Source: Gammaproteobacteria bacterium
GTDB taxonomy: Bacteria; Pseudomonadota; Gammaproteobacteria; Pseudomonadales; Azotimanducaceae
Direction of reading: 5' to 3'
Length of the DNA: 64,000 bases
Assembly: GCA_005799745.1 (NCBI GenBank)
Contig: SYFY01000198.1
Location: 1-64,000, forward strand
The notes below the pieces were generated by a model. It searched no databases. It was not told the DNA's origin and worked only from the letters and a program-made list of their open reading frames with translations. How positions within the stretch are numbered: position 1 is the first letter of the stretch; the number at the start of each line of letters is the position of its first letter. Below, in pieces: positions 1 to 64,000 of the stretch. Both the position numbers and the translations under genes were made by a program.

Positions 1-1836
1 GAACGCGCCTTCCGCGGTGCGGATTGGGAAGTCATCAAGGTCATCTGGGGCAGTGGCTGGGACGCACTGCTCGCCCAGGATCACGAAGGTGTACTCAAAA
101 AACGCATGGAGCAGTGCCTCGACGGCGACTATCAGCGTTACTCCGTACTCCCCGGAAAAGTGCAGCGCGAACACTGGGTCGAAGGCAACCCGGCACTCGA
201 ACGTATGATGAACACGCTTACCGATGAAGAGATTCGAGAAATCAAACGTGGTGGGCAGGATCACAAAAAGATCTACGCGGCGTATGCACGCGCCGTCGCA
301 GTAACGGGCAAGCCGGTTGTGATCCTCATCAAGACGGTAAAAGGCGACGGCATAGCGACGGCCCAGGGCACCAACACCGCTCACCAGAAAAAGAACTTCT
401 CCGCGGACGAACGTGTGACGCTCGCTCGAACCCTCGGCATTCCGTTAGACGATGCCGCCGCTCGCGCCGCCGCCCTCTATAAACCCGAAGCAGACAGTCA
501 GGAACTGCGCTATATCCACGAACGCCGCCATGATCTCGGTGGTTATCTGCCCAAACGTGCCGTGAGTTGCCCTGTTATTGCGCCGCCAGAGCTCGCTACG
601 TTTGAAACCTTGTTACGTCCCGCAACGGATCGACCCATGTCGACGACGATGGCGATGGTACGCATCCTTTCGCAGCTGCTGCGTCACCCCCCGCTCGGCA
701 ATTACGTCGGGACGATTGTGGCGGACGACGCGCGCACCTTCGGCATGGACGGTCTGTTCAAGGTCGCTGGTATCTATTCACCGGATGGCCAGAACTACAC
801 TCCGGTTGATGCGGATACGTTGTTGCCGTATCGCGAGAGTCGTGACGGCCAGATTCTCCAGGAAGGCATCTGCGAAACCGGCGCTATAGCCTCGTTTATG
901 GCTGCAGGCACCGCTTATGCGATGCACGGTTTGCCAATGATTCCCTTCTCCATCTTTTATTCGATGTTCGGCTTCCAACGTGTAGGCGACATGATCTGGA
1001 GCTGTGGGGATGCACTCTGTCGTGGGTTTCTCCTCGGCGGCACCGCTGGTCGCACGACGTTGAATGGTGAAGGCATTCAGCACCAGGACGGTCATTCGCA
1101 CCTCATCGCAAGCACCGTACCTAACATGCTTTGTTATGACCCGGCATTTGCTTTCGAAGTAGCCATCATCGTGCGAGAAGGTATCCGTCGCATGTATCAG
1201 GCGCAGGAAGACGTGATGGTCTACCTCACGCTCTACAACGCCAACTACCCCATGGCAGCGATCCCGGACGGCGTGACGGAAGCGGATGTGCTGGGAGGTG
1301 TGTACTGTTTTTCACGCGACCTGAAACCCGGAAGACCCTGTGTGCATCTCCTTGTCAGCGGCGCGTTGATGCAGGAGGCGCGCCTGGCCAAGGAGACACT
1401 TACCTCAGCGGACATCGGCGTGTGTATATGGAGTCTCACCAGCCCCATTGAACTCTCGCGTAACGTGCAAGCCGTACAACGCCGCAATCGATTGAACCCG
1501 ACTGCGGTGCAGGAAAGACTGGTGATAGAATCGTTGTTCAGTTCTGAGAAAGGCGCTTGCGTGATCGTGACCGATTACCAGAAGTCGCTCGTCAGCGGCC
1601 TGGTTCCATTTCTCCCCGGCGCTGTCGAGGTACTGGGTACAGACGGTTATGGGCTGTCGGAAGACCGCGCTGACCTTCGCGCTCACTTTGAGGTGAGCGC
1701 GTGGTACATCGTGCAGGCTGCTCTGGCGGCGCTCTATCGCAGCGGTGATCTGGGTGCAGAAGCGTTTTCGGGACTTTCCTCAAAACTGGGGTTGCACGTC
1801 GACAAAGCCGATCCAGCGACACGAAAAGTGATGTAA
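1..1836 (+). CDS. aceE: pyruvate dehydrogenase E1 component, homodimeric type (3' part)
   Basis: Open from the first base in frame 1, so the start lies outside the window; 611 codons remain of a family usually near 880-890 residues. The ThDP-dependent E1 decarboxylates pyruvate and passes the acetyl group to the lipoyl E2. Diagnostic segments are KVIWGSGWDALL, the KTVKGDGIA stretch, NTAHQKKNF and LNGEGIQHQDGHSHL, all typical of the homodimeric AceE family. The C-terminal transketolase-like domain is complete and ends in TAA. No aceF or lpd follows: the next gene is an unrelated TPR protein, so the E2 and E3 must be encoded elsewhere or upstream. Confidence 0.95.
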   Translation, partial: ERAFRGADWEVIKVIWGSGWDALLAQDHEGVLKKRMEQCLDGDYQRYSVLPGKVQREHWVEGNPALERMMNTLTDEEIREIKRGGQDHKKIYAAYARAVAVTGKPVVILIKTVKGDGIATAQGTNTAHQKKNFSADERVTLARTLGIPLDDAAARAAALYKPEADSQELRYIHERRHDLGGYLPKRAVSCPVIAPPELATFETLLRPATDRPMSTTMAMVRILSQLLRHPPLGNYVGTIVADDARTFGMDGLFKVAGIYSPDGQNYTPVDADTLLPYRESRDGQILQEGICETGAIASFMAAGTAYAMHGLPMIPFSIFYSMFGFQRVGDMIWSCGDALCRGFLLGGTAGRTTLNGEGIQHQDGHSHLIASTVPNMLCYDPAFAFEVAIIVREGIRRMYQAQEDVMVYLTLYNANYPMAAIPDGVTEADVLGGVYCFSRDLKPGRPCVHLLVSGALMQEARLAKETLTSADIGVCIWSLTSPIELSRNVQAVQRRNRLNPTAVQERLVIESLFSSEKGACVIVTDYQKSLVSGLVPFLPGAVEVLGTDGYGLSEDRADLRAHFEVSAWYIVQAALAALYRSGDLGAEAFSGLSSKLGLHVDKADPATRKVM

Positions 1837-1958
1837 CGAGAAATTTTCGTCGCGGTCAAAAGTCCTTTCCGAAAGTCGCGATGCGACGATATCCTTCAGG
1901 AATACAGCTGCGCGAGCGAACGCGTAGCTTACTCGTCACACACCACAGGGAACGTCTT

Positions 1959-2705
1959 ATGCTGCCGCTATTCGGTCTCTCGGTTTTGATCCAGCTCTGC
2001 CTGGTTTTACACATCATCAAGACTGACAGCGATCGAATCTGGATCTGGGCGGTCATGTTCGCACCGCTGATCGGTTCCCTGGCTTACTTCATCGTTGAAT
2101 TGTTGCCAGAGCTGCGCCGCACCCGAACCGCACGCCGGGCGATGGAAACGATCCAGCAAAAACTCTATCCCGAACAAGCTCTCAATGACGCCGTACAACG
2201 CTTCAAGGTGGCGGCGACGGTCCGTAATGCCATGGACGTTGCTGAGCAGTTCCTGCTGCTCAAACGATTTTCCGACGCGCGCGACGGTTACCTTGCTTCA
2301 CTCAAAGGTGTACATGCCCACGATCCGGACCTAGTCTATGGTCTCGCTGAAGCCTACATGGGGCTGGAGGATTACGCGGCAACGATCGAGATCCTTGATC
2401 GCCTGAAGCGAGAGAACCCGGAGAAAACCTCGGATGCGGGCCACCTTTTGTACGCGCGTGCCTTGGAATGCAAAGGTGATATTGACCAGGCGCAGCAGGA
2501 ATACGAGTCACTCTGCGGTTATGACAACGGGTCAGAACAGCGCTGTCGTCTGGCGTTGATCCATCAGCAGCGTGGTGAATATCAGCAAGCGCATGAACTC
2601 TGGAAGAACGTTGTTGAATACGCCCGAACCGCTGGACCGTATTTTAATCAACGACAATCCGAGTGGATCGAGATGGCGCAGCGAGAGGTCGCAAGGCCGC
2701 GATGA
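1959..2705 (+). CDS. membrane-anchored TPR protein with PLDc_N-like N-terminus
   Basis: 248 residues. The start at 1959 is chosen because AGGGAA lies about 8 bases upstream; an in-frame ATG at 1881 has no such site and would add an Arg-rich stretch. Two membrane helices (about residues 1-22 and 27-50, ending in FIVELLPEL) resemble the PLDc_N hairpin found at the start of cardiolipin synthases. The rest is helical with TPR-like units (YLASLKGVHAHDPDLVYGLAEAYMGLEDYAATIEIL and following). The stop overlaps the next start as ATGA, so the two products are probably made together. Function unknown; a scaffold for the downstream peptidase is an inference. Confidence 0.75.
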   Translation: MLPLFGLSVLIQLCLVLHIIKTDSDRIWIWAVMFAPLIGSLAYFIVELLPELRRTRTARRAMETIQQKLYPEQALNDAVQRFKVAATVRNAMDVAEQFLLLKRFSDARDGYLASLKGVHAHDPDLVYGLAEAYMGLEDYAATIEILDRLKRENPEKTSDAGHLLYARALECKGDIDQAQQEYESLCGYDNGSEQRCRLALIHQQRGEYQQAHELWKNVVEYARTAGPYFNQRQSEWIEMAQREVARPR

Positions 2706-4417
2706 AGACTCACCAACGTGCGCGTATGCACGGAACTAACGCTCATCTTGAGTGGCTGATCGGTGCGCTTCTCGTTCTCTTAAGTGGCTATACGAATCAC
2801 GTGTACGCGACGAACTCATCCGCTGAGCTGCATTTGACTCTCCGTTATGTTGACAACGCCTCTGAGCCCTACCTTTTCGCCCATGCGGTGCTTAAAGGGC
2901 TCGATGCAGACTGCCAAGTGCTGATCATCCCTGACCGATGGGCGAACGCGCGATCATTGCACCGTAGCCTGCTCAATCTCCGCGGTGAAGCGGGATCGAT
3001 GATAGAAGTGGCTTCGGAAACTGAAGCCCGCGTATGTGGCAAAGAGCGCACGGTCACTTATTCGTGGGACATCCAGCCTCGGAAAACCACAGCTCCGAGC
3101 TCGCGTGACATGACACGTTACCGTCCGCTGATTCAGCCCGATTACGTTCATCTTATTGGTCACACCTTTCTGATCCTGCCGGATCAACCCGAGGCGTGGC
3201 GAACAGCCATCCGCTTCGAACAGTTTCCGGTTCCCTGGTCTATGCAAACTACACTCGGTGAGTTGAAGGATGGTACCTTTCGTTCACTCGACACACCGAT
3301 TACACCGAAACGTGCAGCGTTTTGGTTCGGCAAACCTGTGCAACAAAGAGCACCTTTGCGATCAGGCTACGACGTGGTGCTCGCAGGTTCAGCGCTCGAA
3401 TTGAAAGTACTCGATGTGCAACGGATTGCGTCGCTGCTTGATCAGCTCGATGCCTCTACAGGAAAGGCGCGTCAGTCCGACTACCAGATCAACCTCATGG
3501 TGATGCAAGGCGCCCCCCAGGACTACGCCCTCGACGGCACCGCTTTTGTGGGTGGCTTTTCGGTATTCATGACAGGTAACGTGGAGGTCTCGGCAGTCGA
3601 GCGGTTGTTGTTCCACGAAATTCTGCATGAGTGGTTGTCCTTGGCGTTTCCTCCGTTGCAAGAACCGGAAGCGGAGATGTACTGGTTTTCTGAAGGTGCA
3701 ATGGACTACTTCACGGACCGATTGCTCATGGACTGGGGATTCATTGATCGAGCGACGTACCTCCAGCGGCTCGACCTTCGCCTCCGCGACATCTCCTTAT
3801 CCCCTTGGGCCCATCTCGGGCACAAAGAACTTGCTGAACGATTCTTTGAATCACATGCACTCTCGCAATTGACCTATGCACGAGGTGCTGCACTCGCGAT
3901 GTTCTGGGATCGGCGGCTGGGGAAGGTGCGTGGTGATGCGACCGAACGTATCTATGACGGTGCGCTTCGTGAACTCGGAAACACTTGGTCCGGGCAGACG
4001 AGCTCCGAACGCATCTTTGCGACGATGAAAGAAGCGGGCATCACTTCGCCAACAGTGGATTGGAAACGCATCGTTGACCAAGGCGATCTTTCAGATCTGA
4101 TAGGCCTGCATATCGATGCCTGCACCAGACTCGAAGCTGCGGACATCTTTCCCTTTGAAATCGGTTTCGATTTTGAAGCGTCGGGCGAAAGCCGCATCAT
4201 TTCTGGTGTCAGTTCCGAGAGCAACGCGTGGCAAGCCGGCCTTCGCAACAGTCAGCGGTATCACATGGGCCGTTGGCAGTTTGGCAATCCGGATGCGCCC
4301 GCCGAGTTAACCATCACAGATCCAGACAGCGGCGAAAAAACCATCACGTTTTTGCCGCGAGCCACGCGTGCGGTTGCTTCTCTAAAAGCAAAACCCATCG
4401 CAGGATGTGAGCTCTGA
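2702..4417 (+). CDS. M61-like zinc metallopeptidase, exported
   Basis: 571 residues from the ATG that overlaps the upstream stop (ATGA). A signal peptide or anchor is visible at about residues 28-48 (WLIGALLVLLSGYTNHVYA). The zinc motif HEILH is at residues 305-309, followed by WFSEGAMDYF with Glu331, the spacing and wording of the gluzincin third ligand in M61 glycyl-aminopeptidase-like proteins. YARGAALAMFWDRRL and a C-terminal PDZ-like piece (about 475-540, GVSSESNAWQAGLRN) complete the M61 pattern. Predicted to act in the periplasm. The substrate is unknown. The N-terminal third is poorly conserved to the eye. Confidence 0.75.
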   Translation: MKTHQRARMHGTNAHLEWLIGALLVLLSGYTNHVYATNSSAELHLTLRYVDNASEPYLFAHAVLKGLDADCQVLIIPDRWANARSLHRSLLNLRGEAGSMIEVASETEARVCGKERTVTYSWDIQPRKTTAPSSRDMTRYRPLIQPDYVHLIGHTFLILPDQPEAWRTAIRFEQFPVPWSMQTTLGELKDGTFRSLDTPITPKRAAFWFGKPVQQRAPLRSGYDVVLAGSALELKVLDVQRIASLLDQLDASTGKARQSDYQINLMVMQGAPQDYALDGTAFVGGFSVFMTGNVEVSAVERLLFHEILHEWLSLAFPPLQEPEAEMYWFSEGAMDYFTDRLLMDWGFIDRATYLQRLDLRLRDISLSPWAHLGHKELAERFFESHALSQLTYARGAALAMFWDRRLGKVRGDATERIYDGALRELGNTWSGQTSSERIFATMKEAGITSPTVDWKRIVDQGDLSDLIGLHIDACTRLEAADIFPFEIGFDFEASGESRIISGVSSESNAWQAGLRNSQRYHMGRWQFGNPDAPAELTITDPDSGEKTITFLPRATRAVASLKAKPIAGCEL

Positions 4418-4532
4418 ACAGAAGTCAGCAGCTCCTCGCGACGCCTGCCTTCAGTGCGGTCGACTACCGCGTTTCAGGATAGAATCCCGCCCCTCAGTTT
4501 TCCTTCCTCCCTCACAACATCAAGGAGTCATC

Positions 4533-4901
4533 ATGATTGGCTACACCACACTCGGCGTAAAAGACCTCGCCAAAGCCGAACAGTTCTACGCCGGCGTGCT
4601 CGGGGAGCTCGGCGCGAAAATGGTCATGGGCATGGACCGGATGAAGCTCTTCGGCACAGGCCCCGGTGCACCGATGTTCGGCATCTGCACTCCCTACGAC
4701 GGCAAGCCCGCATCCGCCGGCAACGGCACCATGGTCGCCATTCAGTGCGATACCACCACGAAAGTCGATGCGGCCTACAACAAAGCCATCGCACTCGGCG
4801 CTGCGGATGAAGGTGCAGCGGGTCAACGTGGTCCTGGTTTTTATGGCGCCTACATCCGCGATGCGGACGGCAACAAAGTCTGCTTCTTCAAGATGGGTTA
4901 A
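4533..4901 (+). CDS. VOC family (glyoxalase/dioxygenase-like) protein
   Basis: 122 residues, one VOC domain: MIGYTTLGVKDLAKAEQFYAGVLG at the start and GFYGAYIRDADGNKVCFF at the end are the two beta-alpha-beta-beta-beta modules. The ATG at 4533 follows AAGGAG with good spacing; the open frame extends upstream without a better start. It is separated from the next gene by 3 bases and is probably cotranscribed with it. The substrate cannot be read from sequence; small VOC proteins act on lactoylglutathione, thiols or drugs. Confidence 0.85.
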   Translation: MIGYTTLGVKDLAKAEQFYAGVLGELGAKMVMGMDRMKLFGTGPGAPMFGICTPYDGKPASAGNGTMVAIQCDTTTKVDAAYNKAIALGAADEGAAGQRGPGFYGAYIRDADGNKVCFFKMG

Positions 4902-4904
4902 GTC

Positions 4905-6029
4905 ATGAGCGAACAATGGCGTAATGGTCGACAACTGGTTTCCATCCTGCACGCGGATGGCAAGGCTGAACTCACCATCCGTAGCTACGATGCGGGCACG
5001 CCGAACGATGACGAAGTGATCGTTCGGGTTGAAGCATCACCCATCAATCCTTCGGATCTAGGGTTGCTGTTCTCGGGTGGTGAAGTCGCCACGCTCGCCA
5101 GTGCGCCCAACTCACTGACGCTCCAGGTTGCACCGAATGTCATGCGTGGCATGCAAGCGCGTGTGGGGCAGTCTCTGCCCGCAGGTAATGAAGGGGGTGG
5201 TGTGGTGGTTGCAGCCGGTAGCTCGTCTGCAGCACAAGCGTTGATGGGCAGGACCGTCGGTGTACTCGGTGGCGGCATGTACGCCGAATACCGTCGCCTC
5301 AAGGTGCACCAGTGTCTCGCACTGCACGCCGGCACGACCCCGAAACAAGGTGCATCGTGTTTCGTCAATCCGCTGACTGCACTTGCCATGGTCGACACGA
5401 TGCAGATCGAAGGTCATAAGGCACTGGCGCACACGGCGGCAGCATCCAACCTGGGTCAGATGCTGCAGAAGATTTGCCTCATGGATGGTGTTGATCTGAT
5501 CAACATCGTACGTAAGCCCGAACAAGCGAAGATCCTGCGCGATATCGGTGCGAAGTACGTTGTGGATTCAAGTTCACCGGAGTTCATGAAAGAACTCACC
5601 GAAGCGCTCGCGGCGACCGATGCGACGATTGCCTTTGATGCGACAGGTGGTGGCAATCTCGCCAGCAACATCCTCTCGTGTATGGAAGTGGCGCAGGCCC
5701 GCAAGGGCGGCGAGTTCAACCGTTATGGGTCATCGACGCACAAGCAGGTCTACATCTACGGTGGTCTGGAACGATCACCGACGACATTAACCCGCAACTA
5801 CGGGATGGCGTGGTCCCTTGGTGGGTTCCTGCTGACGCCGTTCCTGCAGAAAGTAGGGCAGAAGCGGGCACAGGAGCTGCGTGAGCGTGTAGCGAACGAG
5901 ATCAATACGACCTTCGCGAGCCAATACTCCAATGAGATTGGATTGGCTGGCATGCTTGAGCTCGACAACGCCCGTGGTTATGGACGCATGGCGACCGGAG
6001 AGAAGTACCTGGTGAATCCGCAGGGGTAA
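4905..6029 (+). CDS. MDR-superfamily zinc-independent oxidoreductase (quinone reductase-like)
   Basis: 374 residues. An N-terminal GroES-like domain (EVIVRVEASPINPSDLGLLFSGG, then GNEGGGVVVAAG) is followed by a Rossmann domain (HTAAASNLGQMLQKICLMDGVDLINIVRKPEQAKILRDIGAKYVVDSS). The typical structural-zinc cysteine cluster is absent, so it fits NADPH:quinone reductase-like or alkene-reducing MDR enzymes. It starts 3 bases after the VOC gene, and the pair may handle a reactive carbonyl. A run of hairpins follows the stop. Confidence 0.85.
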   Translation: MSEQWRNGRQLVSILHADGKAELTIRSYDAGTPNDDEVIVRVEASPINPSDLGLLFSGGEVATLASAPNSLTLQVAPNVMRGMQARVGQSLPAGNEGGGVVVAAGSSSAAQALMGRTVGVLGGGMYAEYRRLKVHQCLALHAGTTPKQGASCFVNPLTALAMVDTMQIEGHKALAHTAAASNLGQMLQKICLMDGVDLINIVRKPEQAKILRDIGAKYVVDSSSPEFMKELTEALAATDATIAFDATGGGNLASNILSCMEVAQARKGGEFNRYGSSTHKQVYIYGGLERSPTTLTRNYGMAWSLGGFLLTPFLQKVGQKRAQELRERVANEINTTFASQYSNEIGLAGMLELDNARGYGRMATGEKYLVNPQG

Positions 6030-6044
6030 GACCTGCTGTGAAAG

Positions 6045-6083
6045 ACGTGCTCGGAGGAGTATTTTTTTCTAAGCCGAGCACGT
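6045..6083. repeat. inverted repeat, 10-bp perfect arms
   Basis: ACGTGCTCGG (6045-6054) and CCGAGCACGT (6074-6083) are perfect complements around a 19-base loop containing a T7 run. It follows the MDR gene stop by 15 bases. It could be a transcription end or an operator. The T run lies in the loop, not after the stem, so it is not a standard intrinsic terminator. Confidence 0.6.
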
Positions 6084-6113
6084 TCCCTTCACGTTCTCCG
6101 GGACGTGCGCTAG

Positions 6114-6138
6114 CGTGACCCTCCACCAGAGGGTCACG
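6114..6138 (+). promoter_or_regulatory. leader hairpin 1 (10-bp stem, 5-nt loop)
   Basis: CGTGACCCTC / GAGGGTCACG form a perfect 10-bp stem with loop CACCA, extendable by a G-U and an A-U pair. It is similar in sequence to the next hairpin (consensus GCGTGAYCCTCC ... GGAGGSTCACGT), so the two look like a tandem duplication in the leader of the PNPOx-like gene. Confidence 0.65.
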
Positions 6139-6151
6139 TTCTTCAAGCTGG

Positions 6152-6178
6152 CGTGATCCTCCTTTCAGGAGGCTCACG
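6152..6178 (+). promoter_or_regulatory. leader hairpin 2 enclosing the Shine-Dalgarno site
   Basis: CGTGATCCTCC / GGAGGCTCACG pair over 11 positions with one mismatch around loop TTTCA. The only ribosome binding site for the ATG at 6181, AGGAGG (6167-6172), forms the 3' arm, so the folded form would hide it. This suggests translational control of the downstream gene, or an RNA/protein switch. Confidence 0.6.
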
Positions 6179-6180
6179 TA

Positions 6181-6657
6181 ATGCGCAAATCCGTACCCTG
6201 GCACCATTTCGAATCCGTTAACGCTGAATTTGCAGCCACCGGAAAAAGGCTGCTCTATCAAGACAATCCCAATGCCGCAGCATTTCTCGCGACGGTGGAT
6301 GTATCCAACGGCCCGCGTGTTCATCCCGTCTTTCCCGTGATCGCCGAAGGGGAACTCTGGCTCTTTATCGTCAACATGTCGCCGAAGTACCGGGATCTCG
6401 AGACGAATCCTCAAATCGCATTACATGCAATGCCGACACAACAAGGTGGCGAAGAATTTCATCTGCGCGGAGACGCCGAAGAGACTCACGATGCCAAAAA
6501 GAAAGCGCTGATCGTCGCTGCGACAGCTGGACGGCAGGGTGTCCACCCGTTTGAAGCCTTGTTTTGTGTGCGTATTCACTCTGCACTGCACACACTCTGG
6601 GAGAATTGGGGTACTGCGCAAACCTGGCCCAATTATCGAAAATGGCGCAGCCAATAA
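6181..6657 (+). CDS. pyridoxamine 5'-phosphate oxidase-like (PNPOx-like) protein
   Basis: 158 residues with the split beta-barrel flavin-binding pattern: FLATVDVSNGPRVHPVFPVIAEGELWLFIVNMSPKYRDLETNPQIALHAMP is the usual beta-strand/FMN region, followed by EEFHLRGDAEE. It belongs to the general-stress or F420/FMN PNPOx-like superfamily, not to true PdxH. Its start is fixed by AGGAGG 8 bases upstream, which is locked in a hairpin. Substrate unknown. Confidence 0.8.
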   Translation: MRKSVPWHHFESVNAEFAATGKRLLYQDNPNAAAFLATVDVSNGPRVHPVFPVIAEGELWLFIVNMSPKYRDLETNPQIALHAMPTQQGGEEFHLRGDAEETHDAKKKALIVAATAGRQGVHPFEALFCVRIHSALHTLWENWGTAQTWPNYRKWRSQ

Positions 6658-6723
6658 AGTGGCGGAGCTGATTGCGCATCCCTGACAGCGGGTATGCTTC
6701 ATTCGAACTAGGGGGAGAGAGAA

Positions 6724-8340
6724 ATGCTCGGTCGACACGTCTTCATGGAAGGTCTTATCGCCAATGGCGTTAAAGCGATCTTCGGTAATCCAGGCACCAC
6801 GGAAAATCCGCTGCTCGAAAGTCTCGCTGACTACCCGCAGATGCCGTACTACGTCGCGTTGCAGGAAAGCATCGCCGCGTGTGCGGCAACTTATTACAGC
6901 CAGGCGACGAATTCACCGTCGCTCGTAAATCTCCATGTGGCCCCCGGTCTCGGCAACGCTATCGGTATGATGTTCGGCGCACTCAAGGCCGGCTCGCCTG
7001 TGCTGATCACCGCGGGTCAACAAGACACGCGCATGCGGCTGCGTGAGCCGCTGCTGTCTCATGATCTCGTGGCCATGGCGAAGCCGGTGACCAAGTGGAG
7101 TGGTGAGCCGAGGCACGCGGACGAAATCGCACCGATGTTGCGCGAAGCGCTGCGTATCGCCATGACTCCGCCGCGTGGACCGGTGTTCATGTCGATGCCG
7201 GTCGATGTGTTCTCTGCAGAGACCCAGGTGACGGACGTGCGTCCCGATACTTCGCTTCGCTTGCCGGTTGCCGATACCGTACAAATCCATCGTTTCGTTG
7301 AACTGCTCAAACAAGCCCGTTCACCGGGCATTGTTGCCGGTGATGATGTTGTGGTGTACGGCGGTGCTTCAGCATTGATCGGTACTGCAGAGGCCACCAA
7401 CGCGACCGTGTACCAGGAAGGCTTGCGTGTTCACGCCACCTTCCCCAATCGTCATCCGTCCTTTGGTGGGCGCATTCCGTTTGAAGCATCGACCATTCGT
7501 GCGCTGCTGTCGCGCCACGATCTGATTGTCCTCATCGGCGGTCCTTTCTTTGAAGAGATTTGGTATGACGCCGGAAGCTCGTTGCCTGATGTGCCGCTCA
7601 TTCGTCTTGAACAAAGCCCTGAACGTGTGAATCGCAACTTTGTTCCGACACTCGGCATCTGTGCGGATATTGGTGCAACCCTTGAAGCCACACTTGGCAA
7701 GTTGCCCAGGCCTTCATCGTTGCCGACTTCGTCGGCGTACCTCGCGTCGCTTGAAATCCATTTACAGAAGGCCTGGTCCGGCACGCCGATGACCGCCACA
7801 AGAGCGATGCATGAGTTGGCGCAGGCATTACCGTCGGACAGTATCGTGGTGGATGAATCGATTACGGCCTATCCTGATGTCGCCGCCGCCTTTGATTTTT
7901 CTGCCCCACACACTTGGTATGGCGCTCGTGGGGGCGGTATCGGGCAGGGTGTTGCCGGTGCCATCGGCATTCAGGCGGCGCATCCGGGCCGACGGATCGT
8001 GGCGATTTCAGGTGATGGATCGGCGATGTACTCGATCCAGGCGTTATGGAGTGCGGCGCATCATCAGATGCCGATTCTCTTCGTGATTCTCGCCAACCGT
8101 GAATACCGCGTGCTCAAACACAATCTCGATATCTACCGAGCCCGGTTTGGTGCAGTTTCGAATGGGCCCTATCCCCATATGAACTTGGATACGCCAGCAG
8201 TCGACTTTGTGCAGACTGCGAAAGGCCATGGCATTGACGGTACCCTTGTGGACACCCCCGAAGCGATTGGTCCTGCGGTGAAGGCCGCCCTTGCAACGGG
8301 CAAGCCTCACCTGCTTGAGCTGATCATCGCCGGGAAGTAG
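6724..8340 (+). CDS. ThDP-dependent decarboxylase, benzoylformate decarboxylase-like
   Basis: 538 residues with the three-domain Pyr/middle/PP fold of acetolactate synthase-type enzymes. GNPGTTENP (21-29), the cofactor Glu48 in LQES, His71 in LHVAPGLGNAIG and RHPSFGGR match the positions of the active-site residues of benzoylformate decarboxylase; the usual Ser of GNPGS is Thr. The ThDP-Mg motif is GDGSAMYSIQALW. AGGGGGAGAG precedes the ATG. A 2-oxo acid with an aromatic or branched side chain is the likely substrate, but the exact one is not readable. Confidence 0.85.
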   Translation: MLGRHVFMEGLIANGVKAIFGNPGTTENPLLESLADYPQMPYYVALQESIAACAATYYSQATNSPSLVNLHVAPGLGNAIGMMFGALKAGSPVLITAGQQDTRMRLREPLLSHDLVAMAKPVTKWSGEPRHADEIAPMLREALRIAMTPPRGPVFMSMPVDVFSAETQVTDVRPDTSLRLPVADTVQIHRFVELLKQARSPGIVAGDDVVVYGGASALIGTAEATNATVYQEGLRVHATFPNRHPSFGGRIPFEASTIRALLSRHDLIVLIGGPFFEEIWYDAGSSLPDVPLIRLEQSPERVNRNFVPTLGICADIGATLEATLGKLPRPSSLPTSSAYLASLEIHLQKAWSGTPMTATRAMHELAQALPSDSIVVDESITAYPDVAAAFDFSAPHTWYGARGGGIGQGVAGAIGIQAAHPGRRIVAISGDGSAMYSIQALWSAAHHQMPILFVILANREYRVLKHNLDIYRARFGAVSNGPYPHMNLDTPAVDFVQTAKGHGIDGTLVDTPEAIGPAVKAALATGKPHLLELIIAGK

Positions 8341-9505
8341 ACAGCCCCTCAAGAAAGCTGTTCAGGAAGGTGCGATTCGGATCTACCGAATCGCGCACGG
8401 CCCACCATTCATCCCAGCGCGGATGAATGGCGCGAAGGGTTGGGCCATTGAGATAGTGCATCTTCCCCCAGTGAGGCCGCCCTTCATGAGCGCGGAAGAT
8501 CGCTTCGCAGGCATTGTAATAATCCGTTTCGTCTTCATCCGTCGTCTGATGTACGGAAATCGTCACGGTAGGTCGCTCATAGGCGGTCGACATCCACACA
8601 TCATCCGCAGCGAGCGTTCGAAACTCGACCGGCCAGGCGACGTCTTTGAAGTCATTACGCAATAGCTCACGGATGGCGTTGAAACAAGCGAGCCCACGAT
8701 CCGCAGGTACGGAGTATTCCATCTCGGTGTGTTTGTGGGGGCGGTGATTCGGCAACACTTCATGGCTCCAGGCGAGCCGAGAACCTTCTGCTGCGAGTGG
8801 GTACTGCGCCGGTTCATCGGTCTCGTCGATGGTCTTTACAAAGGCCATGTCGTTCTGCGGATACCAGAAAAACTCAAAGTGCCGATGAGCTGCGATCTCT
8901 GCATCGATCCGCTCGGCGATCTCCTCAAGATTTGAACGCGAACTCACTTCCTTCAGTCGATAGGCGTTACGCAGTTGCAGTTCCAGTGCCGTGACGATAC
9001 CGAATGCACCGAGGTGCAGGCGGGCGGCCTGCAGCAATTCCGGATTTCGAGTTTCAGTTGCGGTGATCAATTCACCGGATGCCAGCGCGATGCGCATGCC
9101 GGTGACCGCCGCCGAAAGGTTGCGTAGTTTCGGCCCAGTGCCATGAGTCCCTGTGGCTGTCGCCCCTGCGATGGCCTGTTGGTCGATGTCGCCTTGATTA
9201 TGCAAGCCGAGCCCGGCGTCGTTGAGGGGTGCGCCAAGCGAATGAATGCGTGTGCCGGCACCCACCCAGACTCTTTTCTGTTCCTTGTCGACCGACAAAA
9301 CACCCGCAAGCGCCTGAGCGTCGACGATGATGTCTTCACAGGGGACGAGTGGTGCATGGCTGTGACCCGCACCTGCCGTGCGAATCCTCAGCCCTTCACG
9401 ACTCGCCTTCGCCGCAAGTGCCGCCGCATCTTCTTCGCTACGCAGAAAGTGCAGGTTACCGGTATGCAGTCGATGACGACCTGACCAGTTGCTCCAATCC
9501 GGCAT
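8324..9505 (-). CDS. FAD-dependent D-arabinono-/L-gulono-1,4-lactone oxidase family protein
   Basis: 393 residues. The VAO-type FAD domain is seen at the N-terminus (RTAGAGHSHAPL, then GAGTRIHSLGAPLNDAGLGLHNQGDIDQQAIAGATATGTHGTG), and the C-terminal ALO domain has GRPHWGKMHYLNGPTLRAIHPRWDEW. These proteins oxidise sugar lactones or polyols with oxygen or another acceptor. Its 3' end overlaps the convergent decarboxylase gene by 17 bases. It follows the DUF1295 gene with a 3-base gap, so the two form an operon. Confidence 0.88.
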   Translation of the reverse strand: MPDWSNWSGRHRLHTGNLHFLRSEEDAAALAAKASREGLRIRTAGAGHSHAPLVPCEDIIVDAQALAGVLSVDKEQKRVWVGAGTRIHSLGAPLNDAGLGLHNQGDIDQQAIAGATATGTHGTGPKLRNLSAAVTGMRIALASGELITATETRNPELLQAARLHLGAFGIVTALELQLRNAYRLKEVSSRSNLEEIAERIDAEIAAHRHFEFFWYPQNDMAFVKTIDETDEPAQYPLAAEGSRLAWSHEVLPNHRPHKHTEMEYSVPADRGLACFNAIRELLRNDFKDVAWPVEFRTLAADDVWMSTAYERPTVTISVHQTTDEDETDYYNACEAIFRAHEGRPHWGKMHYLNGPTLRAIHPRWDEWWAVRDSVDPNRTFLNSFLEGLSTSRR

Positions 9506-9508
9506 TGC

Positions 9509-10426
9509 TTACATAGCCTCGCGTGGGGGTCGTGGCACCAAAACGGGTGTGTTTTTCTTGTAGGCCTGATAAGCCGGGTCATTACCCCAGCGCCGATCAC
9601 TGAGGCCTTCCAGCATCCGCACACCGCTCACCTTGGTGAGCAGGAACGCCACGAAGATCGGTGAGATCAACGTGATGTACTGTCCACCTTGAAGTTCCGG
9701 CAAGGCAATCACAGCGATACCGATCCACAGCAGAATCTCTCCGAAGTAGTTTGGATGTCGTGACCAGGCCCAGAGCCCTGTGGTGATGAACTTGCCAGTG
9801 TTGTCAGGGTTTGATCGAAAGGCTGTCTTCTGATTGTCGGCGATGACTTCGATGGCGAAGCCCGCAATCCAGAGTGCAACGCCAATCCAGACGATTGAAC
9901 CCAGGAAAACACCGCCGGGATGTGTGATGGCGGCGAGGGCACACGACGCAGTCAGGAACACCCACAGACCTTGCAGCGTCCAGGTCATGAGAAAGGTGGG
10001 GAACGAGGTCTTAATGGTACGAAAGCGCTTGTCTTCGCCCGCCTGCCTGACACGTTTGAAGAGGAACGGCCCGAGCCGCAAAGCCCAGATTGTGATGAGA
10101 CCTGCGAGCAGGAGGGAGTGGGTGTCCGCGGGACCACTCGCTGCCACCGCAAACCACACCATCGCAAGGTAAGTAATGGATCCCGTCAGATCGTAGAAGT
10201 GTTCTGTCTTGGCAGAAAAAGCGTGGATAAACATGATCCACTGCACACTGAACGCGAGCGCCGCGCATACCTCGAAGACCGGCCAACCGTTCCAGACGGC
10301 GCTGTAACCACTGACGAGCCAGACCACGAGTGCTGCCACGATCAGCGCGGCTGAGATGCCGCCAATGGCCGTAGTGATGCTGTCTGCACCTTTGCGTGGT
10401 CTTTCGGGATTGGAATGATTTGCCAA
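9509..10426 (-). CDS. DUF1295 (steroid 5-alpha reductase-like) membrane protein
   Basis: 305 residues with about eight hydrophobic segments. The C-terminal signature GKFITTGLWAWSRHPNYFGEILLW is diagnostic of DUF1295, related to steroid 5-alpha reductases and isoprenylcysteine methyltransferases. First gene of a two-gene operon with the lactone oxidase; both could act on the same lipid or sugar precursor, but that is inference. A basic cytosolic tail (NSNPERPRKG) precedes the first helix. Confidence 0.88.
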   Translation of the reverse strand: MANHSNPERPRKGADSITTAIGGISAALIVAALVVWLVSGYSAVWNGWPVFEVCAALAFSVQWIMFIHAFSAKTEHFYDLTGSITYLAMVWFAVAASGPADTHSLLLAGLITIWALRLGPFLFKRVRQAGEDKRFRTIKTSFPTFLMTWTLQGLWVFLTASCALAAITHPGGVFLGSIVWIGVALWIAGFAIEVIADNQKTAFRSNPDNTGKFITTGLWAWSRHPNYFGEILLWIGIAVIALPELQGGQYITLISPIFVAFLLTKVSGVRMLEGLSDRRWGNDPAYQAYKKNTPVLVPRPPREAM

Positions 10427-10544
10427 GTCTGCCCCCGTCTGTTGTTCTTTTCATCGATGTTAACCCGGATTGTTGCGCAGGTTCCTGTGACGGATCGCCA
10501 CGGCTTGAGTGGACGACAACAAAGCTGCCGGCCACGTGGTCCTT

Positions 10545-10559
10545 TCGATAGACTATCGA
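10545..10559. promoter_or_regulatory. palindrome between divergent genes
   Basis: TCGATAGACTATCGA is a perfect 7-bp palindrome with one central base, in the 188-base space between the divergent DUF1295 operon and the large secreted protein gene. CACGTG-containing sequences lie on both sides (about 10533 and 10597). Position suggests a repressor site; no matching regulator gene is adjacent. Confidence 0.35.
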
Positions 10560-10614
10560 CAATCGATGTGGCGATTCATGAACGAGTCAGCCACCACGTG
10601 TTAGAACACTCAAC

Positions 10615-13600
10615 ATGGACTTTATTGACGTGATTCGATGCCTGCCCGCCACCGTACGGCCCGCAGTGCTTTGGCGCAGGGGTTTACGCCGTACCTTGCT
10701 GATTTTCTGCCTTTTTGTCAGTGGTTGGCCATTGCTCACCGCCAATGCGGCTAATGTCTCCGACAAGGCAACCAACTCAGCTGAAACCGGTATTGCACCG
10801 GAACCAAGGCTGGAGCCTGCACCAGTACCAACTCCAGAAACAGCGAACACCAAGGCGAAAGCGACCGCGCCTGCAGATGCCAAAGAAGGCACACCCACAC
10901 TTCCTGTTGAAACTGCACCAGCGATTCCCGATGGTGTTCAGGACATGGCTGCCTATCACACATCCGTGCGCCAACATGTTGAAGCTGACCCCGCACTTGC
11001 TGCGGCCTACCTGGTTTTCTGGTCTGAACTGAAAGGTGGCGCTGCAGTGCATCCCGATCCGGCTGACGCAGCCGCCACCGCACGTTACTTCGAAGAACTG
11101 ACCGCGTTAGCGTCCACAGTTTCGACTGAAATAGGTCGTCAGTACGGAAAGGACCACAAACGATTCCTTGTCGCTGATGTAGTCAAAAAGACCGTTGCGA
11201 CCCTTTCAACCCGAGCGACGGTCAAACTGCCCGGAGCAAAGGTAGACACCAAAGCCCTGGCGGTATCACCCGAAGCGGAGAGGTTGCTCACTAACCTCGA
11301 TGTGCTGACTCGCCCGAAGACCACCTCTGAAGGGCGTTATCGGTTTTCGGGAACACTGCGCGCGGTGTCTTTCATTGGATCAAGTGCTGAAGTGTGGAAT
11401 CTCTGCAAAGCCGTGCAGGCGTGTGTGAACGCTCATGACAAGCTGTTCGCACCGGCCATGGCAGGGCTTTCCTTGATCGCTGACGCCAAACGCCGCCTCG
11501 AAGGGGATCTGGTGGTCGCCGAGTCCGATCTGTGGAAGACCATGCAACCCATTGCTTCTGACATGGACGCGCAGCTCAGCCAAGCGACGACAGCAGAAGC
11601 ACGTGACGCGGTGCTCAAAGCAGCTGCCGCTGCTCACTGGAAAACCGTGATGCAGGAGCTGCCGGTGACTGCTGGTGTGAAGCCGCCTACTACAGGGCAG
11701 TTACCTCCCGATGGTACTCGCCTTGATGCGCTCTTCTCGCTGGGTCTTGCAGGCGCAGAACTTGCTGGAGTTGACAAACTCGCCAACGCCTTTGCCATCG
11801 CCCGCAAGCCCGCGCTCGACTTTGCAACACTCGCCGCTCAAGGCGCGACCAGTTCTTCACTGCTGACCTCCATCGCCGGTGTGGCGCTGGTGGTTGCGGG
11901 TGTGCAAGCCATCTCGCTTCTCGATGGTGATGATGCAGCGGATCAACTCGCGTCCGCGCAGATGCGGGAGCTCATCACCACACTCGATGCGCGCACTTAC
12001 GGCGCGTTGCGTGATGCCGCTTCCGAACAGCTGCTGGCCATCAACGCACTCGACTCCCGTATCGCTGAACTCGGTCTTGCGCTCGATGTGGTGAAAACCG
12101 ACGTAGCCCGGCTTGAAAGTGCAGGTCGCAAGCGTATTGCATCAAATTGGCAAAGCGAGACCGCCAAACGCTGGACAGCATTTGATTCAGAAAATGAACG
12201 TTGTTTCAGCCTGCGCCGACGTGATCCGGAAACCCAACGGCTCCCACGTTCGGACTTCCGTTGGTGTGAAGAACGATTCCTGCAAGGGGCGACGCAGAAA
12301 GCGCGTTACGCCAACAAGTCTTCGGAATATGCGATGGACCCGCGTTTTGCAGATGCAGCGGATAGGGACTACCCGTTCCATGCCCATTGGCCGCTGCTCC
12401 TGACGACGGGTGGCATGGATCAGAAGCAAGCGCTGGGTATGTCTGATCCTCTGGAGTGGCAACAGTATTCCGCAGCACTTCTGCGGCTCTATCGCGAACA
12501 CCCGGCATCACCCGTAGAACATGCTGGCCGGGTGGAGACGCTGCAAACGTTATCTGCAGCGGGGCAACGCCTGCACACCCAGCTTCAGGGGCTGGTGCTT
12601 GATCCTGGAAAGACCACGCCAGCGTTTCGCAGTACGTTGCACGCTCAGGCGTTTGACGAGTATCTGCAAGCACTCTCGAGTCTCGCTGCGCACGTGGAAC
12701 AACTCGACGACCCTGCTGTCCATGACTTCGGCAAACGAATGACGGCGGGCTTCTATCAGATGCCGCCTGCAGCGGGTGCGAAACATACGGCGATTGAAAA
12801 CGCCTTACGTCGCAGTGTCCTCGGCGAATCGGGTCTCAAGACGTGTGATGGTGCAGAGCCCAGTGGCTTCCTGCCGAACCGCGATCGGCTCACCGCTGAA
12901 GCGCGTCGTTTCTTCGGTTCGCCCATCACGGCAGGTGAAGTCTCAGCGGTGTGGAACCGTGAACTGATCAATCGCCTGGCGCTCGACGTAGATTCTCTGG
13001 CTGGGTCCATTCCGGCACCGTGGTTGTGGGCATCTTTGGCCGAACTTGGTTCTATCGAAGTCTGCATCACGCGGCTGCGACCCGAGTCGTTGTCCTTCAC
13101 CCGAGAAGGGGGATCTGAGAAAGACACGCTCAAGGGCTCCGTGATCCTCGCAGCTGATTTGGAAGTTCGTTTTCTACCCCACGAAGACACTGCCAAGACC
13201 CTTGGGTTGAAATCGGGTGAGTCACTCCTGCTCTCCCAACAAACCGGTGGACGCGCTTGCACCTTTGCTTATCGTAACGACGAAGACGGGTGTTCACGGG
13301 CGCAGTGTCTCGCAGATATCGCTCCGACCCTTTGGGGTACGGAAGAGCGACTGGCTAACAAGACGGTGCGTTGCAGTGAGGAGCCGCTGCGTACCCAGCT
13401 CGCACGTGCACCGAAGGCGGCAGCGACAGGGCTCGAAGCCAAGGCTGAAGCGCTGGCGCCGTTATACTGGTCAGTGCATGCGGAACGTATCGCAAGGATC
13501 GAAGCGGATGTCCTGCGCAGCGATCAGTTCATTGACGCATCAAGCGCTTGGCTCAAGTACTACGCGCTGGCGGGCGTCACGCTCGGTCCCTGGCCGGAAC

Positions 13601-13872
13601 CGGCGGAGTTCCTGGCTGACTTGTTTGCAGCAGACAGTTCGCTCGCGCCTCGGGAAGTGGTGCGAACGATGCTCAGGCGACACGTCGGCAGTGGCACGGT
13701 CATGAAGCCCTTGCGGACACAACTCGATGAAGTGCTCGGCAAGGTGCAGGCGCGTGGCAAAGACCTGATCGATTCGGGTGCTGTGAGTGCTTTGCCGCAT
13801 TTGGCCGCGATTGAGGACATGCTCGATCGGGTTGAGTTACTTGAAGGGTTCTATGCCACGTCCACGCGCTGA
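10615..13872 (+). CDS. large secreted protein of unknown function
   Basis: 1085 residues, not recognised. A signal peptide is clear (RRTLLIFCLFVSGWPLLTANA, cleavage near residue 45 after ANA). A low-complexity Pro/Ala/Thr/Glu stretch (about 50-105) follows as a linker. The remainder is predicted mostly helical, with one strongly hydrophobic segment near residues 412-435 (SIAGVALVVAGVQAISLL) that could be a second membrane span or a buried helix. Several Trp/Cys-containing blocks (RWCEERFLQGATQKARYANKS) are scattered in the middle. The ATG at 10615 lacks a strong ribosome binding site. It is flanked by unrelated genes on both sides. Confidence 0.8.
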   Translation: MDFIDVIRCLPATVRPAVLWRRGLRRTLLIFCLFVSGWPLLTANAANVSDKATNSAETGIAPEPRLEPAPVPTPETANTKAKATAPADAKEGTPTLPVETAPAIPDGVQDMAAYHTSVRQHVEADPALAAAYLVFWSELKGGAAVHPDPADAAATARYFEELTALASTVSTEIGRQYGKDHKRFLVADVVKKTVATLSTRATVKLPGAKVDTKALAVSPEAERLLTNLDVLTRPKTTSEGRYRFSGTLRAVSFIGSSAEVWNLCKAVQACVNAHDKLFAPAMAGLSLIADAKRRLEGDLVVAESDLWKTMQPIASDMDAQLSQATTAEARDAVLKAAAAAHWKTVMQELPVTAGVKPPTTGQLPPDGTRLDALFSLGLAGAELAGVDKLANAFAIARKPALDFATLAAQGATSSSLLTSIAGVALVVAGVQAISLLDGDDAADQLASAQMRELITTLDARTYGALRDAASEQLLAINALDSRIAELGLALDVVKTDVARLESAGRKRIASNWQSETAKRWTAFDSENERCFSLRRRDPETQRLPRSDFRWCEERFLQGATQKARYANKSSEYAMDPRFADAADRDYPFHAHWPLLLTTGGMDQKQALGMSDPLEWQQYSAALLRLYREHPASPVEHAGRVETLQTLSAAGQRLHTQLQGLVLDPGKTTPAFRSTLHAQAFDEYLQALSSLAAHVEQLDDPAVHDFGKRMTAGFYQMPPAAGAKHTAIENALRRSVLGESGLKTCDGAEPSGFLPNRDRLTAEARRFFGSPITAGEVSAVWNRELINRLALDVDSLAGSIPAPWLWASLAELGSIEVCITRLRPESLSFTREGGSEKDTLKGSVILAADLEVRFLPHEDTAKTLGLKSGESLLLSQQTGGRACTFAYRNDEDGCSRAQCLADIAPTLWGTEERLANKTVRCSEEPLRTQLARAPKAAATGLEAKAEALAPLYWSVHAERIARIEADVLRSDQFIDASSAWLKYYALAGVTLGPWPEPAEFLADLFAADSSLAPREVVRTMLRRHVGSGTVMKPLRTQLDEVLGKVQARGKDLIDSGAVSALPHLAAIEDMLDRVELLEGFYATSTR

Positions 13873-13991
13873 GCCCAACGGATGATCACTTCGTTTTACA
13901 TCACTGCGCCATACACCTTCATCCTGATTGTTCGATGCCACATCCGCGAATTTCTCCTGTAGCCTTGAGCGACTGAAGGGGAGAGCACAGC

Positions 13992-15356
13992 GTGGCGATC
14001 AACAACACCGGTTCGATGACTAACCGGCAACTCATCAGTTATGCATTCATGGAAGGGCCGCTGGCCATGGCGGCAACGCCCATGGCATTGTTCATCGCGC
14101 CGTTTTACAGCCGGGACATGGGTTTGTCGTTGGCGGCGGTCGGCACGATACTCATGCTGGCGCGACTCAGCGATGTCCTGACGGATCCGATTGTAGGACG
14201 ACTCAGTGACCGCACGCGTACAGGCTATGGTCGCCGCAAACCCTGGATATTCCTGGGTGTCCCCCTGACGCTGCTCTCCATGTGGATGTTGTTCTATCCA
14301 CAAGGTGAAGTGACCAACGCGTATTTTGCCTTGTGGCTGGTGTTGTTATGGCTCGGCTGGACCTTTATTGCGATTCCCTACTACGCGTGGGGCGCAGAAA
14401 TTTCGCCGCACTACCATGAACGCACCCGCATCGCGAGTTGGCGCACATCAGCGGGGCTCATAGGCACGCTCATCGCGATTCTCGTACCGCTGTTGACCGG
14501 TCTGTGGCTGGGCTATGGCAACGCGGTACCTGAGTCGCTGCATGTCATCGCCATTTGCGCGACGGTCGGCATGGTATTCGCCGTGCCGCTGATGTGGTCG
14601 GTGCCCGAAGGACAGCCGATTGAGTCCCGTCAGATTTCGATGAAGGAAGGTTTTCGCGTGATGTGGGCCAACGGCCCGTTCAAGCGGCTGATGTTCGGTT
14701 TCATGATGGCGGCGCTGGGCCCGGCCATCGGTGGGCCGCTCTATATCCTCTTTGTCATCCATGTACTCGAGGCGAGTGTGTCGAGCAACGTGGTGCTGCT
14801 TGTTTTCTACGTCGCCAATCTGATGGGTGTGCTCCTCTGGAATCAGGTGGCAAGACGAGTCGGCAAACGCAAGGCGTGGCTCATGGGTATGACCACGGCG
14901 ATTATCGCGCAGCCCGGTTACTGGTTTCTCGGGCCAGGTGATCTCTACTGGATGATGGGTGTGTTCTTCCTTCTCGGGATTGGTATCGGCAGCTTCTCGG
15001 CTTTACCTGCGGCGATGAAAGCCGATGTGGTTGACCTCGACAGGCTGCGAAGCGGCGAAGACCGCACCGGGCTCTTCTTCTCGATCTGGTCGCTCGCCAA
15101 CAAGTTTGTTATCGCGTTCGCTGCAGGGTTTGTGCTGAACCTGCTGGCTTTCTTTGACTTTGATGCGAGTGGCACCAACGGTGCTGACCAGATCATGGCG
15201 CTTCGTGTGATCTTCGTTTTCTTGCCGGTGGTCTTCTATGCGATTGGCTTTGCCGTCATGTGGAATTACCCGATCTCCGAGGAGCGGCACAAACGTATGA
15301 TCGGGTTGCTTGAACGACGGAGTGAGCGGAAGGCGCGGGCGGCAGCGGCGGCATAG
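13992..15356 (+). CDS. MFS transporter, GPH (glycoside-pentoside-hexuronide:cation symporter) family
   Basis: 454 residues, about 12 membrane helices. DPIVGRLSDRTRTGYGRRKPWIFLGVPL is the family motif between helices 2 and 3, and the SWR and PAAMKADVVDLDRLRSGEDRTGLFFSIW blocks match the GPH group. Start is GTG at 13992 behind AAGGGGAG. One of three members of this family in the window. The substrate may be a sugar or an unrelated organic acid; GPH members in catabolic regions are often misnamed as sugar carriers. Confidence 0.88.
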   Translation: MAINNTGSMTNRQLISYAFMEGPLAMAATPMALFIAPFYSRDMGLSLAAVGTILMLARLSDVLTDPIVGRLSDRTRTGYGRRKPWIFLGVPLTLLSMWMLFYPQGEVTNAYFALWLVLLWLGWTFIAIPYYAWGAEISPHYHERTRIASWRTSAGLIGTLIAILVPLLTGLWLGYGNAVPESLHVIAICATVGMVFAVPLMWSVPEGQPIESRQISMKEGFRVMWANGPFKRLMFGFMMAALGPAIGGPLYILFVIHVLEASVSSNVVLLVFYVANLMGVLLWNQVARRVGKRKAWLMGMTTAIIAQPGYWFLGPGDLYWMMGVFFLLGIGIGSFSALPAAMKADVVDLDRLRSGEDRTGLFFSIWSLANKFVIAFAAGFVLNLLAFFDFDASGTNGADQIMALRVIFVFLPVVFYAIGFAVMWNYPISEERHKRMIGLLERRSERKARAAAAA

Positions 15357-15424
15357 TCAGTGGGTGGATGTCGCTGGAAGGTTGCGCTAAAGCAAGGAAT
15401 CCTTACTTTCCGATATGTCAGAAA

Positions 15425-15682
15425 ATGCTCGCAAAACTGACCTCCAAAAACCAGCTCACACTGCCGAAGAGCATCACTGACCCTCTAGGTCCGGTGGAGT
15501 ACTTTGAAGTACAAAGTGTTGAAGGACGGAACATACTGACACCCGTAAAGATTCAGCGAGCGGATGCGGTGAGAGCAAAGCTAGCCGAACTGAACCTCGA
15601 CGAAGGTGTGATTGCGGAAGCAGTGGACTGGGCGCGCCACCAGAATCGTGATCATGGCGGCTCGAAGCGGAAACGCCGTTAG
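15425..15682 (+). CDS. AbrB/MazE-like antitoxin
   Basis: 85 residues. MLAKLTSKNQLTLPKSI is the swapped-hairpin DNA-binding signature of the AbrB/SpoVT family; the Lys/Arg-rich tail (GGSKRKRR) would contact the toxin or DNA. The ATG at 15425 is chosen because it begins the conserved domain; the frame is open further upstream. It precedes a PIN toxin by 23 bases, the standard antitoxin-first order, and such pairs are usually autoregulated. Confidence 0.8.
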   Translation: MLAKLTSKNQLTLPKSITDPLGPVEYFEVQSVEGRNILTPVKIQRADAVRAKLAELNLDEGVIAEAVDWARHQNRDHGGSKRKRR

Positions 15683-15705
15683 ATTCTGTCCAGGCGTCCA
15701 AGCTT

Positions 15706-16131
15706 ATGAAGGGTCTGCGTGTGGTGCTCGATACTAACGTGGTGCTGTCTGCGCTTGTTTTTTCGCAGGGACGGCTCACGTCGCTACGCCGTTCATGGCA
15801 ATCCGGAGCGGTCACACCGCTGGCATCTTCGGCAACCATGAAAGAGCTCATCCATGCCCTGGGTTATCCAAAGTTCAGATTGTCTGCGGATGATCAGATG
15901 GAGTTGCTCTCGGACTACCTACCCTGGTGTGCGACCATGATCATTCCAGTCCCGCCGCCCAGAGTTGTGGCGTGTCGCGATCCGAACGATGTCGCCTTTC
16001 TCGAACTTGCCGTGACCGGACGGGCGTCTTTTCTCGTGACGGGCGACAAAGACCTGTTGGCGATTGGTGCGACGGGTAAGTTGAAAATTCTCACACCCGA
16101 TTTGATTCGAGATGAAATCACCGGAGGTTAA
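15706..16131 (+). CDS. PIN-domain toxin (COG1569-like)
   Basis: 141 residues. Acidic PIN residues are visible in VVLDTNVVLSALVF, CRDPNDVAFLELA and VTGDKDLLAI. Members are Mg-dependent ribonucleases neutralised by the upstream AbrB-like partner. Length is typical, with no sign of truncation. It ends 20 bases before the convergent E2 gene. Confidence 0.85.
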   Translation: MKGLRVVLDTNVVLSALVFSQGRLTSLRRSWQSGAVTPLASSATMKELIHALGYPKFRLSADDQMELLSDYLPWCATMIIPVPPPRVVACRDPNDVAFLELAVTGRASFLVTGDKDLLAIGATGKLKILTPDLIRDEITGG

Positions 16132-16151
16132 TCGGCCCGCCCGACTTCATC

Positions 16152-17411
16152 TCAAGGCACAAACAACAACGCCGGCTCTTCCAGCATGCCCTTCATTACC
16201 TGAATCATCGACGCGGCATCAAACCCGTCGACGAATCGATGATCAAACGAAGAGGAGAGATTCATCATCAGTCGAATCTCCACCCGACCTTCGATCACCA
16301 TTGGCCTTTGCACGGCCTTGTTTACACCGATGATGCCCATCTCCGGCGCGTTGATGACAGGTGTGCTCGCGATGCCACCGAGTTTGCCGAGACTGGTGAG
16401 CGTAATTGTTGAGCCGGTGAGTTCCTGGCGCGTGGCTGAACCATTGCGGGCTTTTTCAGCGACGGTCTGAATGGCGGTGGCGAGCGCATTCAGATCCAGT
16501 CGATCTGCATTGTGTACAACGGGCACCTTAAGTCCATCGGGTGTTTGTGTCGCGATGCCGAGATGAATGGAGCTGAATCGCCGTAGCGTTCCACTCTGCG
16601 CATCGAAATGAGCGTTGCACTGCGGAAACGGCTTGAGTGCACGCATCAGGGCGATGGCGATAAAGGAGAGGAAGGTGAGCTTCGTGGCATTCTCACGTGC
16701 ATTCAGTTTGATCCGAAGTGATTCCAGCGCCGTGATGTCGATCTCTTCGACGTAGGCGAAGTGCGGGATTTCGCGCTTCGCCGCCTGCATGCGTTCAGCG
16801 ATGACACGACGAACACCGATCACCTTGATTTCGGTGACTTCGCCTACCGAGTAGGCAGCGCTTGCGGTCGCACTGGCCGCAACTGTCGCAGGCGCCGCAT
16901 CTTCAGCGGACTCGATGTCCTTGCGAAGAATGCGTCCTCGTGGACCGCTGCCTGCGACGGTTGAAAGATCGATACCGCGTTCACTCGCGAGTTTACGCAG
17001 GGCAGGTGACGCCATGACGCGCACGTTCGGTTGAGAGGGACGAGGTGTTGCGAGAGGAGTTTCCGCGCTAACAGGTACATGCACGGGTTCGGGTTGTGAT
17101 GAAGGCACGTCCGCCTTCGGAACTGGTGGTTCTACCTTGGGAGGAGGTGGCACACCGATCGCTGCGTTCACATCCGTTTCGATGGCTATGAGTTCAGTAC
17201 CTACACCCACCATGTCACCCGCACCACCGCTCGTGCGCAGCACCCGTCCACTCTTCGGTGCAGGCACTTCGATATTGGCCTTGTCCGTCATCACATCGAC
17301 GATGATCTGACCTTCCTTGATCACATCGCCTGGTTTGACGTGCCAGAGAATAATCTCTGCCTCAACGGTCCCTTCGCCAAGGTCCGGCAGCTTGAAGATG
17401 AATTCGCTCAT
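16152..17411 (-). CDS. bkdB: branched-chain 2-oxoacid dehydrogenase E2 (dihydrolipoyl acyltransferase)
   Basis: 419 residues. Lipoyl domain at the N-terminus with the lipoylated Lys44 in VMTDKANIEVPAP; Pro-rich linker; peripheral subunit-binding domain (MASPALRKLASERGIDLSTVAGSGPRGRILRKDI); catalytic domain ending in SSSFDHRFVDGFDAA with the HxxxDG active site. The start at 17411 overlaps the E1beta stop (ATGA) and is preceded by GGAG. The single lipoyl domain and pairing with a two-subunit E1 point to the branched-chain rather than the pyruvate complex. No E3 gene follows. Confidence 0.9.
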   Translation of the reverse strand: MSEFIFKLPDLGEGTVEAEIILWHVKPGDVIKEGQIIVDVMTDKANIEVPAPKSGRVLRTSGGAGDMVGVGTELIAIETDVNAAIGVPPPPKVEPPVPKADVPSSQPEPVHVPVSAETPLATPRPSQPNVRVMASPALRKLASERGIDLSTVAGSGPRGRILRKDIESAEDAAPATVAASATASAAYSVGEVTEIKVIGVRRVIAERMQAAKREIPHFAYVEEIDITALESLRIKLNARENATKLTFLSFIAIALMRALKPFPQCNAHFDAQSGTLRRFSSIHLGIATQTPDGLKVPVVHNADRLDLNALATAIQTVAEKARNGSATRQELTGSTITLTSLGKLGGIASTPVINAPEMGIIGVNKAVQRPMVIEGRVEIRLMMNLSSSFDHRFVDGFDAASMIQVMKGMLEEPALLFVP

Positions 17412-18424
17412 GTCATCTCCAGCACTTTTTCGAGAGCGGCGGCGACACGACGTTTGGTGGGGAAGTAGTCCCACTCAAAGGCGTGAGGGTAGGGCGTATC
17501 CCAACCCGTGACGCGAATGACTGGCGCTTCGAGACTGTAGAAACACTCTTCCTGCACTGTGGCCGCAAGTTCTGCGCCATAGCCGCTGAATCGTGTGGCC
17601 TCATGAACGACAACGCAGCGACCGGTTTTTTCAACACTCTGCACGATGGCGGGTACGTCGAGAGGGGACAGTGTCCTTAAGTCGATGATTTCGGCATCGA
17701 CTTCCGCGTAATCCGCTGCGGCCTGACAGACATGGACCATGGTGCCATAACACAGCACCGTAACGTCTTCCCCGGCGCGCACAATGTCCGCACGACCGAT
17801 GGGCAGCGTGTAGTAGTCGCTCGGCACTTCGCCTTTCGGATGGGTGCTCCACGGCGTAGCAGGCTTGTCAGGATCGCCATCAAACGGACCGTTGTAGATG
17901 CGTTTCGGTTCAAAAAAAATGATGGGGTCATCGTCTTCGATGGACGCGATCAAGAGACCCTTCGCATCGTAAGGATTCGAAGGCATCACCACCTTCACAC
18001 CGCAGAGGTGCGTGAAGATGCCTTCAGGACTTTGTGAATGGGTCTGTCCACCTCGAATACCGCCGCCGCAGGGTGTGCGAATCGTGACGGGAGCAAAGAA
18101 GTCGCCCGCAGTTCGATATCGTAAACGCGCCAGTTGGCTGATGATCTGATCGACACCGGGATAGATGTAGTCGGCGAACTGGATCTCTGCGACAGGTCGC
18201 AACCCGTTGACGCCCATGCCGATGGCGCTGCCGACGATGCCACCTTCCGCAATCGGTGCATCGATGACGCGGTGCTCACCGTGTTTGCGTTGCAAACCAT
18301 CGGTGCAACGAAACACGCCGCCGAAGTAACCAATGTCTTGACCGATCAGCACGACGTTCTGGTCACGGGTCAGCATGATGTCCATCGCTGAGTTGATCGC
18401 CTGCACCATGTTCATGCGTGGCAT
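17408..18424 (-). CDS. bkdA2: branched-chain 2-oxoacid dehydrogenase E1 beta
   Basis: 338 residues, matching the usual length. MNMVQAINSAMDIMLTRDQNVVLIGQDIGYFGGVFRCTDGLQ and DAPIAEGGIVGSAIGMGVNGLRPVAEIQFADYIYPGVDQI are characteristic of E1beta. The start at 18424, one base after the E1alpha stop, is preferred over the upstream ATG at 18445, which would overlap E1alpha by 20 bases. With E1alpha it decarboxylates branched-chain 2-oxo acids derived from Val, Leu and Ile. Confidence 0.9.
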   Translation of the reverse strand: MPRMNMVQAINSAMDIMLTRDQNVVLIGQDIGYFGGVFRCTDGLQRKHGEHRVIDAPIAEGGIVGSAIGMGVNGLRPVAEIQFADYIYPGVDQIISQLARLRYRTAGDFFAPVTIRTPCGGGIRGGQTHSQSPEGIFTHLCGVKVVMPSNPYDAKGLLIASIEDDDPIIFFEPKRIYNGPFDGDPDKPATPWSTHPKGEVPSDYYTLPIGRADIVRAGEDVTVLCYGTMVHVCQAAADYAEVDAEIIDLRTLSPLDVPAIVQSVEKTGRCVVVHEATRFSGYGAELAATVQEECFYSLEAPVIRVTGWDTPYPHAFEWDYFPTKRRVAAALEKVLEMT

Positions 18425-18425
18425 G

Positions 18426-19679
18426 TCAGTGGCCCTCCCGCTCATCGTCGAGTTCGAGCATCTGTTCGCGTTGCAGAATCAGATGGTTCGGCATGTCCAC
18501 GTACACGTCTTCAAAGAGTTCGTTCTTGTCGAGAAATGGTCCTTCACTCATGGTTCCGTAGGACAGCGCCTGCCGCCACTCTGCGTCGACTTGTTTCTGC
18601 GTTTCTTCGATGAGTGCAGCGTGTTGGGACTCTGACCACTGACCGAATTTGATGAGGTGTGTTTTCAGTCGTTCGACTGGATCGCCGTAGGGCCACATCT
18701 CCGGTTCGTTCTTGGGTCGATAACGCGACGGGTCATCGCTCGTGGAATGTGCGTCGACACGGTAGGTGAGTAACTCGATCAACGTTGGGCCGGTTCCCAA
18801 ACGAGCACGTTCTGCGGCCCACTGCGTCACTGCATAAACCGCAAGGAAGTCGTTGCCATCAACACGAATGCCTGGAACGCCGTAACCTGGGCCGCGTGCC
18901 GCGAAAGGTCGATGTTCACCGCCTGCGGTGCCTTGAAAGGTCGAGATCGCGTACTGGTTGTTGACGATGTTCATGATCACCGGTGCGCGATAGACCGAGG
19001 CGAAGGTCATCGCATGGTGGAAGTCTGCTTCGGCACTCGAACCTTCACCGATCCAGGCCGCAGCGACATCGTCTTCACCTTTGATGGCCGCAGCCATGGC
19101 CCAACCCACAGCGTTGGGGTATTGCGTGGTGAGGTTGCCGGAGATACCGAAGATGTTGCCGCGTTTCCAGTGATACATCACCGGCATCTGCCGACCCTTG
19201 CACATGTCCTTGCTGTTGGAGAGGCACTGGCACATCAGATCGACGAGATTTCGACCCCGCGCAATCTGCAAGCCCTGCACGCGATACGACGGAAACAGCA
19301 TGTCGCTGGGTTTGAGCGCCATGGCGGCGGCAACTGAAACCGCCTCTTCCCCACGGGACTTCATGTAGAACGAAATTTTCCCCTGACGTTGCATGCGCAG
19401 CATGTGATTGTCATAGAGCCGCGTTTCGATCATGTGCCGGAGACCAAAGATCAGCTGCTCGGGATCGAGCTGAGGATCCCACGGTCCGGTCGCAACGCCG
19501 TCGTCGTCGAGCACACGAACCATCGAGTAGATCAGGTCGTTCGATAAGTCGCGAATGCGGGTGTGGGGGTCGGGCCGACCGATGGCCCCTGCAGCAACGA
19601 TATCGATGTAGCTGAAGTCCGGATCAGCACCGGGCCGCGCGGGTGGCAGGGGAATGTGCAGGCGAGGTTTGCGGGTCAT
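18426..19679 (-). CDS. bkdA1: branched-chain 2-oxoacid dehydrogenase E1 alpha
   Basis: 417 residues. RQGKISFYMKSRGEEAVSVAAAMAL, the ThDP-Mg motif in WIGEGSSAEADFHHAM followed by NNQYAIST, and the phosphorylation-loop-like YRVDAHSTSDDPSRYR identify E1alpha of the branched-chain complex. First gene of the three-gene operon. The 118 bases upstream show no clear operator or bkdR-type regulator. Confidence 0.92.
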   Translation of the reverse strand: MTRKPRLHIPLPPARPGADPDFSYIDIVAAGAIGRPDPHTRIRDLSNDLIYSMVRVLDDDGVATGPWDPQLDPEQLIFGLRHMIETRLYDNHMLRMQRQGKISFYMKSRGEEAVSVAAAMALKPSDMLFPSYRVQGLQIARGRNLVDLMCQCLSNSKDMCKGRQMPVMYHWKRGNIFGISGNLTTQYPNAVGWAMAAAIKGEDDVAAAWIGEGSSAEADFHHAMTFASVYRAPVIMNIVNNQYAISTFQGTAGGEHRPFAARGPGYGVPGIRVDGNDFLAVYAVTQWAAERARLGTGPTLIELLTYRVDAHSTSDDPSRYRPKNEPEMWPYGDPVERLKTHLIKFGQWSESQHAALIEETQKQVDAEWRQALSYGTMSEGPFLDKNELFEDVYVDMPNHLILQREQMLELDDEREGH

Positions 19680-19797
19680 CCTTCATCGCTCCCGTATTTG
19701 CTCTTAAGTGAGCTGCATCAACACAAGGAAAAGGGTGGCAGAGGCTTCGCACCCCCGCCAGCTAACAAGTCACGGAAAGTGATGGAATCCCTCGTGG

Positions 19798-20838
19798 TTA
19801 TGGTTCGTGCACGTTGATTGCGTCTGAACCCGCAGGCAGTTCAAACACCATCCCATCCGTCGTCATCACGGTACCTTCGGCGAGTTCCCGAACGAAGACG
19901 TTCTTCATCAAGGTGTTCCTGGGTGGAGGAACGAGGTGGTAGGCCGCGAGCAACTTCACACCTGCCTTGGACGCCGCGTCGCCGAGGGTTGACGCATGGG
20001 CGTGGTAGTTTTGGATGTCGTGCATGATCTTGGATTGACGATCACGGCCAACAGTGGCGAGCGCGCTCTCCATGGTTTGGATGAGGGTTAATGACAAGGC
20101 ATCGTGCAACAGGAGGTCCGCGCCTTTGGCAGCTGTGACAAGGGAGTCCACGACATTGCTGTCGCCGCTCACCACCACTGCTCGGCCTCTGTAGTCGAAG
20201 CGGTACCCCACCGCAGGTGAAACCGGTCCGTGATCCACGGGGTAGGCCGTGATGGTCAGCTCGCCATCGGTCCAGGATTCATTCACTGCGATTTCGCGAA
20301 AATCAAGTTCACCGAGTGCGGGTGGAAGCATTGCCTCGCCGTGATGGGCGACGCGGTAGCTGCGATCCATGGCGAAAGCTTCGTTGAAACCCATCGCGAT
20401 GCGCTCCACACCGGCCGGTCCAATCAGCACGAGGGGTTCCTTGCGTCCCGTGACCCAGGAGTTGAGGTTGAAATCGGGGATGCCGGAAATGTGATCGGAG
20501 TGGAAATGGGTCAGCAGCACTGCTTTGAGGTTGAGGGTGGATTCATTGTGGAGATTGAAGGTCTCACTCGACCCTTCGCCGGCATCAACGAGATAAAGCG
20601 ATGAACCCGCGAACACCGCGACACAGGCCTGTGCACGATCAGCGGAAGGCAAAGGCGATGATGTCCCACACATAAAGACGCGCAATCCGTCGAAAGGAAC
20701 GTCGGGCTGGCTCTGCAGCGCCGCATTGATAAGCCGAGGCAGGAGGATGTCTTGGCCGCTGCGCGTCGAAACGGCGATCCAGGCCACCAGGCCGAAAGCC
20801 GCAATCATGGCGACGATCGCGCGCAGGAATTTTCCCAT
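19798..20838 (-). CDS. membrane-anchored MBL-fold metal-dependent hydrolase
   Basis: 346 residues from the ATG at 20838; the frame is open to 20928 but the added part has no conserved feature. An N-terminal hydrophobic anchor or signal (FLRAIVAMIAAFGLVAWIAVS) is followed by the HxHxDH metal motif (His111, His113, Asp115, His116 in LLTHFHSDHISG). HGPVSPAVGYRF, VVSGDSNVVDS and late His residues fit the RNase Z/arylsulfatase-like MBL group. Export makes a role in tRNA processing unlikely. Substrate unknown. Confidence 0.8.
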   Translation of the reverse strand: MGKFLRAIVAMIAAFGLVAWIAVSTRSGQDILLPRLINAALQSQPDVPFDGLRVFMCGTSSPLPSADRAQACVAVFAGSSLYLVDAGEGSSETFNLHNESTLNLKAVLLTHFHSDHISGIPDFNLNSWVTGRKEPLVLIGPAGVERIAMGFNEAFAMDRSYRVAHHGEAMLPPALGELDFREIAVNESWTDGELTITAYPVDHGPVSPAVGYRFDYRGRAVVVSGDSNVVDSLVTAAKGADLLLHDALSLTLIQTMESALATVGRDRQSKIMHDIQNYHAHASTLGDAASKAGVKLLAAYHLVPPPRNTLMKNVFVRELAEGTVMTTDGMVFELPAGSDAINVHEP

Positions 20839-20966
20839 GAGTTCACTCGCTCTCGAAAAGCGGCAGCGTAGCAGAAGAAAATCTTGAGACGAGGATTGCA
20901 TGAATTGCGCCGGCGGAGGGATCACCACATCATCCCCTGTGATGAAAACGGGAGAGGAGAGCGTTC

Positions 20967-22502
20967 ATGTCCCGATTCGATATCTTGATTGTGGGTGCCG
21001 GCAGCAGCGGGGCAGCCATTGCGGCGCGTGCTTCGGAAAATCCAAACCTGTCCGTTTGTTTGGTGGAAGCCGGTCCCGATTATCCCGATCTCGCACGAAC
21101 ACCCTTTGATCTGATCAACAGCCACAACAACTCCTACAACGATCACGACTGGAAGTTTCGTTACGAGCCGACAGAAGGTCGATCGGTGATCTTTCCGCGC
21201 GGGCGTGTCGTGGGCGGCTCCTCTGCGGTGAATACGACCATTGCGCTCCGTGGTGTTCCCGAGGACTACGATGAGTGGGCTTCCGCAGGCAATCCCGAGT
21301 GGACCTGGGAAAAGGTACTGCCTGCATTTCGTCGCCTCGAACGTGACCTCGATTTTGGTGACGATCCGTGGCATGGCGATGCAGGACCGATCTCGATTCG
21401 ACGTTATCCAAGGGAGGAGCTGACCACACCACAAGCGGCCTTTCTCGATGCGTCAGATCGGCTTGGATATCCACATTGCGCTGATGCCAATGAACCCTGG
21501 GGATTTGGCGCCGGACCCCATCCGATGAACAAACTTGGGCGGTTGCGTATTTCTTGTGCCGTGGGTTACCTCGCCCCTGCACGCATTCGACCCAATCTCA
21601 CCATCAAGGCCCACAGTCACGTGAGCCGGCTTGTCATCGACAGTTCACGTTGCACAGGTGTTGAGATTTTAGATGAGAGCGGGAAGACGGAGCGCATCGA
21701 AGCCCGACTCGTCGTGTGTTCTGCAGGTGCGTTGCAGACACCGACGTTGCTGATGCGATCCGGCATCGGTGAACGTTCGCAGCTTGAACATCACGGCATA
21801 CGTTGTGTGCGAGAGCTCGTCGGTGTTGGCAAGAACCTCTCTGACCATCCGGCGCTGTCTGTGGCTTGTCGTGGCAAGGAAGGGCTTAAGGTCGATCATG
21901 ACGCGCCCATCATTCAGACGATCCTGCGTTACACCGCCCCAGGCTCGGACAAGCGTAACGACCTGCAGATCGAACAGATCAGCTTCGCAGGTAAGCCGGG
22001 TGGGCCACCGATGTTCGCCATCGCCGCGGTGCTTGAGTATCAATACGGACGTGGTGAGCTGTTACTCTCGAGTGCGGATCCACTGGCCGCACCGATCGTG
22101 CGTAACCGGTTCTGTGAGGATGAACGTGACCTCACACGCCTTGTGGGGTGTATGCAGGACACGCTGCGATTCGCGGCAACTTCTCCGCTCAAGGGCATGA
22201 CGGAATCCATCGCGTTTCCTGATCCTGCACGAGGAACGGATACTGCGACCCTGGCATCACTTTGTCGCAAGCTATCAGCCAGTGGGTATCACCCTAGTGG
22301 TACCGCGAAGATGGGGCCGAAGGAAGATGCGATGGCGGTGGTGGATCAATACGGACGATGTCATGGTGTGGATGGGCTTGTTGTGGCGGATGCCTCGATC
22401 ATGCCTTCCGTGCCACGGGCCAATACCAACCTCACTTGCATCATGATCGGTGAGAAGGTGGGTGAGTGGCTGCGCACCCGACCCACACAATACGGTCTAT
22501 AG
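20967..22502 (+). CDS. GMC family FAD-dependent oxidoreductase
   Basis: 511 residues. The FAD dinucleotide fold is at the start (FDILIVGAGSSGAAIAARASENPNLSVCLVEAG), GMC signature 1 is FPRGRVVGGSSAVNTTIALRG, and the C-terminal active-site block is YHPSGTAKMGP with His-Asn-type partner NTNLTCIMIGEK. Substrates are alcohols such as choline-like or aromatic alcohols. It is 9 bases upstream of a D-aminoacylase gene and likely cotranscribed. GGAGAGGAGAG precedes the ATG. Confidence 0.88.
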   Translation: MSRFDILIVGAGSSGAAIAARASENPNLSVCLVEAGPDYPDLARTPFDLINSHNNSYNDHDWKFRYEPTEGRSVIFPRGRVVGGSSAVNTTIALRGVPEDYDEWASAGNPEWTWEKVLPAFRRLERDLDFGDDPWHGDAGPISIRRYPREELTTPQAAFLDASDRLGYPHCADANEPWGFGAGPHPMNKLGRLRISCAVGYLAPARIRPNLTIKAHSHVSRLVIDSSRCTGVEILDESGKTERIEARLVVCSAGALQTPTLLMRSGIGERSQLEHHGIRCVRELVGVGKNLSDHPALSVACRGKEGLKVDHDAPIIQTILRYTAPGSDKRNDLQIEQISFAGKPGGPPMFAIAAVLEYQYGRGELLLSSADPLAAPIVRNRFCEDERDLTRLVGCMQDTLRFAATSPLKGMTESIAFPDPARGTDTATLASLCRKLSASGYHPSGTAKMGPKEDAMAVVDQYGRCHGVDGLVVADASIMPSVPRANTNLTCIMIGEKVGEWLRTRPTQYGL

Positions 22503-22511
22503 GAGACGTTC

Positions 22512-23990
22512 ATGCTCGACTACGCGATTCGAAACGTTGCGATTCTGGATGGCTCAGGCAGTGCCGCGTTCGAAGGCGATGTTGGAATCAAGGATGGTCG
22601 AATTGATGCGCTCGGAACCGTCGGTGCGGCGCGCGATGAGATGAATGGTCAAGGCCTGACGCTTTCACCCGGGTTCATAGACACCCACTCTCATGACGAC
22701 GACGCCTTCCTGCGTTTGCCAGACATGATGTTCAAGCTTGCTCAAGGGGTAACGACCGTCGTCAGCGGCAACTGTGGATTCAGTGCGATTCCTGCAGACC
22801 CGGCGCGTGACCCCATGGCGATGAGTGGCGGCATCCTTGCCGGTATCAGCGGTGACTTTCGTGATTTGAACGGATACTTCCGCGCCGTGCTCGAGCGAAA
22901 GCCGAACATCAACAATATGATGCTCGTGGGGCACAATACCGTGCGTGTCCTGGCGATGGACATGGCGCAGCGTTCACCTACACCTCAAGATCTCGTGACG
23001 ATGCGGGATCACGTGCAACTTGCGCTGGAACAAGGGGCATGTGGTTTCTCGACGGGTCTCATCTATCGGCCGGGTCGCTGGAGTGTGACGGATGAGGTGA
23101 TTGAGCTCGCCCGCTGCGCCGCACCTTTTGGCGCGCTTTACACCACACACATGCGTAACGAAGGGGATCGCCTGCTGGAAGCGGTGGATGAAACGCTCAC
23201 CATCGGCCGTGAAGCCGACGTGCATGTGCACATCTCGCATCACAAGGCAGCAGGACCTGGCAACTGGGGCAAGGTCAAAGACTCCTTGGCCAAGGTGGAT
23301 GCGGCACTTGCCGCGGGCCAAAGGGTGACGCTCGATGTCTATCCGTACACCGCAGGCAGTGGCCGCATGATCGAGTACTTCAACCTTGATCGGATCAGCC
23401 GTGAACTTGCGGAGGTGATTCGCATAGCCAGTTGTCCGGCGTACCGCGAATACGAAGGCCGCATGCTCAAGGACATCGCGACAGAGCAACGCGTCGACAT
23501 CACGGAGCTCGTGCGTCAAATCCTTACCGCGCCGGGTGGTGACCGCACGATCTGTATCCACTTCATCATTGCGGAAGAAGATATTGAAACCAACCTTGCC
23601 CATGCCGACATGATGGTCGGCTCCGATGGCATTCCCGATTTGCGGGGTCGGCCTCATCCGCGCCTGTTCGGAACGTTTCCGCGTGTGCTCGCACGTTATG
23701 TACGCGAACGCGGGATTCTCAGGTTACCCGAAGCAGTCAGGCGGATGACCTCACTGTCTGCGGACACGTTCGGCATGGTGGATCGCGGACGGATTCGTGA
23801 AGGGGTGTGGGCGGACCTGACGCTATTTGATCCAGCGTCGATTGTGGACACGGCGACTTATGATGATCCCAAGCAGTATCCCGCAGGGATCGAGGCGGTG
23901 TGGGTGAATGGGGTGCTGTCTGTGAAGGAAGGGGAAGATCAAAAAGCCGGTGCGGGTGCGATGTTGCGGTATCGACGCGAGAGATTCTGA
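22512..23990 (+). CDS. N-acyl-D-amino-acid deacylase family amidohydrolase
   Basis: 492 residues. Amidohydrolase/D-aminoacylase features: IRNVAILDGSGSAAFEGDVGIKDGRIDALG, the metal motif THSHDDD, GVTTVVSGNCGFSAIP, SHHKAAG and SDGIPDLRGRPHPRLFGTFPRVLARYVRERG. Such enzymes remove N-acyl groups from D-amino acids or hydrolyse related cyclic amides. The stop lies inside the convergent ParE-like gene (52-base overlap). Second gene of an operon with the GMC oxidoreductase. Confidence 0.88.
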   Translation: MLDYAIRNVAILDGSGSAAFEGDVGIKDGRIDALGTVGAARDEMNGQGLTLSPGFIDTHSHDDDAFLRLPDMMFKLAQGVTTVVSGNCGFSAIPADPARDPMAMSGGILAGISGDFRDLNGYFRAVLERKPNINNMMLVGHNTVRVLAMDMAQRSPTPQDLVTMRDHVQLALEQGACGFSTGLIYRPGRWSVTDEVIELARCAAPFGALYTTHMRNEGDRLLEAVDETLTIGREADVHVHISHHKAAGPGNWGKVKDSLAKVDAALAAGQRVTLDVYPYTAGSGRMIEYFNLDRISRELAEVIRIASCPAYREYEGRMLKDIATEQRVDITELVRQILTAPGGDRTICIHFIIAEEDIETNLAHADMMVGSDGIPDLRGRPHPRLFGTFPRVLARYVRERGILRLPEAVRRMTSLSADTFGMVDRGRIREGVWADLTLFDPASIVDTATYDDPKQYPAGIEAVWVNGVLSVKEGEDQKAGAGAMLRYRRERF

Positions 23991-24358
23991 GGGCAAAAAA
24001 ACGCCCAGTCGTTACTACCTGGCGTTCGCGTCATATCGGGGTCTTCTTGCATCCAGTTCGGGATGTCCAGCTTCCCGTGCAAAACCCGCCAAACGTCGAC
24101 AACGGTCGGACGCTCCATATAGAAAATTAGGTAAGGGAAACCTGATAACGTCCAATGACGAACTCCAGGCAGGTTTAGTTCGTGGGCGTATCGCGGCGAC
24201 CCGGATGCCGGATGTAAACTGATGTGGGTGTATCCCTTCCTCAACGAATCAACAAAGCGAAGGGCTGTCTGCTCGCCGTTTTCAGCAATAAGGAAGTTCA
24301 GTGCTAACACGACATCGCGAAGTGCTGATTCACTCGGGACGACGGGTTTAGCTTTCAT
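23939..24358 (-). CDS. RelE/ParE family toxin
   Basis: 139 residues. ALNFLIAENGEQTALRFVDSLRKGYTHISLHPASGSPRY and LPGVRHWTLSGFPYLIFYMERPTVVDVWRVLHGKLDIPNWM are the conserved ParE core, which usually ends close to this point near 100-110 residues. Here the frame runs on for about 30 residues and overlaps the D-aminoacylase 3' end by 52 bases; this tail is probably not conserved. It starts 9 bases after the ParD-like gene. ParE toxins act on DNA gyrase; the target here is assumed from the family. Confidence 0.82.
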   Translation of the reverse strand: MKAKPVVPSESALRDVVLALNFLIAENGEQTALRFVDSLRKGYTHISLHPASGSPRYAHELNLPGVRHWTLSGFPYLIFYMERPTVVDVWRVLHGKLDIPNWMQEDPDMTRTPGSNDWAFFCPQNLSRRYRNIAPAPAF

Positions 24359-24367
24359 TCAAACGCG

Positions 24368-24631
24368 TCAGCGTGGTTGCCTTGAACTTGTTTTTGGTTG
24401 AGTACCAGATCTGATCCTGGTTTTTAGCGCCTTGAAGTACTTCTCGTCTACGGGTTGGGTGGGGGGAGACGCTGCACCTGCAAGCAAGAGCGCCCGCAAA
24501 TTTGATCGATCCTGATCTCGACGGATCAGCTCTCGTATGTACTCGCTGCTGGTGCCATAGCCACGCTGATTCACCTGTTCGTCGATGTAACTTTTCAGGC
24601 TGTCCGGCAAGGAGATGTTCATCGTGCTCAT
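24368..24631 (-). CDS. ParD-like (CC2985 family) antitoxin
   Basis: 87 residues. MNISLPDSLKSYIDEQVNQRGYGTSSEYIRELIRRDQDR is the ribbon-helix-helix DNA-binding part of ParD-type antitoxins; the C-terminal part (PVDEKYFKALKTRIRSG) is the toxin-binding region. It is immediately upstream of the ParE-like gene and the pair is expected to be autoregulated at the 86-base space before RmuC. Confidence 0.85.
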   Translation of the reverse strand: MSTMNISLPDSLKSYIDEQVNQRGYGTSSEYIRELIRRDQDRSNLRALLLAGAASPPTQPVDEKYFKALKTRIRSGTQPKTSSRQPR

Positions 24632-24717
24632 ATCGGCAGGTTAGGTCGCTTGGCAAAATTTGGCAAGAATTGAATGTCGCGAATCCATAAAAAACACGAC
24701 GGTAAGTGTGTTTGCTT

Positions 24718-26112
24718 TCAGTTAATTGGGTCCTCCATTTCGGAATCCTCAATCAGCGGAACAGAGTCGCCTGCAGAAATCGCTTCGACGTTCTTCAGCT
24801 TCCGCTCGATGGCGCGAGTTCTGGTACCGACTTTCTCAAGGTTACTCGACGCCTGATCAATGGACTTTCGTGTCGCATCGATGGCCTCGCCGAATTTTCG
24901 AAACTCGGTCTTGGTGATGCTGAGCAACTCCCACACTTCCGATGACCGCTGCTCGATGGCGAGGGTACGAAATCCAAGCCTCAGGCTATTGAGCGTCGCA
25001 GCGAGCGTCGTGGGGCCGGCGATGACGATACGCAGCTGGTTCTGCATGGATTCAAAAAGCCCGGGAATACGCAGTGCTTCAGCGAAGAGGCCTTCCGTCG
25101 GCAGAAACAGAATGCCGAAGTCGGTGGTGTAGGGCGGGCTCAAGTACTTGGTCGCAATCTTCCTGGCTTCGCTGCGCAAAGACGACTCGAACGCGTTGGT
25201 TGCCTGGAGGATGGCGACTTTGTCCGCAGTGTCGTGGGCATCCAGCAATCGTTGATAGTCTTCAACCGGATATTTGGAGTCGATCGGCAACCACACCGGC
25301 TCACCATCACTGCGTCCTGGCATGCGGATCGCGAACTCCACCAAGTCATTGCTACCCGGAACCGTTTTGACGTTGCGTTCGTATTGTTCTGGCGTGAGCA
25401 GTGATTCGATGAGTGCACCGAGTTGCAGCTCTCCCCATGTGCCACGGGTCCGTACGTTGGTCATCACACGTTTAAGGTCACCGACGTTGCTAGCGAGGGA
25501 CTGCATCTCACCGAGCCCTTTGTGGACTTGCTCCAAACGTTCGCTGACCTGTTTGAACGATTCACCAAGTCGCGCCTCGAGTGTCTCGTGCAACTTCTCA
25601 TCGACGGTCTTGCGCATTTCCTCAAGCTTCTTCGCGTTCTCCGCCTGAATCGTGGTGAGGCGTTCGTTCAACGTGTTACGAAGCTGATCTGCCGTGAGGC
25701 TGCTTCCCTGGGCGATACCTTGCAGCTGTTGCACCATTGACTGCATGAGATTTGACAAGAGTTCGTTCTGCCGGCTTTCGAAGCGACCGAAACTTTCTGT
25801 CAGCTCATGACGCCCGACACGCCCTTCGTCGATGGTTTCTTTGAGTTTTTCATCGACAGTTCGAGCCAGTGCACTGCTGCCTTCTGTCGAGGCGCGTTGT
25901 ACGTTCTCGATCGCGTCGTGTTGGCGATTGAGATCACCTTCGGTGCGGGACACGATTTGCATCAGTCCTTGTGAGCTGCTTTCCAACGTCGAGAGTCGCG
26001 CGGAGAGGTCCGCCGGTGTGTCGAAGCGGGGTCGTCGCAGCAACAGAATCAACTGCAGCGCCACGATCACGACGCCCGTCGCGATCAACATCCAGAGCTG
26101 CTCTTGAGACAC
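24718..26112 (-). CDS. rmuC: DNA recombination protein RmuC
   Basis: 464 residues. One N-terminal membrane helix (LWMLIATGVVIVALQLILLL), a long coiled coil to about residue 200, then the RmuC nuclease-like domain: NVRTRGTWGELQLGALIESLLTPEQYERNV, WLPIDSKYPVEDYQRLLDA, YTTDFGILFLPTEGLFAEAL. RmuC limits inversions at short inverted repeats. It lies next to the ParDE pair and upstream genes on the same strand, with no close operon partner. Confidence 0.93.
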   Translation of the reverse strand: MSQEQLWMLIATGVVIVALQLILLLRRPRFDTPADLSARLSTLESSSQGLMQIVSRTEGDLNRQHDAIENVQRASTEGSSALARTVDEKLKETIDEGRVGRHELTESFGRFESRQNELLSNLMQSMVQQLQGIAQGSSLTADQLRNTLNERLTTIQAENAKKLEEMRKTVDEKLHETLEARLGESFKQVSERLEQVHKGLGEMQSLASNVGDLKRVMTNVRTRGTWGELQLGALIESLLTPEQYERNVKTVPGSNDLVEFAIRMPGRSDGEPVWLPIDSKYPVEDYQRLLDAHDTADKVAILQATNAFESSLRSEARKIATKYLSPPYTTDFGILFLPTEGLFAEALRIPGLFESMQNQLRIVIAGPTTLAATLNSLRLGFRTLAIEQRSSEVWELLSITKTEFRKFGEAIDATRKSIDQASSNLEKVGTRTRAIERKLKNVEAISAGDSVPLIEDSEMEDPIN

Positions 26113-26140
26113 GGTTTAGATCCTTGCCCGACCGGGCTTA

Positions 26141-27667
26141 TCAATCCAGAAGTTCTGGAGTATCGGTTTTCAGTGTGTCGCCAATGAAGAACTCCGGGTC
26201 CTTCGCGCGCCACCAGGCAATAATGAGCAACCCGGAGAGAATTAAACCAACTCCCAGAACGAACACGAGTCCGACGCCGCCTACTGATGCGCCACTTCCA
26301 TAGTCCGGCGAGAACGAATCGTGCAAGGTGATGACGAAAACGAAGGTGAGACCGAGGCCGCCGAGCAACGGGAACAGGAACTTGAAGACCATCGATGACA
26401 GATCGTGAAACAGCTCCTTGCGGAAGAACCACACACACGCAAAGGCGGTGAGGCCATAGTAGAAGCAGATCATGATGCCGATGGAGTAGATCGTATCCAC
26501 GAGCACATTTTCGCTGAGATAACTCATGGTCGCGTAAAAGATGCCCGCGCCAAGACCACCTGCAACCGTGGCGTAGGAGGGAGACAGATACTTTGGATGA
26601 ATGGTGGCGAACTTTGGTGAGATGGCACGATATGACCCCATCGCGAGCAACGTGCGTGAGGTCGGCAGAAAGGTGCTGATGAGGCTCGCAGCACTCGAAG
26701 CCACAACACATAGAAACAGCAGGCTGTACCAAGGATCACCCATGATGGGCTGGGCAACCGCACCGAATACGTTGTCAGCGATGTCTTCGTTCGCGAGACC
26801 AAGTCCTGAGGTCCCCACACCGGCAAACATGATGAGCGCGACCGAAACGAGCAGATAGGTCAACAGGACGGAAACCGCACCGAGAATTGCTGCATGCCCT
26901 GGCGTCTTGTCGGCATCCCTGGTTTCTTCATTGGCAGTGAGCGCTGAATCCCATCCCCAGAACGCGAAGATCGAACCGGAGAGCCCGGCGACGAAGGCGG
27001 ATACAGTGAGCCCGTCAAGGCTGAACCAGCTCCAACTGAATTCGATGGCAGTTTCTGCGGTCGACCACCGATTGAAGGCGAAAATCGCCAGCGCAACGAG
27101 TATCAGCATCTGAAAACCCACGAGAATGTACTGCACATGGGCGGTGGTGCTGATGCCGCGATAGGCGATCCAGGTCGCCAGCGCGATATAAACAAGGCAA
27201 CTCACGACGTTAACCTGCCTGTTCTCCCATAACGTCGCGATCCATTCGCTGCCGGTGACCGCACCGATGAACTGATAGGTGAACTGTACGGCGACACCCG
27301 CCAGGTTCGAGATCACGATCACCGTTGCAAGAATCGCAGCCCAACCACCGAGCCAGCCGATGTACGGGCCAAATGCTTTGGTGGTCCAAGTGAAGGAGGT
27401 GCCGCAATCTGGGGCTACCTTGTTGAGTTCCCGATAGGCGAACGCTGCGAAGAACATCGGCAAGAAGCCCGCGAGGAAAATGATCGGGACTTGAGTCCCG
27501 GCTTCGCCCACCAGAAGGCCGATGGTGGCGGTCAGCGTATAGGCCGGTGCGACACACGAAATCGCGAGGACCGTGCTGCCTAGAAGACCGATGGAGTTGT
27601 GTGAAAGTCCTTTGTCGCGAAGGTCGTGTTCAGCCGCGTGATGAGGGTCGTGGGCTTCGATTTCCAT
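26141..27667 (-). CDS. APC superfamily amino acid permease
   Basis: 508 residues, about 12-14 membrane helices. KGLSHNSIGLLGSTVLAISCVAPAYTLTATIGLLVGEAGTQVPIIF is the APC first-helix region, and GWDSALTANEETRDADKTPGHAAILGA the helix 6 region. The start at 27667 (MEIEAHDPHH) is preferred; the open frame reaches 27745. An amino-acid or polyamine substrate is typical. No partner gene shows which. Confidence 0.87.
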   Translation of the reverse strand: MEIEAHDPHHAAEHDLRDKGLSHNSIGLLGSTVLAISCVAPAYTLTATIGLLVGEAGTQVPIIFLAGFLPMFFAAFAYRELNKVAPDCGTSFTWTTKAFGPYIGWLGGWAAILATVIVISNLAGVAVQFTYQFIGAVTGSEWIATLWENRQVNVVSCLVYIALATWIAYRGISTTAHVQYILVGFQMLILVALAIFAFNRWSTAETAIEFSWSWFSLDGLTVSAFVAGLSGSIFAFWGWDSALTANEETRDADKTPGHAAILGAVSVLLTYLLVSVALIMFAGVGTSGLGLANEDIADNVFGAVAQPIMGDPWYSLLFLCVVASSAASLISTFLPTSRTLLAMGSYRAISPKFATIHPKYLSPSYATVAGGLGAGIFYATMSYLSENVLVDTIYSIGIMICFYYGLTAFACVWFFRKELFHDLSSMVFKFLFPLLGGLGLTFVFVITLHDSFSPDYGSGASVGGVGLVFVLGVGLILSGLLIIAWWRAKDPEFFIGDTLKTDTPELLD

Positions 27668-27767
27668 CAGGAGTTCCGGTAGTGGGGCGGGGTGTTGTGG
27701 GCCGCAAGCATAGACGCCGGGGAAGGAGGGTGAAAGCCTCCCCATCGTGCGAAATTTTGGTCTTCGA

Positions 27768-29294
27768 CTACTTCACCCAATAGGGGTCGCGCAGCACTTT
27801 CTTGTAGAGCTTCCCGGTGGGGAGTCGCGGCAGCTCCACCATGAAATCAATGGACCTCGGCACCTTATAGCCTGCGAGATGTTGCCGAGCGAAGGTCGTG
27901 AGTTCATCGGCGAGGACCTTATTTGGTTCTACGCCTGGTGCGGGTTGCACCACGGCTTTCACCGCTTCGCCAAACTCTTCATTCGGAATACCAAAAACCG
28001 CCACGTCGGCGACCTTGTCATGAAGAATCAGCGCGTCCTCGATTTCACGCGGATAGATGTTCACGCCACCGTAAATGATCATGAAGGCCTTACGATCTGT
28101 CAGGAACAAATACCCATCGGCATCGAGATAACCCACATCACCGAGTGAGGTCCAGTTGGGATGTTGTGGGTGAGCGGCGCTCGCCGTCTTGGCGGCATCG
28201 TTGTGATATTCGAACGGCTTGGCTGGCTGTTCGAAATAAACGAGTCCGGCTTCACCCACGGGCATTTCTTCACCGGATTCATCACAGATGTGGATGATCC
28301 CACTCGCTGCGCGACCCACGGATCCGGGGTGGGCGAGCCAGTCTTCCGGACCGATGATGGTTGAACCGTTACGTTCCGTACCCGCGTAGTACTCCCACAG
28401 GATCGGCCCCCACCAGTTCATCATCTGCTGTTTCACTTCGACCGGGCACGGTGCAGCAGCGTGGACCGCGACTTGATGAGAAGAAAGGTCATAACGCGCT
28501 CGAATTTCTGGATCGAGCTTCAGGAAACGAACGAACATCGTGGGAACCCATTGGCTATGGGTCACGCGGTACTGTTCGATGGCTGCGAGCGCTGCCTCCG
28601 CGTCGAACTTCTCCATCATCACGACGCTGCCACCGAGGCTCAGCGTGCGCATGCAGAAACCGAAAGGCGCCGCGTGATAGAGCGGTGCAGGTGAGAGGTA
28701 GATCGTTTGATCGTTGATGCCGTAGGGATTGGCGCGATCAACACCGGGAATACCTTCGTGAATCGTCTTCCCAGAGAGCGGGCGTTTGATCCCTTTGGGT
28801 CGTCCGGTACTGCCTGAGCTGTACAACATGCTGTCGCCCATAGGCTCTACTGCGAGCGGAGCGGCTTCTTCGCGGGCAAGCAGTGTGGCGTAGTCCTGCC
28901 AACCGTCAGCAGATCCGCGCACACAAAGATGGTGCGGTGTGTCAGGTGTCAGCGTTTTCAGTGCGGCGAGGTCGCACGTTACACCCGACGCCAGAACGGC
29001 CTTGGCCGCCGAATCCGTCACGATGTAGGCCGCTTCATCGGATGTCAGGTAACGATTGATACAGGTGAGATAGAGCCCGGCGCGGATGGCTCCCCACGCA
29101 AACGGGAAATAGTCGAGGTGGTTCTCCATCAGGAGGCTGACGTGATCACCCGTTTCGAGCCCAAGCCGACGGAGGAGCCCTGCAACCTGATTGGAGGCAT
29201 CGTTGAGCTCTGCCCAAGTCATGGTCTGCCCGGTCGCGGCGTGAATGACGGCTGGCGTATCCGGCTTGATCGAAGCCCAGTGTCCCGGATACAT
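27768..29294 (-). CDS. AMP-dependent acyl-CoA synthetase
   Basis: 508 residues of the ANL superfamily. P-loop YSSGSTGRPKGIKRPL, WEYYAGTERNG, GDVGYLDADGYLFLTDRKAFMIIYGGVNIYPREIED and the C-terminal catalytic-Lys region PTGKLYKKVLRD are all present. It activates a carboxylic acid to acyl-CoA through acyl-AMP, which fits the surrounding CoA-using genes. The acid is unknown. Confidence 0.92.
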   Translation of the reverse strand: MYPGHWASIKPDTPAVIHAATGQTMTWAELNDASNQVAGLLRRLGLETGDHVSLLMENHLDYFPFAWGAIRAGLYLTCINRYLTSDEAAYIVTDSAAKAVLASGVTCDLAALKTLTPDTPHHLCVRGSADGWQDYATLLAREEAAPLAVEPMGDSMLYSSGSTGRPKGIKRPLSGKTIHEGIPGVDRANPYGINDQTIYLSPAPLYHAAPFGFCMRTLSLGGSVVMMEKFDAEAALAAIEQYRVTHSQWVPTMFVRFLKLDPEIRARYDLSSHQVAVHAAAPCPVEVKQQMMNWWGPILWEYYAGTERNGSTIIGPEDWLAHPGSVGRAASGIIHICDESGEEMPVGEAGLVYFEQPAKPFEYHNDAAKTASAAHPQHPNWTSLGDVGYLDADGYLFLTDRKAFMIIYGGVNIYPREIEDALILHDKVADVAVFGIPNEEFGEAVKAVVQPAPGVEPNKVLADELTTFARQHLAGYKVPRSIDFMVELPRLPTGKLYKKVLRDPYWVK

Positions 29295-29383
29295 GTCTTT
29301 CCCCTAAATGTTTGTTGTGTTGCGCGGCCAAGGCCCTCGGGGCTTAATACCCGAGTCTTGTAACGGGGATCAAGGGGAACAAC

Positions 29384-29800
29384 ATGAGCGATTGGGCCAC
29401 AGACCGCCAACAACTGATGGATGTGATGCTGCGTTATGCAGCCGGTGTCGATGAGCGGGACATGAAGATGTACCGCAGCTGTTTCCATGACGATGTTGAA
29501 GTCGTCGGTTTTGGCGACCAGCCGGTGCATGGAGGTGACAACTGGACGACCTACGTGATCGGCGCGCTGGAGCGCTTCGGACCCACACAACACATGCTCG
29601 GGCCGCAACTCGCGACCATCAACGGCGACAACGCGCATTGCCGTACGGATGTGCAGGCACTGCACTACATGAAAGATGCACCGAACACGACGCTAACCCT
29701 CTGGGCCACCTACAAATCCGACATGGTGCGGACTAAGGACGGCTGGAAGATCAAGCGCCATGAACTGGCATCACGAGGGCGTCGCATCCAGTCCGATTGA
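29384..29800 (+). CDS. SnoaL-like/NTF2-fold protein
   Basis: 138 residues with the cone-shaped NTF2 pattern: RQQLMDVMLRYAAGVDERDMKMYRSCFHDDVEVVGFG, then HMLGPQLATIN and WKIKRHELASRGRR. Such proteins are isomerases, hydratases or dehydratases, often of aromatic or steroid-like substrates. It overlaps the photolyase start (TTGA) and lies divergent to the acyl-CoA synthetase. A similar protein is encoded at 33961-34410. Confidence 0.82.
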   Translation: MSDWATDRQQLMDVMLRYAAGVDERDMKMYRSCFHDDVEVVGFGDQPVHGGDNWTTYVIGALERFGPTQHMLGPQLATINGDNAHCRTDVQALHYMKDAPNTTLTLWATYKSDMVRTKDGWKIKRHELASRGRRIQSD

Positions 29801-31206
29801 TCTTCGGCGTGCCACCCCTGAAACAACTCGTCTGGTTTCGCAGCGACCTTCGCGTCGAAGACAATCCGGCGCTGGTTGCTGCGTGTGGTGGTGGCAGCGT
29901 TGAGGCATGTTTTTTTGCGGCCGATGCGCAATGGGCCGCGCATCATGAAGGCCCACGCAAAACTGCCTTTGTTCGTCGAACGGTTAAAGCGCTGGCACAT
30001 GAACTCGCGGCGCTTGGGATCAAGTTGCACGTGCTACAGGTCCCCCGTTTCAGTGACGCGCCTGCTGCGATGGTCAAGCTCCTTCAGGAAACAGGCGCAG
30101 TTCAACTCCATTTCAACGCCGAATACCCGCTGGATGAAGTGAAACGCGACCGAGCGGTCTGGCGCGCAGTTAAAGCCATAGGGCGTGGTTGTGTGCGTCA
30201 CGAAGGCTCGGTGATATTGCCGCCAGGGCGCGTGCTCACGGCTGCAGCGAAACCGTTTACGGTCTTTACACCTTTCCGCCGCAAATGGTTCGGAGTAGTG
30301 ACCGACACCGATCTGCAAACACTCGACAAGCCGAAGCCGGTTGCAGCCCCGCTCGACCCCGCGCTGATGTGTTGGGACGAATCAGCCGAGCGCGAAGGCG
30401 CTGCAGCGTGGCCCGCTGGTGAGCGGGTGGCCTATCAGCAATTGCGAAATTTTGCGGCAGGTCGCTTAGCCGGTTATGCAGGGAATCGGGACTTTCCTGC
30501 GATCGAAGGAACGAGTCGACTATCGCCGTATCTTGCCATCGGCGCGATATCGCCTCGTCGATGCCTTGATGCCGCGAAGGCGCTTGCACCGGAAGCCTCC
30601 GAGGCTTGGGTCAACGAAATCCTGTGGCGCGAGTTCTACCGGCATGTGATTGCTTTGCATCCTCACGTCTCCAAAGGCGAGTCGTTTCATCAACACTATG
30701 ACCGGTTGCAGTGGGAAACGAACCCTGCGGCACTCGATGCGTGGAAGTCGGGTCTCACCGGCTATCCGCTGGTTGATGCCGCCATGCGCCAGCTCACTTC
30801 GACCGGCTGGATGCACAATCGCCTGCGCATGGTGGCAGCGATGTTTCTCACCAAGCACCTGCTCATTCACTGGCGTGAAGGCGAACGTTTCTTTATGGAG
30901 CAATTAGTCGATGCAGACTTCGCGTCGAATAACGGCGGTTGGCAGTGGAGTGCCTCAACCGGTACTGACGCGGTGCCTTACTTTCGTATCTTCAATCCCA
31001 CAACGCAAGGGCAACGGTTCGATCCGAAAGGAGTGTTTACACGCCTCCACGTGCCGGAGCTGGCCTCTGTACTGGACCGTTTCCTCTTCGAGCCTTGGAA
31101 GACAGGCTTAACATTGAACTATCCACCACCGATTGTTGATCATGTGTTCGCACGCCAGCGGGCAATTCAACGCTTTCGTGGCTTCAACCCTGATCGACCT
31201 GACTGA
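29797..31206 (+). CDS. phrB: deoxyribodipyrimidine photolyase
   Basis: About 465-469 residues of the class I CPD photolyase/cryptochrome family. LVWFRSDLRVEDNPALVAAC opens the antenna domain; GTSRLSPYLAIGAISPRR and WMHNRLRMVAAMFLTKHLLIHWREGERFFMEQLVDADFASNNGGWQWSASTGTDAVPYFRIFNP form the FAD-binding helical domain. It repairs UV-made cyclobutane dimers. The start is uncertain: TTG at 29797 overlapping the preceding stop, or GTG at 29809; neither has a good ribosome binding site. Confidence 0.93.
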   Translation: MIFGVPPLKQLVWFRSDLRVEDNPALVAACGGGSVEACFFAADAQWAAHHEGPRKTAFVRRTVKALAHELAALGIKLHVLQVPRFSDAPAAMVKLLQETGAVQLHFNAEYPLDEVKRDRAVWRAVKAIGRGCVRHEGSVILPPGRVLTAAAKPFTVFTPFRRKWFGVVTDTDLQTLDKPKPVAAPLDPALMCWDESAEREGAAAWPAGERVAYQQLRNFAAGRLAGYAGNRDFPAIEGTSRLSPYLAIGAISPRRCLDAAKALAPEASEAWVNEILWREFYRHVIALHPHVSKGESFHQHYDRLQWETNPAALDAWKSGLTGYPLVDAAMRQLTSTGWMHNRLRMVAAMFLTKHLLIHWREGERFFMEQLVDADFASNNGGWQWSASTGTDAVPYFRIFNPTTQGQRFDPKGVFTRLHVPELASVLDRFLFEPWKTGLTLNYPPPIVDHVFARQRAIQRFRGFNPDRPD

Positions 31207-31216
31207 AGGAAAACTT

Positions 31217-32770
31217 GTGGATCAACCCGACGCACCCGATTTGCGCCCCAACATTCTCTGGATCGTGGCTGATCAGCTGCGGGCCGATCATGTGGGTTTT
31301 GGCGGCAACAAGATCGTCCGCACTCCCAATCTCGACGCACTCGCAGATCGAGCAACGGTGTTTGATCGCGCCTATGTCGTCAATCCCATTTGTATGCCGA
31401 ACCGGTGTTCGATGATCACCGGGCGCATGCCGTCGTCACACGGTGTCGTGTTTAACGACCGGTCCCTTGCATGGAACTCAAACACTTGTGTGCGTCAGCT
31501 TGTTGAAAGTGGTTACGACACGGCGCTGATTGGCAAGTCGCACCTCCAACATGGGCTCAGCCGCAATGTGAGTCGAGCCGGACGTCACGCACCTACAGCG
31601 CAGTCCGTTTTTCCGGCCGGTTAGGATACTTTGGAAGATACAGAGCGCTACCTCAATGAGGCGCCTGACATCACCGACTTTTATGGGTTTCGGCATGTGG
31701 AGTTCGCAATTGGCCATGGCGATGCGGTCACCGGACATCCCTATCGCTGGGCATTGGAGCGTGGTGCCAAACCCGCTGACCTGAATGTTGCCTGGGAAAA
31801 CCCTGGACCCGCGATTGAGCGTTACCCTGACTGGTGGCAGATCTTTCAGCCAACGCTGCCCGAAGAGCTGCACTCCACGACCTTTGTCACCGAGCGCTCT
31901 ATCTCCGCGCTTGAGCGTATGGCTGCTGGGGATAGACCGTTTTTCCTGCAGTGCTCCTACCCAGATCCCCATCATCCGTTTTCGCCACCCGGCAAGTGGT
32001 GGCAGGCCTATGACCCCAACGACATGCCTGAGCCCGCGACGATCGACGACGACCTCTCCGGTGCCGCGAAGCACCTGAGCCTCATCCGTTCGTGGAAACC
32101 GTCAAAGAACATCGTGCAGATGTTTGGTGCCAACCGTGAGCTCGTGCGCCACGCCATGGCGGCCTAATTCGGCATGATCGAGATGATGGATCAAGGCATC
32201 GGTGAAGTGTTGCGAGCGTTGGATCGACTGGGGCTCGCAAAGAACACCGTGGTGATTTTTACGAGTGACCACGGTGACATGTTTGGTGATCACGGCCTCA
32301 TGCTGAAAGCGACGATGCACTATCAAGGCTGTTTGCGCTTGCCTTTGCTGATTGCAAGACCTGGAGAAGCCGGCCTGCGCACACAGTCGCTGGCCAGCTC
32401 CATGGACCTTGCACAGACGTTCCTGCATCTCGCCGGAGCAAAACCATTTGTGTATATGCAGGGTAAGAGTCTGGTGCCGGTGCTCAATGATCCGCATCGT
32501 TCGGTGCGTGATCATTGTCTCGTGGAAGAGGAGTTTCCGCTCGCGCTCATCGGCAGTCCGCTGCCACTGCATACACGAACGATTTACACCGACCGATATC
32601 GGTATTCGCAGTATTCGAGTGGTGATGTGGAGCTCTACGATCTGGTGAATGACCCGGACGAGGGTAGAAATCTTGCAATCGAATCTGATTATCGAAATCA
32701 GCGACTGGAAGTGTCAGAACGCCTCAGCGCGGCGATGATGTCGACCGCGCAAATGGGTGTATCAGCCTAG
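31217..32770 (+). pseudogene. sulfatase, interrupted by two in-frame stops
   Basis: One frame from GTG 31217 (AAGGA 6 bases upstream) to TAG 32770 reads as a 517-residue type I sulfatase. TAG at 31622-31624 (codon 136) and TAA at 32165-32167 (codon 317) break it. RPNILWIVADQLRADHVG and the formylglycine site CMPNR with Cys59 lie before the first stop; the metal-binding DHGDMFGDHG lies after the second. Similarity continues without a frame shift across both stops. The contexts suggest a lost Trp or Gln (FPAG*DTLED) and a lost Tyr (MAA*FGMIEMMD). The 1.5-kb frame is otherwise undamaged, so decay is recent or the stops are sequence errors. Confidence 0.8.
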
Positions 32771-32914
32771 GGGAGACTCTGATTGATTGGATATTTTTGT
32801 CAGAACGAGGCGAGAGGAGCGTATAAAAATCACGGAAATGCAGTAGTTCCGCGATTTTTTGGAGCGACGATCAACGAAGTCATGGCGGAAATAGACATCA
32901 ATCAGAGATTCCCC
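32770..32914. repeat. 145-bp inverted-repeat element, copy A
   Basis: Ends GGGGAGACTCTGATTGAT (32770-32787) and ATCAATCAGAGATTCCCC (32897-32914) are complements with two mismatches. An inner stem (32825-32837/32847-32859, one mismatch, 9-base loop) carries A/T runs at its base and could terminate transcription on both strands. It fills the space between the convergent sulfatase and thioesterase genes exactly, from the stop codon of one to 6 bases short of the other. In reverse orientation it aligns with the element at 57361-57516. Confidence 0.75.
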
Positions 32915-32920
32915 AGAATT

Positions 32921-33871
32921 TCAGGCGAATTCGGGCAGGTAGTGCTTATCCATCGCACTGCGAATCGTCGCCGAGATCGGAATCGCCTTGCGTGCATCCA
33001 GATCCATCGCGATACCCACAGAATCATGAATGCTGAGCATCTCACCCGTCGCTTTCACGAAAGCCCAGCGCCGTGACTGTCGTGATTTTTCCGTGATGTT
33101 CACATCCGCACCGATCCAGAGCACATCATCGCCGGCTTTAGGCCGCGCCAACTCGATGTTACGTGTTTCGAGCATCGCCCAGCCAAAGCGGTGGCCTTCA
33201 TCGGTGCGCAGAACTGGTGGACCAAACGCCTTTGCGTCAGCGCCGGCTTCGATCTGGCGACGAAAGAGAATGAACATCAGCTCAACGTCGTCGCGGAGAA
33301 TGCCGTCAGGACCACAATCTTTAGCTTCAATCGTGCCCTCACGTCGGCCTGTCATGCCGAACTCGGACGACTCTCCGATCTTTTCCAACAGGTACTTCAA
33401 GGGGATATCGGTGCGGGGTTGGTCGAGTGTCAGCGAACGGGGTGCGGCGTAGTCCGGAATCTGTACGCCATATTGTTCGTTGATTTGGCGGACGGAAGCG
33501 GGAAGGGTGATCACCTTGCGGCTCTGTTTGTCGGCCAACACGGTGCCATTCACGAAGGTCGCTGCCAACTCATCACGCGCCGGGTTGCGAATCTCGAAGT
33601 AACATCGAACCTGATTACCCACCGTTCCGAGCGCACCACCAAGGACCGTCAGTTCCGCCCCTTCGAACTGCTCCCGCCGAAAACGGCAATAGGTGTCGAT
33701 GCGTCGCAGCAGTGCTTTTTGGGTATCGAGCACCTGCTCAGACAGACCAAGTGCCGCCATCAGTTTCTGGTTCGCGCGCTCTACACGGGCAAGATAGAAC
33801 CGGACGTTCAAGTGTCCAAGTGAGTCGATTTCGTCCGGGGTGACCCGTGAGCGATCAAGTTCCTGCATCAC
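32921..33871 (-). CDS. double-hotdog acyl-CoA thioesterase-like protein
   Basis: 316 residues with two hotdog-fold halves. The first begins with PDEIDSLGHLNVRFYLARVERAN, the Asp-x-x-GH-x-N-x-x-Y pattern of 4-hydroxybenzoyl-CoA-type thioesterases. The second half has HRFGWAMLETRNIELARPKAGDDVLWIGADVNITEKSRQSRRWAF. Expected to hydrolyse a fatty or aromatic acyl-CoA; the substrate is unknown. It ends next to repeat copy A. Confidence 0.78.
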   Translation of the reverse strand: MMQELDRSRVTPDEIDSLGHLNVRFYLARVERANQKLMAALGLSEQVLDTQKALLRRIDTYCRFRREQFEGAELTVLGGALGTVGNQVRCYFEIRNPARDELAATFVNGTVLADKQSRKVITLPASVRQINEQYGVQIPDYAAPRSLTLDQPRTDIPLKYLLEKIGESSEFGMTGRREGTIEAKDCGPDGILRDDVELMFILFRRQIEAGADAKAFGPPVLRTDEGHRFGWAMLETRNIELARPKAGDDVLWIGADVNITEKSRQSRRWAFVKATGEMLSIHDSVGIAMDLDARKAIPISATIRSAMDKHYLPEFA

Positions 33872-33960
33872 ATCCTTCCTTCATTCCGGTGAGCCTCAGA
33901 ACCGGGCCGGGGCGCACTTTACCTTCGCAGCGCGCCCATTACACGCCGCCGGTGAGATTC

Positions 33961-34410
33961 TCAGGAGACCGCCAATCGCATGATGTCCCGGTTCCCACGG
34001 TTCCAAAATACGGTGAGCGTCACCGCACAAATTCGCCATCCGTTGGGTGTTTGCACCAGACGATCATCGTAGTAGCCGCCCAGCGCGAAATCGGAATTTC
34101 CGGTATGAGTGTGCAGAAAGTGTTCGGCTTTCATGTACATACGCAGCCGCGCTTCATTTCCGTTTGGGCCGTTCAGATCAACGATGGGGTTGGTCATGAC
34201 ATGTTGTGTCGCATCGAGGTTGTCGAAGAGACGTCGACAGTTCGATACCCACGTATCAGCGGACATCGTCGCAGCGGGTGCGCCCGAATAGGACGAAAGG
34301 TCCATTCGAATCTCATCGGTGAAGATGCTGCGATAGAGCACCCAGTCGCGGGTGTCGATGCCGTAAGCATATTCGTACTTGCGACGGATGATGTGGTCGA
34401 TGTCGTTCAT
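33961..34410 (-). CDS. SnoaL-like/NTF2-fold protein
   Basis: 149 residues: DIDHIIRRKYEYAYGIDTRDWVLYRSIFTDEIRMDL and ALGGYYDDRLVQTPNGWRICAVTLTVFWNRGN fit the SnoaL_4 type. Same strand as the LLM enzyme gene 13 bases upstream, so likely cotranscribed. Function within the pathway is not known. Confidence 0.82.
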   Translation of the reverse strand: MNDIDHIIRRKYEYAYGIDTRDWVLYRSIFTDEIRMDLSSYSGAPAATMSADTWVSNCRRLFDNLDATQHVMTNPIVDLNGPNGNEARLRMYMKAEHFLHTHTGNSDFALGGYYDDRLVQTPNGWRICAVTLTVFWNRGNRDIMRLAVS

Positions 34411-34423
34411 GGCTTTTTCCCAA

Positions 34424-35317
34424 TCAAATCAAGTGAGGGGCGAGTAACGAGTGTGATCCGGGGGCGAGCTCGGTGAGTTGGATTCGCGAAATCCCGAGGT
34501 CTCCAAGACTACGGAGTGCATCCGCCACTGCAGCTGGTTCGCCGAGGAAACGACTGAGATAGCCATTGCCAAGACCGGCTTTCAGACCTTGAACTGCAGG
34601 CCCGTTACCCACACCCGTAAGAATAAAAATTCCGAGCGGTTTGTCCGGCGCGATGCTGCGCACCTTGTCGACTTGAGCGCGTACTTCATCTTCCGTCACT
34701 GTCGCCATGATCGGAAAGTCGAGCTGACCGCCACGTGTACTGCGTGACGAAGCCTTGATCTCCACACGATCAACTAAAGGTGTCACCCGCTTGAGGGCAA
34801 CGGATCCTCCCGCCGAAGCGACCAGCGAAGGCGGAATGTCACTCACCTGAGCGAGTTGCTGAGTCCCGGTGATGCTCACTTTGTAGTGTTCACCGGCAAA
34901 CGTGCACTGTCCGGTGCGTAACAACTCACGCACGATGGTTAACGCTTCGACATATCGTGAGATGCGACCAGGACCATCGGGATAGGTCATTCCGAGCGCG
35001 TCGATCTCATCTTTCAACCAGCCGGCGCCGAGCCCCGCTTCAAATCGTCCATTCGATGCAGCCTGGAGTGACAAAGCAGCCTGCGCGAACTCCACTGGTG
35101 AACGAAAGAGGTTGTTGCAAAACGACGTGGTGATGCGAATACGCGATGTGGCGCAGGCCATTTGTGTTGCCGCGACAAACACGTGCGGGTAACGCGTGGC
35201 ACCGACCCAGAGGTGATCGCTTGCACAGATACCGTGCCAACCCTCGGCTTCTTTTTCTGCTGCCCAGTGGCCTGGGTTCGCCACTGACCCGGCGGGGAAG
35301 TTCACGAAGTATTCCAA
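34424..35317 (-). CDS. LLM-class flavin-dependent oxidoreductase
   Basis: 297 residues of the bacterial luciferase/F420-dependent reductase superfamily: GWHGICASDHLWVGATRYPHVFVAATQMACATSRIRITTSFCNN and GRFEAGLGAGWLKDEIDALGMTYPDGPGRISRYVEAL. The group uses FMN or F420; which one cannot be settled here, and F420 is uncommon in Gammaproteobacteria. First gene of a two-gene unit with the SnoaL-like gene. Confidence 0.85.
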   Translation of the reverse strand: MEYFVNFPAGSVANPGHWAAEKEAEGWHGICASDHLWVGATRYPHVFVAATQMACATSRIRITTSFCNNLFRSPVEFAQAALSLQAASNGRFEAGLGAGWLKDEIDALGMTYPDGPGRISRYVEALTIVRELLRTGQCTFAGEHYKVSITGTQQLAQVSDIPPSLVASAGGSVALKRVTPLVDRVEIKASSRSTRGGQLDFPIMATVTEDEVRAQVDKVRSIAPDKPLGIFILTGVGNGPAVQGLKAGLGNGYLSRFLGEPAAVADALRSLGDLGISRIQLTELAPGSHSLLAPHLI

Positions 35318-35524
35318 GTTGCGCTCCTGTTATCCCGCTCCATGTCTGCATGCGAGGATACCGGAAGACCTTCTCGCCGAAACCGTCGGTGATGTTCTGT
35401 GCTGGTAGCCGCGTCAGTGGACGCAGCGTTAACATGCCGGGCCGCAGCGATTTACCGCGCACACGACGGCGTCGCTTGATATCACGACTCGTAGACCGGG
35501 AAAAAACCAATAAAGGGAGGAACC

Positions 35525-36505
35525 ATGCTCAAGACCCGTCTCACTGAAATGTTCGGCGTTAAAACACCCATCGTGATGGGTGGCATGACCGGCGTCGGTT
35601 ATGGCGATCTCGTTGCCGCTGTAGCCAATGCAGGTGCGCTCGGCTTCATCACCGCACACATGTTCCAGACCGCTGAAGACCTGATGAAAGAAATTCAGCG
35701 CACCAAGGATCAGACGGACCAGCCCTTTGGTGTCAACCTCACCATCCTGCCGTCTCTCAACCCGATTCCGTATGACGAGTATCGCCGTGCCATTATCGAA
35801 GGTGGCGTAAAGATTGTTGAGACTGCTGGTCGAAACCCAGAACCCCACTTGCCAGATTTCAAAGCCAATGGCGTGAAGGTCATTCACAAGTGCACCTCCG
35901 CGCGACACGCAGTAACCGCAGAACGTGTGGGTGTGGATGTCATCAGCATCGACGGCTTCGAGTGTGCCGGTCACCCCGGTGAAGACGATGTGACGCTCAT
36001 CGTGTTGCTACCGTCCACTTGCGATCAGGTGAGCATTCCCGTGATTGCCTCCGGTGGTATGGCCGATGGTCGCAGCCTGATTGCAGCACTCGCACTCGGT
36101 GCTGATGGTGTAAACATGGGCACTCGCTTTATCGCCACCAAAGAAGCGAAAGTGCATGAGAACGTGAAGCAGGCCATCGTCAACATGAGTGAGCGCGACA
36201 CGGTGCTGATCAACCGCACCCTCAAGAACACCTCGCGCGTCGCAAAAAACGCGGTGTCGCTCGAGGTGGCCAAGATTCAACAAGATCCGACCAAGACCAT
36301 CGAAGACGTGCGTGAACTTGTTGCTGGTGTGCGCGGTCGTGCCAACGTTCTCGGTGCCGGCGATATCGATGGGGGCATCTGGACTGTCGGCCAGAGCCAG
36401 GGCCTGATTCACGATGTTCCGACGTGCAAAGAGCTGGTCGCGCGCATCATGGCGCAAGCCGAGGATGTCATTCACAAGCGCCTCGACAAGTTCGCAGCGG
36501 CTTGA
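35525..36505 (+). CDS. nitronate monooxygenase family FMN enzyme
   Basis: 326 residues: TPIVMGGMTGVGYGDLVAAVANAGALGFITA, FGVNLTILPSLNP, VISIDGFECAGHPGEDDVTLIVLLP with the active-site-like His, and PVIASGGMADGRSLIAALALGADGVNMGTRFIAT. These FMN enzymes oxidise nitronates or reduce enoyl-type substrates. GGGAGG precedes the ATG. It starts a same-strand run (SDR, GST, SGNH, ABM, small protein, GPH permease). Confidence 0.9.
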   Translation: MLKTRLTEMFGVKTPIVMGGMTGVGYGDLVAAVANAGALGFITAHMFQTAEDLMKEIQRTKDQTDQPFGVNLTILPSLNPIPYDEYRRAIIEGGVKIVETAGRNPEPHLPDFKANGVKVIHKCTSARHAVTAERVGVDVISIDGFECAGHPGEDDVTLIVLLPSTCDQVSIPVIASGGMADGRSLIAALALGADGVNMGTRFIATKEAKVHENVKQAIVNMSERDTVLINRTLKNTSRVAKNAVSLEVAKIQQDPTKTIEDVRELVAGVRGRANVLGAGDIDGGIWTVGQSQGLIHDVPTCKELVARIMAQAEDVIHKRLDKFAAA

Positions 36506-36534
36506 TTTCAATTTCATAACGCAGGAGTAAGAGC

Positions 36535-37347
36535 ATGGGAGCCATGACCGGCAAAGTTGCCGTCGTGACAGGCGCAAGTCGCGGGATTGGCAAGGGCATA
36601 GCCCTTGCGCTTGCTGAACAAGGTGCGACGGTCTATGTGACCGGACGTACCACCGGACCCGGTGAACGCACTATCGATACCACCGCGCGGCTCATCAACG
36701 AGAAGGGTGGTAAAGGCATCGCCATTCAATGTGATCACGCCAATGACGCGGAAATTGCCAAGGTGTTTGAACAGGTCGGCCGCGAAGCGGGTCACATCGA
36801 CTACCTCATCAACAATGTTTACAAGATTCCGAGCCCACCCGCTTGGGGCGGCGGCTTCTGGGATCATCCGATCCAGATTTATGACGACCAGGTTGGCATC
36901 GGTATGCGCGCGCACTACGTCGCGAGTTGGCATGCGGCCCAGCTGATTTTCAAATCCGGTCCCGGCGCGGCCGTTGTCAACATCTCTTCTCCCGGCGGTC
37001 AGAGCTACCACTTCTCCTGCTCTTACGGCGCGGGCAAGGCGGGTCTTGATCGATTGACGGCAGATATGGCTGTCGAGCTCAAGCCAAAAGGTATTGCCGC
37101 GATGTCGATGTATCCGGGCTCGGTGAGTACCGAGTTCATCCAGGACGCTGCGAAAGAGCGGAACATGGACCTCACCAAATCACAAACACCGCTGTTTGTG
37201 GGCCGTTGCATCGTGCAGATGCTCCTTGATCGCGAACATCTGATGGATCGCACCGGCAAGATCATCTGGATCGAGGACCTCGGCGAAGAGTTCAAGGTGC
37301 TCGACGAACACGGCAAACGTCCGCCGGGTTATCGGCAGACGGCATAA
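36535..37347 (+). CDS. short-chain dehydrogenase/reductase (SDR)
   Basis: 270 residues. NAD(P)-binding TGASRGIGKGIALALAEQGATVYVTGR; NNVYK in place of NNAG; catalytic Ser in VVNISSPGGQSY and the Tyr-x-x-x-Lys site in SYGAGKAGLDRLTADMAVEL. It resembles the DHRS1-like SDR group. It is 29 bases after the nitronate monooxygenase gene and 11 before the GST, indicating an operon. Confidence 0.9.
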   Translation: MGAMTGKVAVVTGASRGIGKGIALALAEQGATVYVTGRTTGPGERTIDTTARLINEKGGKGIAIQCDHANDAEIAKVFEQVGREAGHIDYLINNVYKIPSPPAWGGGFWDHPIQIYDDQVGIGMRAHYVASWHAAQLIFKSGPGAAVVNISSPGGQSYHFSCSYGAGKAGLDRLTADMAVELKPKGIAAMSMYPGSVSTEFIQDAAKERNMDLTKSQTPLFVGRCIVQMLLDREHLMDRTGKIIWIEDLGEEFKVLDEHGKRPPGYRQTA

Positions 37348-37358
37348 GGAGTCAGAAG

Positions 37359-37967
37359 ATGGCTCGCAAGCTCTATGGAATTTCCGGGTCGCGCGCCTTG
37401 CGGGCGATATGGGGGATTGAAGAAGCCGGTGTCGAGTACGAACATGTCCCGCAGCACTTCCGCGATGCGAAGTCGTCTCCCGCGTACACCGCGGTAAATC
37501 CTAACGGCCGTATTCCGGCGCTGGTGGATGGTGATTTGGTGCTCTTCGAGAGCATGGCGATCAACCTCTATCTCGCGAAGACCTATGGTGGTGATCTCTA
37601 TCCAATGGACGCTGCCGGCGAAGCGAAAGCTTGGCAGTGGAGTGTCTGGGCGATCAGCGAGATTGAACCGTTGCAGATGCAGATCGTCATCCAGAAGCTC
37701 TTTGTGCCTGCTGACAAACGTGATCAGTCGGTGATCGACAATGCGGTCAAAGGGCTCGATCGACCGCTGAAAGTTCTCGATGCCGAACTCGCGGAGCGCG
37801 CATATCTTCTCGGTTATCGTTTTACTGTTGCGGATCTCAATGTTGCGGCGGTGTTGATGTTGCTCGATATGGTCCAGCAGGACATCTCGCAGTACACCCA
37901 CGTGAAACGATGGATGACGACCTGTCAGGCTCGACCAGCGCTCGCCCGGGCGCGGGCCAGGGCCTGA
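37359..37967 (+). CDS. glutathione S-transferase
   Basis: 202 residues. Thioredoxin-fold half with SGSRALRAIWGIEEAGVEYEHV and NPNGRIPALVDGDLVLFESMAINLYLA (the glutathione-binding P and ES residues), then the helical half with FTVADLNVAAVLML. Intact, unlike the second GST at 58013-58696. The substrate is not known; context suggests conjugation of a reactive intermediate. Confidence 0.9.
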   Translation: MARKLYGISGSRALRAIWGIEEAGVEYEHVPQHFRDAKSSPAYTAVNPNGRIPALVDGDLVLFESMAINLYLAKTYGGDLYPMDAAGEAKAWQWSVWAISEIEPLQMQIVIQKLFVPADKRDQSVIDNAVKGLDRPLKVLDAELAERAYLLGYRFTVADLNVAAVLMLLDMVQQDISQYTHVKRWMTTCQARPALARARARA

Positions 37968-37988
37968 ACCCGCACGCTCTGATCCCGT

Positions 37989-39077
37989 ATGCAAAAGAAT
38001 CTCGCCAACGCCGCTCTGGTGGCGGCGAGTACCCTGATTACTCTGCTGTGCATCGAAGGGGGCCTGCGCCTAGCAGGCTATGAACCCCTCAAGGCCATGG
38101 CAGCAGGTAAAGACCTGGTGCTCCGTCGTTCCGAAGATCCCGACATTGGTTACGAACTGATCCCCGGTTCAAAAGGGCGAGCGTTCAAAACCGAACTGGC
38201 CGTGAATTCCGTCGGCTTCCGAAGTCCGGAGCCGAGCACGGATGACGAGGTACGTCGTGTGGTTTTTCTTGGGGATTCGATCACCTTCGGCAGCGAGCTG
38301 CCGGTGGGCACCACCTACCCCGATCTGCTCAGAGATCGCCTCAAGGCGCGTGATCCACGTTTTGATGTACAGAATCTTTCTTTGAGTGGTTATGACACGC
38401 GTCAGGAAATCGCGGTGCTGGAGCGACACGGACTGCCACTTCAACCGCGAATCGTGGTGGTCGGGTTCTGTCTCAATGATGCAGGTGTCGTCTCTGCCAA
38501 CCTCGAATACCTCGAACGTCTCAACGTTTATGCGCGCAATCCCTGGTTGTTGCAGAGCCGGCTCGGGCAGTTGTTGCTAACCAGCGTCGATCGGCTTCAG
38601 GGGCGGTGATACGAAGAAGTGGCGAATGATCCCGAAGTATTCAGGACGCGCTTCTAGGATCGCATCACGCCGATCGCAGCAGATGAAACCCGGTTGTTGT
38701 CGCTCATGCGGGAAGCGCCGGAAGTACTGCCATCGGGCTGGTATCGGGATGAAACCCGTGTCGGCCGTCTGCGTTTTGCGTTTGAACGCTTGTCAGCATT
38801 ACGTGATCAGCACGGTTTCCGATTGTTGTTGGTGGTCTTTCCCTTTCACGAAACGGATGCAGAAGGGGTTTACACGCACCGGGTTGCGCACGCCATCGTC
38901 GGTTTAGAGGCCGAACGCACACGGCTGCCGGTACTGGACCTTTCTGGCCCGTTTCAAAGGCGAGGGCTCGTGGCCTTGCGTAATCATCCGGATGATCCGG
39001 TGCACCCGTCACCCGAAGGTCACCAGATGGCTGCTGACGTAATCTGGGACTGGTGGATGTCCAACCACGTCCTCTGA
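37989..39077 (+). pseudogene. SGNH/GDSL hydrolase, interrupted by two in-frame stops
   Basis: One frame of 363 codons with TGA at 38607-38609 (codon 207) and TAG at 38655-38657 (codon 223). The first part has an N-terminal membrane anchor (LVAASTLITLLCIEGGLRLAG), block I VVFLGDSITFGSELP and FDVQNLSLSGYDTRQEI. The part after the stops has the catalytic D-P-V-H (HPDDPVHPSPEGHQMAADVIWDW). No frame shift is needed. A product ending at the first stop would lack the catalytic His, so the gene is inactive unless both stops are read through. Confidence 0.8.
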
Positions 39078-39139
39078 TCTTCTGCTTCAGGATATGGTGG
39101 TATGCTCGTGATCAGGTTCGGTTCATGAAGCGAGGCTAA

Positions 39140-39499
39140 ATGAAAGTCATCATTTACGGTTCCATGGATTTCGAAAATCCGGAAGACGTCAAACCCATGC
39201 TGCTGGCCGCGCGCCGGTTTATCGATGGTGCGCTGGCCGAGCCCGGCTGTATCGCCTACGCCTGGACTGAAGATCACCTGACACCAGGTCGTGTGCACGT
39301 CTACGAAGAGTGGACATCATCTGAAGCACTCGAAGCACACCTGCGGGATCACTGGTACCGCGATATGGGTGCACACCTTGCGAAGTATCCACGCAAACAA
39401 CGTATGAGCCCGATTCTCAAGTACCGCGTGGATCATGCAGAGCCTGTTTATGACTCCACAGGCGTTGCTCGAGGCCACTTCCTTACGGGCAAGGCATGA
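39140..39499 (+). CDS. antibiotic biosynthesis monooxygenase (ABM)-like protein
   Basis: 119 residues with the dimeric alpha-beta barrel pattern: GALAEPGCIAYAWTEDHLTPGRVHVYEEWTSSEALEAHLRDHWY. Small ABM proteins oxidise quinone-like or polycyclic substrates, or serve as heme-degradation or stress proteins. It follows the SGNH gene by 62 bases on the same strand. Confidence 0.78.
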   Translation: MKVIIYGSMDFENPEDVKPMLLAARRFIDGALAEPGCIAYAWTEDHLTPGRVHVYEEWTSSEALEAHLRDHWYRDMGAHLAKYPRKQRMSPILKYRVDHAEPVYDSTGVARGHFLTGKA

Positions 39500-39533
39500 A
39501 AGATTCACTATTGCACCGCTCAGGTGTCTTCTG

Positions 39534-39812
39534 ATGCGTGCCGCCGTCGTTGGTGCGATTGCTGGCGCATTGGTGACCGCAGGGGTATTCCTGGCGAACC
39601 CCGATGCAGAAGCTCACCGTGAAGCGATCCGCGCACAAACGGCAGCGGACAGCCCGCTTGCCGCGGCCATCGGACTTGGCACGCTGTAAGGGTTGATCGT
39701 TGAATATCACTCCGCCGGCATTGTGTCGTGGACAACACGTGAAGAGCGTGTGATGACGTTTGGAGCTTTGGGAAATGTCTGGATCACCACCAAAGGTGGC
39801 TCCGCGGGCTGA
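39534..39812 (+). pseudogene. small single-span membrane protein, interrupted by in-frame TAA
   Basis: A frame from ATG 39534 (AGGTG 9 bases upstream) to TGA 39812 would give 92 residues; TAA at 39687-39689 (codon 52) interrupts it. Before the stop: a membrane helix (VVGAIAGALVTAGVFLANP) and EAHREAIRAQTAADSPLAAAIGLGTL. After it the frame continues plausibly as GLIVEYHSAGIVSWTT and FGALGNVWITTK, which reads like a soluble domain with a conserved style. Not assigned to a named family with certainty. Confidence 0.6.
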
Positions 39813-39929
39813 ATTCGCTTAGGTTGAGTGGTGAATTGCTCCGCCGGTCTTCGTTCCTCGGAATTGAGAACGTGGACCCGGTTGATGCTTCTCCAAGAGA
39901 GTTCGAGCCATTGTATTGAGGGGATCACA

Positions 39930-41375
39930 GTGACAGCTTCTGCAACCGCCGTCCTCGGATGGCGCGTACGCTTGATGTTCGCGTTCGGACAAATTCCTGA
40001 AGGCGTACAGAGTACCTCGTTCGGATTTTTCCTCTTGTTCTTCTACAACCAGGTTCTTGGTTTATCGGGCTTTCTGACCAGCGCAGCTATCGTCATTGCG
40101 CTGGTGATCGACGCGGTGTTCGACCCTATCGTCGGCTCCTGGTCGGATCGAACGAAGAGCAGTTGGGGGCGGCGTCACCCCTTCATGTATCTGTCAGCTC
40201 TACCTTTCGCGGTCAGCTTCTATCTGTTGTTCGCACCGCCTGCGGGGCTCGATGAGATGGGTCTGTTTGGTTGGTTGATCACGCTCTCCGTGCTCACAAG
40301 AACTACGCAATCCTGTTACTCCATTCCGCATACCGCCATGACCGCGGAGTTGTCGACGGACTATGATGAACGAACGCTGCTTTCTGCTTTGCGTTCGTTG
40401 TTCGCTTCAGTCGGAACGTTGATGGTGTTTCTAATCGGTATGCAGATCTACTTTGAAGCGACAGAAAAGTACCCGATCGGACAGCTCAATCCCGACGCCT
40501 ATCCGTTGTTTGCTGCGACGTTTGCCATCGTCATTGCACTCGGTATCTGGATATCCGCCTATGGCACACACAGTCAGATTCCACACCTGCCGCAAGCGAC
40601 GCCCAATGGAAGCCGATTCAGCTTTCTCCAGGTTGCCCGGGAAGCAGGTCAGGCATTTGCGCTCAGTTCCTTTCGAGTGATTGTTCTGACAGCGGTTTTA
40701 TGGGGCATGACCATGGGGATGGTGAGTGCACTGTCGATCTATCTCGGCACGCTGTATTTTCAATTCAGCCTCTCGATGATTGGTTTGAGCTTTCCGGCGT
40801 CGGTCATTGGCGGCTTCATTGGTGCTGCGTTGGCTACGCCACTCGGGCGGATTTTTCCGGAAAAGAAAACGCTGCTCATCGGTGGTCTTGTCTGGTACGC
40901 GTTGTGGAACACGCTGCCGATCATCCTCAGTCTTTTTGGCGTGTTTCCCAAACCCGGTGAGCCGATGCTCTTTTATCTGGTGATGGCAGCCAATGCGATT
41001 TGTGCGCTGGGTATCGGTGTACTGGGTGTCATGATCGGCTCGATGATTGCGGATATCACCGATGAACATGAGGAGATTCATGGCAGCCGCAATGAAGGCA
41101 TCTACTACGCGGCGGCGTCATTCGCAGCCAAGGCGATTGGTGGATTCGGCATCATCATTTCTGGTGTTGTTGTGGATATCGCGGGTATCGAGCGTAATGC
41201 GACTTTTGAGACCATCGATCCTGACTCGTTACGCACTCTGGCCATGGCGATGGGGCCAGGCGTTCTGGTGATGATCGGTATCACGGCGCTGGTGGCGAGC
41301 CTCTACAAACTCTCGCGCCAGGAACACAGCCGCATCAGGGAGGCGATTGAGCAGGCGCAGGTGGTGCGAGCGTAG
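39930..41375 (+). CDS. MFS transporter, GPH family
   Basis: 481 residues from GTG 39930, which follows GAGGGG with good spacing; the frame is open upstream to 39828. Family motif DPIVGSWSDRTKSSWGRRHPFMYLSALPFAVSF, and DITDEHEEIHGSRNEGIYYAAASFAAKAIGGFG near the C-terminus. It is more like the permease at 46102-47574 than the one at 13992-15356 (shared FYNQVLG, SSWGRRHPFM, GQLNPDAYP). Substrate unknown. Confidence 0.88.
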   Translation: MTASATAVLGWRVRLMFAFGQIPEGVQSTSFGFFLLFFYNQVLGLSGFLTSAAIVIALVIDAVFDPIVGSWSDRTKSSWGRRHPFMYLSALPFAVSFYLLFAPPAGLDEMGLFGWLITLSVLTRTTQSCYSIPHTAMTAELSTDYDERTLLSALRSLFASVGTLMVFLIGMQIYFEATEKYPIGQLNPDAYPLFAATFAIVIALGIWISAYGTHSQIPHLPQATPNGSRFSFLQVAREAGQAFALSSFRVIVLTAVLWGMTMGMVSALSIYLGTLYFQFSLSMIGLSFPASVIGGFIGAALATPLGRIFPEKKTLLIGGLVWYALWNTLPIILSLFGVFPKPGEPMLFYLVMAANAICALGIGVLGVMIGSMIADITDEHEEIHGSRNEGIYYAAASFAAKAIGGFGIIISGVVVDIAGIERNATFETIDPDSLRTLAMAMGPGVLVMIGITALVASLYKLSRQEHSRIREAIEQAQVVRA

Positions 41376-41425
41376 AGCCGAATGCACGCTGGCTCATGAA
41401 CAACAGCGCCAAAGCGCGGGTGGGT

Positions 41426-42328
41426 TCATTGCGCTGCACCAGGAATATCGGATTGTTCATCCGCCGGGGCGACCACACGACCTTCGGCGATGTCTCGACC
41501 TAGTTGGCGTCGCTCATTTTCGGCTTTCGCGTCCTCTATCACTTCGAGGACCTCATCGACATTAACGGGCGTTTCGATGTCAACGAAGACTCCGGTGAGT
41601 GGTGTGTCGACCGAGAGATCACCACTCGCGAACAACCCCCACATCTCGTCAGCGAAACGGGATGTTTGTAATTCCGGGGCGAAGGCGCCGAGGGTCGAGG
41701 TGATGTTGCCGACGTCGCGCAGCAGCATCGCTTTGGCGTTGTTGTTGGCCGAGGCTTCGACAGCCTGTGGAAAGTCGATAATCACCGGACCCTCTTGTCC
41801 GAAGAGCACGTTGTATTCCGACAGATCACCGTGCACGAGACCCGCACACAACATGCGCTTGATCTGCTCGATCATAAAGCCGTGCCAGTGTCTGGCTTCT
41901 TCGGCTGTGAATTCGACGGCGCCGAGGCGGGGTGCGCTTTCGCCATCGACGCCGGTCACCAACTCCATGATCAAAACACCATCGATAAAGGCGAAGGGTT
42001 CTGGCACCCGAACGCCGGCTGCACGCAGCCGATAGAGCGCGTCAACTTCCGTGTTCTTCCACGCCGCTTCTTCTTCCTCCCGTCCAAAACGTGTCCGCTT
42101 CTCCATCGCCCGGCTTTGGCGGCTACCACGTACCTGGCGACCCTCGCGGTACTGAGCACGAGCCTGGAAACTGCGCCTCGCCATATTCTTGTAGACCTTG
42201 GCGCAGCGTACTTCTTGGCCTGATCGGACGATGAACACGGTGGCTTCCTTGCCGCTGTCGAGTTGTCGCAGAACCGCTCCGATCACACCGTCGTCAATCA
42301 GCGTCTGCAGTTCCTTGGGGATCTTCAT
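41426..42328 (-). CDS. RIO-type atypical serine/threonine kinase
   Basis: 300 residues from ATG 42328; the frame is open to 42550 but the extra 74 residues are basic and unconserved. Lys44 in VRCAKVYK, the catalytic loop HGDLSEYNVL with Asp168 and Asn173, and the metal Asp185 in IIDFPQAV match RIO1-like kinases of the bacterial type. EPGK-like GKEATVFIVRSG is the ATP loop. The C-terminal tail is acidic. Bacterial RIO kinases are poorly studied. Confidence 0.85.
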   Translation of the reverse strand: MKIPKELQTLIDDGVIGAVLRQLDSGKEATVFIVRSGQEVRCAKVYKNMARRSFQARAQYREGRQVRGSRQSRAMEKRTRFGREEEEAAWKNTEVDALYRLRAAGVRVPEPFAFIDGVLIMELVTGVDGESAPRLGAVEFTAEEARHWHGFMIEQIKRMLCAGLVHGDLSEYNVLFGQEGPVIIDFPQAVEASANNNAKAMLLRDVGNITSTLGAFAPELQTSRFADEMWGLFASGDLSVDTPLTGVFVDIETPVNVDEVLEVIEDAKAENERRQLGRDIAEGRVVAPADEQSDIPGAAQ

Positions 42329-42537
42329 TGAAAAAAGGACCGTGATGGTTGATTCGGGCGCAGAAAGTTCACCATGTTGAAGGACCTTACGCCCCAGGTA
42401 GAAAGGTGAGCAGGATAGCGGGAGTTTTCCTGCCGCGCCTTTCTTCCCTTTCAACCAGCCCCGCTTCTTGATTAGCGTTCGCAGGTGACCTCGTTTACCG
42501 TCGGTGCAGGTGTTTTCATCAGCGTGGGTGGAGAGAA

Positions 42538-43767
42538 ATGAGCGAAGCAAACCTGACCCGCTTTGGCCCCAGGTTATTCGAACTGAAACAGGGCGCTGAG
42601 GTGACTTACTCAGCCGCGTTCAATGCAACTGTCGGTCCGGCGAAGCTGATCCTTCAAAGCAGCAGCGCGCACAGTGCGCGGGTCAAGTTGAATGGCAAAG
42701 AAGTACTGGCATCGGCGGAGCGCCGGCGGAATGGGCAAACGTCCATTCCAGTAGACCTGAAGAACGAAAACACATTGGATGTGAAGTTGTCTGGAGAAGC
42801 CTCTGCGTCCGGTGTCATTCGCATCGCGCAGTCAGTCCAGGCTGATATTGGTCTCCTGCGCCAAGGTTACTTTGGACTTAACACCAGCGATATGGCAGGT
42901 CAGCGCGCCTTCTACGAAACGTTAGGGTTCAAAGGAGAAATCTATCCGGCGGGTCCCGAGACCAGTACCACGTTCGCGCGAGCGCTCGGTTTTGAGGATG
43001 ACTATCTGATCTACGTCGCGCTGACGAGTCTCGAAAACCCGCCAGCGATGCCATTCGTGGACACGGTGCAATTCCGCGGTGATTCGTACCGCAGCGAGCC
43101 GCCCTATGCGAAGTTGAACCACATCGGCATGGCTTATGCGACGTATTCAACGACCGATTTGGATGGCGATTGCACCTACTTGACCGCCAAGGGTGTCGAG
43201 TTCGTGTCCGCCCCTGCAACCGCGCCGAATGGTGAACGGTTCGTGTTTTTCAAAGATCAGGACGGCGCTTTCCTGAAGTTGGTCCAAGCCGACGGTGGTG
43301 TAAAGCCGACTGGACGGCCCAGTTGGATTCGTCTGGTGAATACCAATATGAACGTGTCGGACCTCGAAAGATCCCGTGAGTTCTATCGCATGCTCGGGTT
43401 TACACACTCTGCAGCAGGTTCGATGGCTGGCGGAGGCGAGTTTGCCAAAGCCCATGGCTTTGATGAGCCCATCGAGTTTGAAGGTGAGGACGTGAGTCTG
43501 GGTGAAGGGACGGATGGTGCAACGTTGCAGCTGCGGCAGTGGAAACGACCTTACGATGGTTCACCTCCGTATCCACCACCCGTTAATCACCTCGGCATCG
43601 ACCGCATCAACTTCTATGTGAAGGATCTGAATGCCACGATCGACTCGATGAAGGCGCTTGGATTCGAGCCGGTGTGGCCGATTGGTGGCGGGCCTGATTT
43701 CGGTCTCGTGTTTTTCTTTGATCCGGATGGGATCAAGGTTCAGCTGGCGGGACCACGCAAGAGTTAG
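42538..43767 (+). CDS. large VOC protein with two glyoxalase domains and an N-terminal beta domain
   Basis: 409 residues. Residues about 1-105 are beta-rich and unlike VOC (AEVTYSAAFNATVGPAKLILQSSSAHSARVKLNGKEV), resembling a small jelly-roll or Ig-like fold. Two VOC domains follow: RQGYFGLNTSDMAGQRAFYETLGFKGE to RFVFFKDQDGAFLKLVQ, and IRLVNTNMNVSDLERSREFYRMLGFTHS to GLVFFFDPDGIKVQLAG. GGAGAG precedes the ATG. The gene is divergent from the RIO kinase gene. Substrate unknown. Confidence 0.82.
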   Translation: MSEANLTRFGPRLFELKQGAEVTYSAAFNATVGPAKLILQSSSAHSARVKLNGKEVLASAERRRNGQTSIPVDLKNENTLDVKLSGEASASGVIRIAQSVQADIGLLRQGYFGLNTSDMAGQRAFYETLGFKGEIYPAGPETSTTFARALGFEDDYLIYVALTSLENPPAMPFVDTVQFRGDSYRSEPPYAKLNHIGMAYATYSTTDLDGDCTYLTAKGVEFVSAPATAPNGERFVFFKDQDGAFLKLVQADGGVKPTGRPSWIRLVNTNMNVSDLERSREFYRMLGFTHSAAGSMAGGGEFAKAHGFDEPIEFEGEDVSLGEGTDGATLQLRQWKRPYDGSPPYPPPVNHLGIDRINFYVKDLNATIDSMKALGFEPVWPIGGGPDFGLVFFFDPDGIKVQLAGPRKS

Positions 43768-43839
43768 GAGTCTGCGCGGCAGAAGGCAGCGGAGGCGAGA
43801 CTTGCGTCGATTGCGCACCGTGGCTCCAGGTACCGTACC

Positions 43840-44214
43840 TCAACGAGCCAATGCGCCGCCCTGATAGAGAGACAGGATGTGCCCATCGACATCGCGAAAC
43901 TCGGCGGACCAGCCTCCCGGCGCTTCCGTCACGGGCGTGACGATCTCGATGCCTGCTGTAGCAAGTTTGGCGACCATTGAGTCGATACCGCCGTTGGCAA
44001 GGCCGAAGACGACCTGCGGTGTCGCACCGGGGGACACATCCCCGGGCAGGAACACAAGCTCGACATCCCCAGGCAATCGAGCTTGAAGGTAGCTGCTTTC
44101 GAAATCTGCCACCTCGAACGGCAGCCCCAGTGTTCGCGAATAAAACTGATGGGTTCGCTTGAGATCCCGAACGGTGAAAACAATAGCGAGGTTCTTGATC
44201 TGGGCGTACAGCAT
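43840..44214 (-). CDS. VOC family protein
   Basis: 124 residues: IKNLAIVFTVRDLKRTHQFYSRTLGLPFEV and GGWSAEFRDVDGHILSLYQGG are the paired modules of a single-domain VOC protein. Convergent with the large VOC gene (72 bases apart). Substrate unknown. Confidence 0.85.
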   Translation of the reverse strand: MLYAQIKNLAIVFTVRDLKRTHQFYSRTLGLPFEVADFESSYLQARLPGDVELVFLPGDVSPGATPQVVFGLANGGIDSMVAKLATAGIEIVTPVTEAPGGWSAEFRDVDGHILSLYQGGALAR

Positions 44215-44361
44215 GCTCTTAGCTCCCGATAGAATTGGGCGTCAGGTGCGCGTTGATCGTTTTGTCATCTCAGCGTTACCAGAACTTTAGTCTCAAGCTC
44301 GGGGTTCATGAGACGAGTAGCGATAGAATTCGGACGCTGGCGGTTGGTGTCGGTGTGCTTG

Positions 44362-44769
44362 TCAGGCGGGCCTAAACACCACCACCGCTTCTCCAGACGG
44401 TGAGTGCTCAATCGCGACCTGCACACTCATTCCGGCTTTCACTTTTTCTGGGTCGCAGTCGATCAAATTAGTATTCACTCGCACCCCTTCCTCCAGATCC
44501 ACCTGCACCATCACGAGTGGCAATCGTCCCGAATGACGGGGGTGATACTCGCGTTGCAGCCGTGCATGGGTGTAAACGGTGCCGCGCCCACTCGCATCGG
44601 CCCACTTCACGTTTGTTGATCCACATGATTGACAGCGCACGCGCACCGGAAACATCCAGGCGCTACAGTCATTGCATCGTTGCAGTCTGAGCCTGCCTTC
44701 TTTCGCGCCTTCAAAGAACGGCAGATTGGAATCGTCAGGTGCAGGCAGCCAGGAGGGTGATTTCGTCAT
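44362..44769 (-). CDS. DUF35 Zn-ribbon/OB-fold protein
   Basis: 135 residues. The rubredoxin-like Zn ribbon CNDCSAWMFPVRVRCQSC holds two CxxC pairs, then an OB fold (GRGTVYTHARLQREYHP, PLVMVQVDLEEGVRVNTNLIDCDPEKVKAGMSVQV). DUF35 proteins pair with thiolase-like enzymes as acyl-CoA-binding subunits. It lies 15 bases after the thiolase-like gene, the standard pairing. Confidence 0.9.
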   Translation of the reverse strand: MTKSPSWLPAPDDSNLPFFEGAKEGRLRLQRCNDCSAWMFPVRVRCQSCGSTNVKWADASGRGTVYTHARLQREYHPRHSGRLPLVMVQVDLEEGVRVNTNLIDCDPEKVKAGMSVQVAIEHSPSGEAVVVFRPA

Positions 44770-44784
44770 GATTGCTCCAGTAGT

Positions 44785-45948
44785 TCAGGCCGCTTCAGGT
44801 GAAAGCACCAGCGTTGCATGATAGTTGAGTACACCGCCGTTTCCAGAAACGAGGATCAGGTCGTTCTTGGCCTGACGCGCGCCGCCTTGTCCACGCCCTT
44901 GAATGACCGCCTCAGCCACGGGCGTCATACCCCACATGTAGTAGGACGACAATTCGCCACCACCGGTGTTGGTGGGTAAGGCTCCACCAGGACTCAGTTT
45001 TCCATCTGCAATGAACTGCCCGCCTTCTCCTTTTTTGCAGAAGCCATAGTCTTCAAGCGTGACAATCACGGTGTAGGTGTAGCAGTCATAAATCTGGCAC
45101 TGCGTAACGTCGGACAGTTTGGCATCCGCCATCGTCAGTGCCCGCGGTGCAGAACGTGCCGCAGGTGTGTGAATCGCCGCGTCCTGGTTTGACATGCCGG
45201 CATCGTGTCCGTGGGCTTGTGCAAAACCGCGAACGTAGACGGGTGGTTGTTTCATATCGCGTGCACGCTCAGCCGATGTGACGATCACCGCGACACCGCC
45301 GTTGGAAACGAGACAACAGTCGAGCACGTGAAAGGGTTCTACCACCCAGGGTGAGGCGTTGTATCCAGCGAGATCGAGGGGCTCGCGCTTGGTTGCGGCC
45401 GGATTCATCGCCGCCCACTTTCTTTGTCCGATGGCAATCTCGGCGAAGTGTTCTTGAGTGGTTCCGTAGAGATCCATATGACGCTGCGCCGCGAGTGCAT
45501 ACATGGGTAGCGCGCCGGCAAAACCATAGAGGGGATAAAGCGAGCCCATCGCATTGCGTCGACCCCCGCCAGCGTAGGCTGCACCTGTGCGCTGACCTTC
45601 TAGCAGCGGCGCATCGGCGAATACACAGACGATGTAGTTGGCGAGCCCGTTGGCGACGGCCATGGCCGCGTACTGAATCATCTGTCCGGCACTCGAACCA
45701 TAACCTTGCATGAAGGTCAGAACGTTGAGTTCCTGCAGGCCGAGAGAGATGTGCAGCGGAATACTCACGGCATTGCCCACTCCGGCGTTGATCAAGAGTC
45801 CGTCGATATCCGACTTTTTTAGCCCGGCATCTTCGATTGCGAGATACACGGCCTCGGCGGCGAGATCATCAGCATCTCGATAGACGCGGCCCATTGCAGT
45901 GATACCAAGACCACAGATCGCCGCAGCGCTGTTCATTGGATGAGTCAT
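44785..45948 (-). CDS. thiolase-like (SCP2-type) protein, probable aldolase subunit
   Basis: 387 residues of the thiolase superfamily: ITAMGRVYRDADDLAAEAVYLAIEDAGLKKSDIDGLLINAG and the C-terminal GGALPTNTGGGELSSYYMWGMTPVAEAVIQGRGQGG. The position of the thiolase nucleophile Cys reads FMQGYGSSAGQM, with no Cys, so a normal thiolase reaction is unlikely. Thiolase-like proteins of this type with a DUF35 partner include Ltp2/ChsH2 aldolases of steroid side-chain breakdown, so a retro-aldol role is inferred. AGAGGGGGA precedes the ATG. Confidence 0.85.
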   Translation of the reverse strand: MTHPMNSAAAICGLGITAMGRVYRDADDLAAEAVYLAIEDAGLKKSDIDGLLINAGVGNAVSIPLHISLGLQELNVLTFMQGYGSSAGQMIQYAAMAVANGLANYIVCVFADAPLLEGQRTGAAYAGGGRRNAMGSLYPLYGFAGALPMYALAAQRHMDLYGTTQEHFAEIAIGQRKWAAMNPAATKREPLDLAGYNASPWVVEPFHVLDCCLVSNGGVAVIVTSAERARDMKQPPVYVRGFAQAHGHDAGMSNQDAAIHTPAARSAPRALTMADAKLSDVTQCQIYDCYTYTVIVTLEDYGFCKKGEGGQFIADGKLSPGGALPTNTGGGELSSYYMWGMTPVAEAVIQGRGQGGARQAKNDLILVSGNGGVLNYHATLVLSPEAA

Positions 45949-46101
45949 TCCCCCTCTCCCCCAGAGCGTTCACGTGGGTCGCATTATTGATGGTGATCGC
46001 GCGCCATGTCGACACCTGAAGTTCTTTGCGGCAGGACGCTCAGGCACGTTGTGCCCGCATCTGCAAACAAGGAACATCTCAAGGACTACGAGGGGAACTC
46101 A

Positions 46102-47574
46102 ATGGGCGTAAACGGACCACTGTCGGTTAACACCAAGGTTGCGTACGGCATCGGTCAGGCGGCGGAAGGCATGAAGAACACTGCCATGTCGACTTTCCTG
46201 ATGTTTTATTACAACCAGGTGCTCGGCATGCCCGCCGGTTGGGTGGCACTGGCCATTGGCACGGCGGTGATTGTGGATGCGATCACCGATCCCCTGGCTG
46301 GCTCAATCTCCGACTATTGGCGCTCAAGCTGGGGGCGACGTCACCCGTTTATGCTCGCGTCTGCTATCCCGCTCGCCATCTCCTTTTTCTTCCTGTTCTT
46401 CCCAATGGTTGAAGGCAATGTTGCGCTGTTCATCTGGCTCGTGGTCTTTGCCAATCTCACACGTACGGCGATGACGCTCTATCACGTACCACACCTGGCG
46501 TTAGGCGCAGAGATTAGCAATGACTTCGATGAACGCTCCGCCATTGTGGCGTACCGGATGTTCTTCACTACGGTGGGTGGCATCTCAGTCTCGGTGATTG
46601 GCTTCACGTTCTTCTTCCGATCGACTGACGAGTTCACAAGGGGGCAGCTCAACCCCGATGCCTACCCACCATTTGCGATCTTCTTCGCGGTGATGATGGC
46701 GATCACGATCCTCTGGTCTGTTTTCGGAACTAGGAGCGTTATTCTGTTTCTGCCTCAACCGACGGATACGACGAGGATGACGCTGCTCACGGTACTCAGG
46801 CGATTAGTTGACGACGTACGCACGGCCTTGTCAAATCGTTCGTTCGCGTGGCTCTTCTCGGGTGTTCTGGTCATCTACGTGATGGTCGGCGTCGATACCG
46901 CACTCAACCTCTACATGAACACCTACTTCTGGGGGCTCACTTCCACACAGATTGCTTTTCTTGCGCCCGCTTATGCGATTGGGTTGTTGGCGGGTTCCAT
47001 CGCGTCTCCATGGATTATTCGCACCATCGGCAAACGGACCGCCGTGATGTTCGGCACCATGAGTTGGGGTGGCTGGCAGATCATTCCCGTCGCGCTGCGT
47101 CTGATGGACGTATTGCCGGAGAACGGAGATGCGTTGCTGGTGCCGATTTTGTTTGCCATGCGGGTGATCCAAGGCGCGTGTACCGTTCAAGCAAACGTGG
47201 CGTTTGGTTCGATGGTGGCGGATATCGCGGATGAAAACGAACTGCAATCCGGCAAGCGCCAGGAAGGTGTGTTCTTTGCGGCCAGCTCTTTCTCGAATAA
47301 GTGTGCTTCAGGGTTTGGCAACATCGGTGCAGGTGTTGGTTTGTGGGCGATCGGTTGGCCGGAAGGGAAGGATGCGATCCCGAGCGCCGCGAATCTCTTT
47401 GATCTCGGTGTGCTCTATGGTCCACTCGTAGCGGGTTGTGCGGTGATCTCGGTGTGGTGTTATTCCCATCATCGACTCACACGTGAACAGCATCAGCGGA
47501 TACTTGAGGAACTGGAAGCGCGACGAAATGCGCCGAACCGCGCACACTCACCCGAGAGTAATGCGCTGACGTAG
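46102..47574 (+). CDS. MFS transporter, GPH family
   Basis: 490 residues from ATG 46102, preceded by GAGGGG; the frame is open to 46006. Family motif DPLAGSISDYWRSSWGRRHPFMLASAIPLAISF and C-terminal ADIADENELQSGKRQEGVFFAASSFSNKCASGFG. Divergent from the thiolase-like/DUF35 pair and a candidate importer for that pathway's substrate, by position only. Confidence 0.88.
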   Translation: MGVNGPLSVNTKVAYGIGQAAEGMKNTAMSTFLMFYYNQVLGMPAGWVALAIGTAVIVDAITDPLAGSISDYWRSSWGRRHPFMLASAIPLAISFFFLFFPMVEGNVALFIWLVVFANLTRTAMTLYHVPHLALGAEISNDFDERSAIVAYRMFFTTVGGISVSVIGFTFFFRSTDEFTRGQLNPDAYPPFAIFFAVMMAITILWSVFGTRSVILFLPQPTDTTRMTLLTVLRRLVDDVRTALSNRSFAWLFSGVLVIYVMVGVDTALNLYMNTYFWGLTSTQIAFLAPAYAIGLLAGSIASPWIIRTIGKRTAVMFGTMSWGGWQIIPVALRLMDVLPENGDALLVPILFAMRVIQGACTVQANVAFGSMVADIADENELQSGKRQEGVFFAASSFSNKCASGFGNIGAGVGLWAIGWPEGKDAIPSAANLFDLGVLYGPLVAGCAVISVWCYSHHRLTREQHQRILEELEARRNAPNRAHSPESNALT

Positions 47575-47591
47575 CTGCGCCTAACGGTTAC

Positions 47592-48407
47592 CTAAGGCTC
47601 GCCACGTTCCTGAGCCGCACCTTTGAGCGCTAATCCAACACCCGGCAAGCGGCGCTCGCCACGTGGTGGCGCGGGATGGCCGCCCATTTGTCGCAGCACC
47701 AGGAAGTCCGCGAAGGCTGCTTCCATCGCAGCACTGAAGCCCATGGTGTCTTGCATCTTGTTGAGCGCAAGCTTCGCCATTCGCAAGCTGCCGTATCCTT
47801 GTTCAGCAACGCGTGCAGCGAATTGCAGCGTCTCCCGTTCGAGTGTGTCCGCAGAATAAACTCGGTTAACGAACCCAATGGCGTTCGCTTCTTCCGCGTC
47901 GATGAACCGACTCTCGAACAGCAGCTCTTTGGCCTTACGAAAACCGACATCGACAGGGATGGAGAAGTACTCGACCTGACCCGCAAGAAAGCGCGCATCG
48001 GGTGATGCGAATACGAGATCCATTGCGGCCGCGATCATCCAACCGCCATAGATGCAGTAGCCCCTGACCATGGCGATGGTCGGTTTCGGCAGGTTGCGCC
48101 ATTTCAGCGTGAGGTCGAGGTTGTACTTCCTGAAGTTGTCGTACTCGGCGATGCCCACAGCGGGCACTTGGCGAGCACGCGCGTCGGCAACTTGTTCAGG
48201 CGTTCCGAGGTCGTGTCCCGAGGAGAAGTGTTCACCTTCACCACGAACCACGATGACGCGCACGGCGCGGTCAGCGCTGGCGCGATCGAGTGCTTCGTCG
48301 AGTTCGTCTAACAATTTCCAGCTTTGCGCGTTGCGATACTGCGGGCGGGAGAGGGTGATCAGGGCAACGGCCCCGCGAGTTTCATAGACGATATCTTGAA
48401 GTACCAT
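47592..48407 (-). CDS. enoyl-CoA hydratase/isomerase family protein
   Basis: 271 residues from ATG 48407; an ATG at 48437 is also possible. The crotonase oxyanion loops are RGEGEHFSSGHDLG and VRGYCIYGGWMIAAAMDLVFASPDARFLAGQVEYF. The general Glu acid/base of true hydratases is not obvious in the second loop, so the exact reaction (hydratase, isomerase, hydrolase) is open. Convergent with the GPH permease gene. Confidence 0.85.
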   Translation of the reverse strand: MVLQDIVYETRGAVALITLSRPQYRNAQSWKLLDELDEALDRASADRAVRVIVVRGEGEHFSSGHDLGTPEQVADARARQVPAVGIAEYDNFRKYNLDLTLKWRNLPKPTIAMVRGYCIYGGWMIAAAMDLVFASPDARFLAGQVEYFSIPVDVGFRKAKELLFESRFIDAEEANAIGFVNRVYSADTLERETLQFAARVAEQGYGSLRMAKLALNKMQDTMGFSAAMEAAFADFLVLRQMGGHPAPPRGERRLPGVGLALKGAAQERGEP

Positions 48408-48573
48408 CAGTGCCTGCTCTCTTGGGGTTGTGTGCATTCTGGCATGCCCGCATTCGCGCCGAGACCCCAAAAATAGAGCGAAGCCAACGCTCTGCGCTGT
48501 GCCGCTTAGGACTAGCGGTGGTTAAATGAAGCCTAGAAGTCAGTGCGGCTAAAGTCACTTTCAGGAGAATCCC

Positions 48574-49749
48574 ATGACATACGCGCCTTCCACCCGGCCT
48601 TTTTACGACGCCGACAGCCACGTCATGGAGTTGCCTAACTTCCTGCGCGACTTCGCTGATCCTTCGATTCGCGAAGAGATTGCGCTGGTGAACTACAACG
48701 CGTCCCTGGTGACCGACGAAGAAGTCGCGGTGATTATGGCGCAGGGTGGCAAACATTCCGCAGATCACATCCGTGACCAGATCGCGCTCGGTGATGCGTT
48801 GATCGCAAAATCCAAGGAAATTCAGGCACTCGGTGCGTTTGACGCCAAAGACCGATCAACAGCGATGGACTTGCTTGGCTTCAAAAAACAGCTCGTCTTC
48901 GCAACACACTCTGTAGTCCAGCCCTTTCATCCAAGCTCAAACACGCGTGTAGATCTACGTTATGGCGCGGCTCGCGCTGTGAACCGTCACATGCATGCGA
49001 TCTGTGGTCACGATGCGCGGCTGATGAGTGTTGCCGTGGTTCCACTCGATCATCCTGCTGAGGCGATTGCTGAACTCGAGGTGGTTCTTAAAGAAGGTCA
49101 CGAAGCGATCTGGGTTCCGCATCGTGCGCCGATTGGTTTTTCACCGGGTCATGTGGACCTCGAGCCTTTCTGGGCGCGTCTCGCTGAAGCCGGCGTACCG
49201 TTTGTGCTGCATGTGGGCGGTTCGCCGCTACAGACGCTCAAGTCGTGGACCAACAATGGCCGCGCGGCGACACGCGATTGGATGGGCGGTGGTGAGAACG
49301 TGCGTACGAAGGATGCGGCCGTAATGCATCAGCCTCCGGAGACCTTCATCAGCATGATGGTGATTGATGGGGTGTTTGATCGCCATCCCAAACTTCGTGG
49401 TGCGGCAGTTGAGCTTGGCGCGGGTTGGGTACCGGAGATGATTCGACGTCTCGACGATGTGGTTCGCATCTACGGACGTGTTGACGAGTCGGTGCGTTTT
49501 TCGCGGCCACCTTCAGTGCAGCTCACCGAACAGATGGGCTTCACGCCGTTCCCGCATGAAAACGTTGCTGATCTCATCGAACGATCCAATGATGAGCTAT
49601 ACCTCTTTTCCAGTGACTACCCACACGTGGAAGGTGGGCGTGATCCCATCGGCAAGTTCGAGAAGTATCTTTTGGCTTCCGATGAGCAGGCGAAGACGCG
49701 GTTCTACAGCGAGAACTTTTTGCGGCTCTGGCCGGAAGCCCGGGTTTAG
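48574..49749 (+). CDS. amidohydrolase family (COG2159) metal-dependent hydrolase
   Basis: 391 residues. YDADSHVMELPNFLRDFAD at the N-terminus, HAICGHDARLMSVAVVPLD, FVLHVGGSP and ELYLFSSDYPHVEGGRDPIGKFEKYL are the amidohydrolase_2 (ACMSD-like) metal and Asp elements. TCAGGAG precedes the ATG. Related to the interrupted gene at 56188-57318. Members decarboxylate or hydrolyse aromatic and steroid-like acids. Confidence 0.9.
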   Translation: MTYAPSTRPFYDADSHVMELPNFLRDFADPSIREEIALVNYNASLVTDEEVAVIMAQGGKHSADHIRDQIALGDALIAKSKEIQALGAFDAKDRSTAMDLLGFKKQLVFATHSVVQPFHPSSNTRVDLRYGAARAVNRHMHAICGHDARLMSVAVVPLDHPAEAIAELEVVLKEGHEAIWVPHRAPIGFSPGHVDLEPFWARLAEAGVPFVLHVGGSPLQTLKSWTNNGRAATRDWMGGGENVRTKDAAVMHQPPETFISMMVIDGVFDRHPKLRGAAVELGAGWVPEMIRRLDDVVRIYGRVDESVRFSRPPSVQLTEQMGFTPFPHENVADLIERSNDELYLFSSDYPHVEGGRDPIGKFEKYLLASDEQAKTRFYSENFLRLWPEARV

Positions 49750-49762
49750 GAGAAAAGCGTGG

Positions 49763-51004
49763 TTAGTTTTTGCGCCACACACCGGATGTGTTTGCGCTGT
49801 ATCCAAGCGCGCGGTACGTAGCATCCACCAGCGCTTGACCACGTTCGTTAAGAAGAATTCCTGGCCCCATCTTGTTCATGGCATAACCGAAACTCATCCG
49901 TTCATCGGGATCAGCAAAGCCGATACTGCCACCCGCACCAACGTGCCCAAAAGCAGGACCACTGAGAATTACGCTGCTCTTGTCGACACCCTGAGACTTG
50001 CGGTTATCCATGGATTTCATAAAACCCAATGAAAACCGTGTCGGAATCAGAAGGGTTGCATCTTCATGGGTGGCGACGGCGACTTCTCCCATCGCTGCGA
50101 GCGTGTCGGCATCCACAAACTCTCGACCGTTGAGCGTGCCACCACAGGCGAACGGAGAATAGATTCGCGCAAGACCGCGCCCGTTGGCGACACCCCCACC
50201 ACCACCGATTTCAGCCGCGCGGCACTCACGACTGTTGGGGCTGAAGCCACCTTGATTGAAGAACGCGAGGGAGGAGATCGAGTTTCGATCGCTTATCAGT
50301 GCCTGTGTAAACGCGCTGATCGGAGCACCACGTACCGGTTTGAAGGGAATCATCGGCGCAACCTTCGACTCCTCTGATTCAGGGAGGCCAATCCAGAATT
50401 CCGCCTGGGTTGGCGCAGCGATGGCTTCGCGAAAGTAGGTGCCGAGTGTTCGGCCTGAGGCGCGGCGAATCAGTTCACCCACCGTCCAGCCGAAGTTGGC
50501 CATGTGGTAGCCATTACGTGTGCCGGGTTTCCAGAACGGTGCTTCCTGCTGTAAACGATCAATCATGTAGTCCCAGTCGCAGCAGGCTTTGTCTTTGAGC
50601 TTCTCGCGAAAAGCAGGAACTCCGACGGAGTGGTCCAACATCATACGCACGGTTGCGCCGTCCTTGCCGTTGGCTGCGAATTCCGGCCAGTAACTAGCCA
50701 CCGCAGCGTCGAGATCTAGTGCGCCTTTCGAGACCAGTGTGTGGGCGGCGAGTGCAACTGCGCCCTTGGTGCTGGAAAAGACCACACAAACGCTGTCGCG
50801 CTCCCAAGGCTTCTGCGCCGCAACATCTGCGACTCCACCCCAAACGTCCACCACAGTTGCGCCGTCCCGCGTGATACAAAGTGATGCGCCGACTTCGCCG
50901 TTCGCCTCAAAATTGTGGATAAACGCGTCAACGACACCGTTGAACTCAGCCGTGTAGGAGCCAGTTAAGGTTCCTGCTGCGGTATGCTGTTCGAGCTGGA
51001 TCAT
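49763..51004 (-). CDS. beta-lactamase family serine hydrolase
   Basis: 413 residues from ATG 51004, preceded by GGAGG. The Ser-x-x-Lys site is SSTK with Ser77 and Lys80 (VCVVFSSTKGAVALAAHTLV), followed by YHMANFGWTVGELIRRASG as the YxN-like element. Class C beta-lactamase/esterase-type fold; no signal peptide, so an intracellular esterase is likelier than drug resistance. Confidence 0.88.
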   Translation of the reverse strand: MIQLEQHTAAGTLTGSYTAEFNGVVDAFIHNFEANGEVGASLCITRDGATVVDVWGGVADVAAQKPWERDSVCVVFSSTKGAVALAAHTLVSKGALDLDAAVASYWPEFAANGKDGATVRMMLDHSVGVPAFREKLKDKACCDWDYMIDRLQQEAPFWKPGTRNGYHMANFGWTVGELIRRASGRTLGTYFREAIAAPTQAEFWIGLPESEESKVAPMIPFKPVRGAPISAFTQALISDRNSISSLAFFNQGGFSPNSRECRAAEIGGGGGVANGRGLARIYSPFACGGTLNGREFVDADTLAAMGEVAVATHEDATLLIPTRFSLGFMKSMDNRKSQGVDKSSVILSGPAFGHVGAGGSIGFADPDERMSFGYAMNKMGPGILLNERGQALVDATYRALGYSANTSGVWRKN

Positions 51005-51038
51005 GGTTTTAGGGCCTCCTTTAACAGGCACCAGTCTA

Positions 51039-51215
51039 GCCCGCATTATTCATGAAGGAACGTAGCGAGGGCGTCGAGAGTTGTGAAAAGACTGGGTGGC
51101 GCGGACTGGAGCGCGCGCAGGCGTGCTTGCAGCACGTCGAGCACGCGGAAGGAGCACGCCCAGTGTTTTTACTGCTATCGGCGTCCGCAGCCGGTCATTC
51201 ATGAATAATGCGGGC
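51039..51215. mobile_element. 177-bp MITE-like element with perfect 18-bp terminal inverted repeats
   Basis: GCCCGCATTATTCATGAA (51039-51056) and TTCATGAATAATGCGGGC (51198-51215) are perfect inverse copies. Between them is a GC-rich sequence with short internal palindromes (CGTGC..GCACG near 51123-51137) and no coding capacity. No clear target-site duplication is visible at the ends. Size, ends and lack of a gene fit a non-autonomous element; no matching transposase lies in the window. Confidence 0.7.
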
Positions 51216-51263
51216 TTGCGTCTTCGGCGTGTTGAAAAGAATTGGGAAAGGGCAGGGGGACTT

Positions 51264-52964
51264 ATGCACGATCTGATCATCCGCAACGCAAAAATCGTCG
51301 ATGGCACCGGTACGCCGGCTTTTGAAGGCAGCGTTGTCATCGACGGCCAGACCATCACTGCGGTTCATCGTGGGTCTAGTGGGCCGAGCAACGCGCGACG
51401 GATCATCGATGCAGAAGGTCGGTTGTTGACGCCTGGCTTCGTCGACATTCATACGCACTATGACGGGCAAGTGTGCTGGGACAAGCTTGTGACACCGAGT
51501 TGCTGGCATGGTGTGACGACGGTCGTGATGGGCAACTGTGGTGTGGGCTTTGCGCCGGTTCGTAAAGGGTCCGAAGCAGAACTGATTTCACTCATGGAAA
51601 GTGTGGAGGACATACCCGGTACTGCACTGCATGAAGGCGTCACATGGGGCTGGGAGACGTTCGAAGAGTATCTCGACGCAATCGATACGCCTTACGTCAT
51701 GGATATCGGTACACAAGTACCCCACGTCGCACTGCGTCACTACGTGATGGGTGATCGCAGTTACGAGGACGCGACACCCGCAGAGATGGTCGAGATGAAA
51801 CGCATTACGCGTTCTGCGTTGGAAGCAGGCGCGCTTGGGTTCTCCACCTCTCGTTTCTATGGCCACATCGACAAGGCTGGTCGGGTAGTTCCCGGAACCA
51901 ACGCCACCGCAGAAGAGATGATGACCATCGGCAGTGCGTTTGAAGGGCTTGATCACGGCACCATCGAGATCATCTCGGAATGGCTTAAAGAGCCTGATGA
52001 ACTGAGGTGGATTGAGCACATTGCCCGCACGACCAAGCGAACCGTCACAACACTCACCGACGGCAGTTCAACGCCAGTATGGGAGTTGGCTTCAAAGCTC
52101 GATGCGGAAGGGCTGTCTCTCCGACCACAAGTGGGCGCGCGCCCGGCGTCGGTGCTGATGACACTTGAAGGTACCATCAACCCGATGCGGCAGTTTCCGA
52201 CTTACCGGGAAATTCATACCCGCCCGCTCGATGAACGTGTTGCAGCGCTCCGCGATCCGGCGTTTCGCGTCCGTGTGCTTGCCGACGAGCCGATTCTGCC
52301 GCGCAATCGCGACGCGCAGCGCATGATCAGCGAGTTCGCGCGTATCTATGTGATGGATGCGTCCCTCACATACGAACCGAGTGCCGACGACAGTCTGGCT
52401 GCAATCGCCACTCGGAAGGGTGTTTCGCCCATTGAAGTAATGATGGATGTAATGGCTGATGGCGTGCCCCTGCTGTGGCTTGTTGGAAACTACCCCGGCA
52501 ATCTTGAGAGCCAGCGCCGCGCGATTGAACATCCACAGAGTGTGTTTGGGCTGTCTGATGGCGGGGCACACTGTGGTGTGTTGGTCGATGCGAGTGTGCC
52601 GACGTACATGCTTACCTACTTCACTCGAGATCGGCAGCGTGGGCCGCTGATGTCCTTGGAGTTTGTGGTGCACAAGTTGACGCAGGACACCGCTCGGCTT
52701 TACGGATTGCATGATCGTGGTGTGCTCGCTGCGGGTTATCGCGCGGACTGCAATCTGATTGATTACGAGGCGTTGGCACTCGAGGCACCGCAGATGGTTC
52801 GGGACTTGCCGGCGGGTGGGAAGCGGTTGATCCAGCGGGCGCGTGGATACGTTGCGACGATTTGTGCGGGCGAGGTGACGTTTGAGAAGGGTGAGGCGAC
52901 CGGTGTTCGGCCTGGGCGTCTGTTGCGGGGCGGACGTACGGCACCCAAGTCCGCTGTCGTATAG
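51264..52964 (+). CDS. D-aminoacylase-like amidohydrolase
   Basis: 566 residues from ATG 51264, preceded by AGGGGGA; the frame is open to 51096 through the repeat element, which is not coding. [25 protein letters not shown], metal motif [26 protein letters not shown], and [22 protein letters not shown] are typical of N-acyl-D-amino-acid deacylase-type enzymes. Longer than the related gene at 22512-23990. Substrate unknown. Confidence 0.88.
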
Positions 52965-53014
52965 ACCTTTCGCGATACCGACTTTCAAAATCGTTGATGA
53001 CGAGAGAAGTTCTT

Positions 53015-53821
53015 ATGAGTGACGTAGCGCCGGTTCTTTTTACTGCCGGAGAAGGTGTGGGGCGTATCACGCTGAATCGCCCGACAACTCTGAACGCATT
53101 GAACCCGGAGGTGATGCGCGGCATCAGCGATGCAATGCGCGTGATAGGTGATGATCCCTCGATTCGTGTGGTGATCATCACCGGGAGCGGTCGAGGCTTC
53201 TGCGCCGGTGCGGATCTCGGTGACGTAGCGCGTGGCCAACCAGCGGCAAACGACGCAGATCAGTCCGTGAATACCAATGGCAGCCTCTACAACGACACCA
53301 TGCGTGCGATCGTCGACTGTCCTGTACCGACTATCGCACGTGTGCATGGTGCTGCGGCCGGAGGTGGATTTGGCCTCGCACTCGCATGTGACATCACCAT
53401 CGCATCCCACTCCGCTTTCTTCGTCGCGACCTTTGGCCCTCGTCTCGGCATCGTTCCTGATCTCGGTACCACCTGGCACCTTCCGCTGCGAACCGGGCGT
53501 GCGCGGGCGCTCGGGATTACGCTGCTCGGCGAGAGGATGTCTGCTGCGGTGGCTTATGAGTGGGGGCTGATCTGGAGGTGTGTTGCCGATAATCAGCTCG
53601 ATGCTGAAGTTGAGCGTATCGCTGGAATCTTAATGCGATCCTCGCCCGCTGCTTCAACGCGCATCCGCAGTTCGATCGATGCAGCGTTTCGGCAGAGTTT
53701 CGGTGATCAGCTTGATCTTGAGATGGGTCACCAGGCAGTGCTGATTCCACGCAATATGCAGGAAGGCGCGCGGGCGTTTATGGAGAAGCGGGAACCGACG
53801 TTTGGGGGTGAGCGGTACTGA
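53015..53821 (+). CDS. enoyl-CoA hydratase/isomerase family protein
   Basis: 268 residues from ATG 53015 (GAGAGAAG upstream); ATG 52997 is possible. Crotonase oxyanion blocks: ITGSGRGFCAGADLGDVARG and RVHGAAAGGGFGLALACDITIASHSAFF. Second crotonase in the window; it follows the D-aminoacylase-like gene by 50 bases. Confidence 0.9.
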   Translation: MSDVAPVLFTAGEGVGRITLNRPTTLNALNPEVMRGISDAMRVIGDDPSIRVVIITGSGRGFCAGADLGDVARGQPAANDADQSVNTNGSLYNDTMRAIVDCPVPTIARVHGAAAGGGFGLALACDITIASHSAFFVATFGPRLGIVPDLGTTWHLPLRTGRARALGITLLGERMSAAVAYEWGLIWRCVADNQLDAEVERIAGILMRSSPAASTRIRSSIDAAFRQSFGDQLDLEMGHQAVLIPRNMQEGARAFMEKREPTFGGERY

Positions 53822-53865
53822 TCCAGAGAACAACCGCTTTCGTTCATACCCTCTGCACCTCCGTT

Positions 53866-55152
53866 TCAGCGTCGCATGACAGGCACGGTGCCATAGGTGA
53901 GTGCTCGCCATAGCCACTCGAGCAGACCCAAGGTATAGGACTTGAGCCACCATTGACTGAAAGCGATCTGGGCAATCCAGATCACGATGACGACGGGATA
54001 GAGTTGCGCCCGGGAGAGTTCACCCACTAACGACAGACCCAGCCCTGAGAAAATCAACGCGCTGAGCAGCGACTGTGTGAGGTAGTTTGTTAGCGCCATG
54101 CGGCCACAACTCGCCAGGCGTTCCGTGATCCAGGTGAATCTGCCGTTCTTGACGATTAGAACCATCAGGCCAACGTAACCCAAAGCCATGCCAAGACGCC
54201 CCAGGTGGTAGGTGGGTTGTGCCTGGGCGAAGATCGCGAGAATCTCGAAATCCGCTGCAACTGCGCGATGGATCTCGTATCCGTTGGTGATCAGGCCGAC
54301 GGTGAATCCGATAACGGTCAGGCCGACATAGAAGCCGCTGCTGCGTGTGCTGTGCAGCACCCCGTTTTTGAAGAGTGCCATGCCGAGCATCATCATCACG
54401 AGGGCATCCCACAACAGAAATACCGGCACAACCAATGTGATCATCTCAGCGCTCTCGTGTCGGTTCCACTCGAAGGCGCTTTGGTAGCTCTCGCGTTGCT
54501 GCTTCAGTTCATCGCTAGTCGCTTCCTCTGAAGGCTGATAGCCTTCAACGAAAGTGGTCCATTCCGCAGCCAACTCCCGAGTCTCTTCTGATATCGAATC
54601 GGGCGTTTCTGCGGCGGTCACTTCATCGTGAGCCGAACGCAAGAGTTGTATGCCAAATCCGACCGCACCCTGAAAGAGCGACAGGAGAAGAAAGAGCACC
54701 GCGGTGAGCGCGAGTAACTTGCCGGCGGACAGGTTCCTGAGAAAGTAGAGAAGTGCACCCGCGAGGGCATAGGTGACCAGAATGTCACCGCTCTACAGCA
54801 GCACAAATGCGTTCACTAAACCAAAAACCAGCAACCAGAACGTGCGTTTGTAATGAATCCAGCCCGACTTGGCATTGGCGCCGGTGGTGAACAACACCAC
54901 CCCGGCTCCAAACAACAACGAAAACAGACCACGCATGGCACCTTCTGCGAACAGTTCAATCGTGGCCCAGGTATAGAAATTGGCATTGGCGCCAGCGGAA
55001 ACATCGAAACTCGGATTGGAATAGGCCGGTGATGGAAGGCCAAAGCCGATGATGTTCAAAAGCAGGATGCCGAGAACCGCGAAACCCCTGACCACATCCA
55101 GCGAGGTGATGCGGTTGGATTCATCTGTAGGAGTGATTGAGGGGTAAGCCAA
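53866..55152 (-). pseudogene. DUF418 membrane protein, interrupted by in-frame TAG
   Basis: A single frame of 429 codons from ATG 55152. TAG at 54795-54793 is codon 120. Before it: SLDVVRGFAVLGILLLNIIGFG and MRGLFSLLFGAGVVLFT, the DUF418 N-terminus. After it: SGDILVTYALAGALLYFLRN and the C-terminal GRMALTNYLTQSLL and PLEWLWR-like LGLLEWLWRALTYG. In DUF418 proteins the position before GDI is commonly Trp, so TGG to TAG is the likely change. About ten membrane helices; function in transport of an unknown solute. Confidence 0.82.
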
Positions 55153-55223
55153 TTTCTGGTCCTGGCAGGTACAGGCCGAATGCGCGGATGTGCGAAAGTG
55201 AGAGGTAAACCTCAGGAGAACCT

Positions 55224-55373
55224 ATGTTGTCTGAAGTGTTGCCTGAAGTGCTGCCTGAAGTTACTAACAAGCGTGGGGCGGAACGCCTGTGTTGTAGCGT
55301 GATTGAGCCTACAACCCTCCGGAAGTGTCTTCGTGGTATTCCTCGTAGACTTTCACAAACGCTCTTAGGGTAA
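55224..55373 (+). CDS. possible 49-residue small protein
   Basis: ATG 55224 follows AGGAGA at good spacing. The product starts MLSEVLPEVLPEV, encoded by 12-base tandem units, then a basic Cys-containing part (ERLCCSVIEPTTLRKCLRG). Its last codons run into the left end of the hairpin array. No family recognised; it may be chance or a remnant. Confidence 0.25.
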   Translation: MLSEVLPEVLPEVTNKRGAERLCCSVIEPTTLRKCLRGIPRRLSQTLLG

Positions 55374-55550
55374 CTCTGATCAATTCGCTCCTGCGAATTG
55401 ATCAGGTCGGAATCCTTCGGATTCTTCACATTTTCCCCGCGTTTACACGGGCTTTGCCCGTGAATTCGCGTGCGAGGCACGCGCCACACGCATGGAAAGT
55501 GGTGGTGCTTCCATGCACCACACATGAAGGTCTGAATAATCAGACCTTCC
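55368..55550. repeat. array of six perfect hairpins, ends like repeat copies A and C
   Basis: Perfect stems in order: 55377-55388/55393-55404 (12 bp, loop TCCT), 55410-55415/55419-55424 (6 bp), 55446-55452/55456-55462 (7 bp, loop TTT), 55467-55473/55477-55483 (7 bp, loop GAG), 55490-55497/55509-55516 (8 bp, 11-base loop), 55526-55535/55540-55549 (10 bp, loop ATAA). The left end GGGTAACTCTGAT and the right end (reverse complement GGAAGGTCTGAT) resemble the termini of copies A and C, though less closely. No gene inside. Confidence 0.75.
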
Positions 55551-55569
55551 TTAGGGGAAGCTGACTCCG

Positions 55570-56097
55570 ATGACGAGCTGCATCTATCTGATCCGACATG
55601 CGGCGCCTGATATGACGCGTGCCGACATCCCGTACGACGTGCCTCCAGGACCTGCATTAACGGTCGAAGGTGAAGACCAGGCGCATCTGGTGGGGAAGTT
55701 CCTGCTCGATCGGAAGGTTGTGCGCATTTACAGCAGCCACTTTCTACGAGCCCAACAAACCGCATCGATCGTGGCCAAGATAGTGGGTGTGGCCGTAGAG
55801 ATTGAACACGGAATTGGTGAATGGCATGAGAGCGAGCGTGCTCGGGATATCGTGAACCGCGTTCAACCTGTGCTTACGCGAATCACCAAAGAGGGCCAGG
55901 ACCAGGGAACGGTATGTCTGATCAGTCATGGAGGGCCGATCGGTGTCATGTTGCGCAAGCTCGGCATGGACAGGGCGGAGGTAGACGCATACCGATCAAC
56001 CTTTGGCGGATCGACGCCTTCGCCCCACGCCGGCGTCTGGCGAGTCACTCGTAGTGGTTCGGGCTGGGAGAATGCCTTGGTCTTTACCCCGCCATAA
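55570..56097 (+). CDS. histidine phosphatase family protein (SixA/phosphoglycerate mutase-like)
   Basis: 175 residues. The phosphohistidine site is LIRHAAPD near residue 10; VRIYSSHFLRAQQTASIVAKIVGV and LISHGGPIGVMLRK carry the second Arg and the second His. The usual RHG/RHA core is kept, so it is probably active. The ATG is 9 bases after a purine-rich AGGGGAAG. Substrate unknown. Confidence 0.87.
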   Translation: MTSCIYLIRHAAPDMTRADIPYDVPPGPALTVEGEDQAHLVGKFLLDRKVVRIYSSHFLRAQQTASIVAKIVGVAVEIEHGIGEWHESERARDIVNRVQPVLTRITKEGQDQGTVCLISHGGPIGVMLRKLGMDRAEVDAYRSTFGGSTPSPHAGVWRVTRSGSGWENALVFTPP

Positions 56098-56187
56098 GCG
56101 TCAAGTCCTTTCTCCAAACGCAGTACGACGGAACAGTACCTATTGTCGGAAGCTGGTCCCATCCGATCCTCGTAGAGGTGGAGCGAT

Positions 56188-57318
56188 CTATCCCAGCGCG
56201 AACAGTTTCCGCGCGTTCTCACCGATAACCAAATTGCGTCGCGCCTCCGTCATCCCGGCTAACGCGGCATTAACTTCTGCCACTGCATTGCTGTGACTGT
56301 CGATATGGGGATAGTCCGAGCCCCACAGAAACCGGTCTTCACCCACGAGATCACAGTTGGCATTGATCGAACGCTCTTACGGATTCATCGTGTACCAGAG
56401 GTTTCGGCGGAAGTACTCACTTGGTTTCAGCTTCATCGGCGAACCGTGGCCAAAACGATCGTATTTCTCGTCGAGGCGGTCCATCACATAGGCAGCGAAT
56501 CCAGCTCCCGCTTCTACAACGAGTAGCTTGAGACGCGGGAAACGATCAAACAAACCATCACACACCATGGATGACACGGCTGGAATCAGCTGCATCGTTC
56601 CGCCGAGACCGAACGAGAAAACGAAGTTGTTCTCTTTTCCGGAATCGTACCACCCCGGACCGGCAAGCCCGACCTGCTGCCGAAAGCGGACGATGAGGTG
56701 CATACATACCGGCAGATTTGCCTCTTGAAGCAGCGTCCAGAGTGGATCGAAGTCTGGATGCGAAGGGCGTTTACCCATCACACGCTCTGGCGCCAGGAAC
56801 ATGCCTTTGAATCCAAGTTTCAAACAGCGCTTCAGTTCAGTGACCGCAAGTTCAGGGTCGTACAAAGGAACATGCGCAATCGGAACGATGCGACCCTTGG
56901 ATGGTGCTGCAAAATCCATTTGCCAGTTGTTGTAGGCGCGTGCCCAAGCCATCGCCAGTTCCGGATCGTCTTCCTTGTCCCAGAGGATACCAATGGTTGG
57001 GAAGATGATGCCTGCATCAATACCCCAATCATCGAGCAGCTGAATACGGGCGTTGGTCTCCATGCTCGCACGCGGGCAACCGTGAAGGTATGACAGCCGT
57101 GGGTTGGCCATCAGCTCGAGTGGATTACAGTCCACCCCACCGAGTGCTGACAAGCGACCTCGCATGATCACTTCACCGTCAGCCACCAGCTCTTCGCCTT
57201 CAGGTGTGTCGCGAATAAAGATCGCACGATCTCGGTAACGAGGCTCGAGGTAGTTCTGCCAGAGATCGACGGGTTCGAGAACGTGTGAACCGGCGTCAAC
57301 GGTGAACGGGCGTTTCAT
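56188..57318 (-). pseudogene. amidohydrolase (COG2159), interrupted by in-frame TAA
   Basis: One frame of 377 codons from ATG 57318 (GGAGAAGC upstream). TAA at 56379-56377 is codon 314. Before it: DAGSHVLEPVDLWQNYLEPRYRD and RRNLWYTMNP; after it, in frame: ERSINANCDLVGEDRFLWGSDYPHIDSH, containing the conserved DYPH site, and ENARKLFALG. A product ending at the stop loses this active-site block. GAA to TAA is the likely change. Related to the intact gene at 48574-49749. Confidence 0.83.
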
Positions 57319-57360
57319 GCTTCTCCTCGATGGACCCTTGTTGAGTGAATCCTGTTTAGA

Positions 57361-57516
57361 GGAAACTCTGATTAATGTCTATTTCCGCCTCCCCCTTTAG
57401 GGCAGCGAGCTTCGTTAATCGTCTCTCCGAAAAATCGCAGATTTGCTACATATCCGCGATTTTCCTCCGCACCCCCGCCTTGTTCTGACGAAAAAGTCCG
57501 AATATTCAGAGTTTCC
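57361..57516. repeat. 156-bp inverted-repeat element, copy C
   Basis: Ends GGAAACTCTGA (57361-57371) and TCAGAGTTTCC (57506-57516) are perfect inverse copies. An inner stem (57431-57442/57452-57463, one mismatch, 9-base loop) matches that of copy A. Shared blocks with reverse-complemented copy A: CTCTGATT, ATGTCTATTTCCGCC, TTCGTTnATCGTC, AAAAATCGC, GTTCTGAC and TCAGAGT. It lies between the interrupted amidohydrolase and DinB genes. No gene inside. Confidence 0.75.
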
Positions 57517-57524
57517 CTAGGGGT

Positions 57525-58025
57525 TCAGATGGATGCAGCCTGCGCGCTTCGTAGATGACCGTTGGAAAGCTCAATCAAAACGACACGCAGCAATTTGGCC
57601 GCAGTTGTCATATCACCCATAAATGGGATGTCTGCCGTCCGTGCGAGGTCGGTATCGTTGATCGTCATTAACCAGGAGCGCAGGTGTTGTCCTACGTGCT
57701 TAAGAAACTCAAGTGTCTCAGCCTTTGTGCAGTCGGCGTGTTCGCGAACATGTTTTGCATTTAGAAGATCGACGTCGGCCATGGTTCTCACGGTGAGTGG
57801 TCTATCGTCGATCATCGCCTGCACCTGATCGATCACAGGGTAGTGAATTGCGCCGATGTGATGGACGGTGACACCAACGCGCCAACCTTCTTCGACCGTC
57901 AACGCCTGCCAGTGCGTATTGGGACACTGCTGTACAAAGTGGACTAGGTCTGCATGCAACGCCTCGAAACACATCACAAGTTCGGTGTGTGTGATCTCGA
58001 GCGTTGTCGTGTTTAGCTTGCCCAT
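57525..58025 (-). CDS. DinB-family four-helix protein
   Basis: 166 residues, all helical. EGWRVGVTVHHIGAIHYPVIDQVQAMI has the first metal-type His, and LLRVVLIELSNGHLRSAQ the C-terminal His of the DinB/YfiT triad. The start overlaps the end of the GST frame by 13 bases. Some family members are thiol-dependent transferases; the role here is unknown. Confidence 0.75.
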   Translation of the reverse strand: MGKLNTTTLEITHTELVMCFEALHADLVHFVQQCPNTHWQALTVEEGWRVGVTVHHIGAIHYPVIDQVQAMIDDRPLTVRTMADVDLLNAKHVREHADCTKAETLEFLKHVGQHLRSWLMTINDTDLARTADIPFMGDMTTAAKLLRVVLIELSNGHLRSAQAASI

Positions 58026-58696
58026 GAAGGGTTGCCTGGTCCACGCGCAAACGGTCTTAGCTGTGCCGCCATGGCGCGCTCAAAAGCTGGCCGTTCGATA
58101 CAGCGCTGAACGTAGGCGGCCAGCGTGGGTCGACTGAAGACAAGGTCAGTATCGCGCGCTTCTCGAAGCATGGTCGACATCGCAATGTCGGCAATGCTGA
58201 AACTACCCGTCAGACACGACTGATCACTCAGTGCCCCCACCAGCCCATCAAGCCTTGCACCGATAGATTCCAGCAATCCTGGTCGGCGTAGCTTGGCCCA
58301 CTCCTGGTCAGCCGAAAAAATCGACACGTTGGACAGCTCAAAAAATACAGGCTCAATCGTGTTGAGGGCTGCAAACAACCAGCTAAAGGCGCGCATCCCA
58401 TCGACCGGTGCACTCGGCAAAATACGTTCATCCTTCTCGCCGATGTAGATGAGCATGGCACCACTTTCAAAAATCTTGATATCGCCTTCACGTACCACAG
58501 GCACCTGACCCCACGGCTGTTCCTGAAGATATTCCGCTGTCTTGGGACGCGTTGCATCGATCAATCGTTCGCGATAGTCGAGACCGATCTCTTCGCAGGC
58601 CTAACGAGGTCTTAGATCACGCACAAAACCCTGTGCGAAATCAGGTACCCATTGAAAGGCTGTGATTTCGAGTGGCGCTTTTTCATTCACTGGCAT
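58013..58696 (-). pseudogene. glutathione S-transferase, interrupted by in-frame TAG
   Basis: One frame of 228 codons from ATG 58696 (GGAG 6 bases upstream). TAG at 58603-58601 is codon 32. Before it: EITAFQWVPDFAQGFVRDLRPR; after it: ACEEIGLDYRERLIDATRPKTAEYLQEQPWGQVPVV, with the GST ES site in FESGAMLIYIGE and the helical C-terminal domain. LRPRW is usual in this GST group, so TGG to TAG is likely. Reinitiation at 58564 would lose the first thioredoxin-fold strand and helix. Confidence 0.83.
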
Positions 58697-58739
58697 GGAC
58701 ATCTCCGTTTTGTCGAAGATAAGGCGAGCACGATTGACG

Positions 58740-59711
58740 TCAAACGGTCAGTCCGAGCCGCGCAAGCAGCTGTTGTTCACCATAGGCGCCGGCTGCAACT
58801 CCGCTGGCCATCGCTTCGTTCATAACTGTGAGCAGGGTGGCATTTATCGGCGTTGGAATGCCGGCTTGAGCACCCAGCCGAACGATCTCGCCATTTAAGT
58901 AGTCCGATTCAACGTTACCTGTGCCCCGCGCCAGGCTCTGCCACGTTGATCCTCCACTTCTGGAGATCCCCGGAATGTTGCCCATCTGATAGACATTCCG
59001 GTTCCTCTCTTTGACTTCACTCGCGCTTGCAAAATCAACCCCACATGCCTCATAACAGGCCACAGCTTCTCGGCGCGCTGCCTGTACGATGTCGACAAAC
59101 GCCGGAACATCCCCGATCAGCGCTTGTGCGGTATTGACTAGATTGGTGAGCAACTTCGCGTACTTCCAGCGCATCACCGCAGGATCAGGTCGAGCGCTGA
59201 AACCCGCTTTTTCCGAAGCAAACGCGATACGTTCGACGGTCGAATCGATGCCAAGTGGATAGATGCCGCAATCGAGGATGCCACCTTTGCCGACTGCATG
59301 GGTGATGACTTCGCCTGGCACCAGATGCATCGCCGGAAGATTCACCACTATGCCGAACACCTGACGGAACATTTCTGCCGTCATACGTTCGTTCGCCACG
59401 CCGTTTTGTGCACACACGACAACCGCATCGGGATTGGCAACCTTGAGATCCGCCAATGCTGCGGCGGTCTGCTGGGTCTTCATGGTGAGCAGCACAACGT
59501 CGTCATTACGCCAGTCAACATCACCCGGGGATGCCACCACAGGGATCTTGAGCCGCTCTTCACCTTCGGGTCGAATCAGCCGGAGTCCGTTGGTCTGCAT
59601 CGCGGCTAAGTGCGCACCTGGTGCGATCAATATCACGTCTTGTCCGGTTCGAAACAGTCAGGCGCCAATACTTTCACCGACACCTCCGGCGCTGTACACA
59701 ACAATTCGCAT
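58740..59711 (-). pseudogene. 2-dehydropantoate 2-reductase family protein, interrupted by in-frame TGA
   Basis: One frame of 324 codons from ATG 59711. TGA at 59660-59658 is codon 18, inside the NADP-binding start (RIVVYSAGGVGESIGA, then LFRTGQDVILIAPG after it). The rest is intact: DDVVLLTMKTQQTAAALADL, VCAQNGVANE, and the C-terminal domain with KYAKLLTNLVNTAQAL. An Arg is common at this position, so CGA to TGA is likely. Reinitiation at 59636 would lose the dinucleotide motif. A ketopantoate/ApbA-like reductase, not necessarily PanE. Confidence 0.83.
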
Positions 59712-59849
59712 GAAAACTCCGGTTGGAAAAGCTCTCGCAGACGGTAGACGAACGAGCAGGTGGATAGGTTAAAAACCAGAAGAACCGGGTGGCGGCGAGC
59801 AGCGTCGAACCCGGCTACACTCGCCCTGTACGAATTGGGGAGGCTCGTC

Positions 59850-61076
59850 ATGGTGCCGGTATCGGTGGAAGACCGACTCGAGTTTGTTTCTGAAGGCTGG
59901 ATTGATGAAGCCCGCCGCTTTCTGCAGGCGGAGCTGTCGTCACGGGCCGGGCTTGCAACCGTGCGGTTCAGCTTGTGTGAAGTTTTCACAGATATACCTC
60001 CTCACCTGGCCGAAGGTACAACCTTGGTGTCGTGGTATCTCAAGATTGCAAACGGCCACCTCGAAGTTGCGATCGGTGATATCCCAGCTGACCTGCGAGT
60101 GGTCGCGCCTTATCAGGTCGCGCTAGAGTTCGCTCAGATTGTGTACGCCGCAGGTGCCGAGAGTATCGGCCGGCAGCAACGCGAACTTCGCCATCGTTTT
60201 GGAGCAGATGCTTTCAAGGTGATTGGCACCGTTCCTGATGGACCAGTGCGCGAGATGTTGAATGCTCTGCACGAACACATGACCGCGCGTACCATGGAAA
60301 ATCCTGACCATGCCCATCGCGCGCAGGCGCTCGGACTGGATGATGCAGTCGCGCAGCTCAGTGAACTGGGATACGCCGTTCTGCCTCAAGCGATTTCAGG
60401 GGAATTCGCTGACGAACTTTGCGCACTCACCGCCACGGAAGTCACTCGTCATCATCCGATCACCACCAACGGCCTGATGATGCGAGACCGTCGCTACGAG
60501 GAACTGGTGTTACATAGCCGAGTCTGCACACTCGCCCAATCCGCTATCGGTCAAAATATGATTCTCGGTGCCATGTCGGGCACTTGGAAAATGCCTGGGC
60601 CTGGTGCGATTCCCTTACATGCTGACTATCCCCTGGTGCGGGAACCATACCCGGAGTTTGGTCTGATCGCGGTGGCGGTGTGGGCACTGCAGGATTGGGA
60701 CAGCACCGAGGTTGGTCCGACCTGGGTGCTACCAGGCAGCCATCGAATGCGCCGTGCACCTCGTCGCGGTGATGATGTGAGTGGTGCGGTACCGGTACTG
60801 ATGCCGAAAGGCTCCGTCTTGTTGATGAGCCATGGGATCTGGCACTGGCAAGGTGACAGGAGCAGAGAGGGCGCACGGGTGGCGATTCATGTCACCTACA
60901 ACCGCGTGTTTGTGCGTCAGCTCGATGATTTCAGTGTGGTGGATGAGACTTTCTTCGCGCGCAACCCACCCGCGTTTTCTACGTTGATGGGAAGGGACGA
61001 TCCGTTTGGAAAGAGCAGTTATCGTGGTCACGATGGTAAACGGTTCGCATATGCGGGTCGATTTACGCAGACTTGA
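59850..61076 (+). CDS. fusion of SCP2-like domain and PhyH-type Fe/2-oxoglutarate dioxygenase
   Basis: 408 residues from ATG 59850 behind GGGGAGG; the frame is open to 59760. Residues about 5-140 look like an SCP2 sterol-carrier fold (VRFSLCEVFTDIPPHLAEGTTLVSWYLKIANGHLEVAIGDIPAD). From about 180 the phytanoyl-CoA dioxygenase domain: facial-triad HxD His257/Asp259 in PLHADYPLV and the distal His332 in SHGIWHWQG with the 2-oxoglutarate Arg in VAIHVTYNR. It suggests hydroxylation of a bound hydrophobic acyl or sterol substrate. Confidence 0.78.
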   Translation: MVPVSVEDRLEFVSEGWIDEARRFLQAELSSRAGLATVRFSLCEVFTDIPPHLAEGTTLVSWYLKIANGHLEVAIGDIPADLRVVAPYQVALEFAQIVYAAGAESIGRQQRELRHRFGADAFKVIGTVPDGPVREMLNALHEHMTARTMENPDHAHRAQALGLDDAVAQLSELGYAVLPQAISGEFADELCALTATEVTRHHPITTNGLMMRDRRYEELVLHSRVCTLAQSAIGQNMILGAMSGTWKMPGPGAIPLHADYPLVREPYPEFGLIAVAVWALQDWDSTEVGPTWVLPGSHRMRRAPRRGDDVSGAVPVLMPKGSVLLMSHGIWHWQGDRSREGARVAIHVTYNRVFVRQLDDFSVVDETFFARNPPAFSTLMGRDDPFGKSSYRGHDGKRFAYAGRFTQT

Positions 61077-61109
61077 TCCTACCCGTAACAAGGAGCCACT
61101 GGTGACGTA

Positions 61110-61942
61110 GTGAACACATTAAGGGACAAGACCGCCATCGCATCGCAGACCCTTCGATTGAGCAGGCCGATGGGCTTGCGCTACTGAGGAACGAGTCCAA
61201 TGCCACCTTCGTGGGGAACACGCCGCTTAAGCTCGAATGAGATTCGAGGTCGATTTCAAACCGATGGTTCTGTACGATTTCGCAGCTCATTACGGTGGAC
61301 GATCTTACTGACCTGCGCACGCTTTATGATGCGGTTCTGGAGAGGTCGATCAACTGTGGCCCTAACGACCGGATGCTGGGCGGGCAGACTCGACAGATCA
61401 TCCGGCCTTCCGCGTGGCATTCAGGTTTCAAGGACAACCCAGCGCTGCGCGGAGGACGTGCCCTCGCTTCTGCAGTGTTTGGCTGTGATGACCCGGTGTG
61501 GCTTTTTGATCAGTTGCTCTACAAACCACCGCTACATCCTGCAACCACTCCTTGGCATCAGGACTTGTCCTACCTTTTCAAACCGGTGACACGAGCGGGT
61601 GCTCGTGTACCGTGCGATTTGCTGCAGTTTTGGCTGCCGCTCGATGATGTGGATGAAGACACGGGTTGTATGCACTTTTTACCCGGCCATTCACTGGATG
61701 TTTTGTTACCCCACGAAGTGGTGGGAGGCTATCCCGATGATGATGGACGCCTTTTGGCCATCACAGCTGAAGAACAGGCGAAACTGCCTTTCGACACCGC
61801 CGTGGCCTGTCCGCTCAACGCCGGAGGCTGCACCGTTCACGGACCGGGCACGTGCCATTTCACCTCTGCGAACCGTTCACCCACGCAACGCCGGCGCGCC
61901 TATCTCTTCAGCTTCGCGCCACCATCGGATACTTTGAAGTAG
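61110..61942 (+). pseudogene. PhyH-type dioxygenase with frameshifted 5' part
   Basis: From about 61280 the frame is clean: SQLITVDDLTDLRTLYDAVLERSINCGPNDRMLGGQTRQI, the triad HxD in TPWHQDLSYL and the distal His in GTCHFTSANRSPTQRRRAY. Upstream, coding-like sequence jumps frames: from GTG 61110 (MNTLRDKTAIA), after a tandem ATCGC duplication (about 61137-61146) as DPSIEQADGLALLRNESNATFVGNTPLKLE, then in another frame as NEIRGRFQTDGSVRF from 61236. A shortened protein from GTG 61295 (215 residues) keeps the triad but has no clear ribosome binding site. Confidence 0.65.
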
Positions 61943-61943
61943 A

Positions 61944-62492
61944 TCAGTACTTGTTGCCCGGATCCGATACGTGCATCCGCATGTCTTCCGGCACGTCAGG
62001 CGGGTTGACCTGAAATGTCCCTTCCTCAACCGGAGGATGCACGTCGAAGACGTTGTTGAACTTGTGCACGGAATCCCAGATGCCTATCGCGATCGTCAGC
62101 TCAACGATTTGTGCCTCGCTGAAGTGTTGTTTGAGACGATCCATAAACGCATCGTTCACAGATCGCGCGTGATTGAGGATGAAGTCCTCAGCCAGATCGA
62201 GCGCTACCTTAGTGCGTTCGTCGAGATCCGAGTTCCGGTGATCGAGCATCGTCACGATCATTTCTTCCGTCATGCCATTCTGCTGCGCCGCAGCAGATCG
62301 TGCTGGAATTCAGTAACGGCAACCGTTGAGGTTGGATGACTTCAGCCGGATCAGATCTTTGAGCACCGGATCGAGCTTGCTGTGCGACCACAGCACGCCG
62401 TATCGAAACATGAAGCCTTTGAAGAGATCCGGGCAGTGCATGTAAACACCACCGAAGCCCGTCAGGCCTGCAACTTCAGAAACCCTTGGCAT
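61944..62492 (-). CDS. carboxymuconolactone decarboxylase/AhpD-like protein, candidate CxxU selenoprotein
   Basis: One frame of 183 codons from ATG 62492 (GGAG upstream). TGA at 62312-62310 is codon 61. It reads SSNLNGCRY(TGA)IPARSAAAQQNGMTEEM: the UGA sits where the second Cys of the CxxC redox pair is expected, after Cys58. The frame then continues normally to AIGIWDSVHKFNNVFDV and the end. A hairpin starts 12 bases after the UGA. If read as selenocysteine this is a 182-residue CxxU protein; if not, the gene is another nonsense-broken one, with a 60-residue fragment and possible reinitiation at 62273. Confidence 0.7.
62279..62297 (-). promoter_or_regulatory. SECIS-like hairpin downstream of in-frame UGA
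   Basis: On the coding (minus) strand, 12 bases after the UGA, TCTGCTGC and GCAGCAGA form a perfect 8-bp stem with loop GGC. UGA-to-loop distance is 20 bases and the first loop base is G, within the published limits for bacterial SECIS elements (loop 16-37 bases after UGA, G near the loop start). The loop is short. The stem also encodes Ser-Ala-Ala-Ala-Gln-Gln, so it could arise by chance from GC-rich codons. Confidence 0.4.
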
Positions 62493-62671
62493 CTTTCGCT
62501 CCGAAAGTGGATTGGCTTGGGTGGAGCATAACGCCATTGTGGAAGCTAAATCGATTGGCGATACGCCACCCGAGTGATGCAACGCTGAGTGGCCTGGATT
62601 CGATCATCCCAATGGATCGCGCCTTGCGCCGGTGTAAGATCTCAGCAAGTCAGAAAGAGAGGAGGCGCGCT

Positions 62672-63871
62672 GTGAGCCGAGTGGTTTTCCGTAACACGTA
62701 TTTACTGGATGGACTACATTCAGGTCAACGCAACACCACCGTTGTTGTCGATGGCGACCGAATCATCGAAGTAAAACAAGGTTCCGTCGGGACTGGACTT
62801 AACGACACCGTCGTAGACCTCCAAGGCAAGACGATGATGCCCGGGATGGTCAGCGGTCACTTTCACGCTGCGTACAGCATGGGTGGTGAGAACAAGGTGG
62901 CCATGAATGCACCGGCTATGCAGCAGGGACTCTGGGCACTTGCCAATACACAGAAAGCGCTGCGCGCGGGTTATACCAGTGTCGTTGGCGCTGGCACTTT
63001 TCATGACATCGATGGTCGCCTTGCAGAAGCGCTCGACGCTGGCGTGGTGGTGGGACCTCGACTGATTCCATCGAGCCGCGCGTTGTCACCAAAAGTTGCG
63101 TCCGATGAATCAGGCGAAGGTACGCCTTGGGTGAAGTGTTGGGGAGCTGATGAATTCCGTGCCGCCGCGATCAATGAAATTGAGCGAGGCGCACGGGTGA
63201 TCAAACTCTTCGCCGCGCAAGGCCATGCGATGCGGAGTTGTCGCGAGATGACGTTCGATGAGCTTAAAGCTGCCACCGACGCTGCTCACGAACGGGGTGC
63301 GCGCACCCGAGCTCACGTGTGTGGGCGGGACCAGGTCCTCAAGTGTATTCGAGCGGGCGTTGATATCATCGATCATGCCGATTGGATGGATGATGAGTGC
63401 ATCGATGCCATGCTTGAAAACGGCAGCTTCGTTCTACCCAGCATGTACTCACCGTTTCTGTCCGCAGGCGATCCTACCCTTGATGGCGCAGGTTTCTATG
63501 ACAAGAAAGACTTCGAGTACATGCAACGTGAAGTGCCCATCGCCAATGCGCGTGGTGTGAAGTTCGTTCCTGGCGATGACTATGGCTTCTTCGACATGTT
63601 GCCACATGGAGCCTACTCCGGTGAGATGGCTTGTTATGTGGAACAGGTCGGCATCAGTGCACTGGATGTCATCAAGTGGGCCACTGCACATGGTGGTGAA
63701 ATGACAGGGATTCCTGATCTCGGCACGATTGCACCGGGCAAGTTGGCCGATATGCTGATCGTCGATGGCGATCCGTCGGCTGACATCAACATTCTCTCGA
63801 AACCGGAGCGGCTTCTTGCGGTGATCAAAGGTGGAGCGTTGGTCAGTGGAGTGATGCCGGGTGTTCTCTAG
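62672..63871 (+). CDS. metal-dependent amidohydrolase (imidazolonepropionase/prolidase-like)
   Basis: 399 residues from GTG 62672 behind GAGGAGG; the frame is open to 62486 without conserved content. Metal motif [10 protein letters not shown], the Lys of [42 protein letters not shown] with two more metal His, and the Asp in [11 protein letters not shown]. Organophosphate-acid-anhydrase/prolidase-type amidohydrolases share this layout. Substrate unknown. Confidence 0.87.
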
Positions 63872-64000
63872 ATGCCGCCGCCGTCGGAGAAGTTAAGTCC
63901 GCAGTAACGCGGCTGGACTCCTTCACCACGTAAGTGACGCCAGCGTCCGGCGCGTTCATCTTCACCGGGTTCGACGGGCGTCGTGCAAACGGAGCAGCCG
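63868..64000 (-). CDS. 3' end of an unrecognised gene
   Basis: A minus-strand frame open at the window edge ends with TAG at 63870-63868, overlapping the amidohydrolase stop. It gives 43 residues with four Cys ([14 protein letters not shown] near the start, [14 protein letters not shown] at the end) and the regular codon use of a real gene. The CxxC and Arg/Trp-rich middle (GRWRHLRG) are not enough to name a family. Confidence 0.45.

Follow-up and report, generated by a model that had tools for sequence, protein, structure and literature searches.

A conserved in-frame UGA and a covarying hairpin support selenocysteine decoding in a CMD/AhpD-like gene of a gammaproteobacterium

Does the single in-frame stop of an otherwise open CMD/AhpD-family gene end translation, or is it read as selenocysteine (Sec)? 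The gene lies on the minus strand of the 64,000-nucleotide stretch of gammaproteobacterial DNA analysed here (the window), where positions 62492-61944 encode 182 residue positions interrupted only by a TGA at 62312-62310, codon 61, in the context NGCRY-UGA-IPARS. An initial annotation of the locus had reported this frame with its lone UGA, which was confirmed and assigned to the minus strand, and had suggested a selenoprotein. Based on sequence comparison, we infer that codon 61 is decoded as Sec, with a probability of roughly 96%, chiefly because the UGA and the hairpin that follows it have been kept in relatives from two distant bacterial groups. The features used in the argument are as follows (all on the minus strand).

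61944..62492, CMD/AhpD-like gene, probable selenoprotein of 182 residues with Sec61 (translation, Pfam CMD, orthologues with the same lone UGA)
62310..62312, UGA codon 61, probably read as Sec, second position of CxxU (UGA in every orthologue locus reaching the codon and in L020)
62319..62321, Cys58, the Cys member of the CxxU pair (unchanged across all 19 aligned rows)
62279..62297, putative bacterial SECIS hairpin within the coding sequence, 8-bp stem (both-side changes at three of eight pairs; codons 66-73 most conserved)
62499..62502, GGAG located 6 nt 5' of the ATG, a likely ribosome-binding site (function predicted from sequence)
61944..61946, TGA as ordinary terminator of the gene (some orthologues end in TAG or TAA)

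The gene, codon 61 and its orthologues

The translated frame matched the Pfam CMD family (PF02627) over residues 27-102 with 46.9 bits (cut-off 23) and the AhpD core domain TIGR00778 of NCBIfam with 30.7 bits (cut-off 27.8). Codon 61 occupies the second position of the CxxC motif and aligns with the second Cys of that motif in CMD homologues. At this locus the standard gene call lists only a 109-residue piece 3' of the UGA; standard gene prediction would probably truncate such a gene at the UGA or label it a pseudogene. Codon-usage scans of the window for further UGA-joined genes returned none, but they missed the known CMD gene too, so this negative result carries little weight. The source genome is a draft (85.94% completeness, 4.93% contamination).

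Scanning contigs with peptide patterns that avoid codon 61 recovered 29 related loci, two of which (L073 and L074) begin 3' of that codon. In all of the remaining 27, codon 61 is UGA and the matched stretch is otherwise free of stops, which answers the homologue check proposed with the initial annotation. The hosts are Gammaproteobacteria (including Halieaceae and 'Candidatus Litorirhabdus singularis' IMCC14734, the host of locus L060) and Chloroflexota (Dehalococcoidia, Tepidiformaceae), and one Tepidiformaceae copy, L062, sits on a 2.4 Mb chromosome record. Eighteen orthologues aligned to the window protein were 70-92% identical to it. Among the genomes of 58 relatives (own genome included), five hold an orthologue (E 1e-91 or better, one TGA each), and the next best matches reach at most 40% identity; one of these copies, L020 (genome G015), was absent from the contig scan, while the other three relatives' copies correspond to L046, L049 and L052. 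No Cys-containing form was present among the orthologues found. Searches at class and order level (E<=1e-35) returned only the window's own orthologue (1/369 and 1/390) and therefore add nothing on Sec versus Cys.

The Chloroflexota orthologues (L062, L064 and L066-L072) resemble the window protein as closely as many of those from Gammaproteobacteria do, with 74-80% identity for the five that were aligned. This closeness suggests that a gene probably dependent on Sec machinery was transferred between the phyla. We saw no conserved operon around the orthologues at the 28 loci examined. Flanking genes named by eye from sequence included a short-chain dehydrogenase at 9 of the 28 loci, with examples from each of the two phyla, as well as a Rieske-type dioxygenase at 8 of them; neither group of flanks clusters with the window's own.

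A hairpin downstream of the UGA

Starting 12 nt after the UGA, eight perfect Watson-Crick pairs (62297-62290 with 62286-62279) enclose a GGC loop at 62289-62287 (minus strand), whose G lies 20 nt after the UGA; the stem, its distance and its loop are as first annotated. Bacterial SECIS elements have their loop 16-37 nt after the UGA. A small apical loop with a guanosine is given as a common feature of these elements in PMC1088965. We assessed chance occurrence using a hand-written criterion (an 8-bp Watson-Crick stem and a loop of 3-8 bases beginning 16-37 nt on, with G within its first two places), and found that 4 of the 2441 TGA triplets that the window has on its two strands, codon 61 included, are followed by such a structure, rising to 86 with G-U pairs allowed. 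The folding energy of the single sequence was unremarkable (z -1.10, with 30 of 200 shuffles doing as well) and was dropped as evidence because it is not significant. The weight of the hairpin thus rests on comparison.

For this comparison we aligned 28 sequences, 23 of them distinct, with stem columns 16-23 facing columns 27-34. Across the 184 cells (23 distinct rows by eight pairs), 96.7% were paired, all six unpaired cells falling at the outermost pair, and 14 cells had both sides changed relative to a shuffle mean of 5.5; the covariation score was 0.226 versus 0.098. None of 500 shuffles, which do not keep the relatedness of the rows, was as high on any of these three measures. Two weaker measures separated less well from the same kind of shuffle, namely the number of pairs with both-side change (three; 10/500 as high) and the number of further pair types (96/500 as high). 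Three of the eight pairs never vary and are hence uninformative. Sliding the partner strand by 1-3 columns left 24-71% of cells paired. With L020 added, 18 of the 24 distinct rows formed 8/8 pairs and six formed 7, compared to an average of 4.2 pairs under synonymous resampling, where no trial out of 1000 produced more than one perfect row.

Conservation at the codon level is also concentrated here: among the scored 8-codon stretches, the same-codon fraction peaks at codons 66-73 (0.86; gene mean 0.47). Several of the stem changes alter the protein. In the alignment, Ala67 occurs together with Gln71 (Arg71 in L060), and Ser67 together with Lys71 or Glu71. Where the stem has C-G in place of T-A, in L049, L052 and L020, Gln70 has become Arg; in L060, the replacement of C-G by A-T accompanies Ala68 to Glu. 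Because these compensatory changes cross codons and alter residues, conservation of the RNA explains the alignment better than conservation of the protein. The locus is a clear case of SECIS base pairs being kept alongside paired amino-acid changes (residues 67/71 and Gln70 to Arg).

Selenium machinery and competing readings of codon 61

The machinery for Sec insertion, which the initial annotation had proposed to look for, is present in the window's genome. We identified selA (518 bits) with selB (409 bits) adjoining it on contig C185, selD (261 bits), and two matches over the cut-off of the tRNA-Sec model, the better of which (contig C70, 70.6 bits) was called tRNA-Sec with anticodon UCA by ARAGORN and the other tRNA-Ser. 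The CMD gene, selAB, selD and tRNA-Sec lie on four different contigs of the draft. In 14 control genomes, matches over cut-off were found for selA in 1, selB in 2, selD in 2 and the tRNA-Sec model in 5. selA exceeded its cut-off in all 28 further genomes bearing the CMD gene (those of four relatives and of 24 loci, L073 and L074 being left out), as against 34 of the 58 relatives, a count that includes the four gene-bearing relatives and the own genome.

The selD gene makes up the C-terminal portion of a frame of 718 residues (L007:1405-3558, minus strand) whose N-terminal portion matches Pyr_redox_2. A SelD with an N-terminal pyridine nucleotide-disulfide oxidoreductase domain resembles the Ndh-SelD fusions mentioned in PMC2398784.

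Could the UGA instead be translated as Cys or another ordinary residue, by suppression or a code change and without selenium? Sequence alone cannot show the inserted residue, and other CMD relatives do have Cys at this position. However, UGA terminates 22 of the 40 stop-to-stop frames of at least 250 codons in the window and the CMD gene itself, tRNA-Sec (UCA), SelA and SelB are all present, and the conserved hairpin would be left unexplained, which makes this reading very improbable. The two UGA codons of the gene also differ in what follows them: the predicted fold after codon 61 has an energy of -17.1 kcal/mol, versus -7.6 kcal/mol over 48 nt for a bulged fold after the terminal UGA.

An ordinary nonsense mutation, leaving a pseudogene, or an error of the draft assembly is less credible still. 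The window does hold broken genes, and the initial annotation had cautioned that at least seven genes within 31 kb have ordinary-looking nonsense codons, a caveat borne out for three other genes (sulfatase, GDSL lipase-like and DUF418) but does not apply to the conserved UGA of codon 61. Unlike the stops of the sulfatase and GDSL lipase-like genes, that UGA is common to every orthologue locus reaching it, in two phyla, and codon choice varies least within the hairpin. Moreover, the sequence on both sides has evolved as coding sequence. Codon differences between L046 and the window gene number 21 synonymous and 4 non-synonymous on the 5' side of the UGA and 40 and 10 on its 3' side, where L066 has 36 synonymous versus 32 non-synonymous ones; in the four more distant of the five pairs tested, non-synonymous codons were more frequent but still the minority. 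Since differences are mostly synonymous on both sides, the stretch 3' of the UGA appears to be translated, and we rejected pseudogene or assembly error on the orthologue evidence. Absent machinery and further damage to the gene in close relatives, named beforehand as findings that would count against a selenoprotein, were both looked for and neither was seen.

The sulfatase gene (31313-32767, plus strand) contains an in-frame TAG at 31622 and a TAA at 32165, and the GDSL-lipase-like gene (38028-39074, plus strand) a TGA at 38607 and a TAG at 38655; both are open in L083, a same-genus sequence and the one relative compared, from which these stops are absent. The DUF418 gene (53869-55221, minus strand) has an in-frame TAG at 54795-54793 in its window copy. 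Beyond it, a short stretch at about 55357-55555 matches 13 contigs of genome G001 and is probably a dispersed repeat.

Finally, a mainly regulatory UGA, with conditional termination giving a 60-residue product and Sec insertion as one selenium-dependent outcome, would draw on the generally incomplete and selenium-dependent nature of UGA/SECIS decoding, but most of the CMD domain, matched at residues 27-102, would be missing from that product, and we regard this reading as highly implausible.

Under Sec decoding, a ribosome would meet the UGA at codon 61 while the downstream hairpin recruits SelB with Sec-tRNA(UCA), and the C-R-Y-U redox pair would receive Sec at its second position. The terminal UGA, with only a weak bulged fold after it, would still terminate translation, and Cys58 and Sec61 would cycle between selenol-thiol and selenenylsulfide states. 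Taken together, the conserved UGA, the covarying hairpin and the machinery genes support the selenoprotein suggested initially.

Family relationships, fold and comparison with known proteins

The window's genome contains eight CMD matches, two of them in one frame, and three of its CMD genes carry one in-frame TGA: the window gene, L081 and L082. The latter two (contig C13, motif TDCGYU; contig C87, motif NDCFTU) are further CMD genes with UGA in CxxU, indicating that selenium use in the family is broad in this lineage. The NDCFTU group (L021, L022, L025, L027 and L082) has a different stem sequence but the same hairpin plan as the window gene (12-nt distance, eight pairs, loop GGC), and some UGA-bearing CMD genes are without that plan. 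To place these sequences, we used a CMD tree of 40 rows, comprising the window gene, ten orthologues and 29 CMD rows from relatives and the own genome. Of these 29, 13 carry UGA, always as CxxU. Sec and Cys forms intermingle across the tree, which has several long branches and a midpoint root, with at least four label changes, three of them forced by well-supported branches.

AlphaFold2 modelling with 19 orthologues gave a mean pLDDT of 76.7 and a pTM of 0.73, with low pLDDT near the start and values below 50 over much the greater part of the final 25 residues. The best PDB matches were AhpD-like proteins (2gmy, 2o4d, 2ijc and 7xw1), followed by peroxidase-related proteins and the debrominase Bmp8. 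The classical AhpD active site, as in M. tuberculosis AhpD, comprises an acid, a CxxC pair and a His four residues after the second Cys. Asp/Glu46, Cys58 and Sec61 are present in the window protein and, from their spacing, presumably match the Glu, Cys and Cys of the M. tuberculosis enzyme. The protein departs from the classical site at position 65, where Arg, invariant in 19 rows, stands at the usual His place, so that the AhpD proton relay is incomplete here. Arg at this place also occurs in some Cys forms (NQCRSCMAIR) and is therefore not tied to Sec. We consider a role as a selenol-based AhpD-like peroxidase or thiol/disulfide oxidoreductase reasonably likely.

Atu0492 (2gmy), PA0269 and P. 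aeruginosa AhpD (2ijc, 2o4d, 7xw1) are the best matches by sequence and fold, and the alignments of Atu0492 and 2ijc place CxxC where the window protein has CxxU. They differ in having Cys rather than Sec and His rather than Arg65, at 21-28% identity in structural alignments. Bmp8 (6ohi, 6ohj) shares the fold family, with Foldseek E-values of 2.1e-04 to 4.2e-04, but is without Sec and only 21-22% identical. By analogy, reductive dehalogenation as in the Cys-based Bmp8 would be a guess based on fold similarity. It is a long shot that the gene represents a Sec-only, Arg-for-His CMD/AhpD subfamily that was passed, hairpin included, between Gammaproteobacteria and Chloroflexota and has a selenol whose chemistry extends beyond peroxide reduction, for example to dehalogenation.

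Among profile models, the best NCBIfam score came from NF053654, a YciW-related (seleno)protein model (62.6 bits over residues 16-151, cut-off 310). Although this is the highest-scoring model, its score is so far below the cut-off that the window protein is not a member. NF041047 and NF041537, likewise (seleno)protein models, also matched far below their cut-offs, and no NCBIfam selenoprotein model that was matched reached its cut-off for the window subfamily.

Titles and abstract openings of the literature on CMD selenoproteins yielded no description of the window subfamily, and PMC12013277 makes no mention of CMD, AhpD or the two host groups. As the initial annotation had stated, AhpD-like selenoproteins are known. 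PMC1088965 (Sargasso Sea) lists CMD domain-containing selenoproteins (Pfam02627, CxxU, 4 sequences), PMC2398784 (GOS) an AhpD-like 2 family (pfam02627, CxxU, 70 selenoproteins and 207 Cys homologues), and a table of PMC13188914 includes a CMD-like CxxU selenoprotein. These share with the window protein the Pfam family, the CxxU motif and an origin in bacterial environmental sequences. Set against them by description only, the window subfamily is distinguished by orthologues that, among those found, all have UGA at the Sec position and come from Gammaproteobacteria and Chloroflexota. The CMD-type CxxU selenoprotein is an already known kind, of which the window gene is a further branch.
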